Shown piece after piece: positions 1 to 64,000 of a stretch of 64,000 nucleotides of DNA. Below the pieces are notes generated by a model, which made no database searches, had not been told where the DNA came from, and saw nothing but the letters and a program-made list of their open reading frames with translations. This DNA is from Akkermansia muciniphila. GTDB lineage: Bacteria > Verrucomicrobiota > Verrucomicrobiia > Limisphaerales > UBA9464. The translations under genes were made by a program, and so were the position numbers. Numbering within the stretch: position 1 is the stretch's first letter; every line of letters begins with the position of its first letter. The stretch is taken from positions 28,889 to 92,888 of the forward strand of contig CAMAUY010000003.1 of NCBI GenBank assembly GCA_945861565.1, written 5' to 3'.

Positions 1-317
1 TACACAACGCCGATCAGGGTCGGGCAGTTAAGAACGACCATTTGATCGAGCACCCGCTTCATGAACTGTATGCCGGCCCGTTGTTGCTGCCGGGTGCCCC
101 GCAGATCTTTGTCGGGCCCGAGGCACGGGGTCGCCGAACCACAGACCAGACCGTGTCGGTCGAGTTGACCTTTCACATAGGCCGGGTCGATGTGAGTGAG
201 TTCTTCGATGGCGATTTCGACGGATTCGAATCCCCAATCCTTAAAGCGACGAAAAAGGTGCGTGCTCGCGTCGGTAAAGGGCGACGCGAAGAGAAATGTG
301 TTGATGCCGAAGCGCAT
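1..317 (-). CDS. Sugar phosphate isomerase/epimerase (xylose-isomerase-like TIM barrel), 3' end cut by window edge
   Basis: Manual minus-strand translation from ATG at 317: MRFGINTFLFASPFTDASTHLFRRFKDWGFESVEIAIEELTHIDPAYVKGQLDRHGLVCGSATPCLGPDKDLRGT..., open to position 1; absent from the ORF track because it runs off the edge. Confidence 0.75.
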   Translation of the reverse strand, partial: MRFGINTFLFASPFTDASTHLFRRFKDWGFESVEIAIEELTHIDPAYVKGQLDRHGLVCGSATPCLGPDKDLRGTRQQQRAGIQFMKRVLDQMVVLNCPTLIGVV

Positions 318-380
318 TCTGAGAGGAGTCGAGGGTTGGTGTGTTCTCGGGTGTAGTTTAGCACTGTGATCGGTGAACCG

Positions 381-1340
381 TTAATCGGCAAGATTTGGAA
401 TGAATTGACGTCGTCCTTCAATAAACTCTCCGACGACGTCGTTGGAGAGTCGCAAGCGGTTCTTGATGATCATTTCCGGGTGCTGGTGGAGGAGCATCAT
501 GCAGACACTTAGCACGTCACCGGTACCTGCGGTGTTCACCATTGATCGCACGGCCGCCGGCGGCTCGATTTCGAGTACACCCTGCGAATAGTAGCCGGCC
601 CCTTTTTCACCGAGATGAACGACAATGCCACCGGCACCCCATTCCGTAATCCGCCGAAGGGCGGTGTCGAGTGTCTCGGCATCCGAAAACATCATAAGCT
701 CCCGGGCATTGCCGTGGGCCAGCGCAACCCAGGGTAAAACGTCCCGAACCGCTTGCTTTCTTGCGGGAATGTTTCCAGCGCTGGCTTCCCCCCAGTGCGG
801 GTCCCAGTTTAAGTCGAGCGAAATCGGAACAGCCAATTGCCGGGCCTGCTCAAAAAGCTCTTTATTGCCGCCATACAACATCGGCTCCGAGAACCAAACA
901 TCGGCGCGCAGGAGGTGCCCCTGGCCCCGGAGGATGCTCAAGTCAAGATCCGCAAACGTGAGCGCTCGATTGGCCGGCAAGCAGCTGATGAAGTGTCGCT
1001 GGCCATTATCGAATGAAAGAGCAATCGATGTCCCCGACGGCTGGGATTTGTCCCGGGCCAATCGGGCGATAATTCCGTGCTGGGCCAAGGTCCGATCGAG
1101 TCGACGCCCCAATCCATCGGTTCCAATTTTTCCCAAGAACGAGGTCTTGGCACCTAAAGCGACGGCGGTAAAGGCGCTGTTGGCTCCGCCGCCTCCGATG
1201 GTTTCGCTGACTGATCCGGTGGATGTTTCGCCGTCGCGGAATAGATAGTCCCCCACCGGAAGCGGGTTCATCTTTATATCGCGATTGATGTTCCCAATGA
1301 CACAAATCGAATCGCCCGAAACATCTACGGTGCTCAGCAT
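381..1340 (-). CDS. PfkB/ribokinase-family carbohydrate kinase
   Basis: N-terminal GNINRD, GGGGANSAFTAVALGAKTSFLGKIGTDGLG and C-terminal NTAGTGDVLS motifs. Confidence 0.85.
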   Translation of the reverse strand: MLSTVDVSGDSICVIGNINRDIKMNPLPVGDYLFRDGETSTGSVSETIGGGGANSAFTAVALGAKTSFLGKIGTDGLGRRLDRTLAQHGIIARLARDKSQPSGTSIALSFDNGQRHFISCLPANRALTFADLDLSILRGQGHLLRADVWFSEPMLYGGNKELFEQARQLAVPISLDLNWDPHWGEASAGNIPARKQAVRDVLPWVALAHGNARELMMFSDAETLDTALRRITEWGAGGIVVHLGEKGAGYYSQGVLEIEPPAAVRSMVNTAGTGDVLSVCMMLLHQHPEMIIKNRLRLSNDVVGEFIEGRRQFIPNLAD

Positions 1341-1963
1341 GCCTGCGATCCTCCTGAACCGGGATGGGATGAAACCTCCGCCGCAAGATCTTCTTTGAGG
1401 AGGTGCATCAGGAGATGTTCAATGACGAGATGGACCGCTTCGGTCTGAGGGGTTGATTCGATGGGCACGAGAATCGAACAGGTGCACTCACGGTGAAGGA
1501 CGCCCCCGTCGAATCCGACCAACCCCACCGTGCGTGCCCCGACCTGGTTGGCAAAACGAATGGCCCGGACCAAGTCGGTCGAAAATCCTGTACCACCATG
1601 AACTGAGATGGCCAGCACGACGTCATTGGAGGTCAGCAGTCCGCGCATCTGATTGACGAAAACGTCTTCGCGAGCCGCGTCGTTGGCCCAGGCGGTATAG
1701 AGTGAGACGTTATCGGTCAGACACCGCACATCAAACGGCCGCCGGCCATCGGGGATCACATACTTGGAGAGATCGCAGGCGAAGTGCTGAGCCGTCGAGG
1801 CAGATCCGCCGTTTCCGATGGTGTAGACGCGGCCCGGGCGGTGATAGCAGTCGAGGAGAATTCTTCGGCCAGCCGCGATGGCATCGGCATCGAGCTCACT
1901 GAGCAGGCGCTTCGTTTCATTCAGAAATCGGCTAATCCTGGCGATGGTGTTCGGCATAGGCAA
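1334..1963 (-). CDS. SIS-domain sugar isomerase (GmhA-like phosphoheptose isomerase family)
   Basis: YTIGNGGSASTAQHFACDLSKY, ISVHGGTGFSTDLVRAI; overlaps the PfkB start by 7 bp. Confidence 0.8.
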   Translation of the reverse strand: MPMPNTIARISRFLNETKRLLSELDADAIAAGRRILLDCYHRPGRVYTIGNGGSASTAQHFACDLSKYVIPDGRRPFDVRCLTDNVSLYTAWANDAAREDVFVNQMRGLLTSNDVVLAISVHGGTGFSTDLVRAIRFANQVGARTVGLVGFDGGVLHRECTCSILVPIESTPQTEAVHLVIEHLLMHLLKEDLAAEVSSHPGSGGSQAC

Positions 1964-2193
1964 TCGACGTTGAGTGTGCGACGAACGTTCAGCCTCCGTC
2001 CGCAGGAATCAAAAGGCTGACCAGAGGCTCGGAGGCACAAATCATATCACGGTGGAAGCCGTCAATTTCTCAAGATGTGCGCGAATATCAATACTGATAA
2101 GTACGAAATGTTCCTGGGCCGGAAAGTTTACGCTTCCGAAAGCAAGCCATTCCCCGCTCACTATCCACCAAGTCATCGTGAAGGATTTGTAGG

Positions 2194-4296
2194 ATGAAAG
2201 TCTTCTGGTCATGCCTGTGCTCGCTGGCACTCGGGATGTTTGTCGCATCTGGAGCGCCCGCCATCCCGCCGCCAGCCCACCATTGGGCGTTCCAACCGAT
2301 CGCCGATGTAAGACCTCCCGAGATTCGGGACCGCTCGTGGTGCCGGATACCGATTGATTCTTTTATCCAGGCGAGGCAGGACGGGATGGGCTTGTCGCCA
2401 GCGAAGGCGGCGGATCCGCGCGTGCTGATTCGTCGCATGACGTTTGATATGACCGGGCTGCCGCCGGCTCCATCGGAGGTTGCGGCGTTTGTTTCTTCCG
2501 CCCAGCGGGATCGGACGGTCGCGTTGGATGCCCTGATCGAACGGCTCCTGGCATCGCCCCATTATGGAGAACGTTGGGGACGCTGGTGGTTGGATGTAGC
2601 GCGATACGCCGATACCAATGGCCAGGACGAAAACAAGGTGCAGGCGAATGCGTGGCGATACCGTGACTGGGTTGTCCGCTCCTTCAATCGGAATCAGCCC
2701 TTTGACCAGTTCATTGTCGAACAAATCGCTGGAGATTTGCTGCCTCCGGCTCCATCCGAATCGGAAACTTTCGACCGCCTGATCGCGACTGGATTTCTGG
2801 TCCTTGGACCCAAGATGTTGGCCGAGCAAGACAAACCCAAACTGGTCATGGACATTGTCGATGAACAGATCGATACCGTGGGCAAGGCGTTTCTCGGTCT
2901 CACTCTCGGATGTGCTCGTTGTCACGATCACAAGTTCGATCCGATTCCGGCCAGCGACTACTATGCGATGGCCGGCATCTTTAAGAGTACCCGGACCATG
3001 GAGGATCTGGCCTTCGTGTCGAAATTCAACGAGCGCCCCATTTCACCGCCGGCAGTGATGGCGAGCCTCTCTGCGCACGCCGAACAGGTGAAAGCACAGA
3101 CCAATCGGATTCAAGAAGTGATTCGTGATGCCAACGCCGCTTTAGTGGCGGATCTGAATCACGAACTCCCAAAAGATCCCCACCTGTTGTATCCGCTCGC
3201 CACCCGCGAACGGCTTGCTGCGTTGGAAAAGGAGCGGGATCACCTGATCACCAACGCGCCCCCCCCCGCCGCGTACGCGATGTCGGTGGCCGAGGACAAA
3301 CCGGTAAATCTCCCCGTGCATCTCCGCGGAAGTCATCTCAACCTGGCCAAAGATCCAGTCCCGCGCGGTTTCCTACAGGCCGTCAGCCGACGGGGGCCCG
3401 TGCCGCCGATCCCCCGCGAGCAGAGTGGCCGCCTCGAACTCGCCCGCTGGTTGACGTCTTCCCAAAACCCGCTCACCGCCCGTGTGATCGTCAACCGCCT
3501 GTGGCAGGCGCACTTCGGGGAAGGAATCGTCCGTACTCCCGATAACTTCGGTCTCCGCGGAGAAGCGCCGACCCATCCGGAACTGCTGGATTGGCTTGCG
3601 TGCGAATTCTTGCGTACCGGCTGGGATGTCAAAGCACTCCATCGACTAATTCTCCGCAGTGCGGTCTACCAGCAGTCGGCAGGTGTTCCGACGGATTCCC
3701 CGGGGACATCGAGCGACCCGGACAATCGTTTGTTATTCCGCTTTCCCCGACAGCGCCTCGAAGCCGAAATGATTCGTGATGCGCTACTCGCAGTTTCCGG
3801 ACGCCTTGACGCGGCGGCAGGGGGTTCGTTGGTGAATTGGAAAAACAATCAGTATGCGCCAAGCGACGACGTCTCCGCAACCTCCGTGCGACGGACACTC
3901 TATCTTCCAATCGTCCGAGACAGGGTTTACGACGCCCTGACCATTTTTGACTTTGCGAATCCGAGCGTCTGTTCGGCACGGCGAACGCATACGGTTGTTT
4001 CCCACCAGGCCCTGTTTTTTTTGAACAGTCCACTCGTGAAAGATTGCTCGTTGGCGCTGGCAACGTCCCTGCTGGCACGGGACGATCTAGACGATTCGGC
4101 CCGTGTGCGCGAAGCCTACCATCGCATTCTCAACCGCCCTGCATTGGATCCTGAAATTCACCGGGCAAGACGCTTCCTGGGTGAGCTTCCACGCGATCCC
4201 GGGACCCCGGCAACCGAGGCCGACCGGCGTCGGGACGATTTGGCGCTGCTGTGCCAGACCCTTTTTGCTTCCAACGAATTTGTGTATTACCACTGA
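2194..4296 (+). CDS. DUF1549/DUF1553 domain protein, short form without N-terminal PSCyt1 (copy 1)
   Basis: Signal peptide; SPHYGERWGRWWLDVARYADT, GCARCHDHKFDPI, NPLTARVIVNRLWQAHFGEGIVRTPDNFG, FRFPRQRLEAEMIRDALLAVSG. Confidence 0.88.
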   Translation: MKVFWSCLCSLALGMFVASGAPAIPPPAHHWAFQPIADVRPPEIRDRSWCRIPIDSFIQARQDGMGLSPAKAADPRVLIRRMTFDMTGLPPAPSEVAAFVSSAQRDRTVALDALIERLLASPHYGERWGRWWLDVARYADTNGQDENKVQANAWRYRDWVVRSFNRNQPFDQFIVEQIAGDLLPPAPSESETFDRLIATGFLVLGPKMLAEQDKPKLVMDIVDEQIDTVGKAFLGLTLGCARCHDHKFDPIPASDYYAMAGIFKSTRTMEDLAFVSKFNERPISPPAVMASLSAHAEQVKAQTNRIQEVIRDANAALVADLNHELPKDPHLLYPLATRERLAALEKERDHLITNAPPPAAYAMSVAEDKPVNLPVHLRGSHLNLAKDPVPRGFLQAVSRRGPVPPIPREQSGRLELARWLTSSQNPLTARVIVNRLWQAHFGEGIVRTPDNFGLRGEAPTHPELLDWLACEFLRTGWDVKALHRLILRSAVYQQSAGVPTDSPGTSSDPDNRLLFRFPRQRLEAEMIRDALLAVSGRLDAAAGGSLVNWKNNQYAPSDDVSATSVRRTLYLPIVRDRVYDALTIFDFANPSVCSARRTHTVVSHQALFFLNSPLVKDCSLALATSLLARDDLDDSARVREAYHRILNRPALDPEIHRARRFLGELPRDPGTPATEADRRRDDLALLCQTLFASNEFVYYH

Positions 4297-4313
4297 AAGG
4301 GATACTCGAGCCC

Positions 4314-5750
4314 ATGCTGCATACTCTTCCATCGCCGATCACGCGACGTCAGGCTCTTCGACAATGTGGCGTTGGATTTGGCGCGCTTGCCCTCACGGAT
4401 CTCCTCGCGAGAGCCTCGGGAGCGGGGCCTGCGAGTGCCGGGTCTAGGCCGAGTGGTCGCCCTGATTCGGGTCCACTGCAGGCCCGATCGCCCCATTTCT
4501 CGGCACGGACGAAGCGGGTGATATTTTTGTTCATGCACGGGGGTCCCTCCCATGTAGATACCTTTGACTATAAGCCGGCACTCCTGCGCGATTCCGGCAA
4601 GCCCTTGCCGTTTGCAAAGCCCCGGGTGCAGTTTTCCAAGACCGGCAACCTCCGTCAGTCGCCCTGGGCTTTTCGGCCTTATGGGCAGTCCGGCGCCATG
4701 GTCAGCGACCTATTTCCGAGCGTTGGGGCATTGGCGGATGAGATCTGTTTCTTGAAGTCGATTCACGGCACCAACGAGGCGCACGGGGGTGCTTTGCTAA
4801 AACTCCACACGGGTTCGGATACCTTTGTGCGCCCCAGCATGGGCTCGTGGATCAGCTACGGTTTGGGCACGGAGAACCAAAACCTGCCGAGCTTTATTAC
4901 GGTGAATCCGACCAAGGGCCATGGAGGCGTCGGTAACTGGTCGAGCGCCTTCCTCCCCGCCACGCATCAGGGCACACCCATCGGCGGCGGCAAGGCAACG
5001 GGTGATCCGGCGAAAATTGCGTACCTGGGAGCGGGCGGCGGCACCGCCCGGCAACGAGCTCAACTGGATTTGCTGGCGGAGATTGACCGGGAACAGCTCG
5101 CACTGACCGGTCCCGATGCCGAGCTCGAAGCGCGGATTCAGTCGTTTGAACTCGCCTTTAAAATGCAAACCGAGGCTCCGGAAGTTTTTGATCTTTCCGG
5201 GGAAACGCCGACAACGCGCGCCCTGTATGGCCTCGATGATCCCAAGACTGAGAATTTCGGAAAGCAATGCCTGCTGGCGCGACGGTTGAGCGAGCGCGGC
5301 GTTCGCTTCGTCCAGATCACACACGGCTATTGGGATCAGCACGAGAAACTCACCGAAGACCATGGACGTTTGGCGCATGAAGTGGACCGCCCGATTGCCG
5401 GGTTGCTCCGCGACCTGAAATCGCGCGGTTTACTTGAAGATACGCTGGTGTGGTGGGGCGGTGAATTTGGGCGCACGCCCACCGTGCAGGGAAGTGATGG
5501 ACGGGATCACCATCCCCATGCTTTCACGATGTGGCTGGCGGGCGCGGGCGTGAAGCCGGGATTGAGCTACGGGATCACGGACGAGTATGGGTTCTATCTC
5601 GCCGACCAAAAAGTCCACATCCACGACCTCCACGCCACTCTCCTGCATCTGCTGGGACTCGATCACGAACGCCTGACGTTTCGTCAAGGCGGACGGGATT
5701 TTCGTCTAACCGATGTTGCGGGTAATGTGGTGCATCCGATTCTGGCCTGA
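4314..5750 (+). CDS. DUF1501 family (sulfatase-like) protein with Tat-like signal (copy 1)
   Basis: MLHTLPSPITRRQALRQCGVGFGALALTDLL; FLFMHGGPSHVDTFDYKP, WWGGEFGRTPTVQGSDGRDHHPHAFT, HDLHATLLHLLGLDHERLTFRQGGRDFRLTDV; start moved from 4251 to 4314. Confidence 0.88.
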   Translation: MLHTLPSPITRRQALRQCGVGFGALALTDLLARASGAGPASAGSRPSGRPDSGPLQARSPHFSARTKRVIFLFMHGGPSHVDTFDYKPALLRDSGKPLPFAKPRVQFSKTGNLRQSPWAFRPYGQSGAMVSDLFPSVGALADEICFLKSIHGTNEAHGGALLKLHTGSDTFVRPSMGSWISYGLGTENQNLPSFITVNPTKGHGGVGNWSSAFLPATHQGTPIGGGKATGDPAKIAYLGAGGGTARQRAQLDLLAEIDREQLALTGPDAELEARIQSFELAFKMQTEAPEVFDLSGETPTTRALYGLDDPKTENFGKQCLLARRLSERGVRFVQITHGYWDQHEKLTEDHGRLAHEVDRPIAGLLRDLKSRGLLEDTLVWWGGEFGRTPTVQGSDGRDHHPHAFTMWLAGAGVKPGLSYGITDEYGFYLADQKVHIHDLHATLLHLLGLDHERLTFRQGGRDFRLTDVAGNVVHPILA

Positions 5751-5755
5751 ACCTC

Positions 5756-8359
5756 TCAAACTGCTTTCATCAACAAGTCGTCGTTCTTCCCGACGGTAAC
5801 CCGGATGGTGTCACCCGCTTTGAACTCGCCCTCTAGAATTCGGCTGGAAAGCGGATTCAGGAGTCTGTCCTGAATTGTTCGCTTGAGCGGGCGAGCGCCG
5901 AACTGCGGATCGTAGCCTTCCCGCGCCAGCAATTGACGGGCGTCCGGCTCGACCACCAGCGACAGTTGTTTTTCCTCCAGTCGTTTCACCACCCGCACGA
6001 GCTGGATATCCACAATCTGCGCCAGCTCCTTTTCGTCCAGGCTGTCGAAAATAATGGTGTCGTCCACTCGATTTAAGAACTCCGGGCGGAAATGGCCCTT
6101 CAATTCTTTGAGGACTTTTTCCTCCATGGTCCGGCGCGCCCCTATCGTCGTCCGGCCATCCAGAAAGTACTCCTGAATAATGGGAGACCCGATGTTCGAC
6201 GTCATTATGATGATCGCATTCTTGAAATCGACGGTTCGTCCCTGACCGTCGGTCAGTCGGCCATCGTCCAGGACCTGGAGCAGGATGTTGAAGACGTCGT
6301 GGTGAGCCTTCTCGATCTCGTCAAAAAGCACCACACAGTAAGGCTTTCGTCGCACCGCTTCGCTGAGTTGTCCGCCCTCCTCGTACCCGACATAGCCTGG
6401 AGGAGCGCCCACGAGGCGTGATACCGCGTGCTTTTCCATGTACTCGGACATGTCAATGCGAACCACTGCCTGGTCGTCATCGAATAGAAACTCCGCCAAG
6501 GCCCGTGCGAGTTCGGTTTTGCCAACCCCGGTCGGCCCAAGGAAAATAAACGAACCCACCGGACGATTTGGATCTTGCAGCCCCGAGCGAGCCCGCCGCA
6601 CGGCATTCGAAATGGCCACGACGGCCTGCTTCTGGCCGATCACCCGCTGACCAATCCGTGCTTCCATCTGCACTAACTTCTCCCGCTCGCCTTCCAGCAT
6701 TCGGGTGACGGGGATGCGGGTCCATGCGGCGACGACATTCGCAACATCCTGATCGGTTACCTCCTGTGAGAGCAGTCGTTGCCCACCCGGCACTTCCTTG
6801 AGCGCCTTCTCGGCCGCGGTCATCTTCTTTTGAAGCTCGGGCAGGCGGCCATATTGAATCTCGGAAGCCTGTGACAAATTGCCCTGCCGATGTGCTTTCT
6901 CGAGATCCCCCTTCGCTTCCTCCAACCGGGCACTGAGAAGGCTGACGGCGTCCAGCGCCGCCTTTTCGTTCTGCCATTGCGCATTCAACTGCTTGGACTT
7001 CTCCTTGAGATTGGCAAGTTCGATGTCCAGTTTCTTCAGGCGGTCGCGGGACGCTTCATCCTTTTCCCGCACGAGTGCGGTGCGCTCGATTTCAAGTTGC
7101 AGAATCTGACGGTCCTGCTGATCGATTTCCGTTGGTTTGGAATCCAGTTCCATGCGCAACCGGGACGCAGCCTCATCCATCAGGTCCACCGCCTTGTCCG
7201 GGAGAAATCGATCGCTGATGTAGCGGTGGGAAAGGGTCGCCGCCGCCACCAAGGCCCCGTCCTGAATGCGGATTCCGTGATGTGTTTCGTACCGCTCCTT
7301 TAACCCGCGCAAGATGGCAATGGTCGCTTCCACCGACGGCTCCGCGACCATCACGGGCTGAAAGCGCCGCTCCAAGGCAGGGTCTTTTTCGATGTGTTTG
7401 CGATATTCATCGAGGGTCGTTGCCCCGATACACCTCAGTTCGCCGCGCGCGAGCTGCGGTTTGAGCATGTTTGCGGCATCCGCCGAACCCTCCGCTTTAC
7501 CGGCGCCCACGAGCGTGTGCAGTTCATCAATGAAGAGAATGATCTGCCCTTCGCTCGAGGTAACCTCCTTGAGAAACGCCTTGAGCCGATCCTCAAATTC
7601 TCCGCGGTACTTCGCGCCGGCGATCATCGCCCCAAGATCCATCGAAATGAGTCGCTTGTTCTTTAACGACTCAGGGATGTCGCCATCCACGATCCGCCGC
7701 GCCAATCCCTCCGCAATCGCGGTCTTGCCGACACCCGGTTCGCCGATCAGGACGGGGTTATTTTTCGTGCGCCGGGTCAGCACTTGCATCACTCGCCGGA
7801 TTTCATCGTCACGACCGATGACAGGATCAATCTTGCCTTGGCGGGCCATCGCGGTGAGGTCGCGGCCGTATTTGTCGAGCGCCTGGAATTTTGCTTCGGG
7901 ATTTTCATCCGTGACCCGCTGATTGCCGCGCAGTTCTGCCAGCACCTTAAGGACGGCATCCCGGGTGATGCCATGCTTTGAAAACAGGCTGCGGATGGAA
8001 TCACCCCCCTTTTCAATCAGCCCCAGGAAGAGGTGCTCGGTCGAAAGAAACTCATCCTTGAGTTTTTTGGCTTCTTTCTGGGCCGCCGCGAGCACGTTTT
8101 GAAAATCCTGCGTGGGGTAGACTTGGCTGGCTCCGGCCACCTTAGCGCGACGCCCCAATTCCGCATCGATTGCCGCGGTAAATGGGCCTGTCTTGACGCC
8201 GAGTTTCTCGAGCAGCTGCGGGATGAGAGAATCCTCCTGCTCGGCGAGAACCAGAGCGAGATGCTCTGCGTCGAGCGCCTGGTGGGAACGCTCCTGCGCG
8301 AGTTGCTGCGCCGCCTGAATCGCTTCCTGCGCTTTGACGGTCATTTTGTCCAATTGCAT
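5756..8359 (-). CDS. clpB: ATP-dependent chaperone ClpB
   Basis: [38 protein letters not shown]; two Walker A motifs ([34 protein letters not shown]); [24 protein letters not shown]. The ORF-track start at 8668 lies inside an intergenic repeat and is rejected. Confidence 0.95.
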
Positions 8360-8634
8360 GGCATGTGCATCGCACCTTTTGTGCCGGTTCGCAGCAATCA
8401 ATACCGACCAAATCTTGGTGAATCCTCCGCCGCAATGGATCGCAGTGCGTCGCGGTGAGACACTTTTTCCCGCGGATATTCCCCCGGAGTGCCAAACCGG
8501 CACACTCGGCGACCCCTCTTCACCCAGGGATCGAGGCCTCCGATGGGGGAGACGAACTTTCCGCCATGCCCAGCTGGGTCGGACGTCGGGCGGGGGTGGG
8601 AGGTATGGACCGCACTCCTTCAACAAATGGCCGC

Positions 8635-8807
8635 CCAGGCCCTCTGCCGGGATATTCCAGTAATCCAATGAACCGGAGTTTGGAACCGCGGATGAACGCC
8701 GACTAACGCTGATTCCGGGCGCTCACTCAGAAAGTGTTCAAAGTGAAAGGCAACGGCTTCCTCTTATCCGCGTCAATCCGTGTGAATCCGCGGTTCTTCC
8801 CCCGGCA
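8635..8807 (-). repeat. Dispersed quasi-palindromic intergenic repeat, copy A (inverted relative to copy B at 44969-45130)
   Basis: ccaggccctc...gatattccagtaat...gaaccgcggatgaacgccga...gcaacggcttcc.cttatccgcgtcaatccgtgt.aatccgcggttcttccc.ccggca matches the reverse complement of copy B over almost its full length. Confidence 0.85.
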
Positions 8808-8851
8808 ATATTTTTGTCTCACAACCCCGCCGGGCTCTGCCGATCTTTACT

Positions 8852-9805
8852 TCAAGCCAAACCCGCCGCGTAATCGCTGATAATGGCCTCGATGTTTACG
8901 TCGGGCTTCAAGCCCAACGCCAACGCGCGAGAGGCGCGCCATTCCTTCGGCCACGCGGCGACGATATCCATGACGGAGGCCTGGGGCTCAAAGCGGATGT
9001 TGGCCTTGGCTAATCCACTGCGCTTAACCGCGTCGGCGATCTCACCCGCCGAGGGACTTATGCCTGGACCGTTGATCGCCGTGAAATCACCGAGGGCCTC
9101 CTCGGGAAGTTCAGCGAGCGTCACCAGTAATTCCACACAACGACGGATTGAGAGGATCGGCAATCTTGTCTCCGGCGTCACGGGACACACGTAATCACGA
9201 CCGGCCAACGGCTCTCGAATCAAGCCCGACGCAAAGCCGCTCGCGGCGCTATTTGGCTCATCGCGAACCACAATCGCCGGCAGGCGAATTGATCGGCCGA
9301 TGAGAAAACCCTTGCGCGTGTAGTCGTTGATCAGTTGTTCTCCAAGCACCTTGGCAACGCCGTAACTGTTCTGCGGATGTTGCACCGTCGAATCATCGAC
9401 CACGCCCGCCAAGTCATGCCCGCCGAACGTAGCGATTGATGACGGGAACACGAAGCGTGGCCGAGCTTCACAAACTCGCGCGGCTTCCAACAGATGCATC
9501 GTCGCATGCACATTGGCTCGTAGCCCGGCGGGAAAGTCCTTTTCCGCCCCACCACTGACCAACGAGGCGAAATGGTAGATGCAATCCACCTGCCGATTGA
9601 CCCATCCCGCGCTCACCGCCGCCTCACCCAGATCGCCCACCGAAAAACGCACCCGGCCGGGGTAATCCCTCATGAGCCCCTTCATTCGCGGATGCTCGGC
9701 GATGTCGGTCAGAAGCACCTGCGTCGTCGCGTCGCGGCCCAAGAGGACACGGGCGACAGACACACCCAGGAAGCCCGCGCCGCCGGTAATGAGCGTTGTG
9801 AACAT
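8852..9805 (-). CDS. NAD-dependent epimerase/dehydratase (extended SDR; resembles the D-erythronate dehydrogenase-like group)
   Basis: LITGGAGFLGVSVARVLL; active-site YGVAKVLGEQLI; FPSSIATFGG. Confidence 0.8.
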   Translation of the reverse strand: MFTTLITGGAGFLGVSVARVLLGRDATTQVLLTDIAEHPRMKGLMRDYPGRVRFSVGDLGEAAVSAGWVNRQVDCIYHFASLVSGGAEKDFPAGLRANVHATMHLLEAARVCEARPRFVFPSSIATFGGHDLAGVVDDSTVQHPQNSYGVAKVLGEQLINDYTRKGFLIGRSIRLPAIVVRDEPNSAASGFASGLIREPLAGRDYVCPVTPETRLPILSIRRCVELLVTLAELPEEALGDFTAINGPGISPSAGEIADAVKRSGLAKANIRFEPQASVMDIVAAWPKEWRASRALALGLKPDVNIEAIISDYAAGLA

Positions 9806-9906
9806 AGATTAAACCGCGGCGGAGACCCCCGACATCGACGGACGCCCGGATGCGATTCCACTTAGCACCATGCCCCCGTCCTGGCCGATCGAATTTAAGC
9901 AATGAT

Positions 9907-11163
9907 TCATCGGAACCGGGTGATCCACCGATGTCGCCACTCCGCTCGCGACAGCTTGCCACGGCCATCCGGTGCCAGAGACTCAATCGACCACCAATTC
10001 CGCGGAATCTGCCAAGCCGGTAGCCGTGCCAGAAGGTGCTGGCGAAGCCCCTCGAATTCCTCACGGGATTCCACGCAAGCCACGACTTCGTCGCCGCGGA
10101 TGGGATCACTGGAAGGCACGCCAAAGACGATACATTCGCGGACATTCGGGTGCATTCGAAGAATCACTTCAATCGACTCCGGCGAAAACTTACGTCCGGC
10201 GACGTTGATCAAATCATCGGCACGGCCAATCAGTCGAATCGTGGCATCCGGGAGCACATCGACCAAGTCACGCGTCCGGTAGACCCCCCCCTCGAGCCGG
10301 GCATCCGCCGCCGGCCAGTAGGTTTCAGCCACCGCGTTGCTCCGCACGGCAAGACAACCGTCGACCTCAACCGAAAGGTGAACCCCGTCCAGGGCAGTTC
10401 CGACCCGGGCGGCCTCCGATCGCGGCTGTGAGGATCGATCGTAGGCGATACCGCCACACTCCGAAGCCCCAAGGAAATTGTGAATTTTGAGGCCGTGCCG
10501 GGAAAAAACACCGATCTCAACGTCCAATGGCAGTGGTGCACCCGCCGAAATCGCCAGGCGAACCTCCCGGGGGAACGCGTCACTGGAATGCCAAGTCCGC
10601 CACAGAGCGGGAACTGCGGGCAGCGTGCTTCCCGGGTAGCGACGGGCCATTTCTCCTACCTCTGCCGGCAACGGCGATGACCCCAGCACCAATGGAATCC
10701 CGTGCAGGAATAAGGGAAGCACGAGATTTGAGAACCCGTACGAGTGCGCAAGCGAGATGACCCCCAGATTCGGTGATTCCCAGCTCAACCCCATCGTGGA
10801 GACAATCTGATCCACATCGGCAAGGAGCTGAAGTTCGGTCAGCGCGACGAGTTTCGGCGCACCTGTGCTGCCCGAAGTCAGTTTCAAATGCGCAATTTTA
10901 TCTGGGAACTGAACGACGTCGGGTACCGCTTGGTCCGGCTCAAGCGGGCACACCGGGTTTCCAAATTTCCAGCCCGCCAACACTTCCAGGAGAAAATCGA
11001 CTGTATGACCCCGCGGCGTCCTCAACCGAGAATTACTACCTGGAATTGCGTCCGCTGCCTGAGCCAGTTGGGCGAAGGTCCACTCCCTCCCACTGCACAG
11101 CTCGGCCACCGCCAGTCTGGAGGCATTGCGGACAGCGATGTTCTGCCACATCTTATAGAGCAT
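9907..11163 (-). CDS. AMP-binding (ANL superfamily) acyl-CoA synthetase-like protein
   Basis: LKLTSGSTGAPKLVALT, NFLGASECGGIAYD, GVYRTRDLVDVL, LIGRADDLINVAGRKFSPESIE, C-terminal GRGKLSR. Confidence 0.85.
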   Translation of the reverse strand: MLYKMWQNIAVRNASRLAVAELCSGREWTFAQLAQAADAIPGSNSRLRTPRGHTVDFLLEVLAGWKFGNPVCPLEPDQAVPDVVQFPDKIAHLKLTSGSTGAPKLVALTELQLLADVDQIVSTMGLSWESPNLGVISLAHSYGFSNLVLPLFLHGIPLVLGSSPLPAEVGEMARRYPGSTLPAVPALWRTWHSSDAFPREVRLAISAGAPLPLDVEIGVFSRHGLKIHNFLGASECGGIAYDRSSQPRSEAARVGTALDGVHLSVEVDGCLAVRSNAVAETYWPAADARLEGGVYRTRDLVDVLPDATIRLIGRADDLINVAGRKFSPESIEVILRMHPNVRECIVFGVPSSDPIRGDEVVACVESREEFEGLRQHLLARLPAWQIPRNWWSIESLAPDGRGKLSRAEWRHRWITRFR

Positions 11164-11269
11164 TTGTCCAGTGCTGTTTGCCTACGGGCTCCCCGGGCTG
11201 CAAGCCTGATCGGCGATATTCCCTTATTCGAGAGAGATTCCTGTCGCAGTTTCTGTTCTCATTGCCTCC

Positions 11270-12160
11270 ATGCTCTCCGGCACCTCCGACGCATCACCCC
11301 CCCCCTCCTGGACCTGCCTCGCTCGATTGTCGATGGCATTTCTGTTGCTCGGGTCAGCTGCCGGCTGCCACGCACTGCATGATGCTTCTCGTGATCCGGT
11401 CGCTCACGCCCGCAATCGCTACGCCGTCGAAGTTTCCGGCACCGACCGCTCCGGATCCTTTGTTTTTTTGCGCGACACCCCAGGTCTCACCAACGAAACC
11501 GTCTGGGAATACCGGATCGATCCCGCCACGGGAATCATGACCTCTCACCGGCGGCCACAAAAACCCACCTTCAGCCAGCACTGTTTTCCGGTCGCCCGAT
11601 TGACCAAGCAGTTTCATTTGCATGCGACGTTCGAACCCTCGTTGCCTTCACTCTCGACCGAGGAGATTGCCGGTCGCATCCGGGAGGTCGGCCGCCGAAC
11701 TCCGCGAAAATCATCGGATCCCGAGCAACGAATTCTTCTGCCCGGCTTTGCGGGCCTGCGAGAATTGAGCGAGGCGATGCCGGGCGAGATTCGTCGGGCG
11801 ACCGGGGGTCGCTGGCGGAGCTATCTTCAGCGCGGAAACTGGCGAATGGTGTTTCCTTTCACTCGTTCGCAGCAGGTCGCCACATCGCGGCGCCTTGCCA
11901 CCGTGGCCGCCGCGGGGTTCCCCACCGTCATCCACGTCGTGAACTTTCCTGCCCTGAAGATCAATCATGCCCTGCTCGTTTACGGGGCGAGCAAATCCAC
12001 CGGGGGGGTCGAATTTGCTGCCTACGACCCCAATACCCCGGGTCACCCGGTCGTTCTACAGTTTACCAACGTCCAAAGCCGATTTTTTTTCCCACCCCAG
12101 CCGTACTTCTCAGGCGGCTGGGTGGACGTGTACCCCGTCTTTTCCGATGCCTTCCATTGA
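11270..12160 (+). CDS. Putative lipoprotein with C-terminal region of possible cysteine-peptidase-like (C39-like) fold
   Basis: LLLGSAAGC lipobox; C-terminal FPTVIHVVNFPALKINHALLVYGASKSTGGVEFAAYDPNTPGHP; start could instead be ATG at 11333. Confidence 0.5.
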   Translation: MLSGTSDASPPPSWTCLARLSMAFLLLGSAAGCHALHDASRDPVAHARNRYAVEVSGTDRSGSFVFLRDTPGLTNETVWEYRIDPATGIMTSHRRPQKPTFSQHCFPVARLTKQFHLHATFEPSLPSLSTEEIAGRIREVGRRTPRKSSDPEQRILLPGFAGLRELSEAMPGEIRRATGGRWRSYLQRGNWRMVFPFTRSQQVATSRRLATVAAAGFPTVIHVVNFPALKINHALLVYGASKSTGGVEFAAYDPNTPGHPVVLQFTNVQSRFFFPPQPYFSGGWVDVYPVFSDAFH

Positions 12161-12544
12161 TTTGCGGGCCGGCGCCCCTGATTTCCTCCAACGGGACCAA
12201 CGACGAAAACTCCAGCCAAAAAAGGCCGCCCCGCAAACATCAACGCCAAGCGTATAACCCAGCTTGTAGGTGCGCCCGGTGTTTCGAGGCGAATAAATTT
12301 CCGCATCCCATCCGATCAGCAACCCGGGCATGGCCAGTGGCATGATCGCCCCATGCAAGAATCCCCGAACCAGCCCTGCCGGTTGTTCAGCCAACACGTC
12401 CCCCTCCATCCAGCGCGCCGCCGTTCGCGCGAGGAAAAGAGCAACGACAACTCCAAGTACCGAGCGTAACACGGGACTCCGGACAGGTGGTTTTCTCTGC
12501 GCTACCGCTTGTTCAAAAGACATGATTCTGGTTTCTTGCTGCAC
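12110..12544 (-). CDS. Small membrane protein, conserved hypothetical
   Basis: Hydrophobic stretches VLRSVLGVVVALFLA and PLAMPGLLIGW; 3' end overlaps the convergent lipoprotein gene by 51 bp. Confidence 0.5.
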   Translation of the reverse strand: MQQETRIMSFEQAVAQRKPPVRSPVLRSVLGVVVALFLARTAARWMEGDVLAEQPAGLVRGFLHGAIMPLAMPGLLIGWDAEIYSPRNTGRTYKLGYTLGVDVCGAAFFGWSFRRWSRWRKSGAPARKSMEGIGKDGVHVHPAA

Positions 12545-12572
12545 GATGCTTTTTCGGGAGCGAGCAAGGCAA

Positions 12573-13301
12573 ATGGAATACTTCGATCACCCGGACCGGG
12601 TGGGCGAAGAATTACGCGAAAGTTATTGCTCACTCGCAAGGGTCAATCGCATCACTCACTTCGACCGCCCCTTTCGGATCTGGCTGCCGCAACTCCTCGG
12701 GCCGGAAAAATGCCGCTCTCTCTCCGTGCTGGATCTGGGAGCGGGCGACGGCACGCTCGGTCGGACGTTGACGGACTGGTCCGCCCGACGAGGTTGGAAC
12801 TGGAGGATTACGAATCTCGACCTCAATCCAATTCTTCCTGAACTCGCGCCCGACAATCCGTGTGTCGTTGGCGACGCGCTGAATCTCCCCTTCCCCGACC
12901 ATTCCTTTGACGTGGTCATCGCCATGACCATGACCCATCACCTGCCGGACGATGCCGCGGTAATCCGCCATTTCCAGGAGGCACACCGGGTATCACGCCA
13001 TGCCGCGTTGATTTGCGACCTGCATCGGAACGTGTTTTTCCACACCCTGCTCGGCCTCCTCCTGCTGGGGTTGCGCTGCTCCCGGGAATTTCGCGCCGAC
13101 GGACTGCTCTCCATTCGCCGGGGTTGGCGCGTCCCCGAGTGGCGGCGCCTCGCGGACTCCGCCGGGTTCCCGACTGCGAAAATCTGGATGGAACACGCAA
13201 CCCGGATTCTCCTGTACCTCCCAAATTCACCGACACCCACGTCCGCCATCCGATCGGATTTGAAGAGAGTCTCATCTCATGACAGCAAACCAGTACGGTA
13301 G
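12573..13301 (+). CDS. Class I SAM-dependent methyltransferase
   Basis: VLDLGAGDGTLGRTL, GDALNLPFPDHSFDVVIAMTMTHHL; start could also be 12546. Confidence 0.8.
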   Translation: MEYFDHPDRVGEELRESYCSLARVNRITHFDRPFRIWLPQLLGPEKCRSLSVLDLGAGDGTLGRTLTDWSARRGWNWRITNLDLNPILPELAPDNPCVVGDALNLPFPDHSFDVVIAMTMTHHLPDDAAVIRHFQEAHRVSRHAALICDLHRNVFFHTLLGLLLLGLRCSREFRADGLLSIRRGWRVPEWRRLADSAGFPTAKIWMEHATRILLYLPNSPTPTSAIRSDLKRVSSHDSKPVR

Positions 13302-13345
13302 CCGCTGGGCATCTGGTTCTTGACGAGCTTGTATCCATGCTTTAG

Positions 13346-13599
13346 ATGGATCCATACAAAAGATCCAAATCTTCTTTCCGAGTCCCCAACTGCGGATTCT
13401 TCGCCAGTTGGCGGCGGCGGAAGACCGGCCCGTGAGCGAAATCGTTCGACGCGCCGTAGATCGCCATATTTCTCAATTATCGGTTTCGGCATTCAATGGA
13501 GATTCGAACAATCGCCGCTTTCCAGCCTTCGATGGCGGAAAGATTCGAGTTCGGGCAGAGGATCTGAAGACGGTAATTTACGAGGACGACGAACGATGA
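13346..13599 (+). pseudogene. RHH-type (VapB-like) antitoxin with apparent -1 frameshift in an A-run at 13358-13361
   Basis: Adding one A gives MDPYKKIQIFFPSPQLRILRQLAAAEDRPVSEIVRRAVDRHI...YEDDER; the intact ORF begins only at TTG 13408; stop overlaps the toxin ATG (ATGA). Confidence 0.55.
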
Positions 13600-14030
13600 A
13601 AAGCCTCGACACGAACATACTCCTCTACGCCGCAAATCTTAAGGCCCCCGAGCATCTCAAGGCGAGGGGCATTGTGGATGCGATGCTTGAAGCCCCACGC
13701 GAATGGATACTATCCGATCAGACACTTCTCGAATTTTACAAGGCATTGCAAAATCCGAAGGTCTTCGAGAAACCATGCGGAGCGATGGAGGCGGCAGGGA
13801 TGGTTTCTTTTCTGCGTGGCGATGCCTGCATTCCCCACTGTGCGTTTGAGTCAGGCTCATTTGACGGGTTATTCCAACATCTTGCGGCAAAAGACTTCCC
13901 GTATCAGCGCACTCACGATGCCGTACTTGCAATCACGCTCCGACACGAGGGAGTCGAGGAATTCTATACGCGAAACACCAAAGATTTCATCCAATTTGGG
14001 TTCAAACGCCTCATCAACCCCATCGATTGA
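13596..14030 (+). CDS. PIN-domain toxin (VapC-like)
   Basis: MKSLDTNILLYAANLKAPEHLKA...LSDQTLLEFYKALQNP...RTHDAVLAITLRHEGVEEFYTRNTKDFIQFG: D/E/D/N PIN layout; ATGA overlap with upstream antitoxin. Confidence 0.82.
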   Translation: MKSLDTNILLYAANLKAPEHLKARGIVDAMLEAPREWILSDQTLLEFYKALQNPKVFEKPCGAMEAAGMVSFLRGDACIPHCAFESGSFDGLFQHLAAKDFPYQRTHDAVLAITLRHEGVEEFYTRNTKDFIQFGFKRLINPID

Positions 14031-14222
14031 AATCGGATTGAACAAAAAAAGGACGAAAATGAACCAAAAGTGACAGGTTCAATTGAGTAGATTTCCAATC
14101 CCGAGAGCTCCGTTATCGAGTCTTTGCGCGATGAGAGACCTGAGGGTAAATGCGATGGGGTGATGGCGATCGATTTAGTGAACCTGACGCAGTTCCGATT
14201 TCGCGGGACAATCCGGAAGGCG

Positions 14223-15611
14223 TCAGTGGGACGGCGGCTTCAATTTCCCCTGATGCTTCCAGAGTCGATCCTTCAATTGCGGAAACAATTCGAGCGCGTT
14301 ATCGCGCATGACTTGCTGACCAATACGGAGCGCGTGGTCTTCGCGCAGTTCACCGCGTTCAACTTTTTCGGCCAGCGCCTCGGCGAGACTGCGGCGCGTG
14401 AATTCAGTCGCTCCGTAGATGCCTTCGACGTGATGGGCGTCGGCTCCCCACATCAAGCGGTTGCTTGGCATAACTTCCAGCCATTCCTGGAACGCCCGCT
14501 TGGCCATCGTGTAGCTAATTGTCGGTAGCCAGACGGAATCAATCCAAACGTTCTTTGCATAACGCTGGAGGATGGCGCCCGTCTCACCCACCCAAGGATA
14601 TCCCCCATGAAAGAGAATAAACTTCGTGCTCGGATTGGCCGCGATCAGGTTCAACAAGTTCATCGGATTGGAGCCCTGAATACGCGCATGGCCCGTGTGG
14701 ATTTGGAAAGGCAGCTCGAGTTTGGCACTTAATTCGGTGATGTGCCAGAGGATGAAGTCCTCGAACTCCTTAATCTCGACGTCGGATAGCTGCAATTTCG
14801 GACGGCCATAGACCCGGGCCGCGCGTTCTTTAGGCACCCGATCGAATTGCAGGGTGCGCTCGTAGGCCGTCGTCGTCTTGAGACATACCCCCCCCGCCCC
14901 CTTGCCCGCCGTCAGCCAATGTTCAATAACGGCGAGGTACTCATCCAACGTAGACGTCGGTAATTTTGCCTCCCGCGCGTAGCGGAACGGGGAGTCCACT
15001 TCGGCGGCGTATTCCGTCGGATGAAAACCCCGGAGAAGTCGTGTCACATTCAGAACCGCCACACCAAAGGGATAATAATTCGTGCGCCCCAGCCGATCCC
15101 AATACGGATCATTGAACATCAATTCGATGTTGGCGCGCTCCGTGACCACTTCATAAATCCAATCCTGGTTCTGGTAATTGGCGAAAATACGCCGATTCAC
15201 GTCACGCGCCTGTTCGTCCGTGATCGTCTCGAAGTCCACGCCATAAAGGTCCCGGAACGCGGACAGTTGATAGCGGTAGAAACTTGTGGCGCGTGCATTG
15301 GAAAAATCACTCTTCGCCTTGGGCCACCAATCGTCAAACCGACCGCTCTCCGGCCAGCGCGTAACCGGGTGAATCCACGTGAAGTAACTGCTGCTCCAAA
15401 TCGAATACAAGTTCATGCCCACACCGCTATCCGTGCGCACCGAGCCCTGTAGAATGGGGAATGGCTTCAGATGATCATGGGTATCGATCGCGGGAACTCC
15501 GTCGATGTGCGCTTTGATCCGACGAAAGGTTTCGGTCTTTTTGACGTCGAGGGACTCTCCCAAACAGGCGACGGCAATACTGGCGCAGAAAACCACGGAG
15601 AGAATCTTCAT
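14223..15611 (-). CDS. Exported amidohydrolase-family (PF04909-like) protein
   Basis: Signal peptide MKILSVVFCASIAVACLG; IDTHDHLKPF metal motif; FQIHTGHARIQGSNPMNLL, FILFHGGYPWVGE, RLMWGADAHHVEGIYGA. Confidence 0.8.
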   Translation of the reverse strand: MKILSVVFCASIAVACLGESLDVKKTETFRRIKAHIDGVPAIDTHDHLKPFPILQGSVRTDSGVGMNLYSIWSSSYFTWIHPVTRWPESGRFDDWWPKAKSDFSNARATSFYRYQLSAFRDLYGVDFETITDEQARDVNRRIFANYQNQDWIYEVVTERANIELMFNDPYWDRLGRTNYYPFGVAVLNVTRLLRGFHPTEYAAEVDSPFRYAREAKLPTSTLDEYLAVIEHWLTAGKGAGGVCLKTTTAYERTLQFDRVPKERAARVYGRPKLQLSDVEIKEFEDFILWHITELSAKLELPFQIHTGHARIQGSNPMNLLNLIAANPSTKFILFHGGYPWVGETGAILQRYAKNVWIDSVWLPTISYTMAKRAFQEWLEVMPSNRLMWGADAHHVEGIYGATEFTRRSLAEALAEKVERGELREDHALRIGQQVMRDNALELFPQLKDRLWKHQGKLKPPSH

Positions 15612-15668
15612 GGCTGGAAGCTAAGGGGATCTTCGGAGGAACTCAACACCGGTAAGACCTCCGGCTCT

Positions 15669-15760
15669 CCATGAACCGCCCCTCTCCATGCCCTCTCCCC
15701 CGCTCCGAGCGGGGGAGAGGGTGGCCCGCAGGCCGGGAGAGGGGGTGCTCTTGTTCATGG
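15669..15760. repeat. Nested palindromic intergenic element (three inverted-repeat arm pairs)
   Basis: ccatgaac(15669-15676)/gttcatgg(15753-15760); cccctctcc/ggagagggg; ccctctcccccgctc(15691-15705)-c-gagcgggggagaggg(15707-15721). Confidence 0.8.
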
Positions 15761-15912
15761 TCCCAATTCATGTCAATTTTTTTGGAAAACCTTGCTACCC
15801 ACGAGTCGCAATGCGCCCGCGGTCGCCACGTCTCCACGCGGTTCAACTAAGTACCGCCGCAATGTGAAAGCCACCGATGGGGCCGGAGTAACCCAGCAGC
15901 AAGCATTGTTGC

Positions 15913-17181
15913 TTAGTTACCGTCGAGGCTCCAGTGATACGCAACTAATCCATTCAACTCACGCACAAACATTTGATCACCCGCCACGGCAAGGTGCGCC
16001 CACGTCTCGACGTCGGCCAGGTTCCGCTTGTCCAGCAGAGAAAACTTCTCCTTATTCGCGTGAATCAGCAGCAGAACTCCCCGTTGGTCGAGGGCGAGAA
16101 TTCGATCCCCACGAGCGACCAGGCTCAGGTATTTTCCGAAAGACTGATCCGTCGTCCAGTTCTCGTGGCCGGTCGCCACATCAATGGCCATCAGGCGTTG
16201 GCTTTTGAGGTGGTGGTAGGCGACCCCTTCGATGACAACCGGCGTGCTCATGTAACCCTGCGACTTGTTTCTCCAGGATTCGGTAATAGTGAATTTACCA
16301 TCCGTCTGCGTCACATGAAACCCAATCGTCCTGCCGCCATAGGTGCTGGTAAAGAGCGTGTCATTATCGACAACGGGCGTTAGTATGTTCATACCGCGAA
16401 AGGCCTCGACCGCCTGCTCCCAGATAACCTTTCCGTCTGCCGGGTCCAGGCCGGCGAGCTTCTCGCGGGTTTGAACAACGAGCTGCCGTTTGCCGGCCAG
16501 TTCTGCAACGATTGGAGATGAGAAAGCGCTCCCCATCATGCCCCCCTTTTCCTGCATCGACCGCCAGAGAATTTTGCCAGTGAGCTTGGCGAGCTTGGCA
16601 ATGGATGCGCCCGCCTGAACGTAAACCGCCTCACCATCGACCAGGGGAGAACAAACGAAGCCGAAGTCGGGTAGCGCCGTGCCCAGCTCTTTCACGAAGT
16701 CGACCCGCCATTGCTCGGCACCCGTAGAGGCATCGAGACACACCAACACATCGCGCATCCCCGCCACATAAAGTCGGTCGCCGTCGAGCGCGGGAGTGGA
16801 GCGAATCCAGTCACCATTGGACTTAGCGAAAAAGGGCACCGACATCGCGCCCTCCCACGAATGGCTCCACAATTTCTTCCCCGTCGCTCGATCGAAGGCG
16901 CGGACAATTTCGAGTTTCTTGTCTCTGGACTCCGTGGTGAATACCCGATCGCCGCCCACGATAGGTCCGGAATAACTGGGTCCCAGGTCAACGCGCCATA
17001 AGCGCCGAAGATGGTTGGCATCCAGCTTGCTAGGCCAATCGGGGCCGGTGAACTGCCCGTCGCGTTGAGGCCCACGCCACTGCGGCCAGTCCTGACTTGG
17101 AGTGCCGGCACTCGTAGCGAGGGCCGTAAACGCCAGGAAAAGTATCAAACAAAGTTTCATTCGAAAAAGCCAGATTGACAA
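15913..17181 (-). CDS. PQQ-binding-like beta-propeller repeat protein, exported
   Basis: DWPQWRGPQRDGQFTGPDWPSKL, repeats of GKKLWSHSWEG / GAEQWRVDF / GKILWRSMQ / GKVIWEQAV / GHENWTTDQ. Confidence 0.85.
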   Translation of the reverse strand: MSIWLFRMKLCLILFLAFTALATSAGTPSQDWPQWRGPQRDGQFTGPDWPSKLDANHLRRLWRVDLGPSYSGPIVGGDRVFTTESRDKKLEIVRAFDRATGKKLWSHSWEGAMSVPFFAKSNGDWIRSTPALDGDRLYVAGMRDVLVCLDASTGAEQWRVDFVKELGTALPDFGFVCSPLVDGEAVYVQAGASIAKLAKLTGKILWRSMQEKGGMMGSAFSSPIVAELAGKRQLVVQTREKLAGLDPADGKVIWEQAVEAFRGMNILTPVVDNDTLFTSTYGGRTIGFHVTQTDGKFTITESWRNKSQGYMSTPVVIEGVAYHHLKSQRLMAIDVATGHENWTTDQSFGKYLSLVARGDRILALDQRGVLLLIHANKEKFSLLDKRNLADVETWAHLAVAGDQMFVRELNGLVAYHWSLDGN

Positions 17182-17306
17182 TAATTTGTCTATTATTTAT
17201 TCATTTGTCAAATTTTTGTATCGATAAGGTCGCGGTCGGAAGATTTACCTCTATTTGTCGTATCACGATCAAAATAGGTTCCTTTTTCCGCCTCGCGACA
17301 ACACGT

Positions 17307-18350
17307 CTATTGGACGACTTTGGCCGTGACCCGCTTGGACAACCTGGCGATGTCCGCCGAAGTCACGACCTCGATCATGATAGGGCCGGCGACGTCAGCG
17401 ATGGTTCGAATATTTCCCTTCTCGACTGCGACGCGGATGCGTCGTTGCTCGGTCGTTACAAGATTTGGCTCCACGAGTGTCGCCACGGCGAGGGGATCAT
17501 GGAGCATCACGGTGCCATCGGAGTAATAAGAACCCACTCCGAAGGTCGCCATGAACTGTTTTAGGCGCGGCTCCCACTCCGCCGTCATGGCTGCCATCGC
17601 CTTCGCCACGGGTGTCGGACAATGCTTGATCCGGTCCAGGTCCGAGTTGAGCAGTTTCGTGCGGAAGGTTACCTCCGCCGGGACCAGGGTGATCCGCACG
17701 CCGCTTTCCAAAACAATCCGTGCGGCCTCAACATCATTGCGCAGGTTCGTTTCAAAACGCTCCGGGATCTCTTTGCCCTCGATGAGAATCGGATTCAACG
17801 AACCACCCATGATCACGAACCGGGCGATCTTCGACGCCAATGAGCCGTTCTTTTGCAACGCCATCGCGATGTTCGAAAGCCCGCCAACGGACACGATGAC
17901 GACTTTTTCGTCGGATTCCAATAGAACCTTGGCGATCAATTCCGCTGCCGAGAGGGTGGAGATGCCATTTACCTTTTCACCCTCTGCGAGGATGCCTTTG
18001 CCTTCCCATCCGCCCCAGAAAGGCGTGTGGCCATCAAACGCGTTGGTGCGCCCAGCGGCCACCGGCACGTGATCCTTGCCCATCAAGAGGAGAAGCTTCC
18101 GGGCAATGGCCGACCGCACGGATACGTTTGAGTAGACGGTCGTCACGGCGCGCAGATCGATCTGGGGGCTTCGGGCAGCCAGGACCAGCGCATAGGCGTC
18201 GTCCACGTCCGTGCCGATATCGGTGTCGAAGATGACGGGGATGGGTCGCTCTGCGGCTTGCAATGAGCACATCAGGCAGAAAACCAGCAGAAGCTCGAAT
18301 CGATGGAACAGGACGCTCGTCCGTGTCGTGACTTGCGTGAGAGTGGCCAT
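17307..18350 (-). CDS. Nucleoside hydrolase (inosine-uridine preferring family)
   Basis: PVIFDTDIGTDVDDAYALVLAARSPQIDLRAVTTVYSN; VIMGGSL; MLHDPLAVATLV. Confidence 0.88.
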   Translation of the reverse strand: MATLTQVTTRTSVLFHRFELLLVFCLMCSLQAAERPIPVIFDTDIGTDVDDAYALVLAARSPQIDLRAVTTVYSNVSVRSAIARKLLLLMGKDHVPVAAGRTNAFDGHTPFWGGWEGKGILAEGEKVNGISTLSAAELIAKVLLESDEKVVIVSVGGLSNIAMALQKNGSLASKIARFVIMGGSLNPILIEGKEIPERFETNLRNDVEAARIVLESGVRITLVPAEVTFRTKLLNSDLDRIKHCPTPVAKAMAAMTAEWEPRLKQFMATFGVGSYYSDGTVMLHDPLAVATLVEPNLVTTEQRRIRVAVEKGNIRTIADVAGPIMIEVVTSADIARLSKRVTAKVVQ

Positions 18351-18543
18351 GGCTATGCCCCCAATCTGTCAGACCCGCCCACTGTTACAAATATGTTCAC
18401 GACTGGGCCTACACCGCCGGCATCTACTGGACTGCCTGGTGAATAGCCGCGATTTTGTTTCGGGACCAACGGACGTTTTGCCTCGGTGGTGAAGTCGCGG
18501 GCCAGCCCAGGTGGGCCAGCCCGCGTGTTTCACAAGCAGGGCG

Positions 18544-20112
<1,569 letters not shown>

Positions 20113-20312
20113 TGTTCGTGTTTTGCTTGTCAGTTCGCGCGATCCATGCGCTGCGCAGGCTTAAAGTACAATACTTTCTACTTCTTCAAATACTTGATCG
20201 TCGCCACCACTTTACCGGCATTACCAATAATCTCGGAATGCGCCCGCGCCAAACCTCACAAATCCCTTGTCACTGCCGATTGAACGGGGCAACTTGACTC
20301 TGTGTCATAGGA

Positions 20313-22955
20313 TTGAACAAACCAGATCTACTTAACCGCAGAGTGTTGCTAAACCTAATTCCATTGAGCCTGCACCACCGCACACGTTATCGTGACAAGT
20401 TCATAACTCGACCGGCGGGCAGCACGAGCCTGAGAGGTTGGGTGTGGGCGACTTTCTGCACGTTTGCCCTTGTGTCCGCGTGCATCCGCTCAGTGGCGGC
20501 GACTCCGGGCGGAAAGCACTGGACGTTCGAGCCCGTGAGAAAACCCGCTCTTCCCGCCCTCCCCGGCGGTGTCGAGCCGACGCAAACCGACATCGACCGA
20601 TTTATCGTCGCGGCACTTCAGACTCGCGGGTTGTCCCTGTCGGCACCGCTTACCCGATGGCAATGGATTCGTCGTGCGACATTTGATCTCACCGGCGTCC
20701 CACCCACTTGGGAGGAGGTTCGCGCATTCGTTGAGGACCCCTCCGTCGACGCGAAGGAAAAGGTTCTGGATCGCTTGTTGAACTCGCCACGCTACGGTGA
20801 GCGCTGGGGGCGGCACTGGCTGGATCTCGCGCGCTACGCGGACACGCTGGGCGGAAGTGCCATTGGATTTAGCCGGTTCCCGTTCTCCTACACGTATCGG
20901 GACTATGTCATTCGTTCCTTCAACGCGGATTTGCCGTATGACCGCTTCGTCACAGAACAATTGGCGGCGGATCAGCTGGGACTGAGCGAAAACGATCCAG
21001 CGCTGGCGGGACTTGGGCTGCTGACGGTCGGGATGCAATACCGAAACCGACATGATGTGATCGACGACCAGATCGATGTCATTTCACGCGGCTTGATGGG
21101 TTTGACGGTCGCGTGCGCTCGTTGCCACAACCACAAATTCGATCCGATCTCGACGGAGGATTACTACGCACTCTACGCCACCTTCGCTGCCAGCCGGGTT
21201 CCCGAGTTGCTGCCGATCATTGGCAAGGCGAAGAATGATGAACCGCATCGCGATTATCAACGTGAGTTGGCGCGTCTTCAGGAGAGTCATGACGCTATGG
21301 CGAGCGAACAGAATGACGTGATGCGCAGTCGTCTGCGGATGCAAGTCGGGCTGTATCTGCGCGAGCTCGCGAAAGGGGTTCCGGAACAGGATCTTTCAAC
21401 GGCTTTCCTATCCTATCGCACCGATGATACCCGGCCTCTTGTACTGAATCGTTGGCGGAACTACCTGAAGAAAATGCCCGAAAACGATCCGGTATTCGGC
21501 CCGTGGATCCGACTTTCGCGAATGCCTCCGGCTGAATTTTTGACCGCTTGCTCCAACCAGATCCAGAGTTTCGAAAAGGAGAACGGTGATCCGGCGAAAT
21601 TTAAAGACCCGCATCTCCTCGCCGCGCAGGCGCCTGTGTGGAATCCGCGAGTACTCGAAGCGATTGCCAAGAAGTCTCCACAATCATTGATCGACGTTGC
21701 GGATGCCTACGGGGATCTATTTGCCAACGTGCATCAGACTTGGTTAAAGGGTCTGCAAGCGGCATCCGCTGAAGCCGCCGCCGGTGCCGAGATCATTCCC
21801 GACGAAGACCCGCGGCATCTGGACGTCAATAGTCCGATCAATCGACAACTGCGTCGCCACCTTTACGGAGAAAACACTCCAACCGCAGTTCCCGATGACT
21901 TGGCGGTGCATCTCTTGAACCGGACGGTGAATGACAATTTGTCCGGGCGACGCGGGGCGATACACGATCTCCATCTGAACTCCCCGGGATCGCCGGCGCG
22001 AGCCATGGCGCTGCAGGAGGAATCGTCTCCGGATTCGTTTCATGTCCTGAGGCGTGGGAACCCACTCGACCGCGGCGCGGTCGTTCCAGCGCGCTTTCTG
22101 ACCGTGCTCGATTCGACGAATGCCCCACCGTTTCCGGACGGTCACCGTCGTTTGGGGCTGGCGCGCAAGGTCGTATCGGCGGATAACCCGCTGACACGAA
22201 GGGTTCTCGTGAACTGGGTGTGGCAGCATCATTTTGGACAGGGCTTCATGAAGACTCCGGACGACTGGGGAACCCGAGCGAGCAAGCCGACCCATCCCGA
22301 GTTGTTGGACTACCTGGCGTCGGTGTTTGCCGAAGATCGATGGTCCATCAAGAAACTGCATCGTCGCATCATGCTGTCCTCGGTCTATGCGCAGGGTGCG
22401 ATTGAAGATGCGCGGTCACGCCAAGCGGACCCCGAAAATGAACTTCTCTGGCGGATGCCGCGTCGTCGGTTGGAGTTGGAGGCGATGCTGGATTCCCTCT
22501 TGGCGGTGTCCGGGGAATTGGATCCTGTTGTCGGCGGAAAGCCTTACGATCGCGATACCAAGCCTACGGTGCTGCGCCGTAGCGTCTACGCGTTCGTGAA
22601 CCGGGACATCGTTTCCAATCTTTCGAGCACCTTTGACGCCGCGAATCCGAGTTCGTGCACCGCGCGCCGTCCGGACACTACCGTGCCACAGCAAGCACTC
22701 TTCGCAATGAATTCGGAATTCATCCAGGATCGTGCGGCGGCACTGGCGGCGCGGGTTGGCCCGATTGCTGGGGACGACGATGTTCGGCGAATTCGCGAGC
22801 TGTATCGGCGCGTATACTCGCGCGAACCCGAAGCGGCCGAACAGGAGCGCATTCTTCGCTTCGTGCGCGACGCCGCCCAATCGTCCTCGATTACGGCGTG
22901 GCAACAGGTCGCGCACACGTTGCTCGCGGCGAACGAATTTGCCTTCGTGGACTGA
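20313..22955 (+). CDS. DUF1549/DUF1553 domain protein, short form without PSCyt1 (copy 2)
   Basis: SPRYGERWGRHWLDLARYADT, ACARCHNHKFDPI, NPLTRRVLVNWVWQHHFGQGFMKTPDDWG, WRMPRRRLELEAMLDSLLAVSG; start uncertain (TTG 20313 or GTG 20442). Confidence 0.88.
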   Translation: MNKPDLLNRRVLLNLIPLSLHHRTRYRDKFITRPAGSTSLRGWVWATFCTFALVSACIRSVAATPGGKHWTFEPVRKPALPALPGGVEPTQTDIDRFIVAALQTRGLSLSAPLTRWQWIRRATFDLTGVPPTWEEVRAFVEDPSVDAKEKVLDRLLNSPRYGERWGRHWLDLARYADTLGGSAIGFSRFPFSYTYRDYVIRSFNADLPYDRFVTEQLAADQLGLSENDPALAGLGLLTVGMQYRNRHDVIDDQIDVISRGLMGLTVACARCHNHKFDPISTEDYYALYATFAASRVPELLPIIGKAKNDEPHRDYQRELARLQESHDAMASEQNDVMRSRLRMQVGLYLRELAKGVPEQDLSTAFLSYRTDDTRPLVLNRWRNYLKKMPENDPVFGPWIRLSRMPPAEFLTACSNQIQSFEKENGDPAKFKDPHLLAAQAPVWNPRVLEAIAKKSPQSLIDVADAYGDLFANVHQTWLKGLQAASAEAAAGAEIIPDEDPRHLDVNSPINRQLRRHLYGENTPTAVPDDLAVHLLNRTVNDNLSGRRGAIHDLHLNSPGSPARAMALQEESSPDSFHVLRRGNPLDRGAVVPARFLTVLDSTNAPPFPDGHRRLGLARKVVSADNPLTRRVLVNWVWQHHFGQGFMKTPDDWGTRASKPTHPELLDYLASVFAEDRWSIKKLHRRIMLSSVYAQGAIEDARSRQADPENELLWRMPRRRLELEAMLDSLLAVSGELDPVVGGKPYDRDTKPTVLRRSVYAFVNRDIVSNLSSTFDAANPSSCTARRPDTTVPQQALFAMNSEFIQDRAAALAARVGPIAGDDDVRRIRELYRRVYSREPEAAEQERILRFVRDAAQSSSITAWQQVAHTLLAANEFAFVD

Positions 22956-22961
22956 ATCCTA

Positions 22962-24352
22962 TGACTACCCAATTTCCATCCTCGCGCCGAGAATTCCTCA
23001 AACGCTGCGGCATGGGATTTGGTTCGCTGGCGCTGGCGGACCTGATCTGCCAACCGGGCCACGCCGGCGACATCACGACGCATTTTGCGCCGCGCGCCAA
23101 GCGAGTGATCCATGTATTCCTGAACGGTGGCATGTCGCAGGTCGACACGTTTGATCCTAAACCCGAGCTGACGAAACGCGGCGGGCAGATGCTGCCGTAT
23201 GAGAACTTGCAGACCGAGCGCAAGACCGGGGTGGCGTTGCCATCGCCGTTCACATTCCGGAACCATGGCGAGAGCGGGATTCCGATCAGCGATTTGTTTC
23301 CCCAGTTGTCGCGCTGTGCCGATGATCTGGCGGTTATCCGGTCGATGCATGTCGAACTGCCCAGCCATGAGCTGTCGCTGATGTTGATGAACACCGGTGA
23401 TCAGCGGTCTGTGCGTCCAAGCATGGGTTCATGGCTCACCTGGGGCATGGGTTCCGAGAATCAGAATCTGCCTGGGTTTGTCGCATTATGTCCCGGGGGA
23501 ATGCCGGTCGGGGGCGCAGCAAACTGGCGTTCTGCATTTCTGCCGGGAGCGTACCAGGGTGTTCACGTGGACACGTCCCAGGCCGATCCACGCAAACTGA
23601 TCGACCACATTCGCAACGGACGAATGAGCGCCAATGCTCAGCAGAACCAATTCGAATTACTGAGGGAATTGAACGCGCAGCATTCCGCGTCGCGCCCAGG
23701 GGAAGCGGCTTTGGAGTCGCGGATCCGATCCTTTGAACTCGCCTACCGCATGCAAATGGAGGCGACCGACGCACTGGATGTGGATCAGGAACCGGAACAC
23801 ATTCGTAAGGCCTATGGTGAAGGGCCTCAAAATCGACAGCTACTCATGGCCCGGCGGTTGGTGGAGCGGGGAGTTCGGTTCGTCCAGACGTGGCATGGCA
23901 ACATGCAACCGTGGGACAGCCACTCGAACATACGCACGGAGCATCGCAAGGTGGCGAACGAATGTGACCAGGGCTTGGCGGCGCTGATAATGGATCTCAA
24001 ACAGCGCGGCCTTCTGGACACGACATTAATTTTGTGTTCCGGGGAGTTCGGCCGCACGCCTTCCGTCGAAATGGGGCAGAACGGTTCAGGGGCCGCCCAG
24101 GGACGCGATCATAATCATTGGGGATTTTCCTTGTGGCTGGCCGGGGGTGGCATCAAGGGCGGAACCGTCTATGGCGCGACGGATGAATTCGGATTTCGCG
24201 CCGTTGAAAATCCTGTTTCCGTCCATGACTTGCACGCCACAATGTTGCAATTGTTGGGCTATGATCACGAGCGACTCACCTATCGCTACGCGGGTCGTGA
24301 CTTCCGATTGACCGATGTATACGGGCGTGTGGTGCGCGATATTATTGCGTGA
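22962..24352 (+). CDS. DUF1501 family protein with Tat signal (copy 2)
   Basis: MTTQFPSSRREFLKRCGMGFGSLALADL; VFLNGGMSQVDTFDPKPEL; CSGEFGRTPSVEMGQNGSGAAQGRDHNHWGFS. Confidence 0.88.
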
Positions 24353-24417
24353 TTTTCGATCGGGTTGAATCCGCCGTTTCCGCAGTTCGATTTTCTGGAG
24401 CACGGGACCGCGCAAAA

Positions 24418-26592
24418 CTATTTACCCGTCTTTTTTGTTTCCGAGTATTCCAGCAGGTATTTCCTGCGTTGATCGGCGAAGTTCTTTAAACCAATCGTAC
24501 CGCCACCAAAAGGACCCTGACCGCTTCCCTCGATGTCTTTCACAAGCCCTTTGAAAAAATCTTCGGTCGAATCAAGTTTTCGCGTGTCGGCTTTAACATC
24601 CTCCGCGATCAGCGCGTGATAACGCTCGGCGGTTGGGCCAAGCTTACTCCAATCAAGCCATTTCTCCGCAATGTCCCGAACGTAGCCGAGATAGCGTGTT
24701 CGCAGCGAGGGCACCGCCAGAAGTTTCGAGATGAGGGGCTTGTTCGGATCATTGGCTGCCACTAAGGGATCCAGTTCAACTCCCTTTACGGGTGGCAGGT
24801 TGCCGAAACCCGGTCCACCCGGCCCACCCGACCCGCGTCCTCCGGGCCCAACCGGTCCTCCGAAACCACCCCCGGGACCACCGAAACTTGGCGGTGGCAA
24901 CGCTGCCGACAGTCCCGTGCGCAACTCCGGTTCACTCAACGATCCGCTCTTGTCGGCGTCCCAATCGGAAGACCACTTTTCGAAGACGCCTCTGAGTTCA
25001 GCACGAGTGAGCGATCCATTCTTGTCAGCGTCTACCGCCGTGAATAGACCGGGGCCGATGAATCTTCCCGGGCCGAATCCGCGTCCACCACCCGGGGGAC
25101 CAAATCCCTGGGGTGCCGGGACAATGTCTCCGAGCCTCTCGGCGAATTGTTCCTGTGTGACGGTGCCGACCTTGTCCGGATCCAGTTTATTGGACCAAAC
25201 GTCGGCCAATGCGCCCAATTCCTCTCGAGTGAGTTTTTCGTCTGCGTTCTTGTCCCCTTGCGATAAGATCTGAGGAGCCAGCATCATCCCCGGCCCGAGC
25301 CCTCCCCGACCCCCTCCCCGACCGCCGCCTCCGAAACCCGGCCCGCCGGGTTTGACAAACGTCTCGTTCACATCCGCGGGCAGGATGTGAAAGCGCCCTT
25401 TCACATCCTGGTAGATGCTATAGTCGCTGGTTCGAATCCAGTAGCCGTCGTTGTTGATCAGGGCGTTGTCGAGTGCGATGAACTTGATTGCACCGTCAAT
25501 GTCGAGCAATGGGCTCAGGGCTGCCTCCAATTTATCCGGCGGCGTTTCATTGAGAACCTTACACATCTTAATGAATGACGCCCAGACCTTCGGATCATCT
25601 TTGGTCTTGATCGTATAGATCGATTTGTAGACTGCCGGATCTTCGCCGAGGTAGGTGAGTCGGCCCTGGCCGCCGGGATTCCCACGCACTTTCCATCGCG
25701 CGCCCTGGGTCGTGCCAAACCATTCTTTGACGAAGTCCTTGTTGAATTGCTGGAGATTGTTGTAGACGCCCCAACTCTCACCGTTGATGGCGACGCGCGC
25801 GAAATTAGCTTTCGCCGCAGGGAGATATTCACGCGCGATATCCAGAAAGAGTACCGGCCGCAGATAGGTCGGATCTTCGTGGGCATTGATCAAATTCAGC
25901 GTGCGATACCCTCCGATGTGTTGCTCCTTATGCACAAAATCCAGGGCCAGATTCAGGGAACGCTTGCGGCCTTCGCCGATCATTCCGTAGGAAGACATGC
26001 CACGGAAGTGGACCCCCACATCGTGGTAGGTTTTGCCGTCCACGATTAGCTTGGCCGGCACCTCGACATCCGTGTTATGAAAATCCTCCAGTTCTTTTTC
26101 CCAGTCCGCATTCGCGAATTCCAGGAAGAACGTCCGCAACGTCTGCGGATCGTACAAGGGTGCATCAGCAAACGATTTCACGTCGGTCGGCGATAATTTC
26201 ACACCGGGCTTGGCCGGTTCCTGTTTTCCACGCGGCCCACCCAACCCGCCTGGGCCTCCGGGTGGCCCAAAGCCACGCCGGCCGCCCCCTCCCGCTCTTT
26301 CCTTGCGCAGGAATTCACGCGCGGCAATTCGCTCGGCCGCATTGAGATGGCCGTCAGCATCCTTGTCGAATTGCTTCACCACCTTGGTCTCCGGCTGCAT
26401 CATGCCGCCAAATCCACCGGGGCCAGGGCCGCCTGGGCCAAACCGGGGCGGTCCACCCGAGTCGGGGTTGCGGTCGCGTTGGGGCGGATTGTCCTGAGCC
26501 GGCATTGCCGTGGTCAGCGCGCAGCAGCACACGAGCAAGCGGGCGAGGAGTGGTATCCGTGAACGGATTGGTCTTGTCATCCGAGTGTTCAT
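24418..26592 (-). CDS. Exported CotH-kinase-family protein with EF-hands and Gly/Pro-rich segments
   Basis: LIVDGKTYHDVGVHFRGMSSYGM...KRSLNLALDF...YRTLNLINAHEDPTYLRPVLFLDIAREYLP; EF-hand loops DKDADGHLNAAE, DKNADEKLTREE, DADKNGSLTRAE, DADKSGSLSEPE; start set at MNTRMTRP (26592). Confidence 0.85.
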   Translation of the reverse strand: MNTRMTRPIRSRIPLLARLLVCCCALTTAMPAQDNPPQRDRNPDSGGPPRFGPGGPGPGGFGGMMQPETKVVKQFDKDADGHLNAAERIAAREFLRKERAGGGGRRGFGPPGGPGGLGGPRGKQEPAKPGVKLSPTDVKSFADAPLYDPQTLRTFFLEFANADWEKELEDFHNTDVEVPAKLIVDGKTYHDVGVHFRGMSSYGMIGEGRKRSLNLALDFVHKEQHIGGYRTLNLINAHEDPTYLRPVLFLDIAREYLPAAKANFARVAINGESWGVYNNLQQFNKDFVKEWFGTTQGARWKVRGNPGGQGRLTYLGEDPAVYKSIYTIKTKDDPKVWASFIKMCKVLNETPPDKLEAALSPLLDIDGAIKFIALDNALINNDGYWIRTSDYSIYQDVKGRFHILPADVNETFVKPGGPGFGGGGRGGGRGGLGPGMMLAPQILSQGDKNADEKLTREELGALADVWSNKLDPDKVGTVTQEQFAERLGDIVPAPQGFGPPGGGRGFGPGRFIGPGLFTAVDADKNGSLTRAELRGVFEKWSSDWDADKSGSLSEPELRTGLSAALPPPSFGGPGGGFGGPVGPGGRGSGGPGGPGFGNLPPVKGVELDPLVAANDPNKPLISKLLAVPSLRTRYLGYVRDIAEKWLDWSKLGPTAERYHALIAEDVKADTRKLDSTEDFFKGLVKDIEGSGQGPFGGGTIGLKNFADQRRKYLLEYSETKKTGK

Positions 26593-26638
26593 AAAAATTG
26601 GACCTGTCTTAATGTTCAATCTGCCACCCACGCGGGCA

Positions 26639-27385
26639 TCAGTAATCACGATCAAACGAATAATCGTTGGTGCGCATCAGGATGCGGCCTGGCACCAACA
26701 CGATCCGGGTGAACGCGGCGTGGCCGTCGGCAAAGGTCATGTTCCAGCGGTGATCACCGTAGGGTGTGTGGGTATAGTGCTCTTTCGGTGCCGGCACTCC
26801 GTTCCACGGTGGATAGAACGAACCCGCCTCCCCCATGATGACGAACCGCGACGGGTTTCGAACTTGGGTCTCCCGGCAACTGTTTCCCTCGGAATTGATC
26901 GTCAGCGTGTTCCACTCCACCAGGCCGGTATTTGCCGCGTAGGAAGATCCAGCAATCGAGTACATGGCGGTCTTGGCCGGCTCCCTCGGACAGCGCGAAA
27001 TTTCGACACGGTCGCCGGATCGGTTGATGCCGAGGTAAGGATTCAGCAAACGCTTCGATGAATCCACCAGCGCCCACAAGGAATCGCTGCCGCCCCACCC
27101 CACCCAGGCAAATTGGGTGCTGATCGGCGTTCCATTCGTTCCGATCAAGACCCGGCCGGGAAAGCGGCCGTCGAAATCGGCCCGGTACAGTACCGAGGCC
27201 AAGCCGATCTGGCGCAAATTGCTCAAACACTTGGTGCGGCCGGCTCTTTCCTTCGCCTTTGACAGCGCCGGCAACAGCATCGATGCCAGAATGGCGATGA
27301 TGGCAATGACGACGAGCAGCTCGATCAAAGTGAACGCCGTGATCCGTCGTCGGGCGGGAATCAGCGAGGATGATGGATGTTGCAT
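26639..27385 (-). CDS. Prepilin-type N-terminal cleavage/methylation domain protein (type II pseudopilin-like)
   Basis: [56 protein letters not shown]...[14 protein letters not shown]. Confidence 0.9.
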
Positions 27386-27603
27386 AATACGCGAAGTTGC
27401 CCACGGTTGACTCCACTGAACGACCACCACTGGCGTATCAAGAATTGGATGGCGGGTCTGGAATGCAAGGACCATTTGGGAACCTCCACAGCCCACGATG
27501 TACCCGACAAACCATTGATGTGAATATTAAGAACAACGCATGGCGCGCCCGATGGAACAACGACAACGATCCCCACGCCGCGATTGGAGTCCGGGGCGCC
27601 TTG

Positions 27604-30600
27604 TCACCGGCCGGGTCGCGCGTTCAGTTCCGGTTCGGTCCAGGGCGTATCCCTCGGTCCCGCGGAGGCCCGGATGGACTGCACCTCGGCGGCCTTCACC
27701 GGCGCGGCACTCGAACCATAGGTTCCCCGAACGAAGGTCAACACATCCGCAATTTGCTCATCGGATAATCCCCCCATTGCCGGCATCGGGACGGCACCCG
27801 GGCCACCAAAATTCTGGCCGCCCACGGTCAACGGTCCACTCAGACCATGCAGCACGATCTTGATCAGCCGCGACGCGTCGGTACGCACCCACTCGCTGCC
27901 GGCCAGCGGCGGATAGACGCCGGGCAACCCTTTGCCTTCGGGCTGATGACACGGCAGGCAGGCCATTTCGTAGACCTTCTCCCCCGGGGACGCTTGCCTC
28001 GGCGGAGTCCCGATGAGTTCCTTCAAGTAGTCCGATTGTGCCGTGCTGCCGAGATGGAGCGACTTTGCCGCGAACGCGGCTGCCCAACGCGGCTGCAACG
28101 CGCGGGCACTCTGGCGCAGGGCGTAATCGAGGAAAGGATCGCGCAAACGATCCATCGCTGCCGCCACCACTTCCACGGATTCCGGTTTCGCCACGTAGCT
28201 GGCGGCAACGACCGCTTCCAGGCGGACGCGTGGGTGCTCATCCTCCACGCGCTCGCGAAGGAGCTTGAGCGGGTCAGGAAGATGGTCCGCCCACATCCCC
28301 GCCACACGTACGCCGTAAGCCCGCACGCGCGCATCCTTGGCGGCGAGCAGTCGCGCGAGCAGCGCTGGACGTGGAGATTCATGGGCTTCGTAGACACCGG
28401 TGACTTCGAGCAGCAGACGTTCGTCAGCTGACGTTGCCCAGGGAAGCTTCGCCACAAAGGCATCCGCCGCCGGCAACACGTCCGCTGCGGGCGCGTCGAA
28501 CAGCAATCGCTTCGCCTGGTAGCGCGTCCAGCGCTCTTCCGAACGGAGCTGTTCAAGCAAGGCAGTTGGGTTCATCCGGGCGAGATTAGGCTGATGGATT
28601 GGCCCGCGGCCCTTGGCAGTGACCCGCCAGATTCGGCCGTGAGTGCGATCGCGCCGCCGATCGGCGTAGCTCGCCTGGTAATGACCGATCACCGGGTTAA
28701 ACCAGTCCGCGAGATAAATTGCGCCATCCGGCCCAACGTTCACGTCCACCGGACGGAACGCGTTGTTCGTGGATTTCACCAACCGCGGCAGTTGCGTCGT
28801 CTTGAATCCGGATCCGGCGTCTTGGAAGCGGTGCAACTCAACGACGGCGCCAAAATATCCGCCGATCAGGGCGCAACCCTGGATGTCGTCCGGCAGCGCA
28901 CGCGTGCCGATAATGTCGAGCGCCGTTGTCTTCGGCGAGGTTTCGAAAAGCGGTCCGACCGAATGATACTGCTCGGGTGTGTTGGCATAGGACGCGCTGG
29001 CTTCGATCGGGGAGCTGCTGCCGCTCGGGCTGGCACCGCGGACCATGCCCGGTACCGTCCAATATCCGTGCGGCCGATCACCGGATTTGTGGAAGACCTG
29101 ACCGAAGTCATCGAACGCCACGCCCCAACAGTTCGCGCCCGCCATGCCGCCGCCAAAAAAACCTTCAAGCCGAAGCTCGCGAGGGCGCAGCCTCCACACG
29201 GCTGCGCGATCCAGACGCGCCACGCCCCACGGCGTCTCGACGCGCGACATCGCGTGCAGCCCTTGAGTGAACCACAAGCTGCCGTCCGGCCCGTGGCAGA
29301 TGCTATTGATGAGTTGGTGGGTGTCGCCGATGCCGAAGCCGGAGAAGATCACCCGCCGCTCGTCCGCCTTGTCGTCGCCATCCGTGTCGCGCAGATGCAG
29401 CAGCTGATCGAAGTCGCAAACATAGACGCCGCCGGCTCCGGGCTCCACGCCCTGCACCATTGTCAGACCCTCGGCGAACTTCCACGATTTGTCCGCTCGC
29501 CCGTCACCATCGGTGTCTTCGAGCACGAGGATGTAATCCGTCGGCGGCACGCTCGCGAGCGTTTGCGGATACGTCGGCGAACAGGCAACGTAGAGGCGCC
29601 CCTTCTCGTCCCACGAAAACTGCGTCGGTTTCACCACACCGTCGCGCTCGGACGCGAACAGATTGATCTGGTACCCCTCCGCTGTACTGAACGTGGCCAA
29701 TTGATCCTCCGGCGAAAGGCTCTTCATCTCCTCGGGTGAGGTCGGCAACTTCGGCAACCTCAGCGGTTCGGGCTGCCGGCCGCGAACCAACGCGTGAATC
29801 CGAGCGTCCGCCTGTTCCACTAACGGCCGTTGTCGCTCGAATGCATCGCGCAAGGACGGCTCGGTGTCGCCCGCCTTGCCATACTTTTGCTCCATTCGAT
29901 CCCCGTAAACGAACGACCAGTTTGCCGGGCGCCAGCAATCGAACCAAAGCCGGTTTTTCTCCACGATGACCGTGCGTACCGGGTCAAGCGCTGACGATCG
30001 ATTTGGCTCGGCACCGAGACGTTGCGCCACGGCGAGGGCAACTTCGCGCAATCCCTCCGCAGTCAGGTGAATCCCATCCTCGGTCAAACGTCGGCCCGGC
30101 GTTCGTTGCGCAAGGGCGGCGGGAAGGTCCACAAATACCGCACCGCGTTGACGGGCAATCTCGCGCACGGCGTTCGCGTAGGCGGCGATGTCGGGATTGC
30201 GCTCCGTGAGGTCGGGAGCATGCGATGCGCTTGGTTTCTCGAAGGGCATCGGCGCGATTAACACGAGCCGGCGCGTGCGTGTCGCGAATTGATCGAGCAG
30301 ACGATGATACGCCACGGTGAATTCCGCCAGCCGCTTCACGCCGTCCAGCGCCTCCATCTGTCCGAACTGCGCTACGATCATCGTCGCGCCCGCCGACTCG
30401 ATCTGGCCGGCCCATGAGCCGAAGTTCAACTCGCGCCACTGTTCGTACACCGTGTCGGCTTCCCACGCCATCGAGCGAAAGCGCGGTGCCTGCTCAGCGA
30501 ACGCGGAAGCCAGTTGCGCCTCCAGCTCACCGGACTTCTGTTCGCGCGTGAAATTCTCCTGTCCGATCAGCACCACGGTTTCGTTTGTGCTAAGCTGGAA

Positions 30601-31320
30601 TTTGCCGTCTGGGAACGGCTCGACAGGCACGCGGGGCTGACCTTCGCCAAAGCGGCGAAGAATCTCCGCCTGGGTCCGACCACCCGGCACCGGAAGCTCC
30701 TCGATGCTGATATTCCGGAAGGAAATCTCCGCCTTACAGTTCCCGTGAATCTGCAGCGCGATCAAGCCCGCGGCCTCGATGCCTTCCACACGTTCGACCC
30801 AGGAGGCGGTGCGCTGGCCATTGAGCAGAAGCTGGATATCCGCACCACGCGCGATGACCTCGTACTGATTCCAATCGCCGGGCTTCTCGAGTCGCGCGAT
30901 GAGATTCGTGTCCGCCATGGCGAGCATCTTGTTCCGGCGGGATTCGTCGTAGAGACACCCGGAGAAGCCGGCACCGATGTCCGCCTGATAGCCGGACATT
31001 TCATTGGCTGGATTCGTGATCCGCTTGCTGCGGAATTGCACGCCGCCATTCACGAAGCCCTCGGTGCCGACGAGTTGGTATTCGAAGCGCAGGTGGAAAT
31101 TCGTGTAGGCCCGGCGTGTGGCGAGAAACTCGTTGCGGGGATTGCCCTTGAGCGAACCGCCGAAAATGGCGCCGTCGTGAATGCGCCAGACGGCGTTCGT
31201 CTCGCCCTCCCAGCCCTCGAACGATTTGCCATCGAACATGGGCACGGGCGCAGCGAGTGTGGCCGAGATCAGAATGAAGGAGATGAGCGAGAAGCGCAGG
31301 ATCCAGATTTTTACGGTCAT
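27604..31320 (-). CDS. Multidomain exported protein: DUF1080 + SGNH hydrolase-like + PVC-type CxxCH beta-propeller/HEAT-like + C-terminal cytochrome c
   Basis: PVPMFDGKSFEGWEGE...GGVQFRSKRI (DUF1080); VVLIGQENFTREQKS...DGIHLTAEGLREVA (SGNH); LFASERDGVVKPTQFSWDEKGRLYVA...GWGVAFDDFGQVFHKSGDRPHGYW (propeller); MACLPCHQPEGKGLPGVYPPLAGSEWV (cyt c); start set at 31320. Confidence 0.85.
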   Translation of the reverse strand: MTVKIWILRFSLISFILISATLAAPVPMFDGKSFEGWEGETNAVWRIHDGAIFGGSLKGNPRNEFLATRRAYTNFHLRFEYQLVGTEGFVNGGVQFRSKRITNPANEMSGYQADIGAGFSGCLYDESRRNKMLAMADTNLIARLEKPGDWNQYEVIARGADIQLLLNGQRTASWVERVEGIEAAGLIALQIHGNCKAEISFRNISIEELPVPGGRTQAEILRRFGEGQPRVPVEPFPDGKFQLSTNETVVLIGQENFTREQKSGELEAQLASAFAEQAPRFRSMAWEADTVYEQWRELNFGSWAGQIESAGATMIVAQFGQMEALDGVKRLAEFTVAYHRLLDQFATRTRRLVLIAPMPFEKPSASHAPDLTERNPDIAAYANAVREIARQRGAVFVDLPAALAQRTPGRRLTEDGIHLTAEGLREVALAVAQRLGAEPNRSSALDPVRTVIVEKNRLWFDCWRPANWSFVYGDRMEQKYGKAGDTEPSLRDAFERQRPLVEQADARIHALVRGRQPEPLRLPKLPTSPEEMKSLSPEDQLATFSTAEGYQINLFASERDGVVKPTQFSWDEKGRLYVACSPTYPQTLASVPPTDYILVLEDTDGDGRADKSWKFAEGLTMVQGVEPGAGGVYVCDFDQLLHLRDTDGDDKADERRVIFSGFGIGDTHQLINSICHGPDGSLWFTQGLHAMSRVETPWGVARLDRAAVWRLRPRELRLEGFFGGGMAGANCWGVAFDDFGQVFHKSGDRPHGYWTVPGMVRGASPSGSSSPIEASASYANTPEQYHSVGPLFETSPKTTALDIIGTRALPDDIQGCALIGGYFGAVVELHRFQDAGSGFKTTQLPRLVKSTNNAFRPVDVNVGPDGAIYLADWFNPVIGHYQASYADRRRDRTHGRIWRVTAKGRGPIHQPNLARMNPTALLEQLRSEERWTRYQAKRLLFDAPAADVLPAADAFVAKLPWATSADERLLLEVTGVYEAHESPRPALLARLLAAKDARVRAYGVRVAGMWADHLPDPLKLLRERVEDEHPRVRLEAVVAASYVAKPESVEVVAAAMDRLRDPFLDYALRQSARALQPRWAAAFAAKSLHLGSTAQSDYLKELIGTPPRQASPGEKVYEMACLPCHQPEGKGLPGVYPPLAGSEWVRTDASRLIKIVLHGLSGPLTVGGQNFGGPGAVPMPAMGGLSDEQIADVLTFVRGTYGSSAAPVKAAEVQSIRASAGPRDTPWTEPELNARPGR

Positions 31321-31564
31321 GGGACGGAACGGTGTTCGGACGCAGCATACCGACCGGTGCGAGCATGTCACGGCTTTCGCGGACCACTCCCGCGGGCACC
31401 AGACCGGACCTGAAGACACGAGTTACCTCCCGAAAACAGGCAGTAGTCCTTAAAATCCGGATCCGATGCCAACTTCGGATGAGGTTTCAGTCGTCGCGCC
31501 GACCGCCGAGTCGCCCGGGACGGGTTTGGATTTCACTCGGATCCCGGTGTTTAAATCGTTCGCG

Positions 31565-32251
31565 TTAGGCCGGCTGCAAGCCGGCGCTCCGGGCCGCTCC
31601 GCACGGATTGGAGATTCGCTCCAGGAGTGCTTCGATCATTGCATCCGCAGTGTCGACGGCCTTAATCCCGGAGTCGTCCACAAGTCCAAATCCACGACCC
31701 CAGGCGGGGCCGTTCACCACCGTGAGATCGGTGCGGCATTCAAGTCGCTGGCGGCGTCCCTGTTCGAGCGCGTCGTCTCGACTGCCATCCACTTCATACT
31801 TCCAACCGACGAGCAAGGCGTTTGGGTACCACTGGCGCAACGAAGCGAGGATCTTCAGAGTGGGTTCGAGTTCGATAAAGTAGCCGCCGTCGCGGGTCGA
31901 CAGTTTGCCGGCCTTTGTCAGGGCCAAGTTTCCGGTGGAATCCCGCTTCCAGATGTTTCCAAACCGGAAATCACTGACCGCCGCAGCGTGGAATAGGGCG
32001 ACCCGCTCCGGCATCGCCCGCAATTGCAGACGATTCCGCAGGTCCTCCGTGGTGGTGAACTCCTCGACCGCCACGGTTGCCACCGGCAGTGCGGCGGTCG
32101 CGAGTTTGCCACGCAATAAGAGGACGTCATGACCTGCGGCAGCCAGGTTATTGGCCAAGCGAGTACCGAGGGAGCCGGTCGAAAAATTCGTCAGGCGGCG
32201 GACATCATCCAGGGGTTCAAATGTGGGACCCGCCGTTATCAGGCAACGCAT
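31565..32251 (-). CDS. coaB: Phosphopantothenoylcysteine synthetase-like protein (CoaB domain, stand-alone)
   Basis: MRCLITAGPTFEPLDDVRRLTNFSTGSLGTRLANNLAAAGHDVLLLRG. Confidence 0.8.
   Translation of the reverse strand: MRCLITAGPTFEPLDDVRRLTNFSTGSLGTRLANNLAAAGHDVLLLRGKLATAALPVATVAVEEFTTTEDLRNRLQLRAMPERVALFHAAAVSDFRFGNIWKRDSTGNLALTKAGKLSTRDGGYFIELEPTLKILASLRQWYPNALLVGWKYEVDGSRDDALEQGRRQRLECRTDLTVVNGPAWGRGFGLVDDSGIKAVDTADAMIEALLERISNPCGAARSAGLQPA
31569..31585. terminator. Stem-loop overlapping the 3' end of the CoaB-like gene
   Basis: gccggct-gca-agccggc, 7-bp perfect stem, 2 nt from the stop codon; no clear U-tract. Confidence 0.35.
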
Positions 32252-32437
32252 GGAGAGAGATTAACGGTGGGCGGAGGATGCGAAACCAGAATCCGGCAGC
32301 AATGGGGTCGGTCAATAGTATTGTGCTTTTTGGAAGCCGGCACGGGAGATTTTGAAATTTTTCCTCATCTTGCAAACCTGACACTTCCGCCCGGGAAACG
32401 GTCTCGGTAGGATCGCCAGCGCAAAACAGGATTCAAC

Positions 32438-34465
32438 ATGAGACCACTCAAAGCGAAAAAGGCAACCCGAGTGCCGACGAACATCACGTCGTACTCGAAG
32501 GAGAACCGCATCTTCAAACCCTCCCCGGCATTTAGTGCGAAGGCCCGAATCCGTTCGATGGCGGAATACACGCGACTCTGGACGGAATCGGTGAAGTCGC
32601 CGGACCGTTTCTGGGGTCGGATGGCACGGGAGGAGCTTTGCTGGTTCACGCCTTTCAAGAAAGTGCTCCGTTGGAAGGAGCCGCAAGCGACATGGTTTGG
32701 CGGTGGCCGCCTGAATGTATCCACCAACTGCCTGGACCGTTGGTTGGGGACGGCGACCGCGAACAAAGCGGCCCTCATCTGGGAGGGGGAGCCGGCGACG
32801 GACGGGAGGCCTGGGGAAGAGCGCGTGCTGACCTACCAGCAATTGCACCGGGAGGTGTGTCGTTTCGCAAACGTCTTGATCCGCAATGGAATTGGCAAAG
32901 GGGACCGAGTTATCTTGTACCTCCCGATGGTTCCGGAGGCGGCGATCGCGATGCTGGCGTGCGCAAGGATTGGAGCGATTCACAGCGTGGTGTTTGGTGG
33001 TTTCAGTGCGCAATCGGTTGCGGATCGTATTCAGGATTGCCAGGCGAAGGCGGTGATCACGGCCGATGGCGGATTTCGTCGCGGGGCCGTGGTTGCCTTG
33101 AAGAAGAATGTGGACGAGGCCCTGACGATCAAGGACGCGGATGGAAAATCGCTGACGCAAACAATTAAGCGGGTCATCGTGCTAAAGCGGACAGCGCAAG
33201 AGGTGCACATTGAAGAAGGGCGCGACGTTTGGTGGCATCGGGAATTGGAGTACGTCGATTCCAATTGTGCGGCGGCGAAAATGGATTCGGAGGCACCGCT
33301 CTTCATCTTGTACACCAGTGGTTCCACTGGAAAACCCAAGGGGATTCTGCACACCACGGCGGGTTACCTGCTGGGAGTAAAGTTGACCTCGAAGTACGTG
33401 TTCGATCTACGGGAAGAGGATGTCTACTGGTGCACGGCGGATATCGGATGGGTAACCGGGCATAGCTATATCGTTTATGGACCGTTGGCCAATGGCGCCA
33501 CTGTGTTGATGTACGAAGGGGCGCCAAACTGGCCGGAGCCGGATCGGTTCTGGCGAATCATCGAAAAGTACCACGTCTCAATTTTCTATACCGCTCCGAC
33601 CGCCATTCGGGCTTTTATGAAATGGGGCGATGCGTGGCCGAAAAAGCACGATTTGTCTTCCCTCCGATTGCTGGGCTCCGTCGGAGAGCCGATCAATCCC
33701 GAGGCGTGGATTTGGTACCACAACGTGATTGGCGCCGGTCGCTGTCCAATCGTCGACACGTGGTGGCAAACCGAGACCGGCTCGATTCTTATTTCGCCGC
33801 TGCCTGGCGCGACACCATTGAAGCCCGGCACGGCCACCCTGCCCTTCTTTGGCATCGTGCCGGAGGTCGTAGACGACAACGGCAAGGCCGTACCGCGAAA
33901 CACCGGGGGCAAACTGGTTATACGAAAACCCTGGCCCTCCATGTTGCGCGGCATCTGGGGAGATGCAAAACGGTACAAGGAAACCTACTGGACCGAGGTG
34001 AAGCACTCTTATTTCACGGGAGACGGATGCCGTCAGGATGCGGACGGCTATTTCTGGATTGTGGGGCGGATTGATGATGTCCTCAATGTCGCGGGACACC
34101 GGATTGGTACGGCCGAAATTGAAAGCGCGCTGGCGAGTCATCCCTCTGTCGCCGAGGCAGCGGTGGTGGGGCGACCGGACGAATTGAAGGGTCACGCGCT
34201 GGTCTGTTTTGTCACACTGAAAACGGGGATTAAGGCGTCGCCCGAATTGAAGACGGAACTGCGGAATCATGTGGGCAAGGAAATCGGGCCGGTCGCCAAG
34301 CCGGACGATATCCGGTTTGCGGATGCATTGCCGAAGACACGTTCGGGCAAAATCATGCGACGATTGCTGAAGCAGGTGGCCACGGGCGGCGAGATCAAAG
34401 GGGACACCTCGACCCTCGAGGACCTGAGTGTATTGGCGAAACTTTCGGCGAACGGGGACGAATAA
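32438..34465 (+). CDS. acs: Acetyl-CoA synthetase
   Basis: [114 protein letters not shown]. Confidence 0.96.
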
Positions 34466-34490
34466 TCCGAGCGGCCGGGGCGGAAAGGCT

Positions 34491-34516
34491 GGAGCGCACG
34501 GGAATCCGTGCGCTCC
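34491..34516. terminator. Bidirectional terminator-like hairpin between convergent acs and slyX
   Basis: ggagcgcacgg-gaat-ccgtgcgctcc, 11-bp perfect stem, 4-nt loop. Confidence 0.55.
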
Positions 34517-34540
34517 GTTCGTCGGATCAGCGCCGGGAAA

Positions 34541-34753
34541 TCAATAATGCGGGGGTTTCGTCGAACTGGCGCGAATTCGATCCAACTCCTGCTGGTCCAT
34601 TGAATCCCCGATCGCCTGCAGTCGCTTCTGCAAGATTTGCAGTGCCCGGCCCTGCTCGACGATAACTTGGTTCAATTCACCGACTAATTTCTCGAGGTGG
34701 GCGAGAGATCGCTCAAGACCCTCCAGACGGTCGCCCAAAGGGCCCCTATTCAC
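34541..34753 (-). CDS. slyX: SlyX family protein
   Basis: RLEGLERSLAHLEKLVGELNQVIVEQGRALQILQKRLQAI...PPHY C-terminus. Confidence 0.8.
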   Translation of the reverse strand: MNRGPLGDRLEGLERSLAHLEKLVGELNQVIVEQGRALQILQKRLQAIGDSMDQQELDRIRASSTKPPHY

Positions 34754-34989
34754 AGTTCATCCCCCCGGTCCGCGTAAAACAGTTGGTAGGCTCTGTCATA
34801 GTCGGCCGGGCTAACATCGACACGCATTTGTCGATCCAGGTCATTCGGATCTGAGTTTTCGTCCAAGGCCGTCTCGATGGCGGCGATGCCATGCTTTTCG
34901 AGCCACACCACGAGCAGCTCCGTTTTGATGGCGGGTCCGGCGAAAAATTCTCTCATAGTTTGGGACAGTGTTCGGGTGACAGCGGTCAT
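34750..34989 (-). CDS. Small conserved protein, DUF2007-like (putative signal-transducing protein family)
   Basis: EFFAGPAIKTELLVVWLEKHGIAAIETALDENSD...VDVSPADYDRAYQLF; 4-bp overlap with slyX. Confidence 0.5.
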   Translation of the reverse strand: MTAVTRTLSQTMREFFAGPAIKTELLVVWLEKHGIAAIETALDENSDPNDLDRQMRVDVSPADYDRAYQLFYADRGDEL

Positions 34990-35034
34990 TCGAGACGGAT
35001 CTCCGCCGCTGAATGAGTCACCAGCGGAGGGGCC

Positions 35035-36864
35035 TTATTGCGACCACCATTCAAAGCGGAATCCGTTGGCATCGGTTCCGCCGGTGAGCACGGAGATCCC
35101 TTGATACCGGGCGATTTTTGCAAACGGTGGCAGCCGGCTGAAATCGAGACAGCCGGCGAGGTTCGGAACCATGAGGCTCAACCCATGGGCAACGGCCGGC
35201 GGCGCGGATTCCAATCCCGACTTCCGGACCGACTCCCAGGACCCCGCACCGGCATTGGCAACGTCTTCGTAGGTAAATAATCCCCGCTCCCAGCCACCCG
35301 CCTCCCGTGCAGCCTCGATGACGCGCGGAACTGAGCGCAGGCCACTGGCGGGATTGTCTGGGCGGCGCAGCAACTCTTCCAGGACCAAGGGTTGATCGGC
35401 AATGATTACATAGCGGCCGTTGATACCCATTTCCAGCGAACGTTCCGGCTCTCCGTCGGCGGCGGGAATTGTAATCCGATGCAACGTTTGCCCTAGGAAA
35501 ATCCTTTCCGAAAAATCGCCGCCGCCCTGGATCATATTGAGAGTTAGCATCGCACGGACTCCGACGAGTAGTGCCGCAGGTCTGGGGGATCCGATCAACG
35601 TCACTCGGCCCCCATACGATGCGTTGGTACCAATCGGCAATTCGTAAGTCATGAAATCATCACCCAACGCGTTGGCGACATGATGGGTGACGTTGAATTG
35701 CTCATCCACGGACTGCCCGGCGGTTTCAAGAGTCAATCGAAGTAGTGCGAACATCTGCGGCGAGACCTTATTAAGAGACTCCTCCAGAGTTTTCCACATC
35801 CGAGCACCGTTCACCCGCCCCCGCTGAAATCGAAGAGCATCGGCGGGGATATATGCCGGGGGCAGTGCCTCCTGAGGTTCCAGAGCGAGCAGCTGAAAAA
35901 CCCCCGTGCGACGCGTCGACGGAACATCGAGGAACATCCGACTGCGGAGCCCGCCTTCCGAAGCGACAGCGGAAAAGGCGGCCTGACGGAGCCCGTCGAG
36001 CCCCAGAGCGGATCCGACTTGCGCCGGCTGACCACCCAGGCTGGCGAGCAATCCAAACAATAGGGAGAATTTCTGATCTAACAGCGGTCGAGTTGCCGCG
36101 AAATCAACCCAGGCGAAAATCCCTGGAAGGGCGGAGGCGGTTGCGGTTGGAAAGCGCGCCCGCTTGGTCGCAACCGGAGTGCCAACATCGGAAAGTCTGC
36201 CCGCCAGCGAGGTCGCGGCGGATGCGTTATCGGCGATCAAAAGGACGTTTTGACGGCGGCCAATCCACAGCGAAGACGTGGACAATGATTTATTTGCAGG
36301 ACGGTTGGAGGAGCCCGCAGCCTCACGGGCCCACCCACGGACGGTAAGAAACTCGATTCCTGAAAAGGCGTTCGTACCTAAGGAATACCCGGCGGTCGTC
36401 CAGCGGCCTCGCAGTCCTTCGATCTCTCGCCCCAATGCGTCCCCTTGACCTGACGTATCGATGAGAGCGCCCCAACCGGGCGAATTCGTGGCTGAGCCTT
36501 CGGGCGGAAACCAGGCGACCGTCAATTGCCCGCGGAGCAGCGGCAGCCACCGGCGGAGATCGATCGAGAGTTGATGCTGCCAGGGGCCTAAGCCATCGTT
36601 CAAAATGCACTCCGTTGCCTGAGCTCGAAATGCGGCCATGGATGAATCGCTCCAAAGCCGACCCGCGGGAGAACGTCCCAGCCCCGCCTGGGCTGCCGGG
36701 AAATCCGGAACCGTGACATAAGCAATCGCGTTGGTTGGCAACCAATCTTCAGCGGGTGGGAGCGGGGACACGGCCGCCGTCGACGACGCAATCAGGGGGA
36801 ACACCGCGATCACGAGGCAGCACCGCCGAGTTCGGCCGAAAAGACACTGAATCATTCGCATCAT
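35035..36864 (-). CDS. Exported DUF3352-like protein
   Basis: Signal peptide; LPTNAIAYVTVPDFPAAQAGLGRSPAGRLWSDSSMAAF, LLRGQLTVAWFPP. Confidence 0.6.
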   Translation of the reverse strand: MMRMIQCLFGRTRRCCLVIAVFPLIASSTAAVSPLPPAEDWLPTNAIAYVTVPDFPAAQAGLGRSPAGRLWSDSSMAAFRAQATECILNDGLGPWQHQLSIDLRRWLPLLRGQLTVAWFPPEGSATNSPGWGALIDTSGQGDALGREIEGLRGRWTTAGYSLGTNAFSGIEFLTVRGWAREAAGSSNRPANKSLSTSSLWIGRRQNVLLIADNASAATSLAGRLSDVGTPVATKRARFPTATASALPGIFAWVDFAATRPLLDQKFSLLFGLLASLGGQPAQVGSALGLDGLRQAAFSAVASEGGLRSRMFLDVPSTRRTGVFQLLALEPQEALPPAYIPADALRFQRGRVNGARMWKTLEESLNKVSPQMFALLRLTLETAGQSVDEQFNVTHHVANALGDDFMTYELPIGTNASYGGRVTLIGSPRPAALLVGVRAMLTLNMIQGGGDFSERIFLGQTLHRITIPAADGEPERSLEMGINGRYVIIADQPLVLEELLRRPDNPASGLRSVPRVIEAAREAGGWERGLFTYEDVANAGAGSWESVRKSGLESAPPAVAHGLSLMVPNLAGCLDFSRLPPFAKIARYQGISVLTGGTDANGFRFEWWSQ

Positions 36865-37007
36865 AGTACTGACCTCACTCTTAGTGGCGCGAGGCCTCAC
36901 GAGCGAGAAAAAGTCGCTGTTGGAGCGGGGCCCCCGGACCTGAATCGAGCGCTCCCGGAATTCTCCCCATCGAGCGATCGGTGAAATTCATCCCGCCGAT
37001 CCTCGGG

Positions 37008-37469
37008 TTAAATAATAAAGTCCATCGGACCCATGGGGACTGCGCGGAGTTTTTGCGCGCGGGCAATCAGGTCTGCCAGGGTGGTCTTCTCCATCATTTG
37101 CGCCACGGCATCCCGTACTTCCTTCATTACCGACCGGAGAGCGCACCGGGTTTCGTCGGGACACGAGCATTTTTCATAGAATCGTTCACTGACACAACTT
37201 ACCGGGGATAGCGCTCCGTCGATGTAACGGATGATGCTTGCGAGAGGGACCGCCGCCGGGGCCATGGCAAGACGGTAGCCACCGGCCATCCCCCGGCGGC
37301 TTTCCACCAGCCCGCTCGACTTCAGGTCATTCAGAATCTGTTCAAGGAAACGCTTGGGAATATTCTGCTCTTCAGACAGCGTCTGGATCGACACCACCGG
37401 TCCGCCGTGCCGCTCCGCGAGCACCTGCATAGCTCGCAATGCGTACTCACCGCGGAGAGAAAGTTTCAT
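37008..37469 (-). CDS. Rrf2 family transcriptional regulator
   Basis: MKLSLRGEYALRAMQVLAERHGGPVVSIQTLSEEQNIPKRFLEQILNDLKSSGLVESRRGMAGGYRLA...CPDETRCALRSVMKEVRDAVAQMMEKTTLADL; start set at 37469. Confidence 0.92.
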   Translation of the reverse strand: MKLSLRGEYALRAMQVLAERHGGPVVSIQTLSEEQNIPKRFLEQILNDLKSSGLVESRRGMAGGYRLAMAPAAVPLASIIRYIDGALSPVSCVSERFYEKCSCPDETRCALRSVMKEVRDAVAQMMEKTTLADLIARAQKLRAVPMGPMDFII

Positions 37470-37636
37470 AGCGTGAGCAATAGATAATAAACGATCAAAT
37501 CGATCAAGAATTTCATACTCCAATTTTTAAACCGACACTACCTATTACACATCAACATTTTACAAAGCATTACAATCTCTATTGCATAAGTAGGGATTTG
37601 TGTGATTCTCAGTCTTTAGCATCACGTTCCTCTTTA

Positions 37637-38671
37637 ATGACCTGGATCATGGCACGAATCGTTCGCGCAGGGTTGTTCGGATCGCTTCTGCTGGGGGCGA
37701 TGTTTGGCATTTCCTGCACGGATCCTCAGCGCGTGTCGTTGTTAAACGTTTCGTTTGACCCAACGCGGGAATTTTTTGGCGAAATCAACGCGGCCTTTCA
37801 GAAGAATTGGACCGCAACCAATGCAACCACGTTGCGGATCCAGCAATCGCATGGCGGGTCCGCCAAGCAGGCGCGGGCGGTTATTGACGGACTCGATGCG
37901 GACGTCGTGACCCTGGCACTGGGGCACGACATTGACCGAATTGCGGCGGAAACGGGGATTCTCCCCCGGGATTGGCAGCAACGATTGCCCAACCGGTCCA
38001 CGCCCTACACCTCGACCGTTGTATTCATGGTGCGGAAGGGAAATCCGAAAAGAATATTGAACTGGCCGGACTTGGTCCGGTCGGGCGTTCAGGTCATCAC
38101 TCCGAACCCCAAGTCGAGTGGAGGTGCCCGCTGGAATTATTTGGCCGCATATGGCTGGGCTCGCCGACAGCCGGGCGGAGACGACCGGAGTGCGCGGGAA
38201 TTTGTGGCTCGAATATTTCGGAATGTGCCGGTGCTCGATTCGGGTGCCCGCGGTGCCACGGTGACCTTTCTTCAGCGAGGGATTGGCGATGTCCTTCTGA
38301 CCTGGGAGAGCGAGGCGCATCAGGCATTGTCGCACGCGGAAGGGTTGTCCGGCGAAATTGTAACTCCCTCAGAAAGCATTGTTGCCGAACCACCGGTGGC
38401 AGTGATCGACCGGAATGCGCGAAAACACGGTGTCCTGCCGCTGGCCGAGTGCTATCTGCGGTTCCTGTACACCGAGGAAGCCCAGATGATCGCGGCTCGG
38501 CACCATTTTCGTCCCCAACTGGAGAATGCGGCGATGAAGGCGGGGGTTCATTTTCCTCCCATCGTGCGCTTTTCTTTGGCGGAAATCTGCGGTGACTGGC
38601 AGGCCGCCCACGCGGCACATTTCGCTACGGGCGGGTGGTTCGACCAGATCCAGAGCCAAAGAAAACCGTGA
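37637..38671 (+). CDS. sbp: Sulfate ABC transporter substrate-binding protein
   Basis: LLNVSFDPTREFFGEINAAFQKNW...IQQSHGGSAKQARAVIDGLDADVVTLAL...TPNPKSSGGARWNYLAAYGWA. Confidence 0.93.
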   Translation: MTWIMARIVRAGLFGSLLLGAMFGISCTDPQRVSLLNVSFDPTREFFGEINAAFQKNWTATNATTLRIQQSHGGSAKQARAVIDGLDADVVTLALGHDIDRIAAETGILPRDWQQRLPNRSTPYTSTVVFMVRKGNPKRILNWPDLVRSGVQVITPNPKSSGGARWNYLAAYGWARRQPGGDDRSAREFVARIFRNVPVLDSGARGATVTFLQRGIGDVLLTWESEAHQALSHAEGLSGEIVTPSESIVAEPPVAVIDRNARKHGVLPLAECYLRFLYTEEAQMIAARHHFRPQLENAAMKAGVHFPPIVRFSLAEICGDWQAAHAAHFATGGWFDQIQSQRKP

Positions 38672-39498
38672 AGCAATACTGCAAAACGCGACGGCTGCTC
38701 CCTGGATTCCGACTCACCCTCGGCTTCACACTTTTTTATCTGAGCGTGGTGGTGCTGATTCCGATGTCGGCGATGATCCTGCGAGGTTCCGGAATGGGGT
38801 GGGGTGGATTCTGGAAGTACGTGCTCGATCCGCGAGCGATTGCTGCCTACAAGCTGTCATTGGTCGCGTCGATGACGGCTGCTCTGCTGAACGTCCTGTT
38901 CGGCACCCTACTCGCATGGGTGTTGGTTCGGTACACTTTTCCAGGGCGGCGATTGATGGACGCTCTAGTCGATGTGCCATTCGCGCTGCCCACCGCAGTT
39001 GCGGGACTCACCTTGGGCAACCTTTACGGACCTCAAGGCTGGATCGGGCAATGGCTCGCACCGATGGGAATTGCCGGTGTGAATTCCCGCTTCGGTGTGG
39101 TGATTGCTCTGATGTTTGTGAGTCTCCCCTTCGTTGTCCGGACCGTGCAACCCGTGCTAGAGACCTTCGAGCAGGAAGTGGAGGAGGCAGCGGCAACGCT
39201 GGGGGCGGGGCGCTGGCGGACATTTTTCCGAGTGGTGCTGCCGACGCTGCTGCCCTCAATCATCACCGGTTTTGCGCTGGCCTTTGCTCGCGCCTTGGGT
39301 GAATTCGGCAGCATACAATTCGTCTCCGGTAGCATCCCATTCCGGACGGAGATCGCACCGCAGATTCTCATCCAGCACCTTGACGAACACGAAACGGCGG
39401 GAGCGATCGCCGTGGCGCTGTTCCTTCTGATCATCTCGTTTCTGATCCTGGGAACGATCAATCTCATCGAAACCTGGGCCCGCCGCTTCCAGAACTAA
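38668..39498 (+). CDS. cysT: Sulfate ABC transporter permease CysT
   Basis: FGTLLAWVLVRYTFPGRRLMDALVDVPFALPTAVAGLTL; GTG start overlapping the upstream stop (GTGA). Confidence 0.92.
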   Translation: MKQYCKTRRLLPGFRLTLGFTLFYLSVVVLIPMSAMILRGSGMGWGGFWKYVLDPRAIAAYKLSLVASMTAALLNVLFGTLLAWVLVRYTFPGRRLMDALVDVPFALPTAVAGLTLGNLYGPQGWIGQWLAPMGIAGVNSRFGVVIALMFVSLPFVVRTVQPVLETFEQEVEEAAATLGAGRWRTFFRVVLPTLLPSIITGFALAFARALGEFGSIQFVSGSIPFRTEIAPQILIQHLDEHETAGAIAVALFLLIISFLILGTINLIETWARRFQN

Positions 39499-39503
39499 CC
39501 CCC

Positions 39504-40448
39504 ATGGCTCGTAATCTTCACCGCGTACTTACCCCGGCAAATACCCGCTCGCGGCGGGGCGCCGATGAATCGCGATTAACGCAATGGATTCTGATCGGGA
39601 TTGCTGCGATCTTCGTGGGTCTGTTTCTTGTGCTTCCGCTGGTGAGCATGTTTTACGAAGCGTTTCGTAAGGGGCCCGGGGCCTATATTTCCGCCCTCAC
39701 TCAAGAGAACACGCTGGATTCCATCCGCTATACTCTCACGATCGCGGTGCTGGTCGTGCCCTTGAATGCGCTGTTTGGCTTGGCGGCGGCGTGGGCGCTG
39801 ACACGGTTTCAGTTTCGCGGAAAAGCGTTGCTCACGACCTTGATCGACCTGCCCTTCGCCATCTCTCCGGTGGTCGTCGGCGTGATGTTGATCGCGCTCT
39901 TCGGCTACCAAGGCTGGCTCGGACCCTGGCTGCGCGCACACGATCTCAAGGTTGTCTTCGCCCTGCCCGGCATGGTTCTGGCCACGGTCTTTGTTACGTT
40001 CCCTTTCGTGGCGCGTGAGTTAATCCCCATGATGCAAAGTCAGGGCACCGAACCGGAGCAGGCCGCCCTCACCCTCGGTGCCAGCGGCTGGCAGGTCTTC
40101 TGGCACGTGACACTTCCAAGCATTAAGTGGGCGCTCCTCTATGGATTGATCCTGACCACCGCCCGCGCCATGGGGGAATTCGGCGCGGTGTTCGTCGTCA
40201 GTAATCGCATCGCCGGCGAAATGCCCATCCCCCTTTGGGTGGACAATCTCAATGCCGATCACCGGGGATCCGAGGCCTTCGCCGTCGCCAGCCTGCTCGC
40301 ATTTCTTGCGCTGGGCACGCTCGCACTCAAGGCCTGGCTCGAATCTCGACACCAAGAGGAGGAGGCCGCCGGTCTGTGGACGACGAGCTCCCCCGTCATC
40401 AATTCCGGTGAATCGGAAACGGCGTTTACCACCCAAACTCCTCCATGA
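39504..40448 (+). CDS. cysW: Sulfate ABC transporter permease CysW
   Basis: FGLAAAWALTRFQFRGKALLTTLIDLPFAISPVVVGVMLIALFG, EQAALTLGASGWQVFWHVTLPSIKWALLYG. Confidence 0.92.
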   Translation: MARNLHRVLTPANTRSRRGADESRLTQWILIGIAAIFVGLFLVLPLVSMFYEAFRKGPGAYISALTQENTLDSIRYTLTIAVLVVPLNALFGLAAAWALTRFQFRGKALLTTLIDLPFAISPVVVGVMLIALFGYQGWLGPWLRAHDLKVVFALPGMVLATVFVTFPFVARELIPMMQSQGTEPEQAALTLGASGWQVFWHVTLPSIKWALLYGLILTTARAMGEFGAVFVVSNRIAGEMPIPLWVDNLNADHRGSEAFAVASLLAFLALGTLALKAWLESRHQEEEAAGLWTTSSPVINSGESETAFTTQTPP

Positions 40449-41542
40449 GCATCGAATTGCGCCATATTTCCAAGCGGTTTGGCGACATCACCGCCGTCCG
40501 AAACATTTCCTTCACCGTCGGCGAAGGGGAACTCGTCGGCCTCCTCGGCCCGAGCGGCGGCGGTAAGACAACCGTCCTGCGCATGATCGCGGGCCTGGAA
40601 ACCCCAACCGAAGGGGATCTGTTTGTCCGCGGTCGACGGATGAATGATGTCCCTGTCCAGACGCGGAACATCGGCTTCGTTTTCCAAGGGTACGCCCTGT
40701 TCAAGACGATGACTGTTTTCGACAACATCGCCTTTGGACTAAGAATCCAAAAGCAGCAGCCTGCCGACATCGCGGCCCGCGTCGAGGAGTTGGCGAAGAC
40801 CCTGGGCTTGGAGGGATTGGAGCGGCGGTTTCCGCATCAATTGAGCGGCGGACAGCGGCAGCGAGTGGCCATCGCTCGCGCCCTCGCACCCAAGCCCAAC
40901 GTGCTCCTCCTCGACGAGCCGTTTGGGGCCGTTGACGCCAAGATTCGACAGGAACTACGTGAGTGGCTGGTCCAGCTCCATGATGAACTCAACATCACGA
41001 CGGTTTTCGTTACTCACGATCAGGAGGAGGCGATGGAAGTTTCGAACCGGATTCTTATTTTCAGTCGCGGCAACCTGGAACAGCTCGGTTCTCCTCGCGA
41101 AGTCTACGAACAACCGCGAAACGAATTCGTCGCCCGCTTCATCGGTGTCATGAACGTGCTGGAAATGACGGTCTCCGGCGGCATTGCCCGACTGGGTGGA
41201 CTCTCCTTTCCGGCGCACGGCCATTCCGAAGGGCAGACGCTCCGAATCGGCTTCCGGCCTTACGCCGTTCAGGTCTCAAAGTCTCCCAATGAATACCGCC
41301 ACCAGGCTATTCTGAAGCACACTTATTTTCTTGGCATAATGCTCCGCCTCGAACTTGAAACTCCCGATGGTCTCGTGGTCCGGGCGCGGATGAGCAAGGA
41401 GGACTATGCCCGATTAAAACTGGAAGATGGCATGAGCGTGAGTTTCCAGATTCGCGAATACCGTGTGCTGGCCCGTGAAGGGGAAATTCTTACGCCCGAG
41501 GTCTCCCTCTCCCAACCCACGGTGCTCGGCGAAGGGATCTAA
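40445..41542 (+). CDS. cysA: Sulfate ABC transporter ATP-binding protein CysA
   Basis: MSIELRHISKRFGDITAVRNISFTVGEGELVGLLGPSGGGKTTVLRMIAGLE; LSGGQRQRVAIARALAPKPNVLLLDEPFGAVDAKIRQELREWL; 4-bp overlap with cysW. Confidence 0.95.
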   Translation: MSIELRHISKRFGDITAVRNISFTVGEGELVGLLGPSGGGKTTVLRMIAGLETPTEGDLFVRGRRMNDVPVQTRNIGFVFQGYALFKTMTVFDNIAFGLRIQKQQPADIAARVEELAKTLGLEGLERRFPHQLSGGQRQRVAIARALAPKPNVLLLDEPFGAVDAKIRQELREWLVQLHDELNITTVFVTHDQEEAMEVSNRILIFSRGNLEQLGSPREVYEQPRNEFVARFIGVMNVLEMTVSGGIARLGGLSFPAHGHSEGQTLRIGFRPYAVQVSKSPNEYRHQAILKHTYFLGIMLRLELETPDGLVVRARMSKEDYARLKLEDGMSVSFQIREYRVLAREGEILTPEVSLSQPTVLGEGI

Positions 41543-41673
41543 ATTTGTCCCTTGAGTCTATGCCTTAGCATGTCATGGGTGCTTCGTGACTCCCGGTGGG
41601 ACACCGAGCCGGCCGACCCGGGCGCTTTACGGCACGCTCTACGCACGCAGGCAGCGGGCGCTCTTAATCTGAC

Positions 41674-44600
41674 ATGACCGCAGCGCCCCTCATTCGACGA
41701 GAATTGTACACCGCCGCACGCCGGGGTCGGAATCAACGGGTGCGTTGGTGGATCTCAGCACTGGGTTTGGTGGGGCTGGCGTTGTTCCTATTTACCCTCA
41801 CGACGGGCGCGATTCTGCCCGTGTCCGGGAGGGTGATCTTCCAATCCATTGGTGTCTGGATCTATTACTACTGCCTGGTCGCAGGAGCGGTCATCACGGC
41901 CGATGCGATCAGCTCCGAACGCCGGGAAGGCACGCTGGGGCTGCTCTTCCTGACCGATCTAACCGGCTGGGACGTCGTGGGCGGCAAGCTGACTTCGGCC
42001 TTGCTACCCATTCTCTACGCGGTGATGGGGCTGGTGCCGATGCTTTCGGTATTGATGCTGGCGGGGGGCGTGACGCTGAGTGATCTCGGACGCATCGCCC
42101 TCATCGGCCTGACCGCCGTGGTCTTTTCCGGCTCGGTTGGGCTCTTCTGTTCGAGCCTTAGTCTCAATGAGCGGAAATCAGCCTTCGCCGCTCTGGTGAT
42201 CAGCTTGTCGGTGACCGAACTTCTCCACGCTGCCGCGACGATGCTTGGGCTGCATGTGCGATCGGGAACGCTGGATGATCCAGTGCACTGGTGTTTTGAA
42301 ATGGCTCTGCCCTGGGCGGACCAGTTGGATCAATGGACGTTGCCTTATTTGCGGGATGAAGCAACCAAACCTGCGATTCAAAGGGGCCTGTTCAACTTTG
42401 GTACCCGGATCCTGGGACATTGGCTTGCCGCGGGAGTCCTGCTCGGATTCGCCTCGCATTTCGCGCGCAAGGGGGCGGGCGGCATCGCTCGGAACCGATT
42501 CGGAGAATGGATCTGGCAGTGGAGCAATCGCTGGACCTACGGGAGTGGAGCGATGCGAGCGGGTCGACGCCGGCGGTTGCTGACTTTAGACGCCGTGATG
42601 TGGCTCTGCTTGCGACACGCACGCAAGCGAGCGTATGGGTGGATTTTTGTTTTCGCGATGGCGATGGTGGCGATCGCGGTTGAGTCTCGAATGTCAGGAT
42701 TCGTCTGGCCGTGGGTTTTTCTCGCCATATTCCTGGGCACAGTTCACGCCGTTTTCAAAGCCTGGATCGCGAGTGAGACTTGCTATCAAATGGTGGAGGA
42801 TCGACGCAGTGGCGCTCTCGAGCTGATTCTTTCAACTCCGGTCGATGCACTCCAAATTGCACGGGGGCATTTTCGATCCCACCGCCATCAATTGATGCTC
42901 CCGATCGTCGCGTTACTGGTCGGCGAATTGGGGTGGTTATCGCGGATGAGCCGAAACGGGCAACTGCTCGAAGGCGAACAGGTGATGGCGGTCTTCGTAA
43001 CGTGCCTGGTGACGTTGGTGCTGGATATCTGGGCCGTACGGTGGCTGGCGCTCTGGTACGGATTGATTAAGCCCACCGCGAATGCCGCCGTTCAGGCCTG
43101 CATGCGGAGGATTTTCGTCCTTCCGATCTTGTTGTTCTTGCCCATGGTGGCGGTGCCGGGCGCGGGGCCTCTTGCGGCATTGGGTTTTCAAGATTACAGG
43201 GTCGTTCGGATCGCGTTCTTGTGGATTGCACTGGTTGCCGTGATCGACATCCCCATGGGGCTATGGGCTCGGGCACGATTTTTCAAGTACATGCGTCGTG
43301 TCGTTTCCGAAGGCGTCGGAGCCCTGATATCAGGCGCTCCCGGCGGCACTGGAAGGCAGTCGTCGAATTCATCAACGAGCCTGAAATCATCGGAAGCGAC
43401 ACCCGTGCTCCGTCCCGCATTGACTTCGGAGTCTCTTGATCCACGAGCCGATGCCAACGATGGCGCATCGATCGCGCCGATCGAGGGGCGAGCAGCGCAG
43501 CGAACCACGGCGGTGGTGCCTTGGCCACAGTTCCGCCAACGGGACTACGTCCTGGCCGCTGCTGCCGTTCTCATTCTCGGTTTCATCGTTTCGGCAAAAT
43601 GGAAACAGCAATCTCGGCGGATTGCTTGCGAACAACACGTGGAAGCAATTCGAGCGCGTGGAGAGCCCCTTCCAAATCAACTCCCGGAACAATGGAAATC
43701 GACCGCAGCTCCCGACGACAACGTGGTCGCCGGACTCGCGTCATTGATCCGTGCAAGCGCGCTATCCCGGGCCGAGACGAAACCGAGCGGGATCAAACTG
43801 ACCCGGCCCTTCCGCACCCATCCCCTCCAAAAGGACGAGTTCGCCAAAATCGAGGCGTGGCTCGCGGATTCGGCCATCGATTTGGACACGCTCCGTCAGG
43901 TCCTCCGCCGCCAGCGGGTGCAATACGACTATACGTTGGCGGCCGCCCCGGATCACGGATTGCCCGAATCGTACCGACTCGAGCGCTTCGTACTCCTGCT
44001 TAAAGGTGTGGCCGTGCTGGCAAGCGCTACGGGGCGGCAGGATGACGCGGCGGACGCCATTCTCGATATGCTACGAATGGCGGAAGTCTTGGCGGATCAC
44101 CCGGGTTCGAGCGGTCAGTTCTTTCGGATGAAGATTCTACCCACCGCACTCGAAAGTCTGGAAGGAGTGCTCTCCGCCGGTCCAATTGAAACCGCCCGAC
44201 TTTCCCGACTCCGCGCCGGCTTGGTCGCCGGGGCAAACGATCGATTTCTTGAACAATACCTGACCTGGGAACAATTCCAACGGGCTGACATCGCGACAAC
44301 GGCTGCGGGTTACCGCAAGAGTCTGGACCGAATTGTCCGGGGCGGCCCCACGTGGGTCTCTCCGATGATGGAACTTTATCGTAGGTATGAACGGTTTATC
44401 GGAATTGACTATATCGAAGCGCTCCGCAGCTTGCGGCAGCAGGAGACCCTTCTCACGATCTGGAGGCAGCCGTTGATCGAACGTGCGAGATCCCTGACGG
44501 GCTTGGAGAATGCCGGTCAAGGATCCAGGAGAAGGAGCCAATTCATGGGCATACCTACGGTCCGGCCGGACATGTCGAGCGCCTTGATGCAGATGGAATT

Positions 44601-44877
44601 GGAATGTGTGGCGATGATCCATGCCACGTGTACCGCCTTATCGATCGAGGAATATCGCGCCCGCACTGATCGCTTGCCGGCAGGGCTGCTGGCACCCGAT
44701 CTGGTTCAGGCTTCGGATTTGAATATTAATCCATACAACGGCAAGACCCTGCATCTGAACCTTCATGCGCCCGGGTATTCTATAACCGGAGAATGGTCAT
44801 CACGAGCCCCGCGGACAGCCTTCAAGTTTCTAAAGAAAGGCCAGGGCTATGAGTTTAGTTTTTCAGTCGATCGTTAA
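41674..44877 (+). CDS. Large membrane protein: ABC-2-type permease-like N-terminal region with ~500-aa C-terminal extension
   Basis: LIRRELYTAARRGRNQRVRWWISALGLVGLALFLF...ITADAISSERREGTLGLLFLTDLTGWDVVGGKL...; C-terminal EYRARTDRLPAGLLAPDL...INPYNGKTLHLNLHAPGYSITGEW. Confidence 0.7.
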   Translation: MTAAPLIRRELYTAARRGRNQRVRWWISALGLVGLALFLFTLTTGAILPVSGRVIFQSIGVWIYYYCLVAGAVITADAISSERREGTLGLLFLTDLTGWDVVGGKLTSALLPILYAVMGLVPMLSVLMLAGGVTLSDLGRIALIGLTAVVFSGSVGLFCSSLSLNERKSAFAALVISLSVTELLHAAATMLGLHVRSGTLDDPVHWCFEMALPWADQLDQWTLPYLRDEATKPAIQRGLFNFGTRILGHWLAAGVLLGFASHFARKGAGGIARNRFGEWIWQWSNRWTYGSGAMRAGRRRRLLTLDAVMWLCLRHARKRAYGWIFVFAMAMVAIAVESRMSGFVWPWVFLAIFLGTVHAVFKAWIASETCYQMVEDRRSGALELILSTPVDALQIARGHFRSHRHQLMLPIVALLVGELGWLSRMSRNGQLLEGEQVMAVFVTCLVTLVLDIWAVRWLALWYGLIKPTANAAVQACMRRIFVLPILLFLPMVAVPGAGPLAALGFQDYRVVRIAFLWIALVAVIDIPMGLWARARFFKYMRRVVSEGVGALISGAPGGTGRQSSNSSTSLKSSEATPVLRPALTSESLDPRADANDGASIAPIEGRAAQRTTAVVPWPQFRQRDYVLAAAAVLILGFIVSAKWKQQSRRIACEQHVEAIRARGEPLPNQLPEQWKSTAAPDDNVVAGLASLIRASALSRAETKPSGIKLTRPFRTHPLQKDEFAKIEAWLADSAIDLDTLRQVLRRQRVQYDYTLAAAPDHGLPESYRLERFVLLLKGVAVLASATGRQDDAADAILDMLRMAEVLADHPGSSGQFFRMKILPTALESLEGVLSAGPIETARLSRLRAGLVAGANDRFLEQYLTWEQFQRADIATTAAGYRKSLDRIVRGGPTWVSPMMELYRRYERFIGIDYIEALRSLRQQETLLTIWRQPLIERARSLTGLENAGQGSRRRSQFMGIPTVRPDMSSALMQMELECVAMIHATCTALSIEEYRARTDRLPAGLLAPDLVQASDLNINPYNGKTLHLNLHAPGYSITGEWSSRAPRTAFKFLKKGQGYEFSFSVDR

Positions 44878-44968
44878 TGCGAGGTGGGGGCCGGCCATTG
44901 CCACATTTTGTCGTCCCAGATGTGCGGAAGGCACGGTGTCCCGCAGAGTTTCGAGTCGAAGCGCAAAG

Positions 44969-45130
44969 TGCCGGAGGGAAGAACCGCGGATTGACACGGA
45001 TTGACGCGGATAAGGGGAAGCCGTTGCCTCTCAGCATCTGAGTGAGCGCCTGGAATCAGCGTTTATCGGCGTTCATCCGCGGTTCCAACTCCGGTTATGA
45101 ATTACTGGAATATCCAGGCCGAGGGCCTGG
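44969..45130 (+). repeat. Dispersed quasi-palindromic intergenic repeat, copy B
   Basis: tgccggagggaagaaccgcggattgacacggattgacgcggataaggggaagccgttgcc...gaatcagcgtttatcggcgttcatccgcggttccaactccggttatgaattactggaatatccaggccgagggcctgg; reverse complement aligns with 8635-8807. Confidence 0.85.
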
Positions 45131-45306
45131 CCAAAATTTATCAAAAAAGCATGAAAACTGAATCTTTTCGGATTTTTGTCCCACACCCGATGGTCGAAAA
45201 CAACCGTGAAGACACTTGACCCCTTCAAGACTGCAGTGGTACCGGTAGAACCAATTCCTCAAACTATGAACCGGTTCAATTCTTTGACCTCACTCAGCTT
45301 TCGGCT

Positions 45307-46830
45307 ATGAACCGACGTCATTTCCTCGGTGCCTTGAGCGGAGTTGCCTGGGCCGGGGGCGGCTTGGGCCCGATTCCACAGGGGGCTGCGGCAGTACCAT
45401 TACCCTCGGAAGCTCGCGACATCAGTTCACGGCTGGAGCTCTTCGTTGATGACTGGCTGATCGACAAACTCCGTGGCCTGGATCGACGCCTGCACCACCC
45501 GACGCCGCAAAATGTCGCCTTGGATGCGGATAAGCCGTGGGAAGGAAACGGCGGAAACTATATGACCGTGTTTCAGGATGGGGACCGGTATCGCATGTAC
45601 TACCGGGGCGTCCATGTGGTCTACAGCCAAGGCAAATTTGACGAGCCCCACCCCGAATACACCTGTTACGCGGAAAGCACCGACGGGATTCATTGGACGC
45701 GCCCGAATTTGGGGTTGTTCGAAGTGGCGGGCACCCGCGAGAACAATGTGATTCTCACCCGAGAAACCGGTGGCGAAGCGACTCATAATTTTTCACCGCT
45801 CATCGATACACGACCCGGGGTGGTGAAGGAAGAACGTTACAAGGCCTTGGGGGGTGGCGGGAAGGGCTTGATCGCGTTTAGTTCCGCCGACGGTATCCGT
45901 TGGAAGAAGCTCCGTGAGCAGCCCGTGATCACCCAAGGAGCGTTTGATTCTCAGAACCTCGCCTTCTGGGACACAGATCGAGCGGAATACCGCGCATACT
46001 TCCGGGATTTTCGAAAGGGACGTGATATCAAGACCTGCACGTCAAAGGATTTTCTCGTCTGGACCGAGCCAGTCTTTCTCGAGTACACGCCGGATCGGAT
46101 CAGCGAATTGTACACCAATCAGATTCTTCCCTACCCTCGAGCGCCGCACCTGCTGCTGGGATTTCCGACCCGCTACACGGATCGTGGCTGGACGACGGCG
46201 GCGAAGGCGCTTCCGCAGTACGACTACCGGCGAATTCGCGCCAGCCAATCCCAGCGAGAAGGAACCGCGCTGACCGATGGAATGTTCATGAGCAGCCGAA
46301 ATCGCCACCGATTTGTCGTTTGGCCGGAATCCTTCATTCGTCCCGGCCTCAAACTCAAAGGCAATTGGTTCTACGGCGACAATTACCAGAGCCTCGGATT
46401 GGTGGAGACCCCGTCGCGCATCGAAGGTGCGCCGGGGGAACTGTCATTCTATGTCACCGAATCCAGTTTGCAGGGAGAATCCGTCCGCTGGCGCCGCTAT
46501 ACCCTGCGCATCGACGGATTTGTGTCGGTACATGCGGAGTCCACCGGAGGGGAAATGATAACACGGCCGATTCGCTTCACCGGCAAGCAGTTGGTCATGA
46601 ACTACTCGACCTCGATCGCCGGGGGAGTCCGGGTGGAAATTCAGGACGCCCAGGGCACTCCCATTCCCGGCTTCACGCTGGCGGACGGAGAGGAGTTGTA
46701 CGGCGACTCGCTGGGTCAGGTGGTTTCTTGGCAGAAGGGTGATGACGTCAGTTCACTGTCCGGCCAGAGTGTCCGACTGCGGTTTGTGATGAAGGATGCC
46801 GATCTCTATTCGATTCAGTTCAGGACTTAA
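45307..46830 (+). CDS. Exported glycosidase-like (five-bladed beta-propeller type) protein with Tat-like signal
   Basis: MNRRHFLGALSGVAWAGGG; LFVDDWLIDKLRGLDRRLHHPTPQNV...YRMYYRG...YTCYAESTDGIHWTRPNLGLFEVAGTRENNVIL. Confidence 0.65.
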   Translation: MNRRHFLGALSGVAWAGGGLGPIPQGAAAVPLPSEARDISSRLELFVDDWLIDKLRGLDRRLHHPTPQNVALDADKPWEGNGGNYMTVFQDGDRYRMYYRGVHVVYSQGKFDEPHPEYTCYAESTDGIHWTRPNLGLFEVAGTRENNVILTRETGGEATHNFSPLIDTRPGVVKEERYKALGGGGKGLIAFSSADGIRWKKLREQPVITQGAFDSQNLAFWDTDRAEYRAYFRDFRKGRDIKTCTSKDFLVWTEPVFLEYTPDRISELYTNQILPYPRAPHLLLGFPTRYTDRGWTTAAKALPQYDYRRIRASQSQREGTALTDGMFMSSRNRHRFVVWPESFIRPGLKLKGNWFYGDNYQSLGLVETPSRIEGAPGELSFYVTESSLQGESVRWRRYTLRIDGFVSVHAESTGGEMITRPIRFTGKQLVMNYSTSIAGGVRVEIQDAQGTPIPGFTLADGEELYGDSLGQVVSWQKGDDVSSLSGQSVRLRFVMKDADLYSIQFRT

Positions 46831-46840
46831 CCTTTGAACG

Positions 46841-47644
46841 ATGCATACACGTCTGGAGAAGCAATCGATCCTGTGGGCGGTCCCTGCAGAGACCTCGGAT
46901 ATTCGGGAGGGGATTCGGCCCATTCCACGGATCCACCGGATGGCTCGGCCGGGCTTTACTCTGATCGAGCTGCTGGTGGTCATTGCCATCATCGCAATTT
47001 TGGCCAGCATGTTGTTGCCGGCGTTGGGACTTGCCAAGGAGCGGGCGAAACGCACTCAGTGCCTGAACAACATTCGACAACAAGGCCTGGGACTCACCCT
47101 TTATGCGGGTGAACACAGCGACCTTTTACCGATCCGATCCGCCTTTGCCTACGCGCTTTCTCCCGACGGCAAGCAGCCGAAAACGGACGCGCAAGCCGTC
47201 GAGTATCTTGAGGGATTGGGGAAACTGTATCCTAACTATATCAAGGAGACCCGGGTTTTCTATTGTCCTTCATGCCGATGGGAGAATTTAAGCTATGACG
47301 GGCCGTACGGGTGGAAGAAGAACTTTCCCCTGCACACCACCGGGGGTGATAACGGCATCAATAACTCCTATGTCTACCTGTTCACGAGCAACCCGCTAAA
47401 GCCGAGTCGCGTGTCTGAAATTGGGCAGGGAGCCCTCACCACCGATTTTTATTTCCTGGGCGCCGGCGATGTCATCCACAAGACCGGATACAATGTTTCC
47501 TATGCCGATGGGCATGGTGCCTGGTACGCGGACGGGCAGCGCCAAATCGCCCGGTCGAACGGCGGCGTTGGTTCGAATGACCCGATCAACCGGGATTGGT
47601 GGGAGCATTTTTCGAGGAATATCCCGCCCAAAACGAAACTCTAG
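46841..47644 (+). CDS. Prepilin-type N-terminal cleavage/methylation domain protein (type II pseudopilin-like)
   Basis: [56 protein letters not shown]...[18 protein letters not shown]. Confidence 0.9.
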
Positions 47645-47665
47645 TACCGAGCCGAGCCTAACGTC

Positions 47666-48166
47666 ATGGATTTTTTAAATCGCTGGCCCAAGACGACCGG
47701 CTTGATTGCCGCCGGAGCGTCGATTCTCGCGGTTGGCTTTTTGATTATCCACTCCATCCGCAGCAATCAGAGACCCAAGGGAGATCTTTGGTTTTACGAC
47801 GTGAAGGCCAAGCGCTTGTTTCCCGCCTCCGACCTAAGCGTGCCTCCGATCGATACTCCTTCCGGTTCCCGGACGGGTGTCCGTGCCCAGGTATTCAGTT
47901 GCGGAGATTGCTCGGAATCGAGTCGTTTCATCGCCTACCTGGAAATGCTCACTCCCGACGGCAAGCGGGCTGTGGAGGCACAGATGAAGAACAATGGAAG
48001 CCGGACCGGCATCGGGTTCGCCCTGGAGAAATTACCCTATGCCGTCCTGGTCCGATCCCCAGAAGATGACGCCTGGTATCCCCAATCCAGTCCGGAAGGA
48101 CAGACTGTAGTGCAAGCGGGCAGACTGAAAGGCGGATGCCCTCATCCCCGGCCATGCGTGCCCTGA
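47666..48166 (+). CDS. Conserved hypothetical membrane-anchored protein
   Basis: One N-terminal TM (TTGLIAAGASILAVGFLIIHSI); LWFYDVKAKRLFPASDLSVPPIDTPSGSRTGVRAQVFSCGDCSESSRFIAYLEMLTPDGK. Confidence 0.55.
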   Translation: MDFLNRWPKTTGLIAAGASILAVGFLIIHSIRSNQRPKGDLWFYDVKAKRLFPASDLSVPPIDTPSGSRTGVRAQVFSCGDCSESSRFIAYLEMLTPDGKRAVEAQMKNNGSRTGIGFALEKLPYAVLVRSPEDDAWYPQSSPEGQTVVQAGRLKGGCPHPRPCVP

Positions 48167-48284
48167 TTCCCCGGGGCCAAAGCCTCCGGTATTGGCCAGT
48201 CGGGCTAATACCGTCAATTCCAATCCCTCCGAATTACCAGCTGCACCCGCGTGGATGAATGTTACTCGAAGGACTGTACCCCAC

Positions 48285-50630
48285 ATGCCACTCCAACTTG
48301 TCACCGAACTTACCGACACCGACCGCCGATTGTTGGATCGCGCCACCGAGGGCTTTCTGCCCCAGCGCGTCTATGACATCCATTCACACCTCTATCATAC
48401 GCGCCACTTCGCCCAAGGAACCTTGCCGGCGTTTCTCGATGCCGACCGCGGTTATGGCTTGCGCGATTTTAAGGAGGCGATGGCGCGCTGGATGCCGGGA
48501 CGCGACGTCGAAGGATTGTTCTTTGGCTATCCGTGGCGGGGTAATGACCGCGCGGGAGAGAATGCCTGGCTACAGGAACAGATCGCACCGACGGTCGCAT
48601 CGACCCATTCCCGGGCTCTGGCGCTCGTCGCCCCCCAGGATGATCCATCCGGGGTTCGGCGGTTGCTGGAAAACGGCGTTTTCATCGGCATTAAGCCCTA
48701 CCGCGTCTACGCCGACGTGCCGGACACGAACGAGGCCACCATCGAGTCCTTTGCTCCGGAATGGATGTGGGAACTGTGCCACGACCATGAGGGCGTGCTC
48801 ATGCTGCACATCATGCGGTCCGGCGGCATTACCGATCCGGACAATGTTGACAGCATCCGCCGACTTTGCCGTCGTTATCCACGCTGTCGACTGGTCCTGG
48901 CACATGTGGCGCGTTCGTTCAACTACCGTCATGCCCGCGAGGGCCTGCACGTTCTGGCGGATATCGACAACGTCGTGGTGGACACTTCCGCTGTGACACA
49001 CACCGGCGCTTTTCGTGCAGCATTGGAGATTCTGGGCCCGCGGCGCGTTCTCTGGGGGAGCGATTATATGGTCAGCGAGCTGCGCGGCACCTGCGGCACT
49101 CAGGGCGATGGCTTTACCTGGATTTATTCCGAAGACGCATCGGCGAAGGACCTCACCGTTTTTGGCCATTACACCCTCGTCGGCATCGAGTCGCTCCTGT
49201 GCTTGCGCGAAGCCTGCGAAGACACCGGGATGAACCCTGCGGATCTGCAGGATATCTTTCATGACAACGCCTTGCGCCTGCTGGCACCACATCTGCGCAG
49301 CGACGGACTCCGACCGAGTCTCCACGGTCCTGAACTGTGGTCACAGGCCAAAGCGAAAATTTCCTGCGGCACGGGCTTGCTCTCAAAGCGTGCGCATCTC
49401 TTTGATCCGGTCACCTGGCCCTCCTACTACTCACGCTGCAAAGGAACGGACATCTGGGACCTCGACGATCATCGCTACACCGACTTCACCGGCGGGGTGG
49501 GGGCCATTCTGCTTGGCCATGGCGATGAAGCCGTAAACGCTGCCGTAAAGCGCCGAGTGGACCTTGGCAGTTACTGCACGCTCGTCTCGCCCGACGAGGT
49601 AACGCTCGCCGATGTCCTGCTCGATCTGCATCCATGGGCACAGAAGGTGCGCTATGCACGCGGTGGCGGCGAAGCGCTTGCCCTGGCGGTGCGCATCGCC
49701 CGCGCGGCGACGGGCAAGAGTGGCATCGCCTTATGCGGCTATCATGGCTGGAGTGATTGGTATCTCGCGGCCAACCTCAACGAATGCGATGCGCTCGACG
49801 GACATCTGCTGCCGGGACTTGAGCCGCTGGGTGTGCCACGGGAACTCCGAGGAACGGCGGTTCCATTTCGTTACAACGATCCCGTCGCGTTCCAAGCAGC
49901 GCTCGACACTCTCGGCAACAATCTTGCCGCTGTGGTTATGGAACCGATGCGTTCAGAACTGCCCCGTGACGGTTTTTTGCAAAACGTGGCCGCATCCTGC
50001 CGTGCCGCTGGCGCGGTTTATATTGTGGACGAAGTCACCAGTGGCTGGCGCTTCGGTTTTCCGGGCGCCTGCCCGAAGCTCGGCATTCAGCCCGACCTGG
50101 CGGTGTATGCGAAGGCGATGAGCAATGGCATCCCCTGTGGCGCAATCATCGGCACGGAAGCGGTGATGGCGGGTGCGAATCGGAGCTTTATCTCGAGCAG
50201 CTACTGGACCGACGGCATCGGCCCGGCGGCTGCGCTGGCCTGCATCCGTAAGATGCAAACGCACGGCGTGCAGCAGCATGTGTGGCAACTCGGCGAACGC
50301 CTGCAGCAGGGCCTGCGCGCGGTGGCTTCCCGTCACCCGAGCTTAGGCATCAAAGTCGGCGGGCAACCTTGCGCGCCCTCCCTGGCGTTCGGACTCGGAG
50401 ACGACAATGCCGCCGCGAAGGCACTGATGATTCGCGGCATGTTAAACCAAAACTTTCTTTTCAGCGGCCAACTTTACGTCATGTGGCCGCACCACGAGCA
50501 GGGGATGGCCGACTTGCTCTCCTCCCTCGATGAAGTCCTCAAAAATCTCGACGAATTGCACCAGCACGGCCAGCTTCGTGAGGTGGCAGGGCCGGCGGTG
50601 GTCGCGACCGGTTTCGCCCGATTAGCCTGA
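48285..50630 (+). CDS. Fusion: amidohydrolase-family domain (N) + class-III PLP aminotransferase / GSA-aminomutase-like domain (C)
   Basis: N: RVYDIHSHLYHTR (HxH), LMLHIMRSGGI, LVLAHVARSF, VLWGSDYMVSEL. C: DIWDLDDHRYTDFTGGVGAILLGHGDEAVNAAVKRR, CGYHGWSDWYLA, VYIVDEVTSGWRFG, VYAKAMSNGIPCGAIIG (Schiff-base Lys). One uninterrupted ORF; start set at 48285. Confidence 0.88.
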   Translation: MPLQLVTELTDTDRRLLDRATEGFLPQRVYDIHSHLYHTRHFAQGTLPAFLDADRGYGLRDFKEAMARWMPGRDVEGLFFGYPWRGNDRAGENAWLQEQIAPTVASTHSRALALVAPQDDPSGVRRLLENGVFIGIKPYRVYADVPDTNEATIESFAPEWMWELCHDHEGVLMLHIMRSGGITDPDNVDSIRRLCRRYPRCRLVLAHVARSFNYRHAREGLHVLADIDNVVVDTSAVTHTGAFRAALEILGPRRVLWGSDYMVSELRGTCGTQGDGFTWIYSEDASAKDLTVFGHYTLVGIESLLCLREACEDTGMNPADLQDIFHDNALRLLAPHLRSDGLRPSLHGPELWSQAKAKISCGTGLLSKRAHLFDPVTWPSYYSRCKGTDIWDLDDHRYTDFTGGVGAILLGHGDEAVNAAVKRRVDLGSYCTLVSPDEVTLADVLLDLHPWAQKVRYARGGGEALALAVRIARAATGKSGIALCGYHGWSDWYLAANLNECDALDGHLLPGLEPLGVPRELRGTAVPFRYNDPVAFQAALDTLGNNLAAVVMEPMRSELPRDGFLQNVAASCRAAGAVYIVDEVTSGWRFGFPGACPKLGIQPDLAVYAKAMSNGIPCGAIIGTEAVMAGANRSFISSSYWTDGIGPAAALACIRKMQTHGVQQHVWQLGERLQQGLRAVASRHPSLGIKVGGQPCAPSLAFGLGDDNAAAKALMIRGMLNQNFLFSGQLYVMWPHHEQGMADLLSSLDEVLKNLDELHQHGQLREVAGPAVVATGFARLA

Positions 50631-50765
50631 ATTATTGCGGATCATGACTTACTGCCGATCCAGGCTGCCACGATATGAATCCCGTCCCACCGCAAACCGG
50701 TCGATCCTGCGGAGCCCAGTTCGCATAGCCGTAATGGGAGATTTCCACGCACGGGAGCTTTTTGC

Positions 50766-52283
50766 ATGAGACTTTTAGATTGGCTGGTCATTGCGGGCTA
50801 CGCGATCAGCATGTTGGGGATCGGGCGCTATTTTGCCTTACGAAACAAGACGCTCGATGACTACCTTCTGGGCGGCCGGCGCATGAGCCCGTTCGCGGTG
50901 GGGTTGTCTCTTTTTGCGACCCTGACCAGCGCGCTCTCCTACCTTGCTGTGCCCGGCGAGATGATTAAACACGGGCCCATGCAGCTCTCGCAGTTTGTGG
51001 GATTCCCGTTGATCGGCCTCGTCGTGGGCTGGGGAATGATCCCCTTCATCATGCGCCAGCAGGGGACCAGTGCCTATCAGATGCTGGAACAACGCTTCGG
51101 CCTGAGTGTGCGATTGATGGGCGCGACGATGTTTCTGACGATGCGCATGGCCTGGATGGCGACGATATTATACGCGACTTCGGACAAGGTTCTGGCACCG
51201 ATGCTCAACCTGGGTCCTCAGGGAACGATTCTAGCCAGTATCTTGATGTGTGTCATTACCCTGATCTACACGGCGGAAGGGGGTATGCGGGCGGTCGTGA
51301 TCACCGATGCCGTCCAATCCTTGATCATGCTCGGCGGCGCTGCGGCCGTCATCGTGATTATCACGGTGAATCTCGGCGGTGTCTCGGCCTGGTGGCCGCA
51401 CCAATGGGCCGCGCAGTGGGACGAGCCGCGCTTCGGTTTTGACTCCACGACACGGATAACCTTTCTCGGGATGATCACCTCCGCCTTCGCCTGGTATGTC
51501 TGCACCTGCGGTTCGGATCAAATGGCAATTCAACGTTGGCTCTCCACCCGCGACGCCCCCGCCGCCCGCCGGTCACTCTTCACCACGCTCGGTGCGGAAA
51601 TGCTCGTGGGCATTCTTTTGGGAATGGTCGGACTTGCGGTGGTGGGCTATTTCACGGCCCATCCCGAACAGTTCACGGAATCCGCCAGCCTCATCACTGG
51701 GGCGGACAGGCTTTTCCCCCACTTCGTCATGGTGGGCCTGCCCGCTGGTATGACTGGAGTGATCATCGCCGCTGTGCTGTCAGCCGCCATGTCCAGCTTG
51801 GCGTCCGGCATGAACTCGTCGTCCTTAGTGCTCACGGAGGATTTCGTGGTTCGTTTCCGATCAAAGCCGCTAACGGATGCCGGTCGGATGCGGGTCGTGC
51901 GCTGGATTTCCGTTGCCATTGGCATCATCGTGATCCTGATCAGCCTGCTGGTGAGCCGGATTGAGGGGAATCTGCTCGATATTTGCTACCGTGCTGTGAA
52001 CCTGCTGACTGCGCCGTTATTCGTACTTTTTTTTATGGCGATGTTCGTCCGCTGGGCCACGACCTTCGGCGCGCTGACCGCCGCCGTGACCGCTGTCGCA
52101 ACCGCGGTGCGAATCGCGTATGCCGAACCCCTGGGTCTTCGCCCCATCAGCATGATGTGGATCATGCCGGGATCGTTCGTCGTGGGCGTCTTCTGCGGCA
52201 GTCTGGCGAGCCTAATGCTCATTCCGTGGCGACCAAAACACAGCGCGCCGGCGATGCCACAGGACGCCGGGAAGCCATTGTAA
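50766..52283 (+). CDS. Sodium:solute symporter family transporter
   Basis: FALRNKTLDDYLLGGRRMSPFAVGLSLFATLTSALSYLAVPGE...; IYTAEGGMRAVVITDAVQSLIM; multiple TM segments. Confidence 0.93.
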   Translation: MRLLDWLVIAGYAISMLGIGRYFALRNKTLDDYLLGGRRMSPFAVGLSLFATLTSALSYLAVPGEMIKHGPMQLSQFVGFPLIGLVVGWGMIPFIMRQQGTSAYQMLEQRFGLSVRLMGATMFLTMRMAWMATILYATSDKVLAPMLNLGPQGTILASILMCVITLIYTAEGGMRAVVITDAVQSLIMLGGAAAVIVIITVNLGGVSAWWPHQWAAQWDEPRFGFDSTTRITFLGMITSAFAWYVCTCGSDQMAIQRWLSTRDAPAARRSLFTTLGAEMLVGILLGMVGLAVVGYFTAHPEQFTESASLITGADRLFPHFVMVGLPAGMTGVIIAAVLSAAMSSLASGMNSSSLVLTEDFVVRFRSKPLTDAGRMRVVRWISVAIGIIVILISLLVSRIEGNLLDICYRAVNLLTAPLFVLFFMAMFVRWATTFGALTAAVTAVATAVRIAYAEPLGLRPISMMWIMPGSFVVGVFCGSLASLMLIPWRPKHSAPAMPQDAGKPL

Positions 52284-52327
52284 TCAAAACCCCATTCAAA
52301 GGGCCGCCGGGGACACCTACCCCACGG

Positions 52328-53158
52328 CTACTTCGCGGAATATCCACCATCCACGGGCAGGTTCACGCCGGTGATGTAACGGGAAGCGTTGCTTAAGAGA
52401 AAGACCACCGCACCGCCGAGATCTTCGTCATTAGCCATGCGGTTGAGCATGGTGTGCTCGGCGTAGCGTCGCACGAAGAGTTCAGGTTGGTTATTGTAGA
52501 AGCCGCCGGGCGCAAGACAGTTCACGCGCACGCTCTGCGGGCCGTAGAGGGCCGCATAAAATCGAGTGAGATTCGCCATACCGCCCTTGTGGAAGAAGTA
52601 GTCGGGTGGCACGTCACCCATGGGGGTGCCCGCATACAGCTCATAGCTCGGGCCAATCAGGCCCTGAATGCTCCCGATGTTGACAATACTACCGCGCCCC
52701 GCGTCGGCCATCGCACTGCCGAAAACACGGTGCATGAGCATCACTCCCGTAGCATTGACGCGCATCGACTCGTCCCACTGCGCCACCGTGCCGTCCGCAC
52801 CTTTCATCGGGCGCAGTACGGAATTGTTCACAAGCCCATGCAGGACACCGAATCGTTCCGTGATGCGGGCTCGCAACGATAAAATGGACGCCTCATCCCC
52901 CTGATCAAAACTCTCCGCAAAGACGCGATGGCCTAGGTTGGTTTCCGCATCGGCGACAGTTTGCAACGTGCCAAGATTCCGCGATGCGATGATGAGCGTG
53001 GCTCCGGCCTGCGCGAGTGCCGAGGCGAGCCCGCGGCCGAACAGGCCCGCCGCTCCCGTGAGGAGAACGATATGATCGTTGAGGGAGAAGGAGGGAAGAA
53101 TCAAGGGGGGGTTGGTTGGCGATTTTGAATTGGATAATCCGGCCCGGCCCGATTTCAC
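52328..53158 (-). CDS. Short-chain dehydrogenase/reductase
   Basis: VLLTGAAGLFGRGLASALAQAG; LVNNSV; NIGSIQGLIGPSYELY; NASRYITGVNLPVDGGYSAK. Confidence 0.88.
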   Translation of the reverse strand: MKSGRAGLSNSKSPTNPPLILPSFSLNDHIVLLTGAAGLFGRGLASALAQAGATLIIASRNLGTLQTVADAETNLGHRVFAESFDQGDEASILSLRARITERFGVLHGLVNNSVLRPMKGADGTVAQWDESMRVNATGVMLMHRVFGSAMADAGRGSIVNIGSIQGLIGPSYELYAGTPMGDVPPDYFFHKGGMANLTRFYAALYGPQSVRVNCLAPGGFYNNQPELFVRRYAEHTMLNRMANDEDLGGAVVFLLSNASRYITGVNLPVDGGYSAK

Positions 53159-53161
53159 AGA

Positions 53162-53977
53162 CTAACTACGGGGTGACGCATAGATCGAACTCGCCCGGGC
53201 CCGGGTGTCATCACCCGCAAAGTCGCTAATCAATTTGCGGAAGGCGTTCCCGAGTTCGAGCACATCCGCACCGAGCGTAAAAACTCGGGTCCCTTCGGCG
53301 ATGAGTTGATCTTTCTGCCCAAAGAGAGACGCCACGGCGACGAACTTCCCGTGCTTGACCGCCGCGGCGTGGACGCGCTTTCGTGCCGCCACAACATCAG
53401 GGTGGGTGACTTGGCCGAGTCTGCCGATGCGATGGCTAAAGTCACCGGCGCCGAACAGCAGCAGGTCAAAGCCGGGAACCGCCGCGATCTCTTCGACGTT
53501 TTCGAGCGCCTCGGGAGACTCGATCTGGAGGATGACGAATTTCTCGGTGTTGCAGTGGGAGACGTAGTCACTCAACGATACTTGGCAGAAAAAGCCGTCC
53601 ATATTTCCGGAATCGAGCGGCTTTTTGCCGACCGGGTGACAGCGCACCATCTCGACGACGTTGCGAGCCTCGTTCGCGCTGGTGATATGCGGCACCATGA
53701 TTCCGGTCGCATCACACTCGAAAGGCTTCACGTAGTCGCTGTAGCTTCCCTTGCTCACGCGCACGATGGTGTCCATGTCGTAAAGCTTTGCCGCGCGGAT
53801 CTGATGCTCGAGATTGAGCCAGTCATTGGGCACATGCTCATTGCACAGCCACACGGCCGAGGCTCCGGCAAGTCCGGCCAACTCAACAACGCGCGGGTCG
53901 ATGAGGTTCATCTTGAGGACGGTTGAGTTTTGTCCCGCGCGCAATTCGCGAAGGATTCGGGAGGGGCGAAGTTTCAT
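53162..53977 (-). CDS. HpcH/HpaI aldolase family protein
   Basis: MKLRPSRILRELRAGQNSTVLKMNLIDPRVVELAGLAG; ECDATGIMVPHITSANEARNVVE; LQIESPEALENVEEIAAVPGFDLLLFGAGDFSHRIG; start set at 53977. Confidence 0.88.
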   Translation of the reverse strand: MKLRPSRILRELRAGQNSTVLKMNLIDPRVVELAGLAGASAVWLCNEHVPNDWLNLEHQIRAAKLYDMDTIVRVSKGSYSDYVKPFECDATGIMVPHITSANEARNVVEMVRCHPVGKKPLDSGNMDGFFCQVSLSDYVSHCNTEKFVILQIESPEALENVEEIAAVPGFDLLLFGAGDFSHRIGRLGQVTHPDVVAARKRVHAAAVKHGKFVAVASLFGQKDQLIAEGTRVFTLGADVLELGNAFRKLISDFAGDDTRARASSIYASPRS

Positions 53978-54218
53978 GGATTCGAGGAGAGTGAGACGGG
54001 AGAGTAAGGTAAAATCGTGAGAAAACTTGCAATGAGAATAACCGTGCGATCTGAAAATGGATTCCATGCCCTCACAAATGGCGCAGGAAAGAGCAAATGA
54101 CCGGTTCCTTGATCTGCATGCAAGCTAGGTCCGTGCCGGTGAGGTGTGGGCATCCCGGATCTGGAGGAAAGTGGCGTTCGGGATCGCCTTGCTAAGGAGC
54201 CATTCCTAATTGAAAGCC

Positions 54219-55688
54219 TCACGCAAGAATGGACTCGATGACCTTGCCGTGAACGTCTGTCAGGCGCCGTTTGACGCCATTGTGGTAAAATGTCAGCGTC
54301 TCGTGATTGATCCCCAACAAGTGCAGGATCGTTGCGTGAAAATCGGGAATGGTCACCTTGTTCTCCGCTACAAAATACCCCACGTCATCCGTGACTCCGT
54401 GCCGATATCCCTTCTTCACACCGGCACCCGCCAGGAAACACGTAAATGCCGTCGGGTGATGATCCCGCCCGGGCGAACCGATCCCCTGCGTGGCCGGTCC
54501 GCGTCCGAATTCTGTCGCCCAGACGAACAGGGTGTCGTCGAACAGGCCGCGCTGCTTGAGATCGTGGATCAACGCCGCGACGGGGCGGTCCATGGTGGCC
54601 GCCTGCGTATCATGGTTTTCCTTCAAGTTTTCATGCCCATCCCAATTAATGCGGGGACTGCCGAACGAACCGCCATTAAAAATCTGCACGAACCGCACCC
54701 CCCGCTCGATCAGTCGTCGCGCCATCAGGCAGTTCCGCGCAAACCCCTTGTTCGTCGGATCGTTTAATCCGTAGAGCTGCTTGGCCTCCTCCGATTCGTT
54801 GTCAAGATTCGTTGCCTCCGGGATGCTGACCTGCATGCGGGCGGCGAGTTCATAAGAGCGCAAACGCGCGGCAAAACTGTTGTCGCCCGGATGTTCGTCG
54901 GCAAATTCGCGATTCATCGCACTCAGCAGGCGCATATCCGCCGCGCGGTCGCCGGGCGGGATGTTGGCCGGCGTGTTCAAATCGACAATGGCTTCGCGGG
55001 AATTCGTGCGAAAAGGAACTCCCTGATGGTTGGCCGGAAGGAATCCCGAGGTCCAGTTGATCGAACCGCCGGCGATCATTCCGCGGGGATCCGGCAGGAC
55101 GACAAAGGCGGGAAGGTTCTCATTCTCGGTTCCCAACCCGTAGCTTAGCCAGGCGCCCGCGCTCGGAAATCCATTCAGAGTGAACCCACTGTTCATTTGG
55201 AAGGTCGCCGGCGTGTGGTTATTGCTCTTGGCGAACATGGAATGGATGAAACAGAGATCATCCACGCATCCCGCCAGATGGGGCAACAGGCTACTCACCC
55301 AGGCGCCAGATTGGCCGTGCTGACGGAAGTCATAGACGCTCTTCATCACCTTGCCCGGTTGTCCAAAAAAACCGAGATTCTCACCCTTGTTATCGAGGGT
55401 CTTGCCGTGCAAACGCTCCAACTCCGGTTTGTAATCGAACGTATCCAGATGGCTGACTCCACCACAGCAAAAGATTTGCACCACGCGCTTCGCTCTCGGC
55501 GCAAACACGGGAGCTTGGGACCGGCCACCCTCCGCCGCCGAGGCCCCCCGGGCTTGATCCCGATTGAGGAGCCAGGCCAGCGCGATCCCGCCGATTCCGC
55601 CGGCCGAATTCCAGAGGAAATGCCGGCGCGGCAGCAACGGTGGCGTTCTCGTCACAGAACCGGGCGAATGGATCGGATTATCGGACAT
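54219..55688 (-). CDS. DUF1501 family protein with Tat-like signal (copy 3)
   Basis: LLPRRHFLWNSAGGIGGIALAWLL; QIFCCGGVSHLDTFDYKPEL; WATEFGRGPATQGIGSPGRDHHPTAFTCFLAGAGV; HATILHLLGINHETLTFYHNG. Confidence 0.88.
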   Translation of the reverse strand: MSDNPIHSPGSVTRTPPLLPRRHFLWNSAGGIGGIALAWLLNRDQARGASAAEGGRSQAPVFAPRAKRVVQIFCCGGVSHLDTFDYKPELERLHGKTLDNKGENLGFFGQPGKVMKSVYDFRQHGQSGAWVSSLLPHLAGCVDDLCFIHSMFAKSNNHTPATFQMNSGFTLNGFPSAGAWLSYGLGTENENLPAFVVLPDPRGMIAGGSINWTSGFLPANHQGVPFRTNSREAIVDLNTPANIPPGDRAADMRLLSAMNREFADEHPGDNSFAARLRSYELAARMQVSIPEATNLDNESEEAKQLYGLNDPTNKGFARNCLMARRLIERGVRFVQIFNGGSFGSPRINWDGHENLKENHDTQAATMDRPVAALIHDLKQRGLFDDTLFVWATEFGRGPATQGIGSPGRDHHPTAFTCFLAGAGVKKGYRHGVTDDVGYFVAENKVTIPDFHATILHLLGINHETLTFYHNGVKRRLTDVHGKVIESILA

Positions 55689-57810
55689 AGATGAACTCGG
55701 TTGAATTGAGCAACGTCCAGCAGACGTTGACCAGGCTGCGCTGCCCGACCACGGTCACCGCGCGCTGGGTTTCGTCCGTTGTCGCGACGCGCCCCAACGC
55801 CAGCCGATAGGCGGCCTGCACCGCCTTCGTTGGATCCCCCTGCCCTTCCTGCCAAGCTCGGTCTGCCAGGCGTGCCGCCTGCCGTTGCACGAAGGAGTTA
55901 TTCATCAGCCCCAGCGCCTGCAGGGGAGTCGTGGTGATCCCGCGTCGCGGAGTTTTGACGGACGGATCCGGGCAGTCCAGCGCGTCGAGGAGCGGTTCCT
56001 TGCCTGAATTGACGTTCATCCGGAGAACCGTCCGACGATTGTATTCCGGGCCGGGTTTATCCACCGGCACATAGGCGTTGTCGGGAAACTTGAGGATGTC
56101 GAACGGACGAAAACTCGGTCCGCCCATCTGCAAATTGATCTGGCCGCTGACGGCCAGCATGGCATCCCGGACCACTTCTCCTTCGAGCCGTCGCGGGCTA
56201 TAACGCCACAGCAATTGATTGTCGGCATCCAGGGCGGATGCCTTGCCGTTGAAATCTGACGCCTGCTGATAGGTTTCCGAGTTAAGAATCAATCGGTGCA
56301 ATGCCTTAACACTCCATCCTCTTTCGATCAATTGGACCGCCAGCCAATCGAGCAATTCCGGATGCGTCGGACGCACACCGCTCGCTCCGAGATCACTGGG
56401 GGTGGCGGCGAGCCCCTGTCCAAAATGAAACTGCCAGACACGATTCGCCATCACCCGGGCGGGGAGCGGATTGCGAGGATCCGCGAGCCAGTTCGCAAAT
56501 TTTAGCCGCCGTTGTGCCTCCGGAGCGTCCGCCGGCAACCCAAACTCGTGATCGAGATCGGCAATGGCCGACAGCGCCGCCGGTGTTACGATCTCCTCCG
56601 GTGTGGTCACGTCACCCCGCCGAAGACGTCGAGTGGGGGCGGGTTGGACGCGCTTGCCGGCATACGAGGCCGGAAGGGGTTTCACGGTATCCAAGGCCGC
56701 CCGGGCCGCTTTCTCTCTCCGCACCGCCCGTTCGTAATCGGCACTCTTGGGATCCGTGCCTTTGAGTCTCGCGACCTGCTCCTGGGCGGCGGCAATCTCC
56801 GTCTTCAAGGGGGCAATTTGAGCCTCGTGCGCGGCAACCTCAGCCGGACCTGCGATGGGGCGTTCGCCATGTTTCACACCGTCGAAAACAGCTCGGATCC
56901 GGTAATAGTCCTCGTGCGGTATCGGATCAAATTTATGCGCATGGCAACGCGCGCAATTGATTGTCAATCCCAGAAACGTTTGCCCGACGACACCGAGGGT
57001 ATCCTCCAATTCGTCCTCTCGCGTGATCGCCTTCTGCGTCGCGTTTGCCTGGGCGTTCCCCGCTTCGTCCCAAGGCCCGCAGACCAGCATGCTGGGGCCA
57101 ATGATCGCATCCATCGAAAGCGGCTCCAGGACGTCCCCCGCGATTTGTTCCTTCATGAACCGATCGTACGGTTTGTCGTCGTTAAAGCTCTGGATGACAT
57201 AATCCCGGTAATGCCACGCGTTGTCGCGCAGGCGATCATACTCGAATCCCTGGCTTTCGGTATACCGCACCACATCCAGCCAGTGACGTCCCCAGCGTTC
57301 GCCATATCGGGGTGACGCCAGCAGACGATCCACCAACTCTTCGAAGGCCCGGGGGGATCGGTTGTTAACGAACTCGTCGATGTCCCGGGGAGATGGCGGC
57401 AGGCCGAGCAGATCAAAACTCAGCCTTCGAATCAGAGTGGTGCGATCGGCCGCTGGCGAAAGCGACAAACCGTTCGTTGAGAGCCGGGCAATGATAAACG
57501 CGTCGATGGGATTTCCGCCAACCGCATTGCGCGAACTCGGATCGGACATCAAAGCGGTGCCGCGATGGGATCGAGACGTTTCCGTATGCGCAATCAATGG
57601 CACCCGCGGTTTTTTCACCGGCTGCAACGACCAGTGGTCGCTGCGAATTCGACCGGAAACCGCATTGTTCGCCGGGACTGCCCGATTGGCGGCCGTCACG
57701 GAATCGGCCACCACGGCCTTCGGAGGCGGGTCCGCAGCATCGGCCGCCCAAGCGATACCCGAACCGCCGTACAACCCCACGGCAATAAGAAGAGTCCATA
57801 AGACATTCAT
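55678..57810 (-). CDS. DUF1549/DUF1553 domain protein, short form without PSCyt1 (copy 3)
   Basis: SPRYGERWGRHWLDVVRYTESQGFEYDR, INCARCHAHKFDPI, NPLPARVMANRVWQFHFGQGLAATPSDLG, WRYSPRRLEGEVVRDAMLAVSG; 11-bp overlap with the DUF1501 start. Confidence 0.88.
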   Translation of the reverse strand: MNVLWTLLIAVGLYGGSGIAWAADAADPPPKAVVADSVTAANRAVPANNAVSGRIRSDHWSLQPVKKPRVPLIAHTETSRSHRGTALMSDPSSRNAVGGNPIDAFIIARLSTNGLSLSPAADRTTLIRRLSFDLLGLPPSPRDIDEFVNNRSPRAFEELVDRLLASPRYGERWGRHWLDVVRYTESQGFEYDRLRDNAWHYRDYVIQSFNDDKPYDRFMKEQIAGDVLEPLSMDAIIGPSMLVCGPWDEAGNAQANATQKAITREDELEDTLGVVGQTFLGLTINCARCHAHKFDPIPHEDYYRIRAVFDGVKHGERPIAGPAEVAAHEAQIAPLKTEIAAAQEQVARLKGTDPKSADYERAVRREKAARAALDTVKPLPASYAGKRVQPAPTRRLRRGDVTTPEEIVTPAALSAIADLDHEFGLPADAPEAQRRLKFANWLADPRNPLPARVMANRVWQFHFGQGLAATPSDLGASGVRPTHPELLDWLAVQLIERGWSVKALHRLILNSETYQQASDFNGKASALDADNQLLWRYSPRRLEGEVVRDAMLAVSGQINLQMGGPSFRPFDILKFPDNAYVPVDKPGPEYNRRTVLRMNVNSGKEPLLDALDCPDPSVKTPRRGITTTPLQALGLMNNSFVQRQAARLADRAWQEGQGDPTKAVQAAYRLALGRVATTDETQRAVTVVGQRSLVNVCWTLLNSTEFIYVR

Positions 57811-57819
57811 ACGTTCAGC

Positions 57820-59334
57820 CTATCCCGAAATGTGTTTTTTAATGGCCTTCAATTTCTGGTACTCCGGCCGACCGGTATAATGCGAATCCAGCGGATAGCA
57901 ACCGCTGACCAAACCATTCCGTGGGGCGGTGGTGCAGTCGCTGAATGTTCGGCAAATGGAGCGAGCCTGCAACGCTCCTTTCTGAATCGCATCCGATAAC
58001 ATCGTCGGATAGCTCAAGACCGCACGACCGACGCCGACCAGATCCGTCCACCCCTGCCGTACCAGATATTGTGCCACGTGCGGCAGATACTCCTGAAGGT
58101 AGCTCAACCCGGAACTGACGACCAACGGGGCCGGCGCGCTCCCGGCCGGTGATAGGTTCGTCGCCAAGTGTGCCTTTACCCGGCGGACCGCGTCCACCTG
58201 CCGATAAACATCCATGAGAGGATCGGTCGGCGACTGGTAACCATCACCCGGCGGATAGGCTGCCGGGCGCTGGATATGAGGATTGTAGTACGGAGAACCG
58301 GCGGTCGTGTTGAGGATCTTGACTCCCAAGGTGGCGCACAATTCAACGAATTGGAACGTTTCGGACAAGTCGATCCGCGTGGGATCCTCGGGACTGACGC
58401 CGAAACCGTAGAGATAGGGCAGATGCTCGAGGTACGGTTCGGGGATCCCCGGCCCCAGCTTTCCTGGCACCGTCAGGGCCGGGTCGGGCCGAAAAGGCAC
58501 CAGATCAAACAGGCTTAAGCGAACTCCGAGGTCGATGCCATTGCCGGTGGCACGAATGCCCGCAACGATTTCGCGAAGAATTCGGGTTCGGTTTTCAAAG
58601 CTGCCGCCATAGCAACCGCCGCGCGTGTGTGCCGCGAGAAACTCGTGAAGCAAATAGCCATGACAATGCTTCAGATCGACAAAATCGGCCCCGACATCCC
58701 GTGCAAGAGCGGCCGCCTGAACGTAATCCTGAACCAAATGAGCAACGTCCTCATCGGTGAAAACCTGAGCCGCACTGGTAACCTGGAATTTGCGGTCCAA
58801 AATGGGGTGCCGGAAAGCAACGCGAGGCTCGCCTCGCGCCTTGTCGTTGGGCCGGCAGAATCGTCCAGAATGCGTCAACTGAAATCCCACCACCAGGTCG
58901 TCGCTGGTTCCATGGTGCTCTCGGTGTGAGGACGTCAGTATTTCCAGCAACTCCGCGAGGGCGCCTTCGTTGCTCCGAGAAATGATGAGTTGGTTCGGAT
59001 TTGCTCGGCCCGAAGGACACACCGCCATGGCCTCGGCACCGCAGATAAGTTTGGCGCCACTTTGGCCAAAACGCCGCCACCGACGGCGGACCTCGTCCGT
59101 CACGCCCCCCGTGGCGGTCGCGTCCCAACCTTCCATGGGATGCAGCGCGAGCCGATTGCCAATGCACTTGCCATGAATGCGAACATCGGAAACCGGCATC
59201 GCGAGTGGAGACGTGGCTCCCGCAACGATGTCCTCCTCGCAAAAGAGAGAGATTCCAAGGGAGCCGACGTGCCGGCGAAAATCGGCAACGGACTTGAGCG
59301 AAGGAATCCGAGTGAGTTTGAAAGGATCGGCCAT
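57820..59334 (-). CDS. NADH:flavin oxidoreductase (Old Yellow Enzyme family)
   Basis: GNRLALHPMEGWDATATGGVTDEVRRRWRRFGQSGAKLICGAEAMAV; GFQLTHSGRF; DVGADFVDLKHCHGYLLHEFLAAHTRGGCYGGSFENRTRILREIV. Confidence 0.9.
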   Translation of the reverse strand: MADPFKLTRIPSLKSVADFRRHVGSLGISLFCEEDIVAGATSPLAMPVSDVRIHGKCIGNRLALHPMEGWDATATGGVTDEVRRRWRRFGQSGAKLICGAEAMAVCPSGRANPNQLIISRSNEGALAELLEILTSSHREHHGTSDDLVVGFQLTHSGRFCRPNDKARGEPRVAFRHPILDRKFQVTSAAQVFTDEDVAHLVQDYVQAAALARDVGADFVDLKHCHGYLLHEFLAAHTRGGCYGGSFENRTRILREIVAGIRATGNGIDLGVRLSLFDLVPFRPDPALTVPGKLGPGIPEPYLEHLPYLYGFGVSPEDPTRIDLSETFQFVELCATLGVKILNTTAGSPYYNPHIQRPAAYPPGDGYQSPTDPLMDVYRQVDAVRRVKAHLATNLSPAGSAPAPLVVSSGLSYLQEYLPHVAQYLVRQGWTDLVGVGRAVLSYPTMLSDAIQKGALQARSICRTFSDCTTAPRNGLVSGCYPLDSHYTGRPEYQKLKAIKKHISG

Positions 59335-59340
59335 CGAATG

Positions 59341-60291
59341 TCAGGGGGTCAATCGTTGGACGATATCTCGCAGGAGTTCACGATCCGAGTCCGGCCTTTG
59401 GGGAGACTGCGGGTGGGTGGCGTCACATCCGATCCAGCCACGTAGCTTCAAGAACATGGCTGCGGAATGTTTATAGGCAGGGACCGGCGGCCGGAACGAG
59501 AGGAAGCCAAGGTATTGCAGCAGGTCATTCAGGGAATAAAACGCGGGATCCCCGGCCACCCAGGCGGCATCCCGGCGGGCAAATATGTCCGGAGCAAAGG
59601 TGCTCAAACCGAGGAGGTAATCGCTGCCATACATCACCATGTCGATCGCCAAGTCGTTGCCCGTGTATACGCGAAAATCGGGGCGAATGCGATCCCTCAG
59701 CCGAAGCCGCTCCCATTCGAGATCGCGAGACAACGAGGAATGCTTCGCACCCACGCACTGTGGAATGTCCAGCAGGCCCCGGTAGACCTCCGACGAATAG
59801 ATCCTTCCAAAGGGAGCGAACTGGGTGCTGAGTTCAAACCCAATGAATTTTCCGGCGTAACGACCCAGCGCCCGGTACGCGGCAACGATTTCCACATCCG
59901 ACTGCTGGGTGAGACCGTACGACTGAAAAATAACCGGCGTCCCACCCTCCTGCTGGATCATGACCATCTGGCGCGCGTACGCATCGCCGTCAAAGGACGC
60001 GCCGGGCAGGTCGCTCACAAATGCGCCGGCGGCAAAGCGTCCACCCCCCAGTTCGATCCGCGTTCGGCGGAGGACTTCACGGCGCGTAAAGTCGTCGAGT
60101 AGATTCCCGAAGCCGGTGTCCATGTTAACGGCCGGGACCAGACCCGCCGTGGCGGTTCGGCGCAGATGGGCGGTGAAGCCGGGCCAGTCAACCTCGCCTG
60201 TGGTCAGGAAGGGGAGCAGGATGGCGGAGATCCCTTCAATCGGACGCCGTGGACGCAGCAATTGAAGTGGATCGGGTACCGAAGAATCCAT
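59341..60291 (-). CDS. Dihydrodipicolinate synthase / N-acetylneuraminate lyase family protein
   Basis: [57 protein letters not shown] (Schiff-base Lys context); [21 protein letters not shown]. Confidence 0.8.
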
Positions 60292-60478
60292 GCCGACCTC
60301 AGCGTAGCCATCCTATCCCTGCAGGCAGAAGCCCCATTTTCGGGATTGATTCCGCCGGCCTGGTACGGCGTTGAACCCCGCTTCCGGTCGAGCGCGTGCT
60401 GGTTTCTCCGCCCGCGGCACCCGGGAGCTTCTCCGCTGGTGCTTGACCATACCGACCCCGTGCCGGCCAACTAGGGAC

Positions 60479-62512
60479 GTGAACCGCATCCGACTTCTAT
60501 CCGACCAGGTGGCCAACCAGATCGCGGCGGGGGAAATCATCGAACGTCCGGCGAGCGTCGTGAAGGAGTTGGTCGAGAACGCACTCGATGCCGAGTCGAC
60601 GCGAGTTCACGTGGAAATCGGCGCCGGAGGACGGAGCCTGATCCGGGTGACGGATGACGGGTGGGGAATGTCCAAGGACGATGCCCTGCTCTGCCTGGAG
60701 CGGCATGCCACGAGCAAGATCCGCCAGGCGGAGGATCTCACCACCCTGGCAACAATGGGATTCCGGGGGGAGGCGATCCCGAGCATTGCGAGCGTCAGCC
60801 GGTTTAGCCTTACCACCCGGGAGCGGAGCGATGCCTCCGGAGAGGCAACCCAGATTCTGATTCAAGGCGGAAAATTGACGGACGTTCGAGCGGCCGCGGG
60901 GCCGCCGGGCACGACGGTCGAGGTGCGGCAACTTTTCTTTAATCTGCCGGCCCGGCGAAAATTCCTCCGGACGGAAGACACGGAGCGGGCACACATCCAG
61001 CATTATCTGACCCTCGCGGCGTTGGCCCATCCGGCGGTGGGCTTTACCTTCACGAGCGACCAACGCGTTGTCTGGCAGCTCCCGGCGCTGAAGCCCGCCG
61101 CGGCCGGGGTGGGCGGCATGCATGGGGCGTTGCGGGAGCGACTGCGGCAACTGCACGGAGCGGATACACCGCTGCTCGAACTAAATTTTGTCGCAGCCTT
61201 GCACGAATCCCACCCACCCGTCGACGACTCGCCTGCGGCCGGGGATGTCCGCAATGCGATTGCCGAAGACGTCCGTTTCTGCGTCTGGGGGTTCGTTGGC
61301 TCGCCGGGTGTCTCCCGATCCACGCGCGAGGAGCAACACCTCTTTGTAAACCGCCGACCGGTCGAAAATCGCGGACTGAATTTTGCCCTGATTGAAGGCT
61401 ACCATAATTCACTGATGAAGGGCCGGTATCCGGTCTGCACTCTGTTCCTGGAAATCGATCCGGCCGCGGTGGACGTCAATATTCATCCCGCCAAGCGGGA
61501 GGTAAAATTTCGAGATGAGGCCGGGGTTCGCCGATTGGTCGCAGAAGCGGTCCGCCACCGATTACAGGACTTTCATTCGCCCACCGGAATAGCCGCCGGG
61601 CCGAAGGTTTGCCAGCCCGTGCCACCGCCCACAGCGGCCCAGCCTCTCCGGCCTCCTTCCTCCGAACCGCAACTCCCTGGGTCGCCCCACACCCCTCCCG
61701 CGCCCTCCCGGGCACCGTTGGGTCACACCCCCGTTCCCGAGCCCGCTCCCCAGTCCCATGAGGAAATCCGAATTTCCGCCGTCCCCTCAGCCGGACAACC
61801 TCCCCCCGTCGTCTTCCCGTCTCTCCCCGCCCACGAAGAAGCCAACCACAAGTCGGCCGCGAGCCAAACGCGGACGGTGCCGCCATCCGGGTTGACATTG
61901 CCACCGGGAGCCCCCGTCCCGCTCCTGCACGTCCCGCTCCGTCTCGTCGGCGTGATTGGCCGATTGTATGTGGTGCTTGAGTCCGATCGGGGAATGGTGC
62001 TGATGGATCAACACGCGGCCCACGAGCGGGTGTTGTACGAAGAAATGCTGCAGCGAATGGAATCCGCCGAAGCGGCACCGTCGCAGCGGCTGCTTCTTCC
62101 TGAAACCGTCGAACTCAGCCCGCGAGACGCCAACTTTGTCCTGCGTCATCTTTCCACACTCTCCCGACTGGGCGTGGGCTTGAGTGAATTCGGCGAGCGG
62201 ACATTTCTCTTGGATTCCCTGCCGCCCTTTGTTCAAGGCAGCAATCCGAAGCAATTCGCGCTCGGACTGATTGATGAACTGCAGGCGGTGGGCATCGGGG
62301 TCAACACGCTCCGGTTGGGCGAAGATGTGATCGCAAAAACGGTCTGCCGGCATTCGGTCAAAGCGAATGATCCCTTGCAAGGGCCCGAACTGGAGCATTT
62401 GATCACACGCCTGCGGAACTGTTCGATGCCTTACACCTGTCCTCACGGTCGGCCGACTTTGATGGAGATGAGTTGGCGGGAATTGGAAAAGAAGTTCGGG
62501 CGAACCGGCTGA
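60479..62512 (+). CDS. mutL: DNA mismatch repair protein MutL
   Basis: GTG start VNRIRLLSDQVANQIAAGEIIERPASVVKELVENALDA; TMGFRGEAIPSIASVSRF; DQHAAHERVLYEE (DQHA(X)2E(X)4E); CPHGRPT. Confidence 0.96.
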   Translation: MNRIRLLSDQVANQIAAGEIIERPASVVKELVENALDAESTRVHVEIGAGGRSLIRVTDDGWGMSKDDALLCLERHATSKIRQAEDLTTLATMGFRGEAIPSIASVSRFSLTTRERSDASGEATQILIQGGKLTDVRAAAGPPGTTVEVRQLFFNLPARRKFLRTEDTERAHIQHYLTLAALAHPAVGFTFTSDQRVVWQLPALKPAAAGVGGMHGALRERLRQLHGADTPLLELNFVAALHESHPPVDDSPAAGDVRNAIAEDVRFCVWGFVGSPGVSRSTREEQHLFVNRRPVENRGLNFALIEGYHNSLMKGRYPVCTLFLEIDPAAVDVNIHPAKREVKFRDEAGVRRLVAEAVRHRLQDFHSPTGIAAGPKVCQPVPPPTAAQPLRPPSSEPQLPGSPHTPPAPSRAPLGHTPVPEPAPQSHEEIRISAVPSAGQPPPVVFPSLPAHEEANHKSAASQTRTVPPSGLTLPPGAPVPLLHVPLRLVGVIGRLYVVLESDRGMVLMDQHAAHERVLYEEMLQRMESAEAAPSQRLLLPETVELSPRDANFVLRHLSTLSRLGVGLSEFGERTFLLDSLPPFVQGSNPKQFALGLIDELQAVGIGVNTLRLGEDVIAKTVCRHSVKANDPLQGPELEHLITRLRNCSMPYTCPHGRPTLMEMSWRELEKKFGRTG

Positions 62513-62650
62513 GGAGCCGGGGATCTATTTGTCCGCGGAGTGGCAAAAAAGGGTGCATGTTCAGCAAAATTTGTGTAGCGAATTTTTAGCCAATGGTTCA
62601 GAAGTGGAACGCAACAAGTTCACTGAATAAAAATCCAAGCAAGGAAAAGT

Positions 62651-63091
62651 ATGCACTTTTTTAAACACTCTCGAATTACCGCAATCCTGTGTGTGGCAAC
62701 CCTCACCTTGGCAACCGTCGGAGCCGTCAATGCCCAAGTGAAGAAGGGCAAGAGTCGCCCGGCGAAAACGTCCCAGTTGATGAAAGGCTTGATTAAGCCG
62801 AATTGCGACGCCTTGAAGAAGGGTCTCGATGCGGGTCCCGAGGACGACAAGGCGTGGGCGGCGTTGGGGGTTAATGCTTCGATTTTGAATGAAGGTAGCT
62901 ATCTCTTGATGGATGATGGCCGATGCCCGGATGGCGTCTGGGCCGAATCCGCCTCCAAGACCCTGCGGAAGGGAAGCGCGGATCTCCTCGCCGCGATTGA
63001 GAGCAAGGATCTCAGTGCCGCGAAGGCCTCGTTCGGGAGTATGACCAAGTCCTGCGGAGCGTGCCATGATGCGCATAAGGAGAAGAAATAG
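62651..63091 (+). CDS. Exported c-type cytochrome (cytochrome c'-like arrangement, C-terminal CxxCH)
   Basis: Signal peptide MHFFKHSRITAILCVATLTLATVGAVNAQ; helical body; C-terminal KSCGACHDAHKEKK. Confidence 0.7.
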   Translation: MHFFKHSRITAILCVATLTLATVGAVNAQVKKGKSRPAKTSQLMKGLIKPNCDALKKGLDAGPEDDKAWAALGVNASILNEGSYLLMDDGRCPDGVWAESASKTLRKGSADLLAAIESKDLSAAKASFGSMTKSCGACHDAHKEKK

Positions 63092-63250
63092 CCCGGCACA
63101 TTCGGACCGATCGTCGGTCGTCGCGGAACACCCAGGTAGATTCCAGTCCACAATTCCGTCCTTGCGCGGGCTCTGGTGCGGATAGGCATGCTTGGGTGTT
63201 CTGCGTTTGTTCTTTGTTTGTTCTTTGTTGTCTTCTGCCCCTTTTTTGCG

Positions 63251-63580
63251 ATGCCCCGCTGGCAATTAGCGATCGTTGGTTTGTTGGTGTTTTTGCTGCA
63301 CGCCTGCGCGCCCGCCCAGGAGCCTGCCGGGTTCGAACCCGAGATTCGTCAATTCGAACTGCGCGATGCTACCAATCCGCCTCCGGCCAATCCCATCCTC
63401 TTCGTGGGAAGTTCGAGCTTTCGGATGTGGACCAATCTCGCCGACGAATTTCCGGGTCTTCCGATCCTGAATCGCGGCTTTGGCGGAGCGCACCTCAGTG
63501 ACGTCAATCATTACTTCGACAGGGTGGTGCGGCCGTCACGGCGTTTCGTTGGGATTGGGAATGTGACTGCGGCGGCGTGA
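63251..63580 (+). pseudogene. Truncated SGNH/GDSL-like lipoprotein
   Basis: LVFLLHACAPAQ lipobox; NPILFVGSSSFRMWTNLADEFPGLPILNRGFGGAHLSDVNHYFDRVVRPSRR then unrelated FVGIGNVTAAA-stop; later SGNH blocks missing. Confidence 0.6.
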
Positions 63581-63631
63581 GTTAAAGATATTCCTAGACT
63601 CAGGGCGTCTAAAGCCCCACCTTCGAGTGGG

Positions 63632-63895
63632 ATGAAAGCTCTCACGAACGCATCCGTTGGCCCTTCGGCGCCACGACTTACCACCCACGTCATCACCGAG
63701 CAACTCGCCCGCCGCCGCTTCAATGATCTCCTCGACGCCGAGCACGCACTGGGTTCCCGCCATCCCAAGGGCCGCTCGCTTTACCAGGTCGTCTGTCGTG
63801 GCGACGAGTGGGTCGGACTCGTTTTCTGGACCGGTGCCATCTGGCACCTCAAAGCCCAATGCCACTCAGATTTGGTCAAAGAAGTTGGGCATTAG
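63632..63895 (+). pseudogene. Fragment resembling a DUF4338 (DruA/transposase-associated) N-terminal domain
   Basis: ITEQLARRRFNDLLDAEHALGSRHPKGRSLYQVVCRGDEWVGLVFWTGAIWHLKAQ; ends abruptly after ~87 aa. Confidence 0.45.
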
Positions 63896-64000
63896 CGGCC
63901 GCTCGTGAGCCGGTAAACGTCGGAAATTTCTGAGGGTGGTGGCGAATTTTTCGAATTTGGCCAGGTCGCGGTTTCTTGCGCTTCGGCAGTTCACAGAGGC

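Follow-up and report, generated by a model that had tools for sequence, protein, structure and literature searches.

A gene fusing two enzyme domains

Within the window, the stretch of 64,000 nucleotides analysed here, nucleotides 48285-50630 of the plus strand translate into 781 residues with a single stop and no interruption. The gene and its features are as follows.

48285..50630, plus strand: fusion gene, amidohydrolase - class-III aminotransferase, 781 aa (ORF translation, Pfam, 78 ORFs with both domains)
48375..49283, plus strand: Amidohydro_2 (PF04909), TIM-barrel-like metal hydrolase, residues 31-333 (Pfam 5.4e-18, fold model)
48381..48389, plus strand: H33/H35, HxH metal ligands, end of strand 1 (invariant in alignments)
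48693..48695, plus strand: K137, end of strand 4, putative bridging (carboxylated) Lys position (invariant in 39/39 AH sequences)
48807..48809, plus strand: H175, metal ligand (invariant in alignments)
48903..48905, plus strand: H207, metal ligand or catalytic His (invariant in alignments)
49062..49064, plus strand: D260, metal ligand / catalytic Asp (invariant in alignments)
49425..50336, plus strand: class-III aminotransferase (PF00202), residues 381-684 (Pfam 4.6e-39)
49950..49952, plus strand: R556, Arg of MEPxR, GSAM equivalent EPVxGN (invariant; putative substrate contact)
50028..50030, plus strand: D582, PLP pyridine-N Asp (aligned with the GSAM DEV motif; invariant)
50112..50114, plus strand: K610, Schiff-base Lys (aligned with the GSAM Schiff-base Lys; invariant)

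A sequence-only reading of this DNA had described a single ORF of ~781 aa with characteristic motifs of both enzyme families, and each of these motifs is indeed present in the translation: DIHSHLY (residues 31-37), LMLHIMRSGG (172-181), LAHVARSF (205-212) and GSD (258-260) in the amidohydrolase part, GYHGW (485-489), VDEVTSGWR (581-589) and YAKAMSNG (608-615) in the aminotransferase part. Both Pfam domains score above their gathering cut-offs (66.2 versus 26.4 bits for Amidohydro_2, 134.7 versus 30.5 bits for Aminotran_3), placing the protein in both families, and the agreement of motifs and domains is far beyond chance. An alternative TTG start at 48192 would give a longer ORF of 812 aa, but the methionine of the start MPLQLVT is common to the window gene and one close homologue, and an AAGGA-like ribosome-binding site lies ~11 nt upstream of the ATG.

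Distribution of the fusion and of split gene pairs

When 84,980 species genomes were scanned, 80 loci emerged; 78 ORFs in this set, the window gene included, carry both Amidohydro_2 and Aminotran_3, with identities of about 40-77% to the window protein. The fused form occurs in Verrucomicrobiota, Bacteroidota, Planctomycetota, Chloroflexota, Armatimonadota, Hydrogenedentota, Kiritimatiellota and other phyla, among them the cultured Bacteroidota Chitinophaga alhagiae, Membranihabitans and Cyclobacterium, and one fusion sits in a 4.15-Mb genome assembled as a single contig. That the ORF might be an assembly chimera of two unrelated genes has thereby become so improbable that we consider it ruled out by the 78 two-domain ORFs, some of them from cultured strains. 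One real gene encodes both enzyme domains, as had been proposed, and the objection raised beforehand, an assembly error or missing metal and PLP ligands, does not hold, since the fusion recurs in several phyla and the ligands of both domains are invariant in alignments. Of 320 genomes of the order, 9 had full-length homologues in whole-genome searches, as did 9 of 388 sampled from the phylum, with the window genome included in both counts. The fusion is patchy in distribution, as a search of two further genomes from its genus did not find it (0/2). A literature search, with most subscription journals outside its coverage, returned nothing on the fused architecture. Both domains belong to known families, in a widespread, uncharacterised combination.

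In two loci, the two enzymes are encoded by neighbouring genes: a 333-aa hydrolase gene overlaps a 438-aa aminotransferase gene by 8 nt (L146), or the genes lie next to each other, 2 nt apart (L152). Such separate adjacent genes had been named beforehand as a finding that would speak against the fusion; they do occur, but are rare in our sample and do not refute it. Here, the aminotransferases belong to the family of the fused form, whereas the hydrolases represent another subfamily, 26-29% identical to that of the window. Judged by these sequence relationships, hydrolase and aminotransferase have come together on more than one occasion, by independent pairing. Because the adjacent-gene pairs use a hydrolase of another subfamily, the pairing of both activities looks to be under selection, and their repeated joining argues for consecutive steps.

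The amidohydrolase domain

All metal ligands expected for this fold, namely HxH, His, His and Asp at strands 1, 5, 6 and 8, are present (H33, H35, H175, H207, D260), and together with K137 they never vary in two alignments of fused homologues (16 and 58 sequences). In the AlphaFold model of the hydrolase domain (pLDDT 93.8), the fourth strand comprises residues 133-137 and ends at K137. In binuclear amidohydrolases, the bridging Lys sits where strand 4 ends, and the position of K137 in sequence and model suggests a metal centre of the hydrolase type. The best Foldseek match of the domain was the COG3618 amidohydrolase 4do7, with PF04909 decarboxylases at a near-equal score and low identity; a weak profile match to 4dlf (2.7e-4) was obtained as well. 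With 4do7 and the COG3618 sugar lactonases (L-fucono-1,5-lactonase group), the window domain has in common the Amidohydro_2 fold and a sugar-acid pathway context, but identity to 4do7 is 15% at a TM of 0.57, and 4do7 is a stand-alone protein. COG3618 includes the L-fucono-1,5-lactonase of Hobbs 2013, as cited in PMC6336799. No characterised close homologue was found for either the hydrolase or the aminotransferase domain.

On another contig, the window's own genome also encodes the hydrolase domain as a stand-alone paralogue (L154:10994-12037, minus strand). This paralogue is related to the hydrolase subfamily of the split pairs L146 and L152, and an HpcH aldolase gene (L154:13157-13978, minus strand) lies ~1.1 kb away from it. 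Another hydrolase subfamily, about 30-34% identical, was found within gene clusters (L157-L162). One of these (L162) combines the hydrolase gene with genes for an FGGY kinase, an arabinose-isomerase-like protein, Gfo/Idh, a sodium symporter and a class-III aminotransferase, and is a further link of both enzyme kinds in sugar metabolism.

The aminotransferase domain

Homology to the aminotransferase family extends beyond the Pfam match (residues 381-684) to about residues 346-780. The PLP ligands D582 and K610 are invariant in both alignments (16 and 58 fused homologues), and the earlier assignment of a Schiff-base Lys within YAKAMSNG is borne out by the alignment of K610 with that of GSAM. The invariant R556 may hold a substrate carboxylate. 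The full-length protein was modelled with a pLDDT of 90.1 and a pTM of 0.85, and the folds nearest to its aminotransferase half were FumI (best), D-phenylglycine aminotransferase and GSAM. FumI, with a TM of 0.90 by target, acts after a hydrolase step in catabolism, where it takes the amine off hydrolysed fumonisin (PMC2933618). It differs from the fusion in that identity is 24%, the two enzymes are separate proteins, the substrate is a long-chain amine, and FumD, the partner enzyme, belongs to the carboxylesterases rather than the amidohydrolases.

With glutamate-1-semialdehyde 2,1-aminomutase (GSAM, HemL) and NCBIfam PRK06209, the domain has the class-III fold, the Schiff-base Lys, the Asp and the overall alignment in common. 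However, its scores stay far below the cut-offs of the GSAM models (190.6 versus 486 for PRK06209; 166.8 versus 527.3 bits for hemL, TIGR00713), and the QFEAG loop of GSAM near the C-terminus is 4 residues shorter and devoid of the catalytic Glu in the family members aligned. Further differences are GGGEA in place of SGTEA, an extra GFxRL tail and the fused hydrolase. Identity with the heme-pathway GSAM is ruled out by the scores and the absent loop, and the amino migration previously considered for this domain is not supported, the GSAM-specific loop being absent. The window genome additionally has an ordinary GSAM-like gene (L005).

Stand-alone sister aminotransferases

The stand-alone sister aminotransferases, 42-48% identical over the aminotransferase part, form one clade separate from the fused form (SH-aLRT 98) in trees that were built by a quick method and have some long branches. 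Their gene clusters contain PseB, PseC, PseG and PseI (above NCBIfam cut-offs) or NeuB, along with CMP-sugar synthetases, and a context-based label of 'biosynthetic' had been given to them before the tree was drawn. A cytidylyltransferase was present in 6/6 sister clusters tested. In L139, it is fused to the aminotransferase (L139:8920-10947, minus strand; CTP_transf_3 cytidylyltransferase - aminotransferase, 675 aa), a second domain fusion that ties the aminotransferase family to activated sugar acids. Sisters and fused form are connected by the motifs YHGWxDWYLAAN, LLSKRPE and GFxRL and by the tree, but the sisters are stand-alone or cytidylyltransferase-fused, reside in a biosynthetic context and constitute their own clade. 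Clusters of the pseudaminic/nonulosonic biosynthesis type that include this class-III aminotransferase, often accompanied by an AKR gene, were seen in L141, L142, L148, L151 and L153; glutamate-1-semialdehyde aminomutase was the best-matching database model for these aminotransferases. A case comparable by annotation is Legionella pneumophila Sg6, where a GSAM-annotated gene adjoins pseG and a cytidylyltransferase (PMC3694923). Among 16 fused genomes searched for NeuB, it was not found in 8, the window genome included; genomes with the fusion thus need not make nonulosonic acids.

Gene neighbourhood

The following window genes flank the fusion.

45307..46830, plus strand: propeller-type glycosidase-like protein, family prop3 (prop3 in 21 of the loci compared)
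50766..52283, plus strand: SSF sodium:solute symporter, directly downstream of the fusion (Pfam; recurrent neighbour)
52328..53158, minus strand: SDR dehydrogenase, PtmA-like, recurrent family SDR5 (profile matches, neighbour clustering)
53162..54067, minus strand: HpcH/HpaI aldolase, GarL/HpaI-like, 3 nt from the SDR gene (profile matches, clustering, enrichment)

The SDR and aldolase genes (52328-54067) are convergent to the fusion. Clustering of 1,100 neighbouring ORFs from the fused loci and the window revealed SDRs (PtmA-like), Gfo/Idh, AKR, HpcH aldolase, SSS/MFS transporters, PhyH, propellers and BNR proteins as recurrent neighbours, and the propeller, symporter, SDR and aldolase of the window are members of such families or equivalent ones. 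HpcH aldolase genes were present in 17 fused loci compared with about 0.9 expected in an equal span (from 56 copies in 87 Mb, 16 fused genomes), although the fused loci are partly related, such that the Poisson value overstates significance; the comparison with the genome background was made for the HpcH aldolase, and the numbers for the propeller, BNR and transporter families are recurrence counts. An aldolase gene lies near the fusion in only about a fifth of the fused loci, many of which are truncated by contig ends. In three loci of the Gimesia type, the aldolase gene overlaps the start of the fusion by 4 nt. The sugar-related context claimed earlier is upheld by the GarL/HpaI-like aldolase, dehydrogenases, transporters and glycosidase-like propellers that recur around the fusion. 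The propeller of the window gave only weak profile matches in the PDB (mannobiose phosphorylase and sucrose hydrolase chains) and therefore names no substrate. A BNR gene with sialidase-like sequence is located directly upstream of the fusion in 7 loci, which belong to Bacteroidota, Armatimonadota and unplaced bacteria. This BNR family matched sialidases in a profile search, but its consensus is devoid of the Arg of the FRIP motif, for which reason we dropped it as proof of a sialic-type substrate.

Farther downstream in the window, old-yellow-enzyme-like and DUF993-like genes, 6 nt apart (57820-60291, minus strand), are non-recurrent near other fusions. Between 54219 and 57810 (minus strand), a DUF1501-like gene and one for a planctomycete-type cytochrome-domain-like protein were recognised by eye, with related copies of this pair at 2194-5750 and 22655-24352.

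Proposed function and alternatives

Breakdown of an amino sugar in two consecutive steps is probable because the two-part protein often adjoins genes for sugar uptake and sugar cleavage. In its specific form, our reading is that of a bifunctional catabolic enzyme that performs two consecutive steps on an amino-sugar acid and feeds a module of oxidoreductases and aldolase, for which we estimate a probability of about 0.5. The amino-sugar acid would be imported, and the N-terminal metal hydrolase would then open a lactone or remove an N-acyl group. The C-terminal PLP domain would subsequently take off the exposed amine, either by transamination to a keto-acid acceptor or by elimination, leaving an oxo-acid that the SDR, Gfo/Idh and AKR oxidoreductases of the neighbourhood may adjust and that the HpaI-type aldolase would finally cleave into pyruvate (or a similar keto acid) and an aldehyde. 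We infer the order of steps, the chemistry of each and the substrate class; a nonulosonic-type acid is one candidate substrate. The substrate channelling suggested by the earlier reading gains no support here, the two enzymes being encoded by separate genes as well, and neither does its proposal of a lactone or uronate-derived substrate. Non-phosphorylative sugar pathways proceed via dehydrogenase, lactonase, dehydratase and aldolase (PMC6336799), and on our best reading, the proposed route would by analogy follow this logic, with the PLP step replacing or accompanying the dehydratase. It would equally match the logic of fumonisin degradation, in which a hydrolase acts first, followed by FumI (PMC2933618, PMC9025740).

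A narrower version of the catabolic role, possible though clearly less probable, assigns to the enzyme a pseudaminic-type (nonulosonic) acid, the fusion undoing the modification introduced by the sister aminotransferases. This would fit the location of the sister clade in Pse/NeuB and CMP-sugar synthetase clusters with their Legionella Sg6 parallel, the AKR genes common to both settings and the sialidase-like BNR genes adjoining some fusions; yet the biosynthetic sister's own step is undefined, the sialidase-like neighbour is without a sialidase Arg, and the aldolases are mostly HpcH, not NanA-like. With about equal reserve, one may picture the fusion as the central enzyme in degrading pseudaminic-type nonulosonic acids of bacterial surfaces, with the HpaI-type aldolase in the place of NanA. 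If so, Verrucomicrobiota, Planctomycetota and Bacteroidota could feed on the surface sugars of other bacteria. No pathway of pseudaminic-acid catabolism was found in the literature searched.

That the fusion might instead act in making a surface amino sugar or a nonulosonic acid, its sisters being biosynthetic by context, appears unlikely in view of the separate position of the biosynthetic clade in the tree, the transporters, aldolases and hydrolases in the neighbourhood, and the eight genomes in which NeuB was not found; for the window genome, being one of these, a biosynthetic role is disfavoured. The near-equal fold matches to PF04909 decarboxylases also raise the idea of a decarboxylase (cf. 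ACMSD, resorcylate decarboxylases) in place of the hydrolase, joined to a PLP domain that would act as an amine lyase or racemase. We regard this as improbable, since the invariant Lys ending strand 4, as in binuclear hydrolases, suggests a hydrolase-type metal centre, and aromatic-type substrates are ill-suited to the sugar context.

Implications

Among bacteria that break down complex glycans, the fusion points to a predicted catabolic module that is widespread and uncharacterised. Two probably consecutive activities share one polypeptide and have a candidate transporter and a candidate aldolase as neighbours, which offers a direct handle on the substrate. Our analysis would also correct automatic names, which give related stand-alone proteins the label glutamate-1-semialdehyde aminomutase even though the features of GSAM are absent. 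Should the substrate turn out to be a nonulosonic acid, the fusion would provide an entry point for studying how pseudaminic-type sugars are catabolised.
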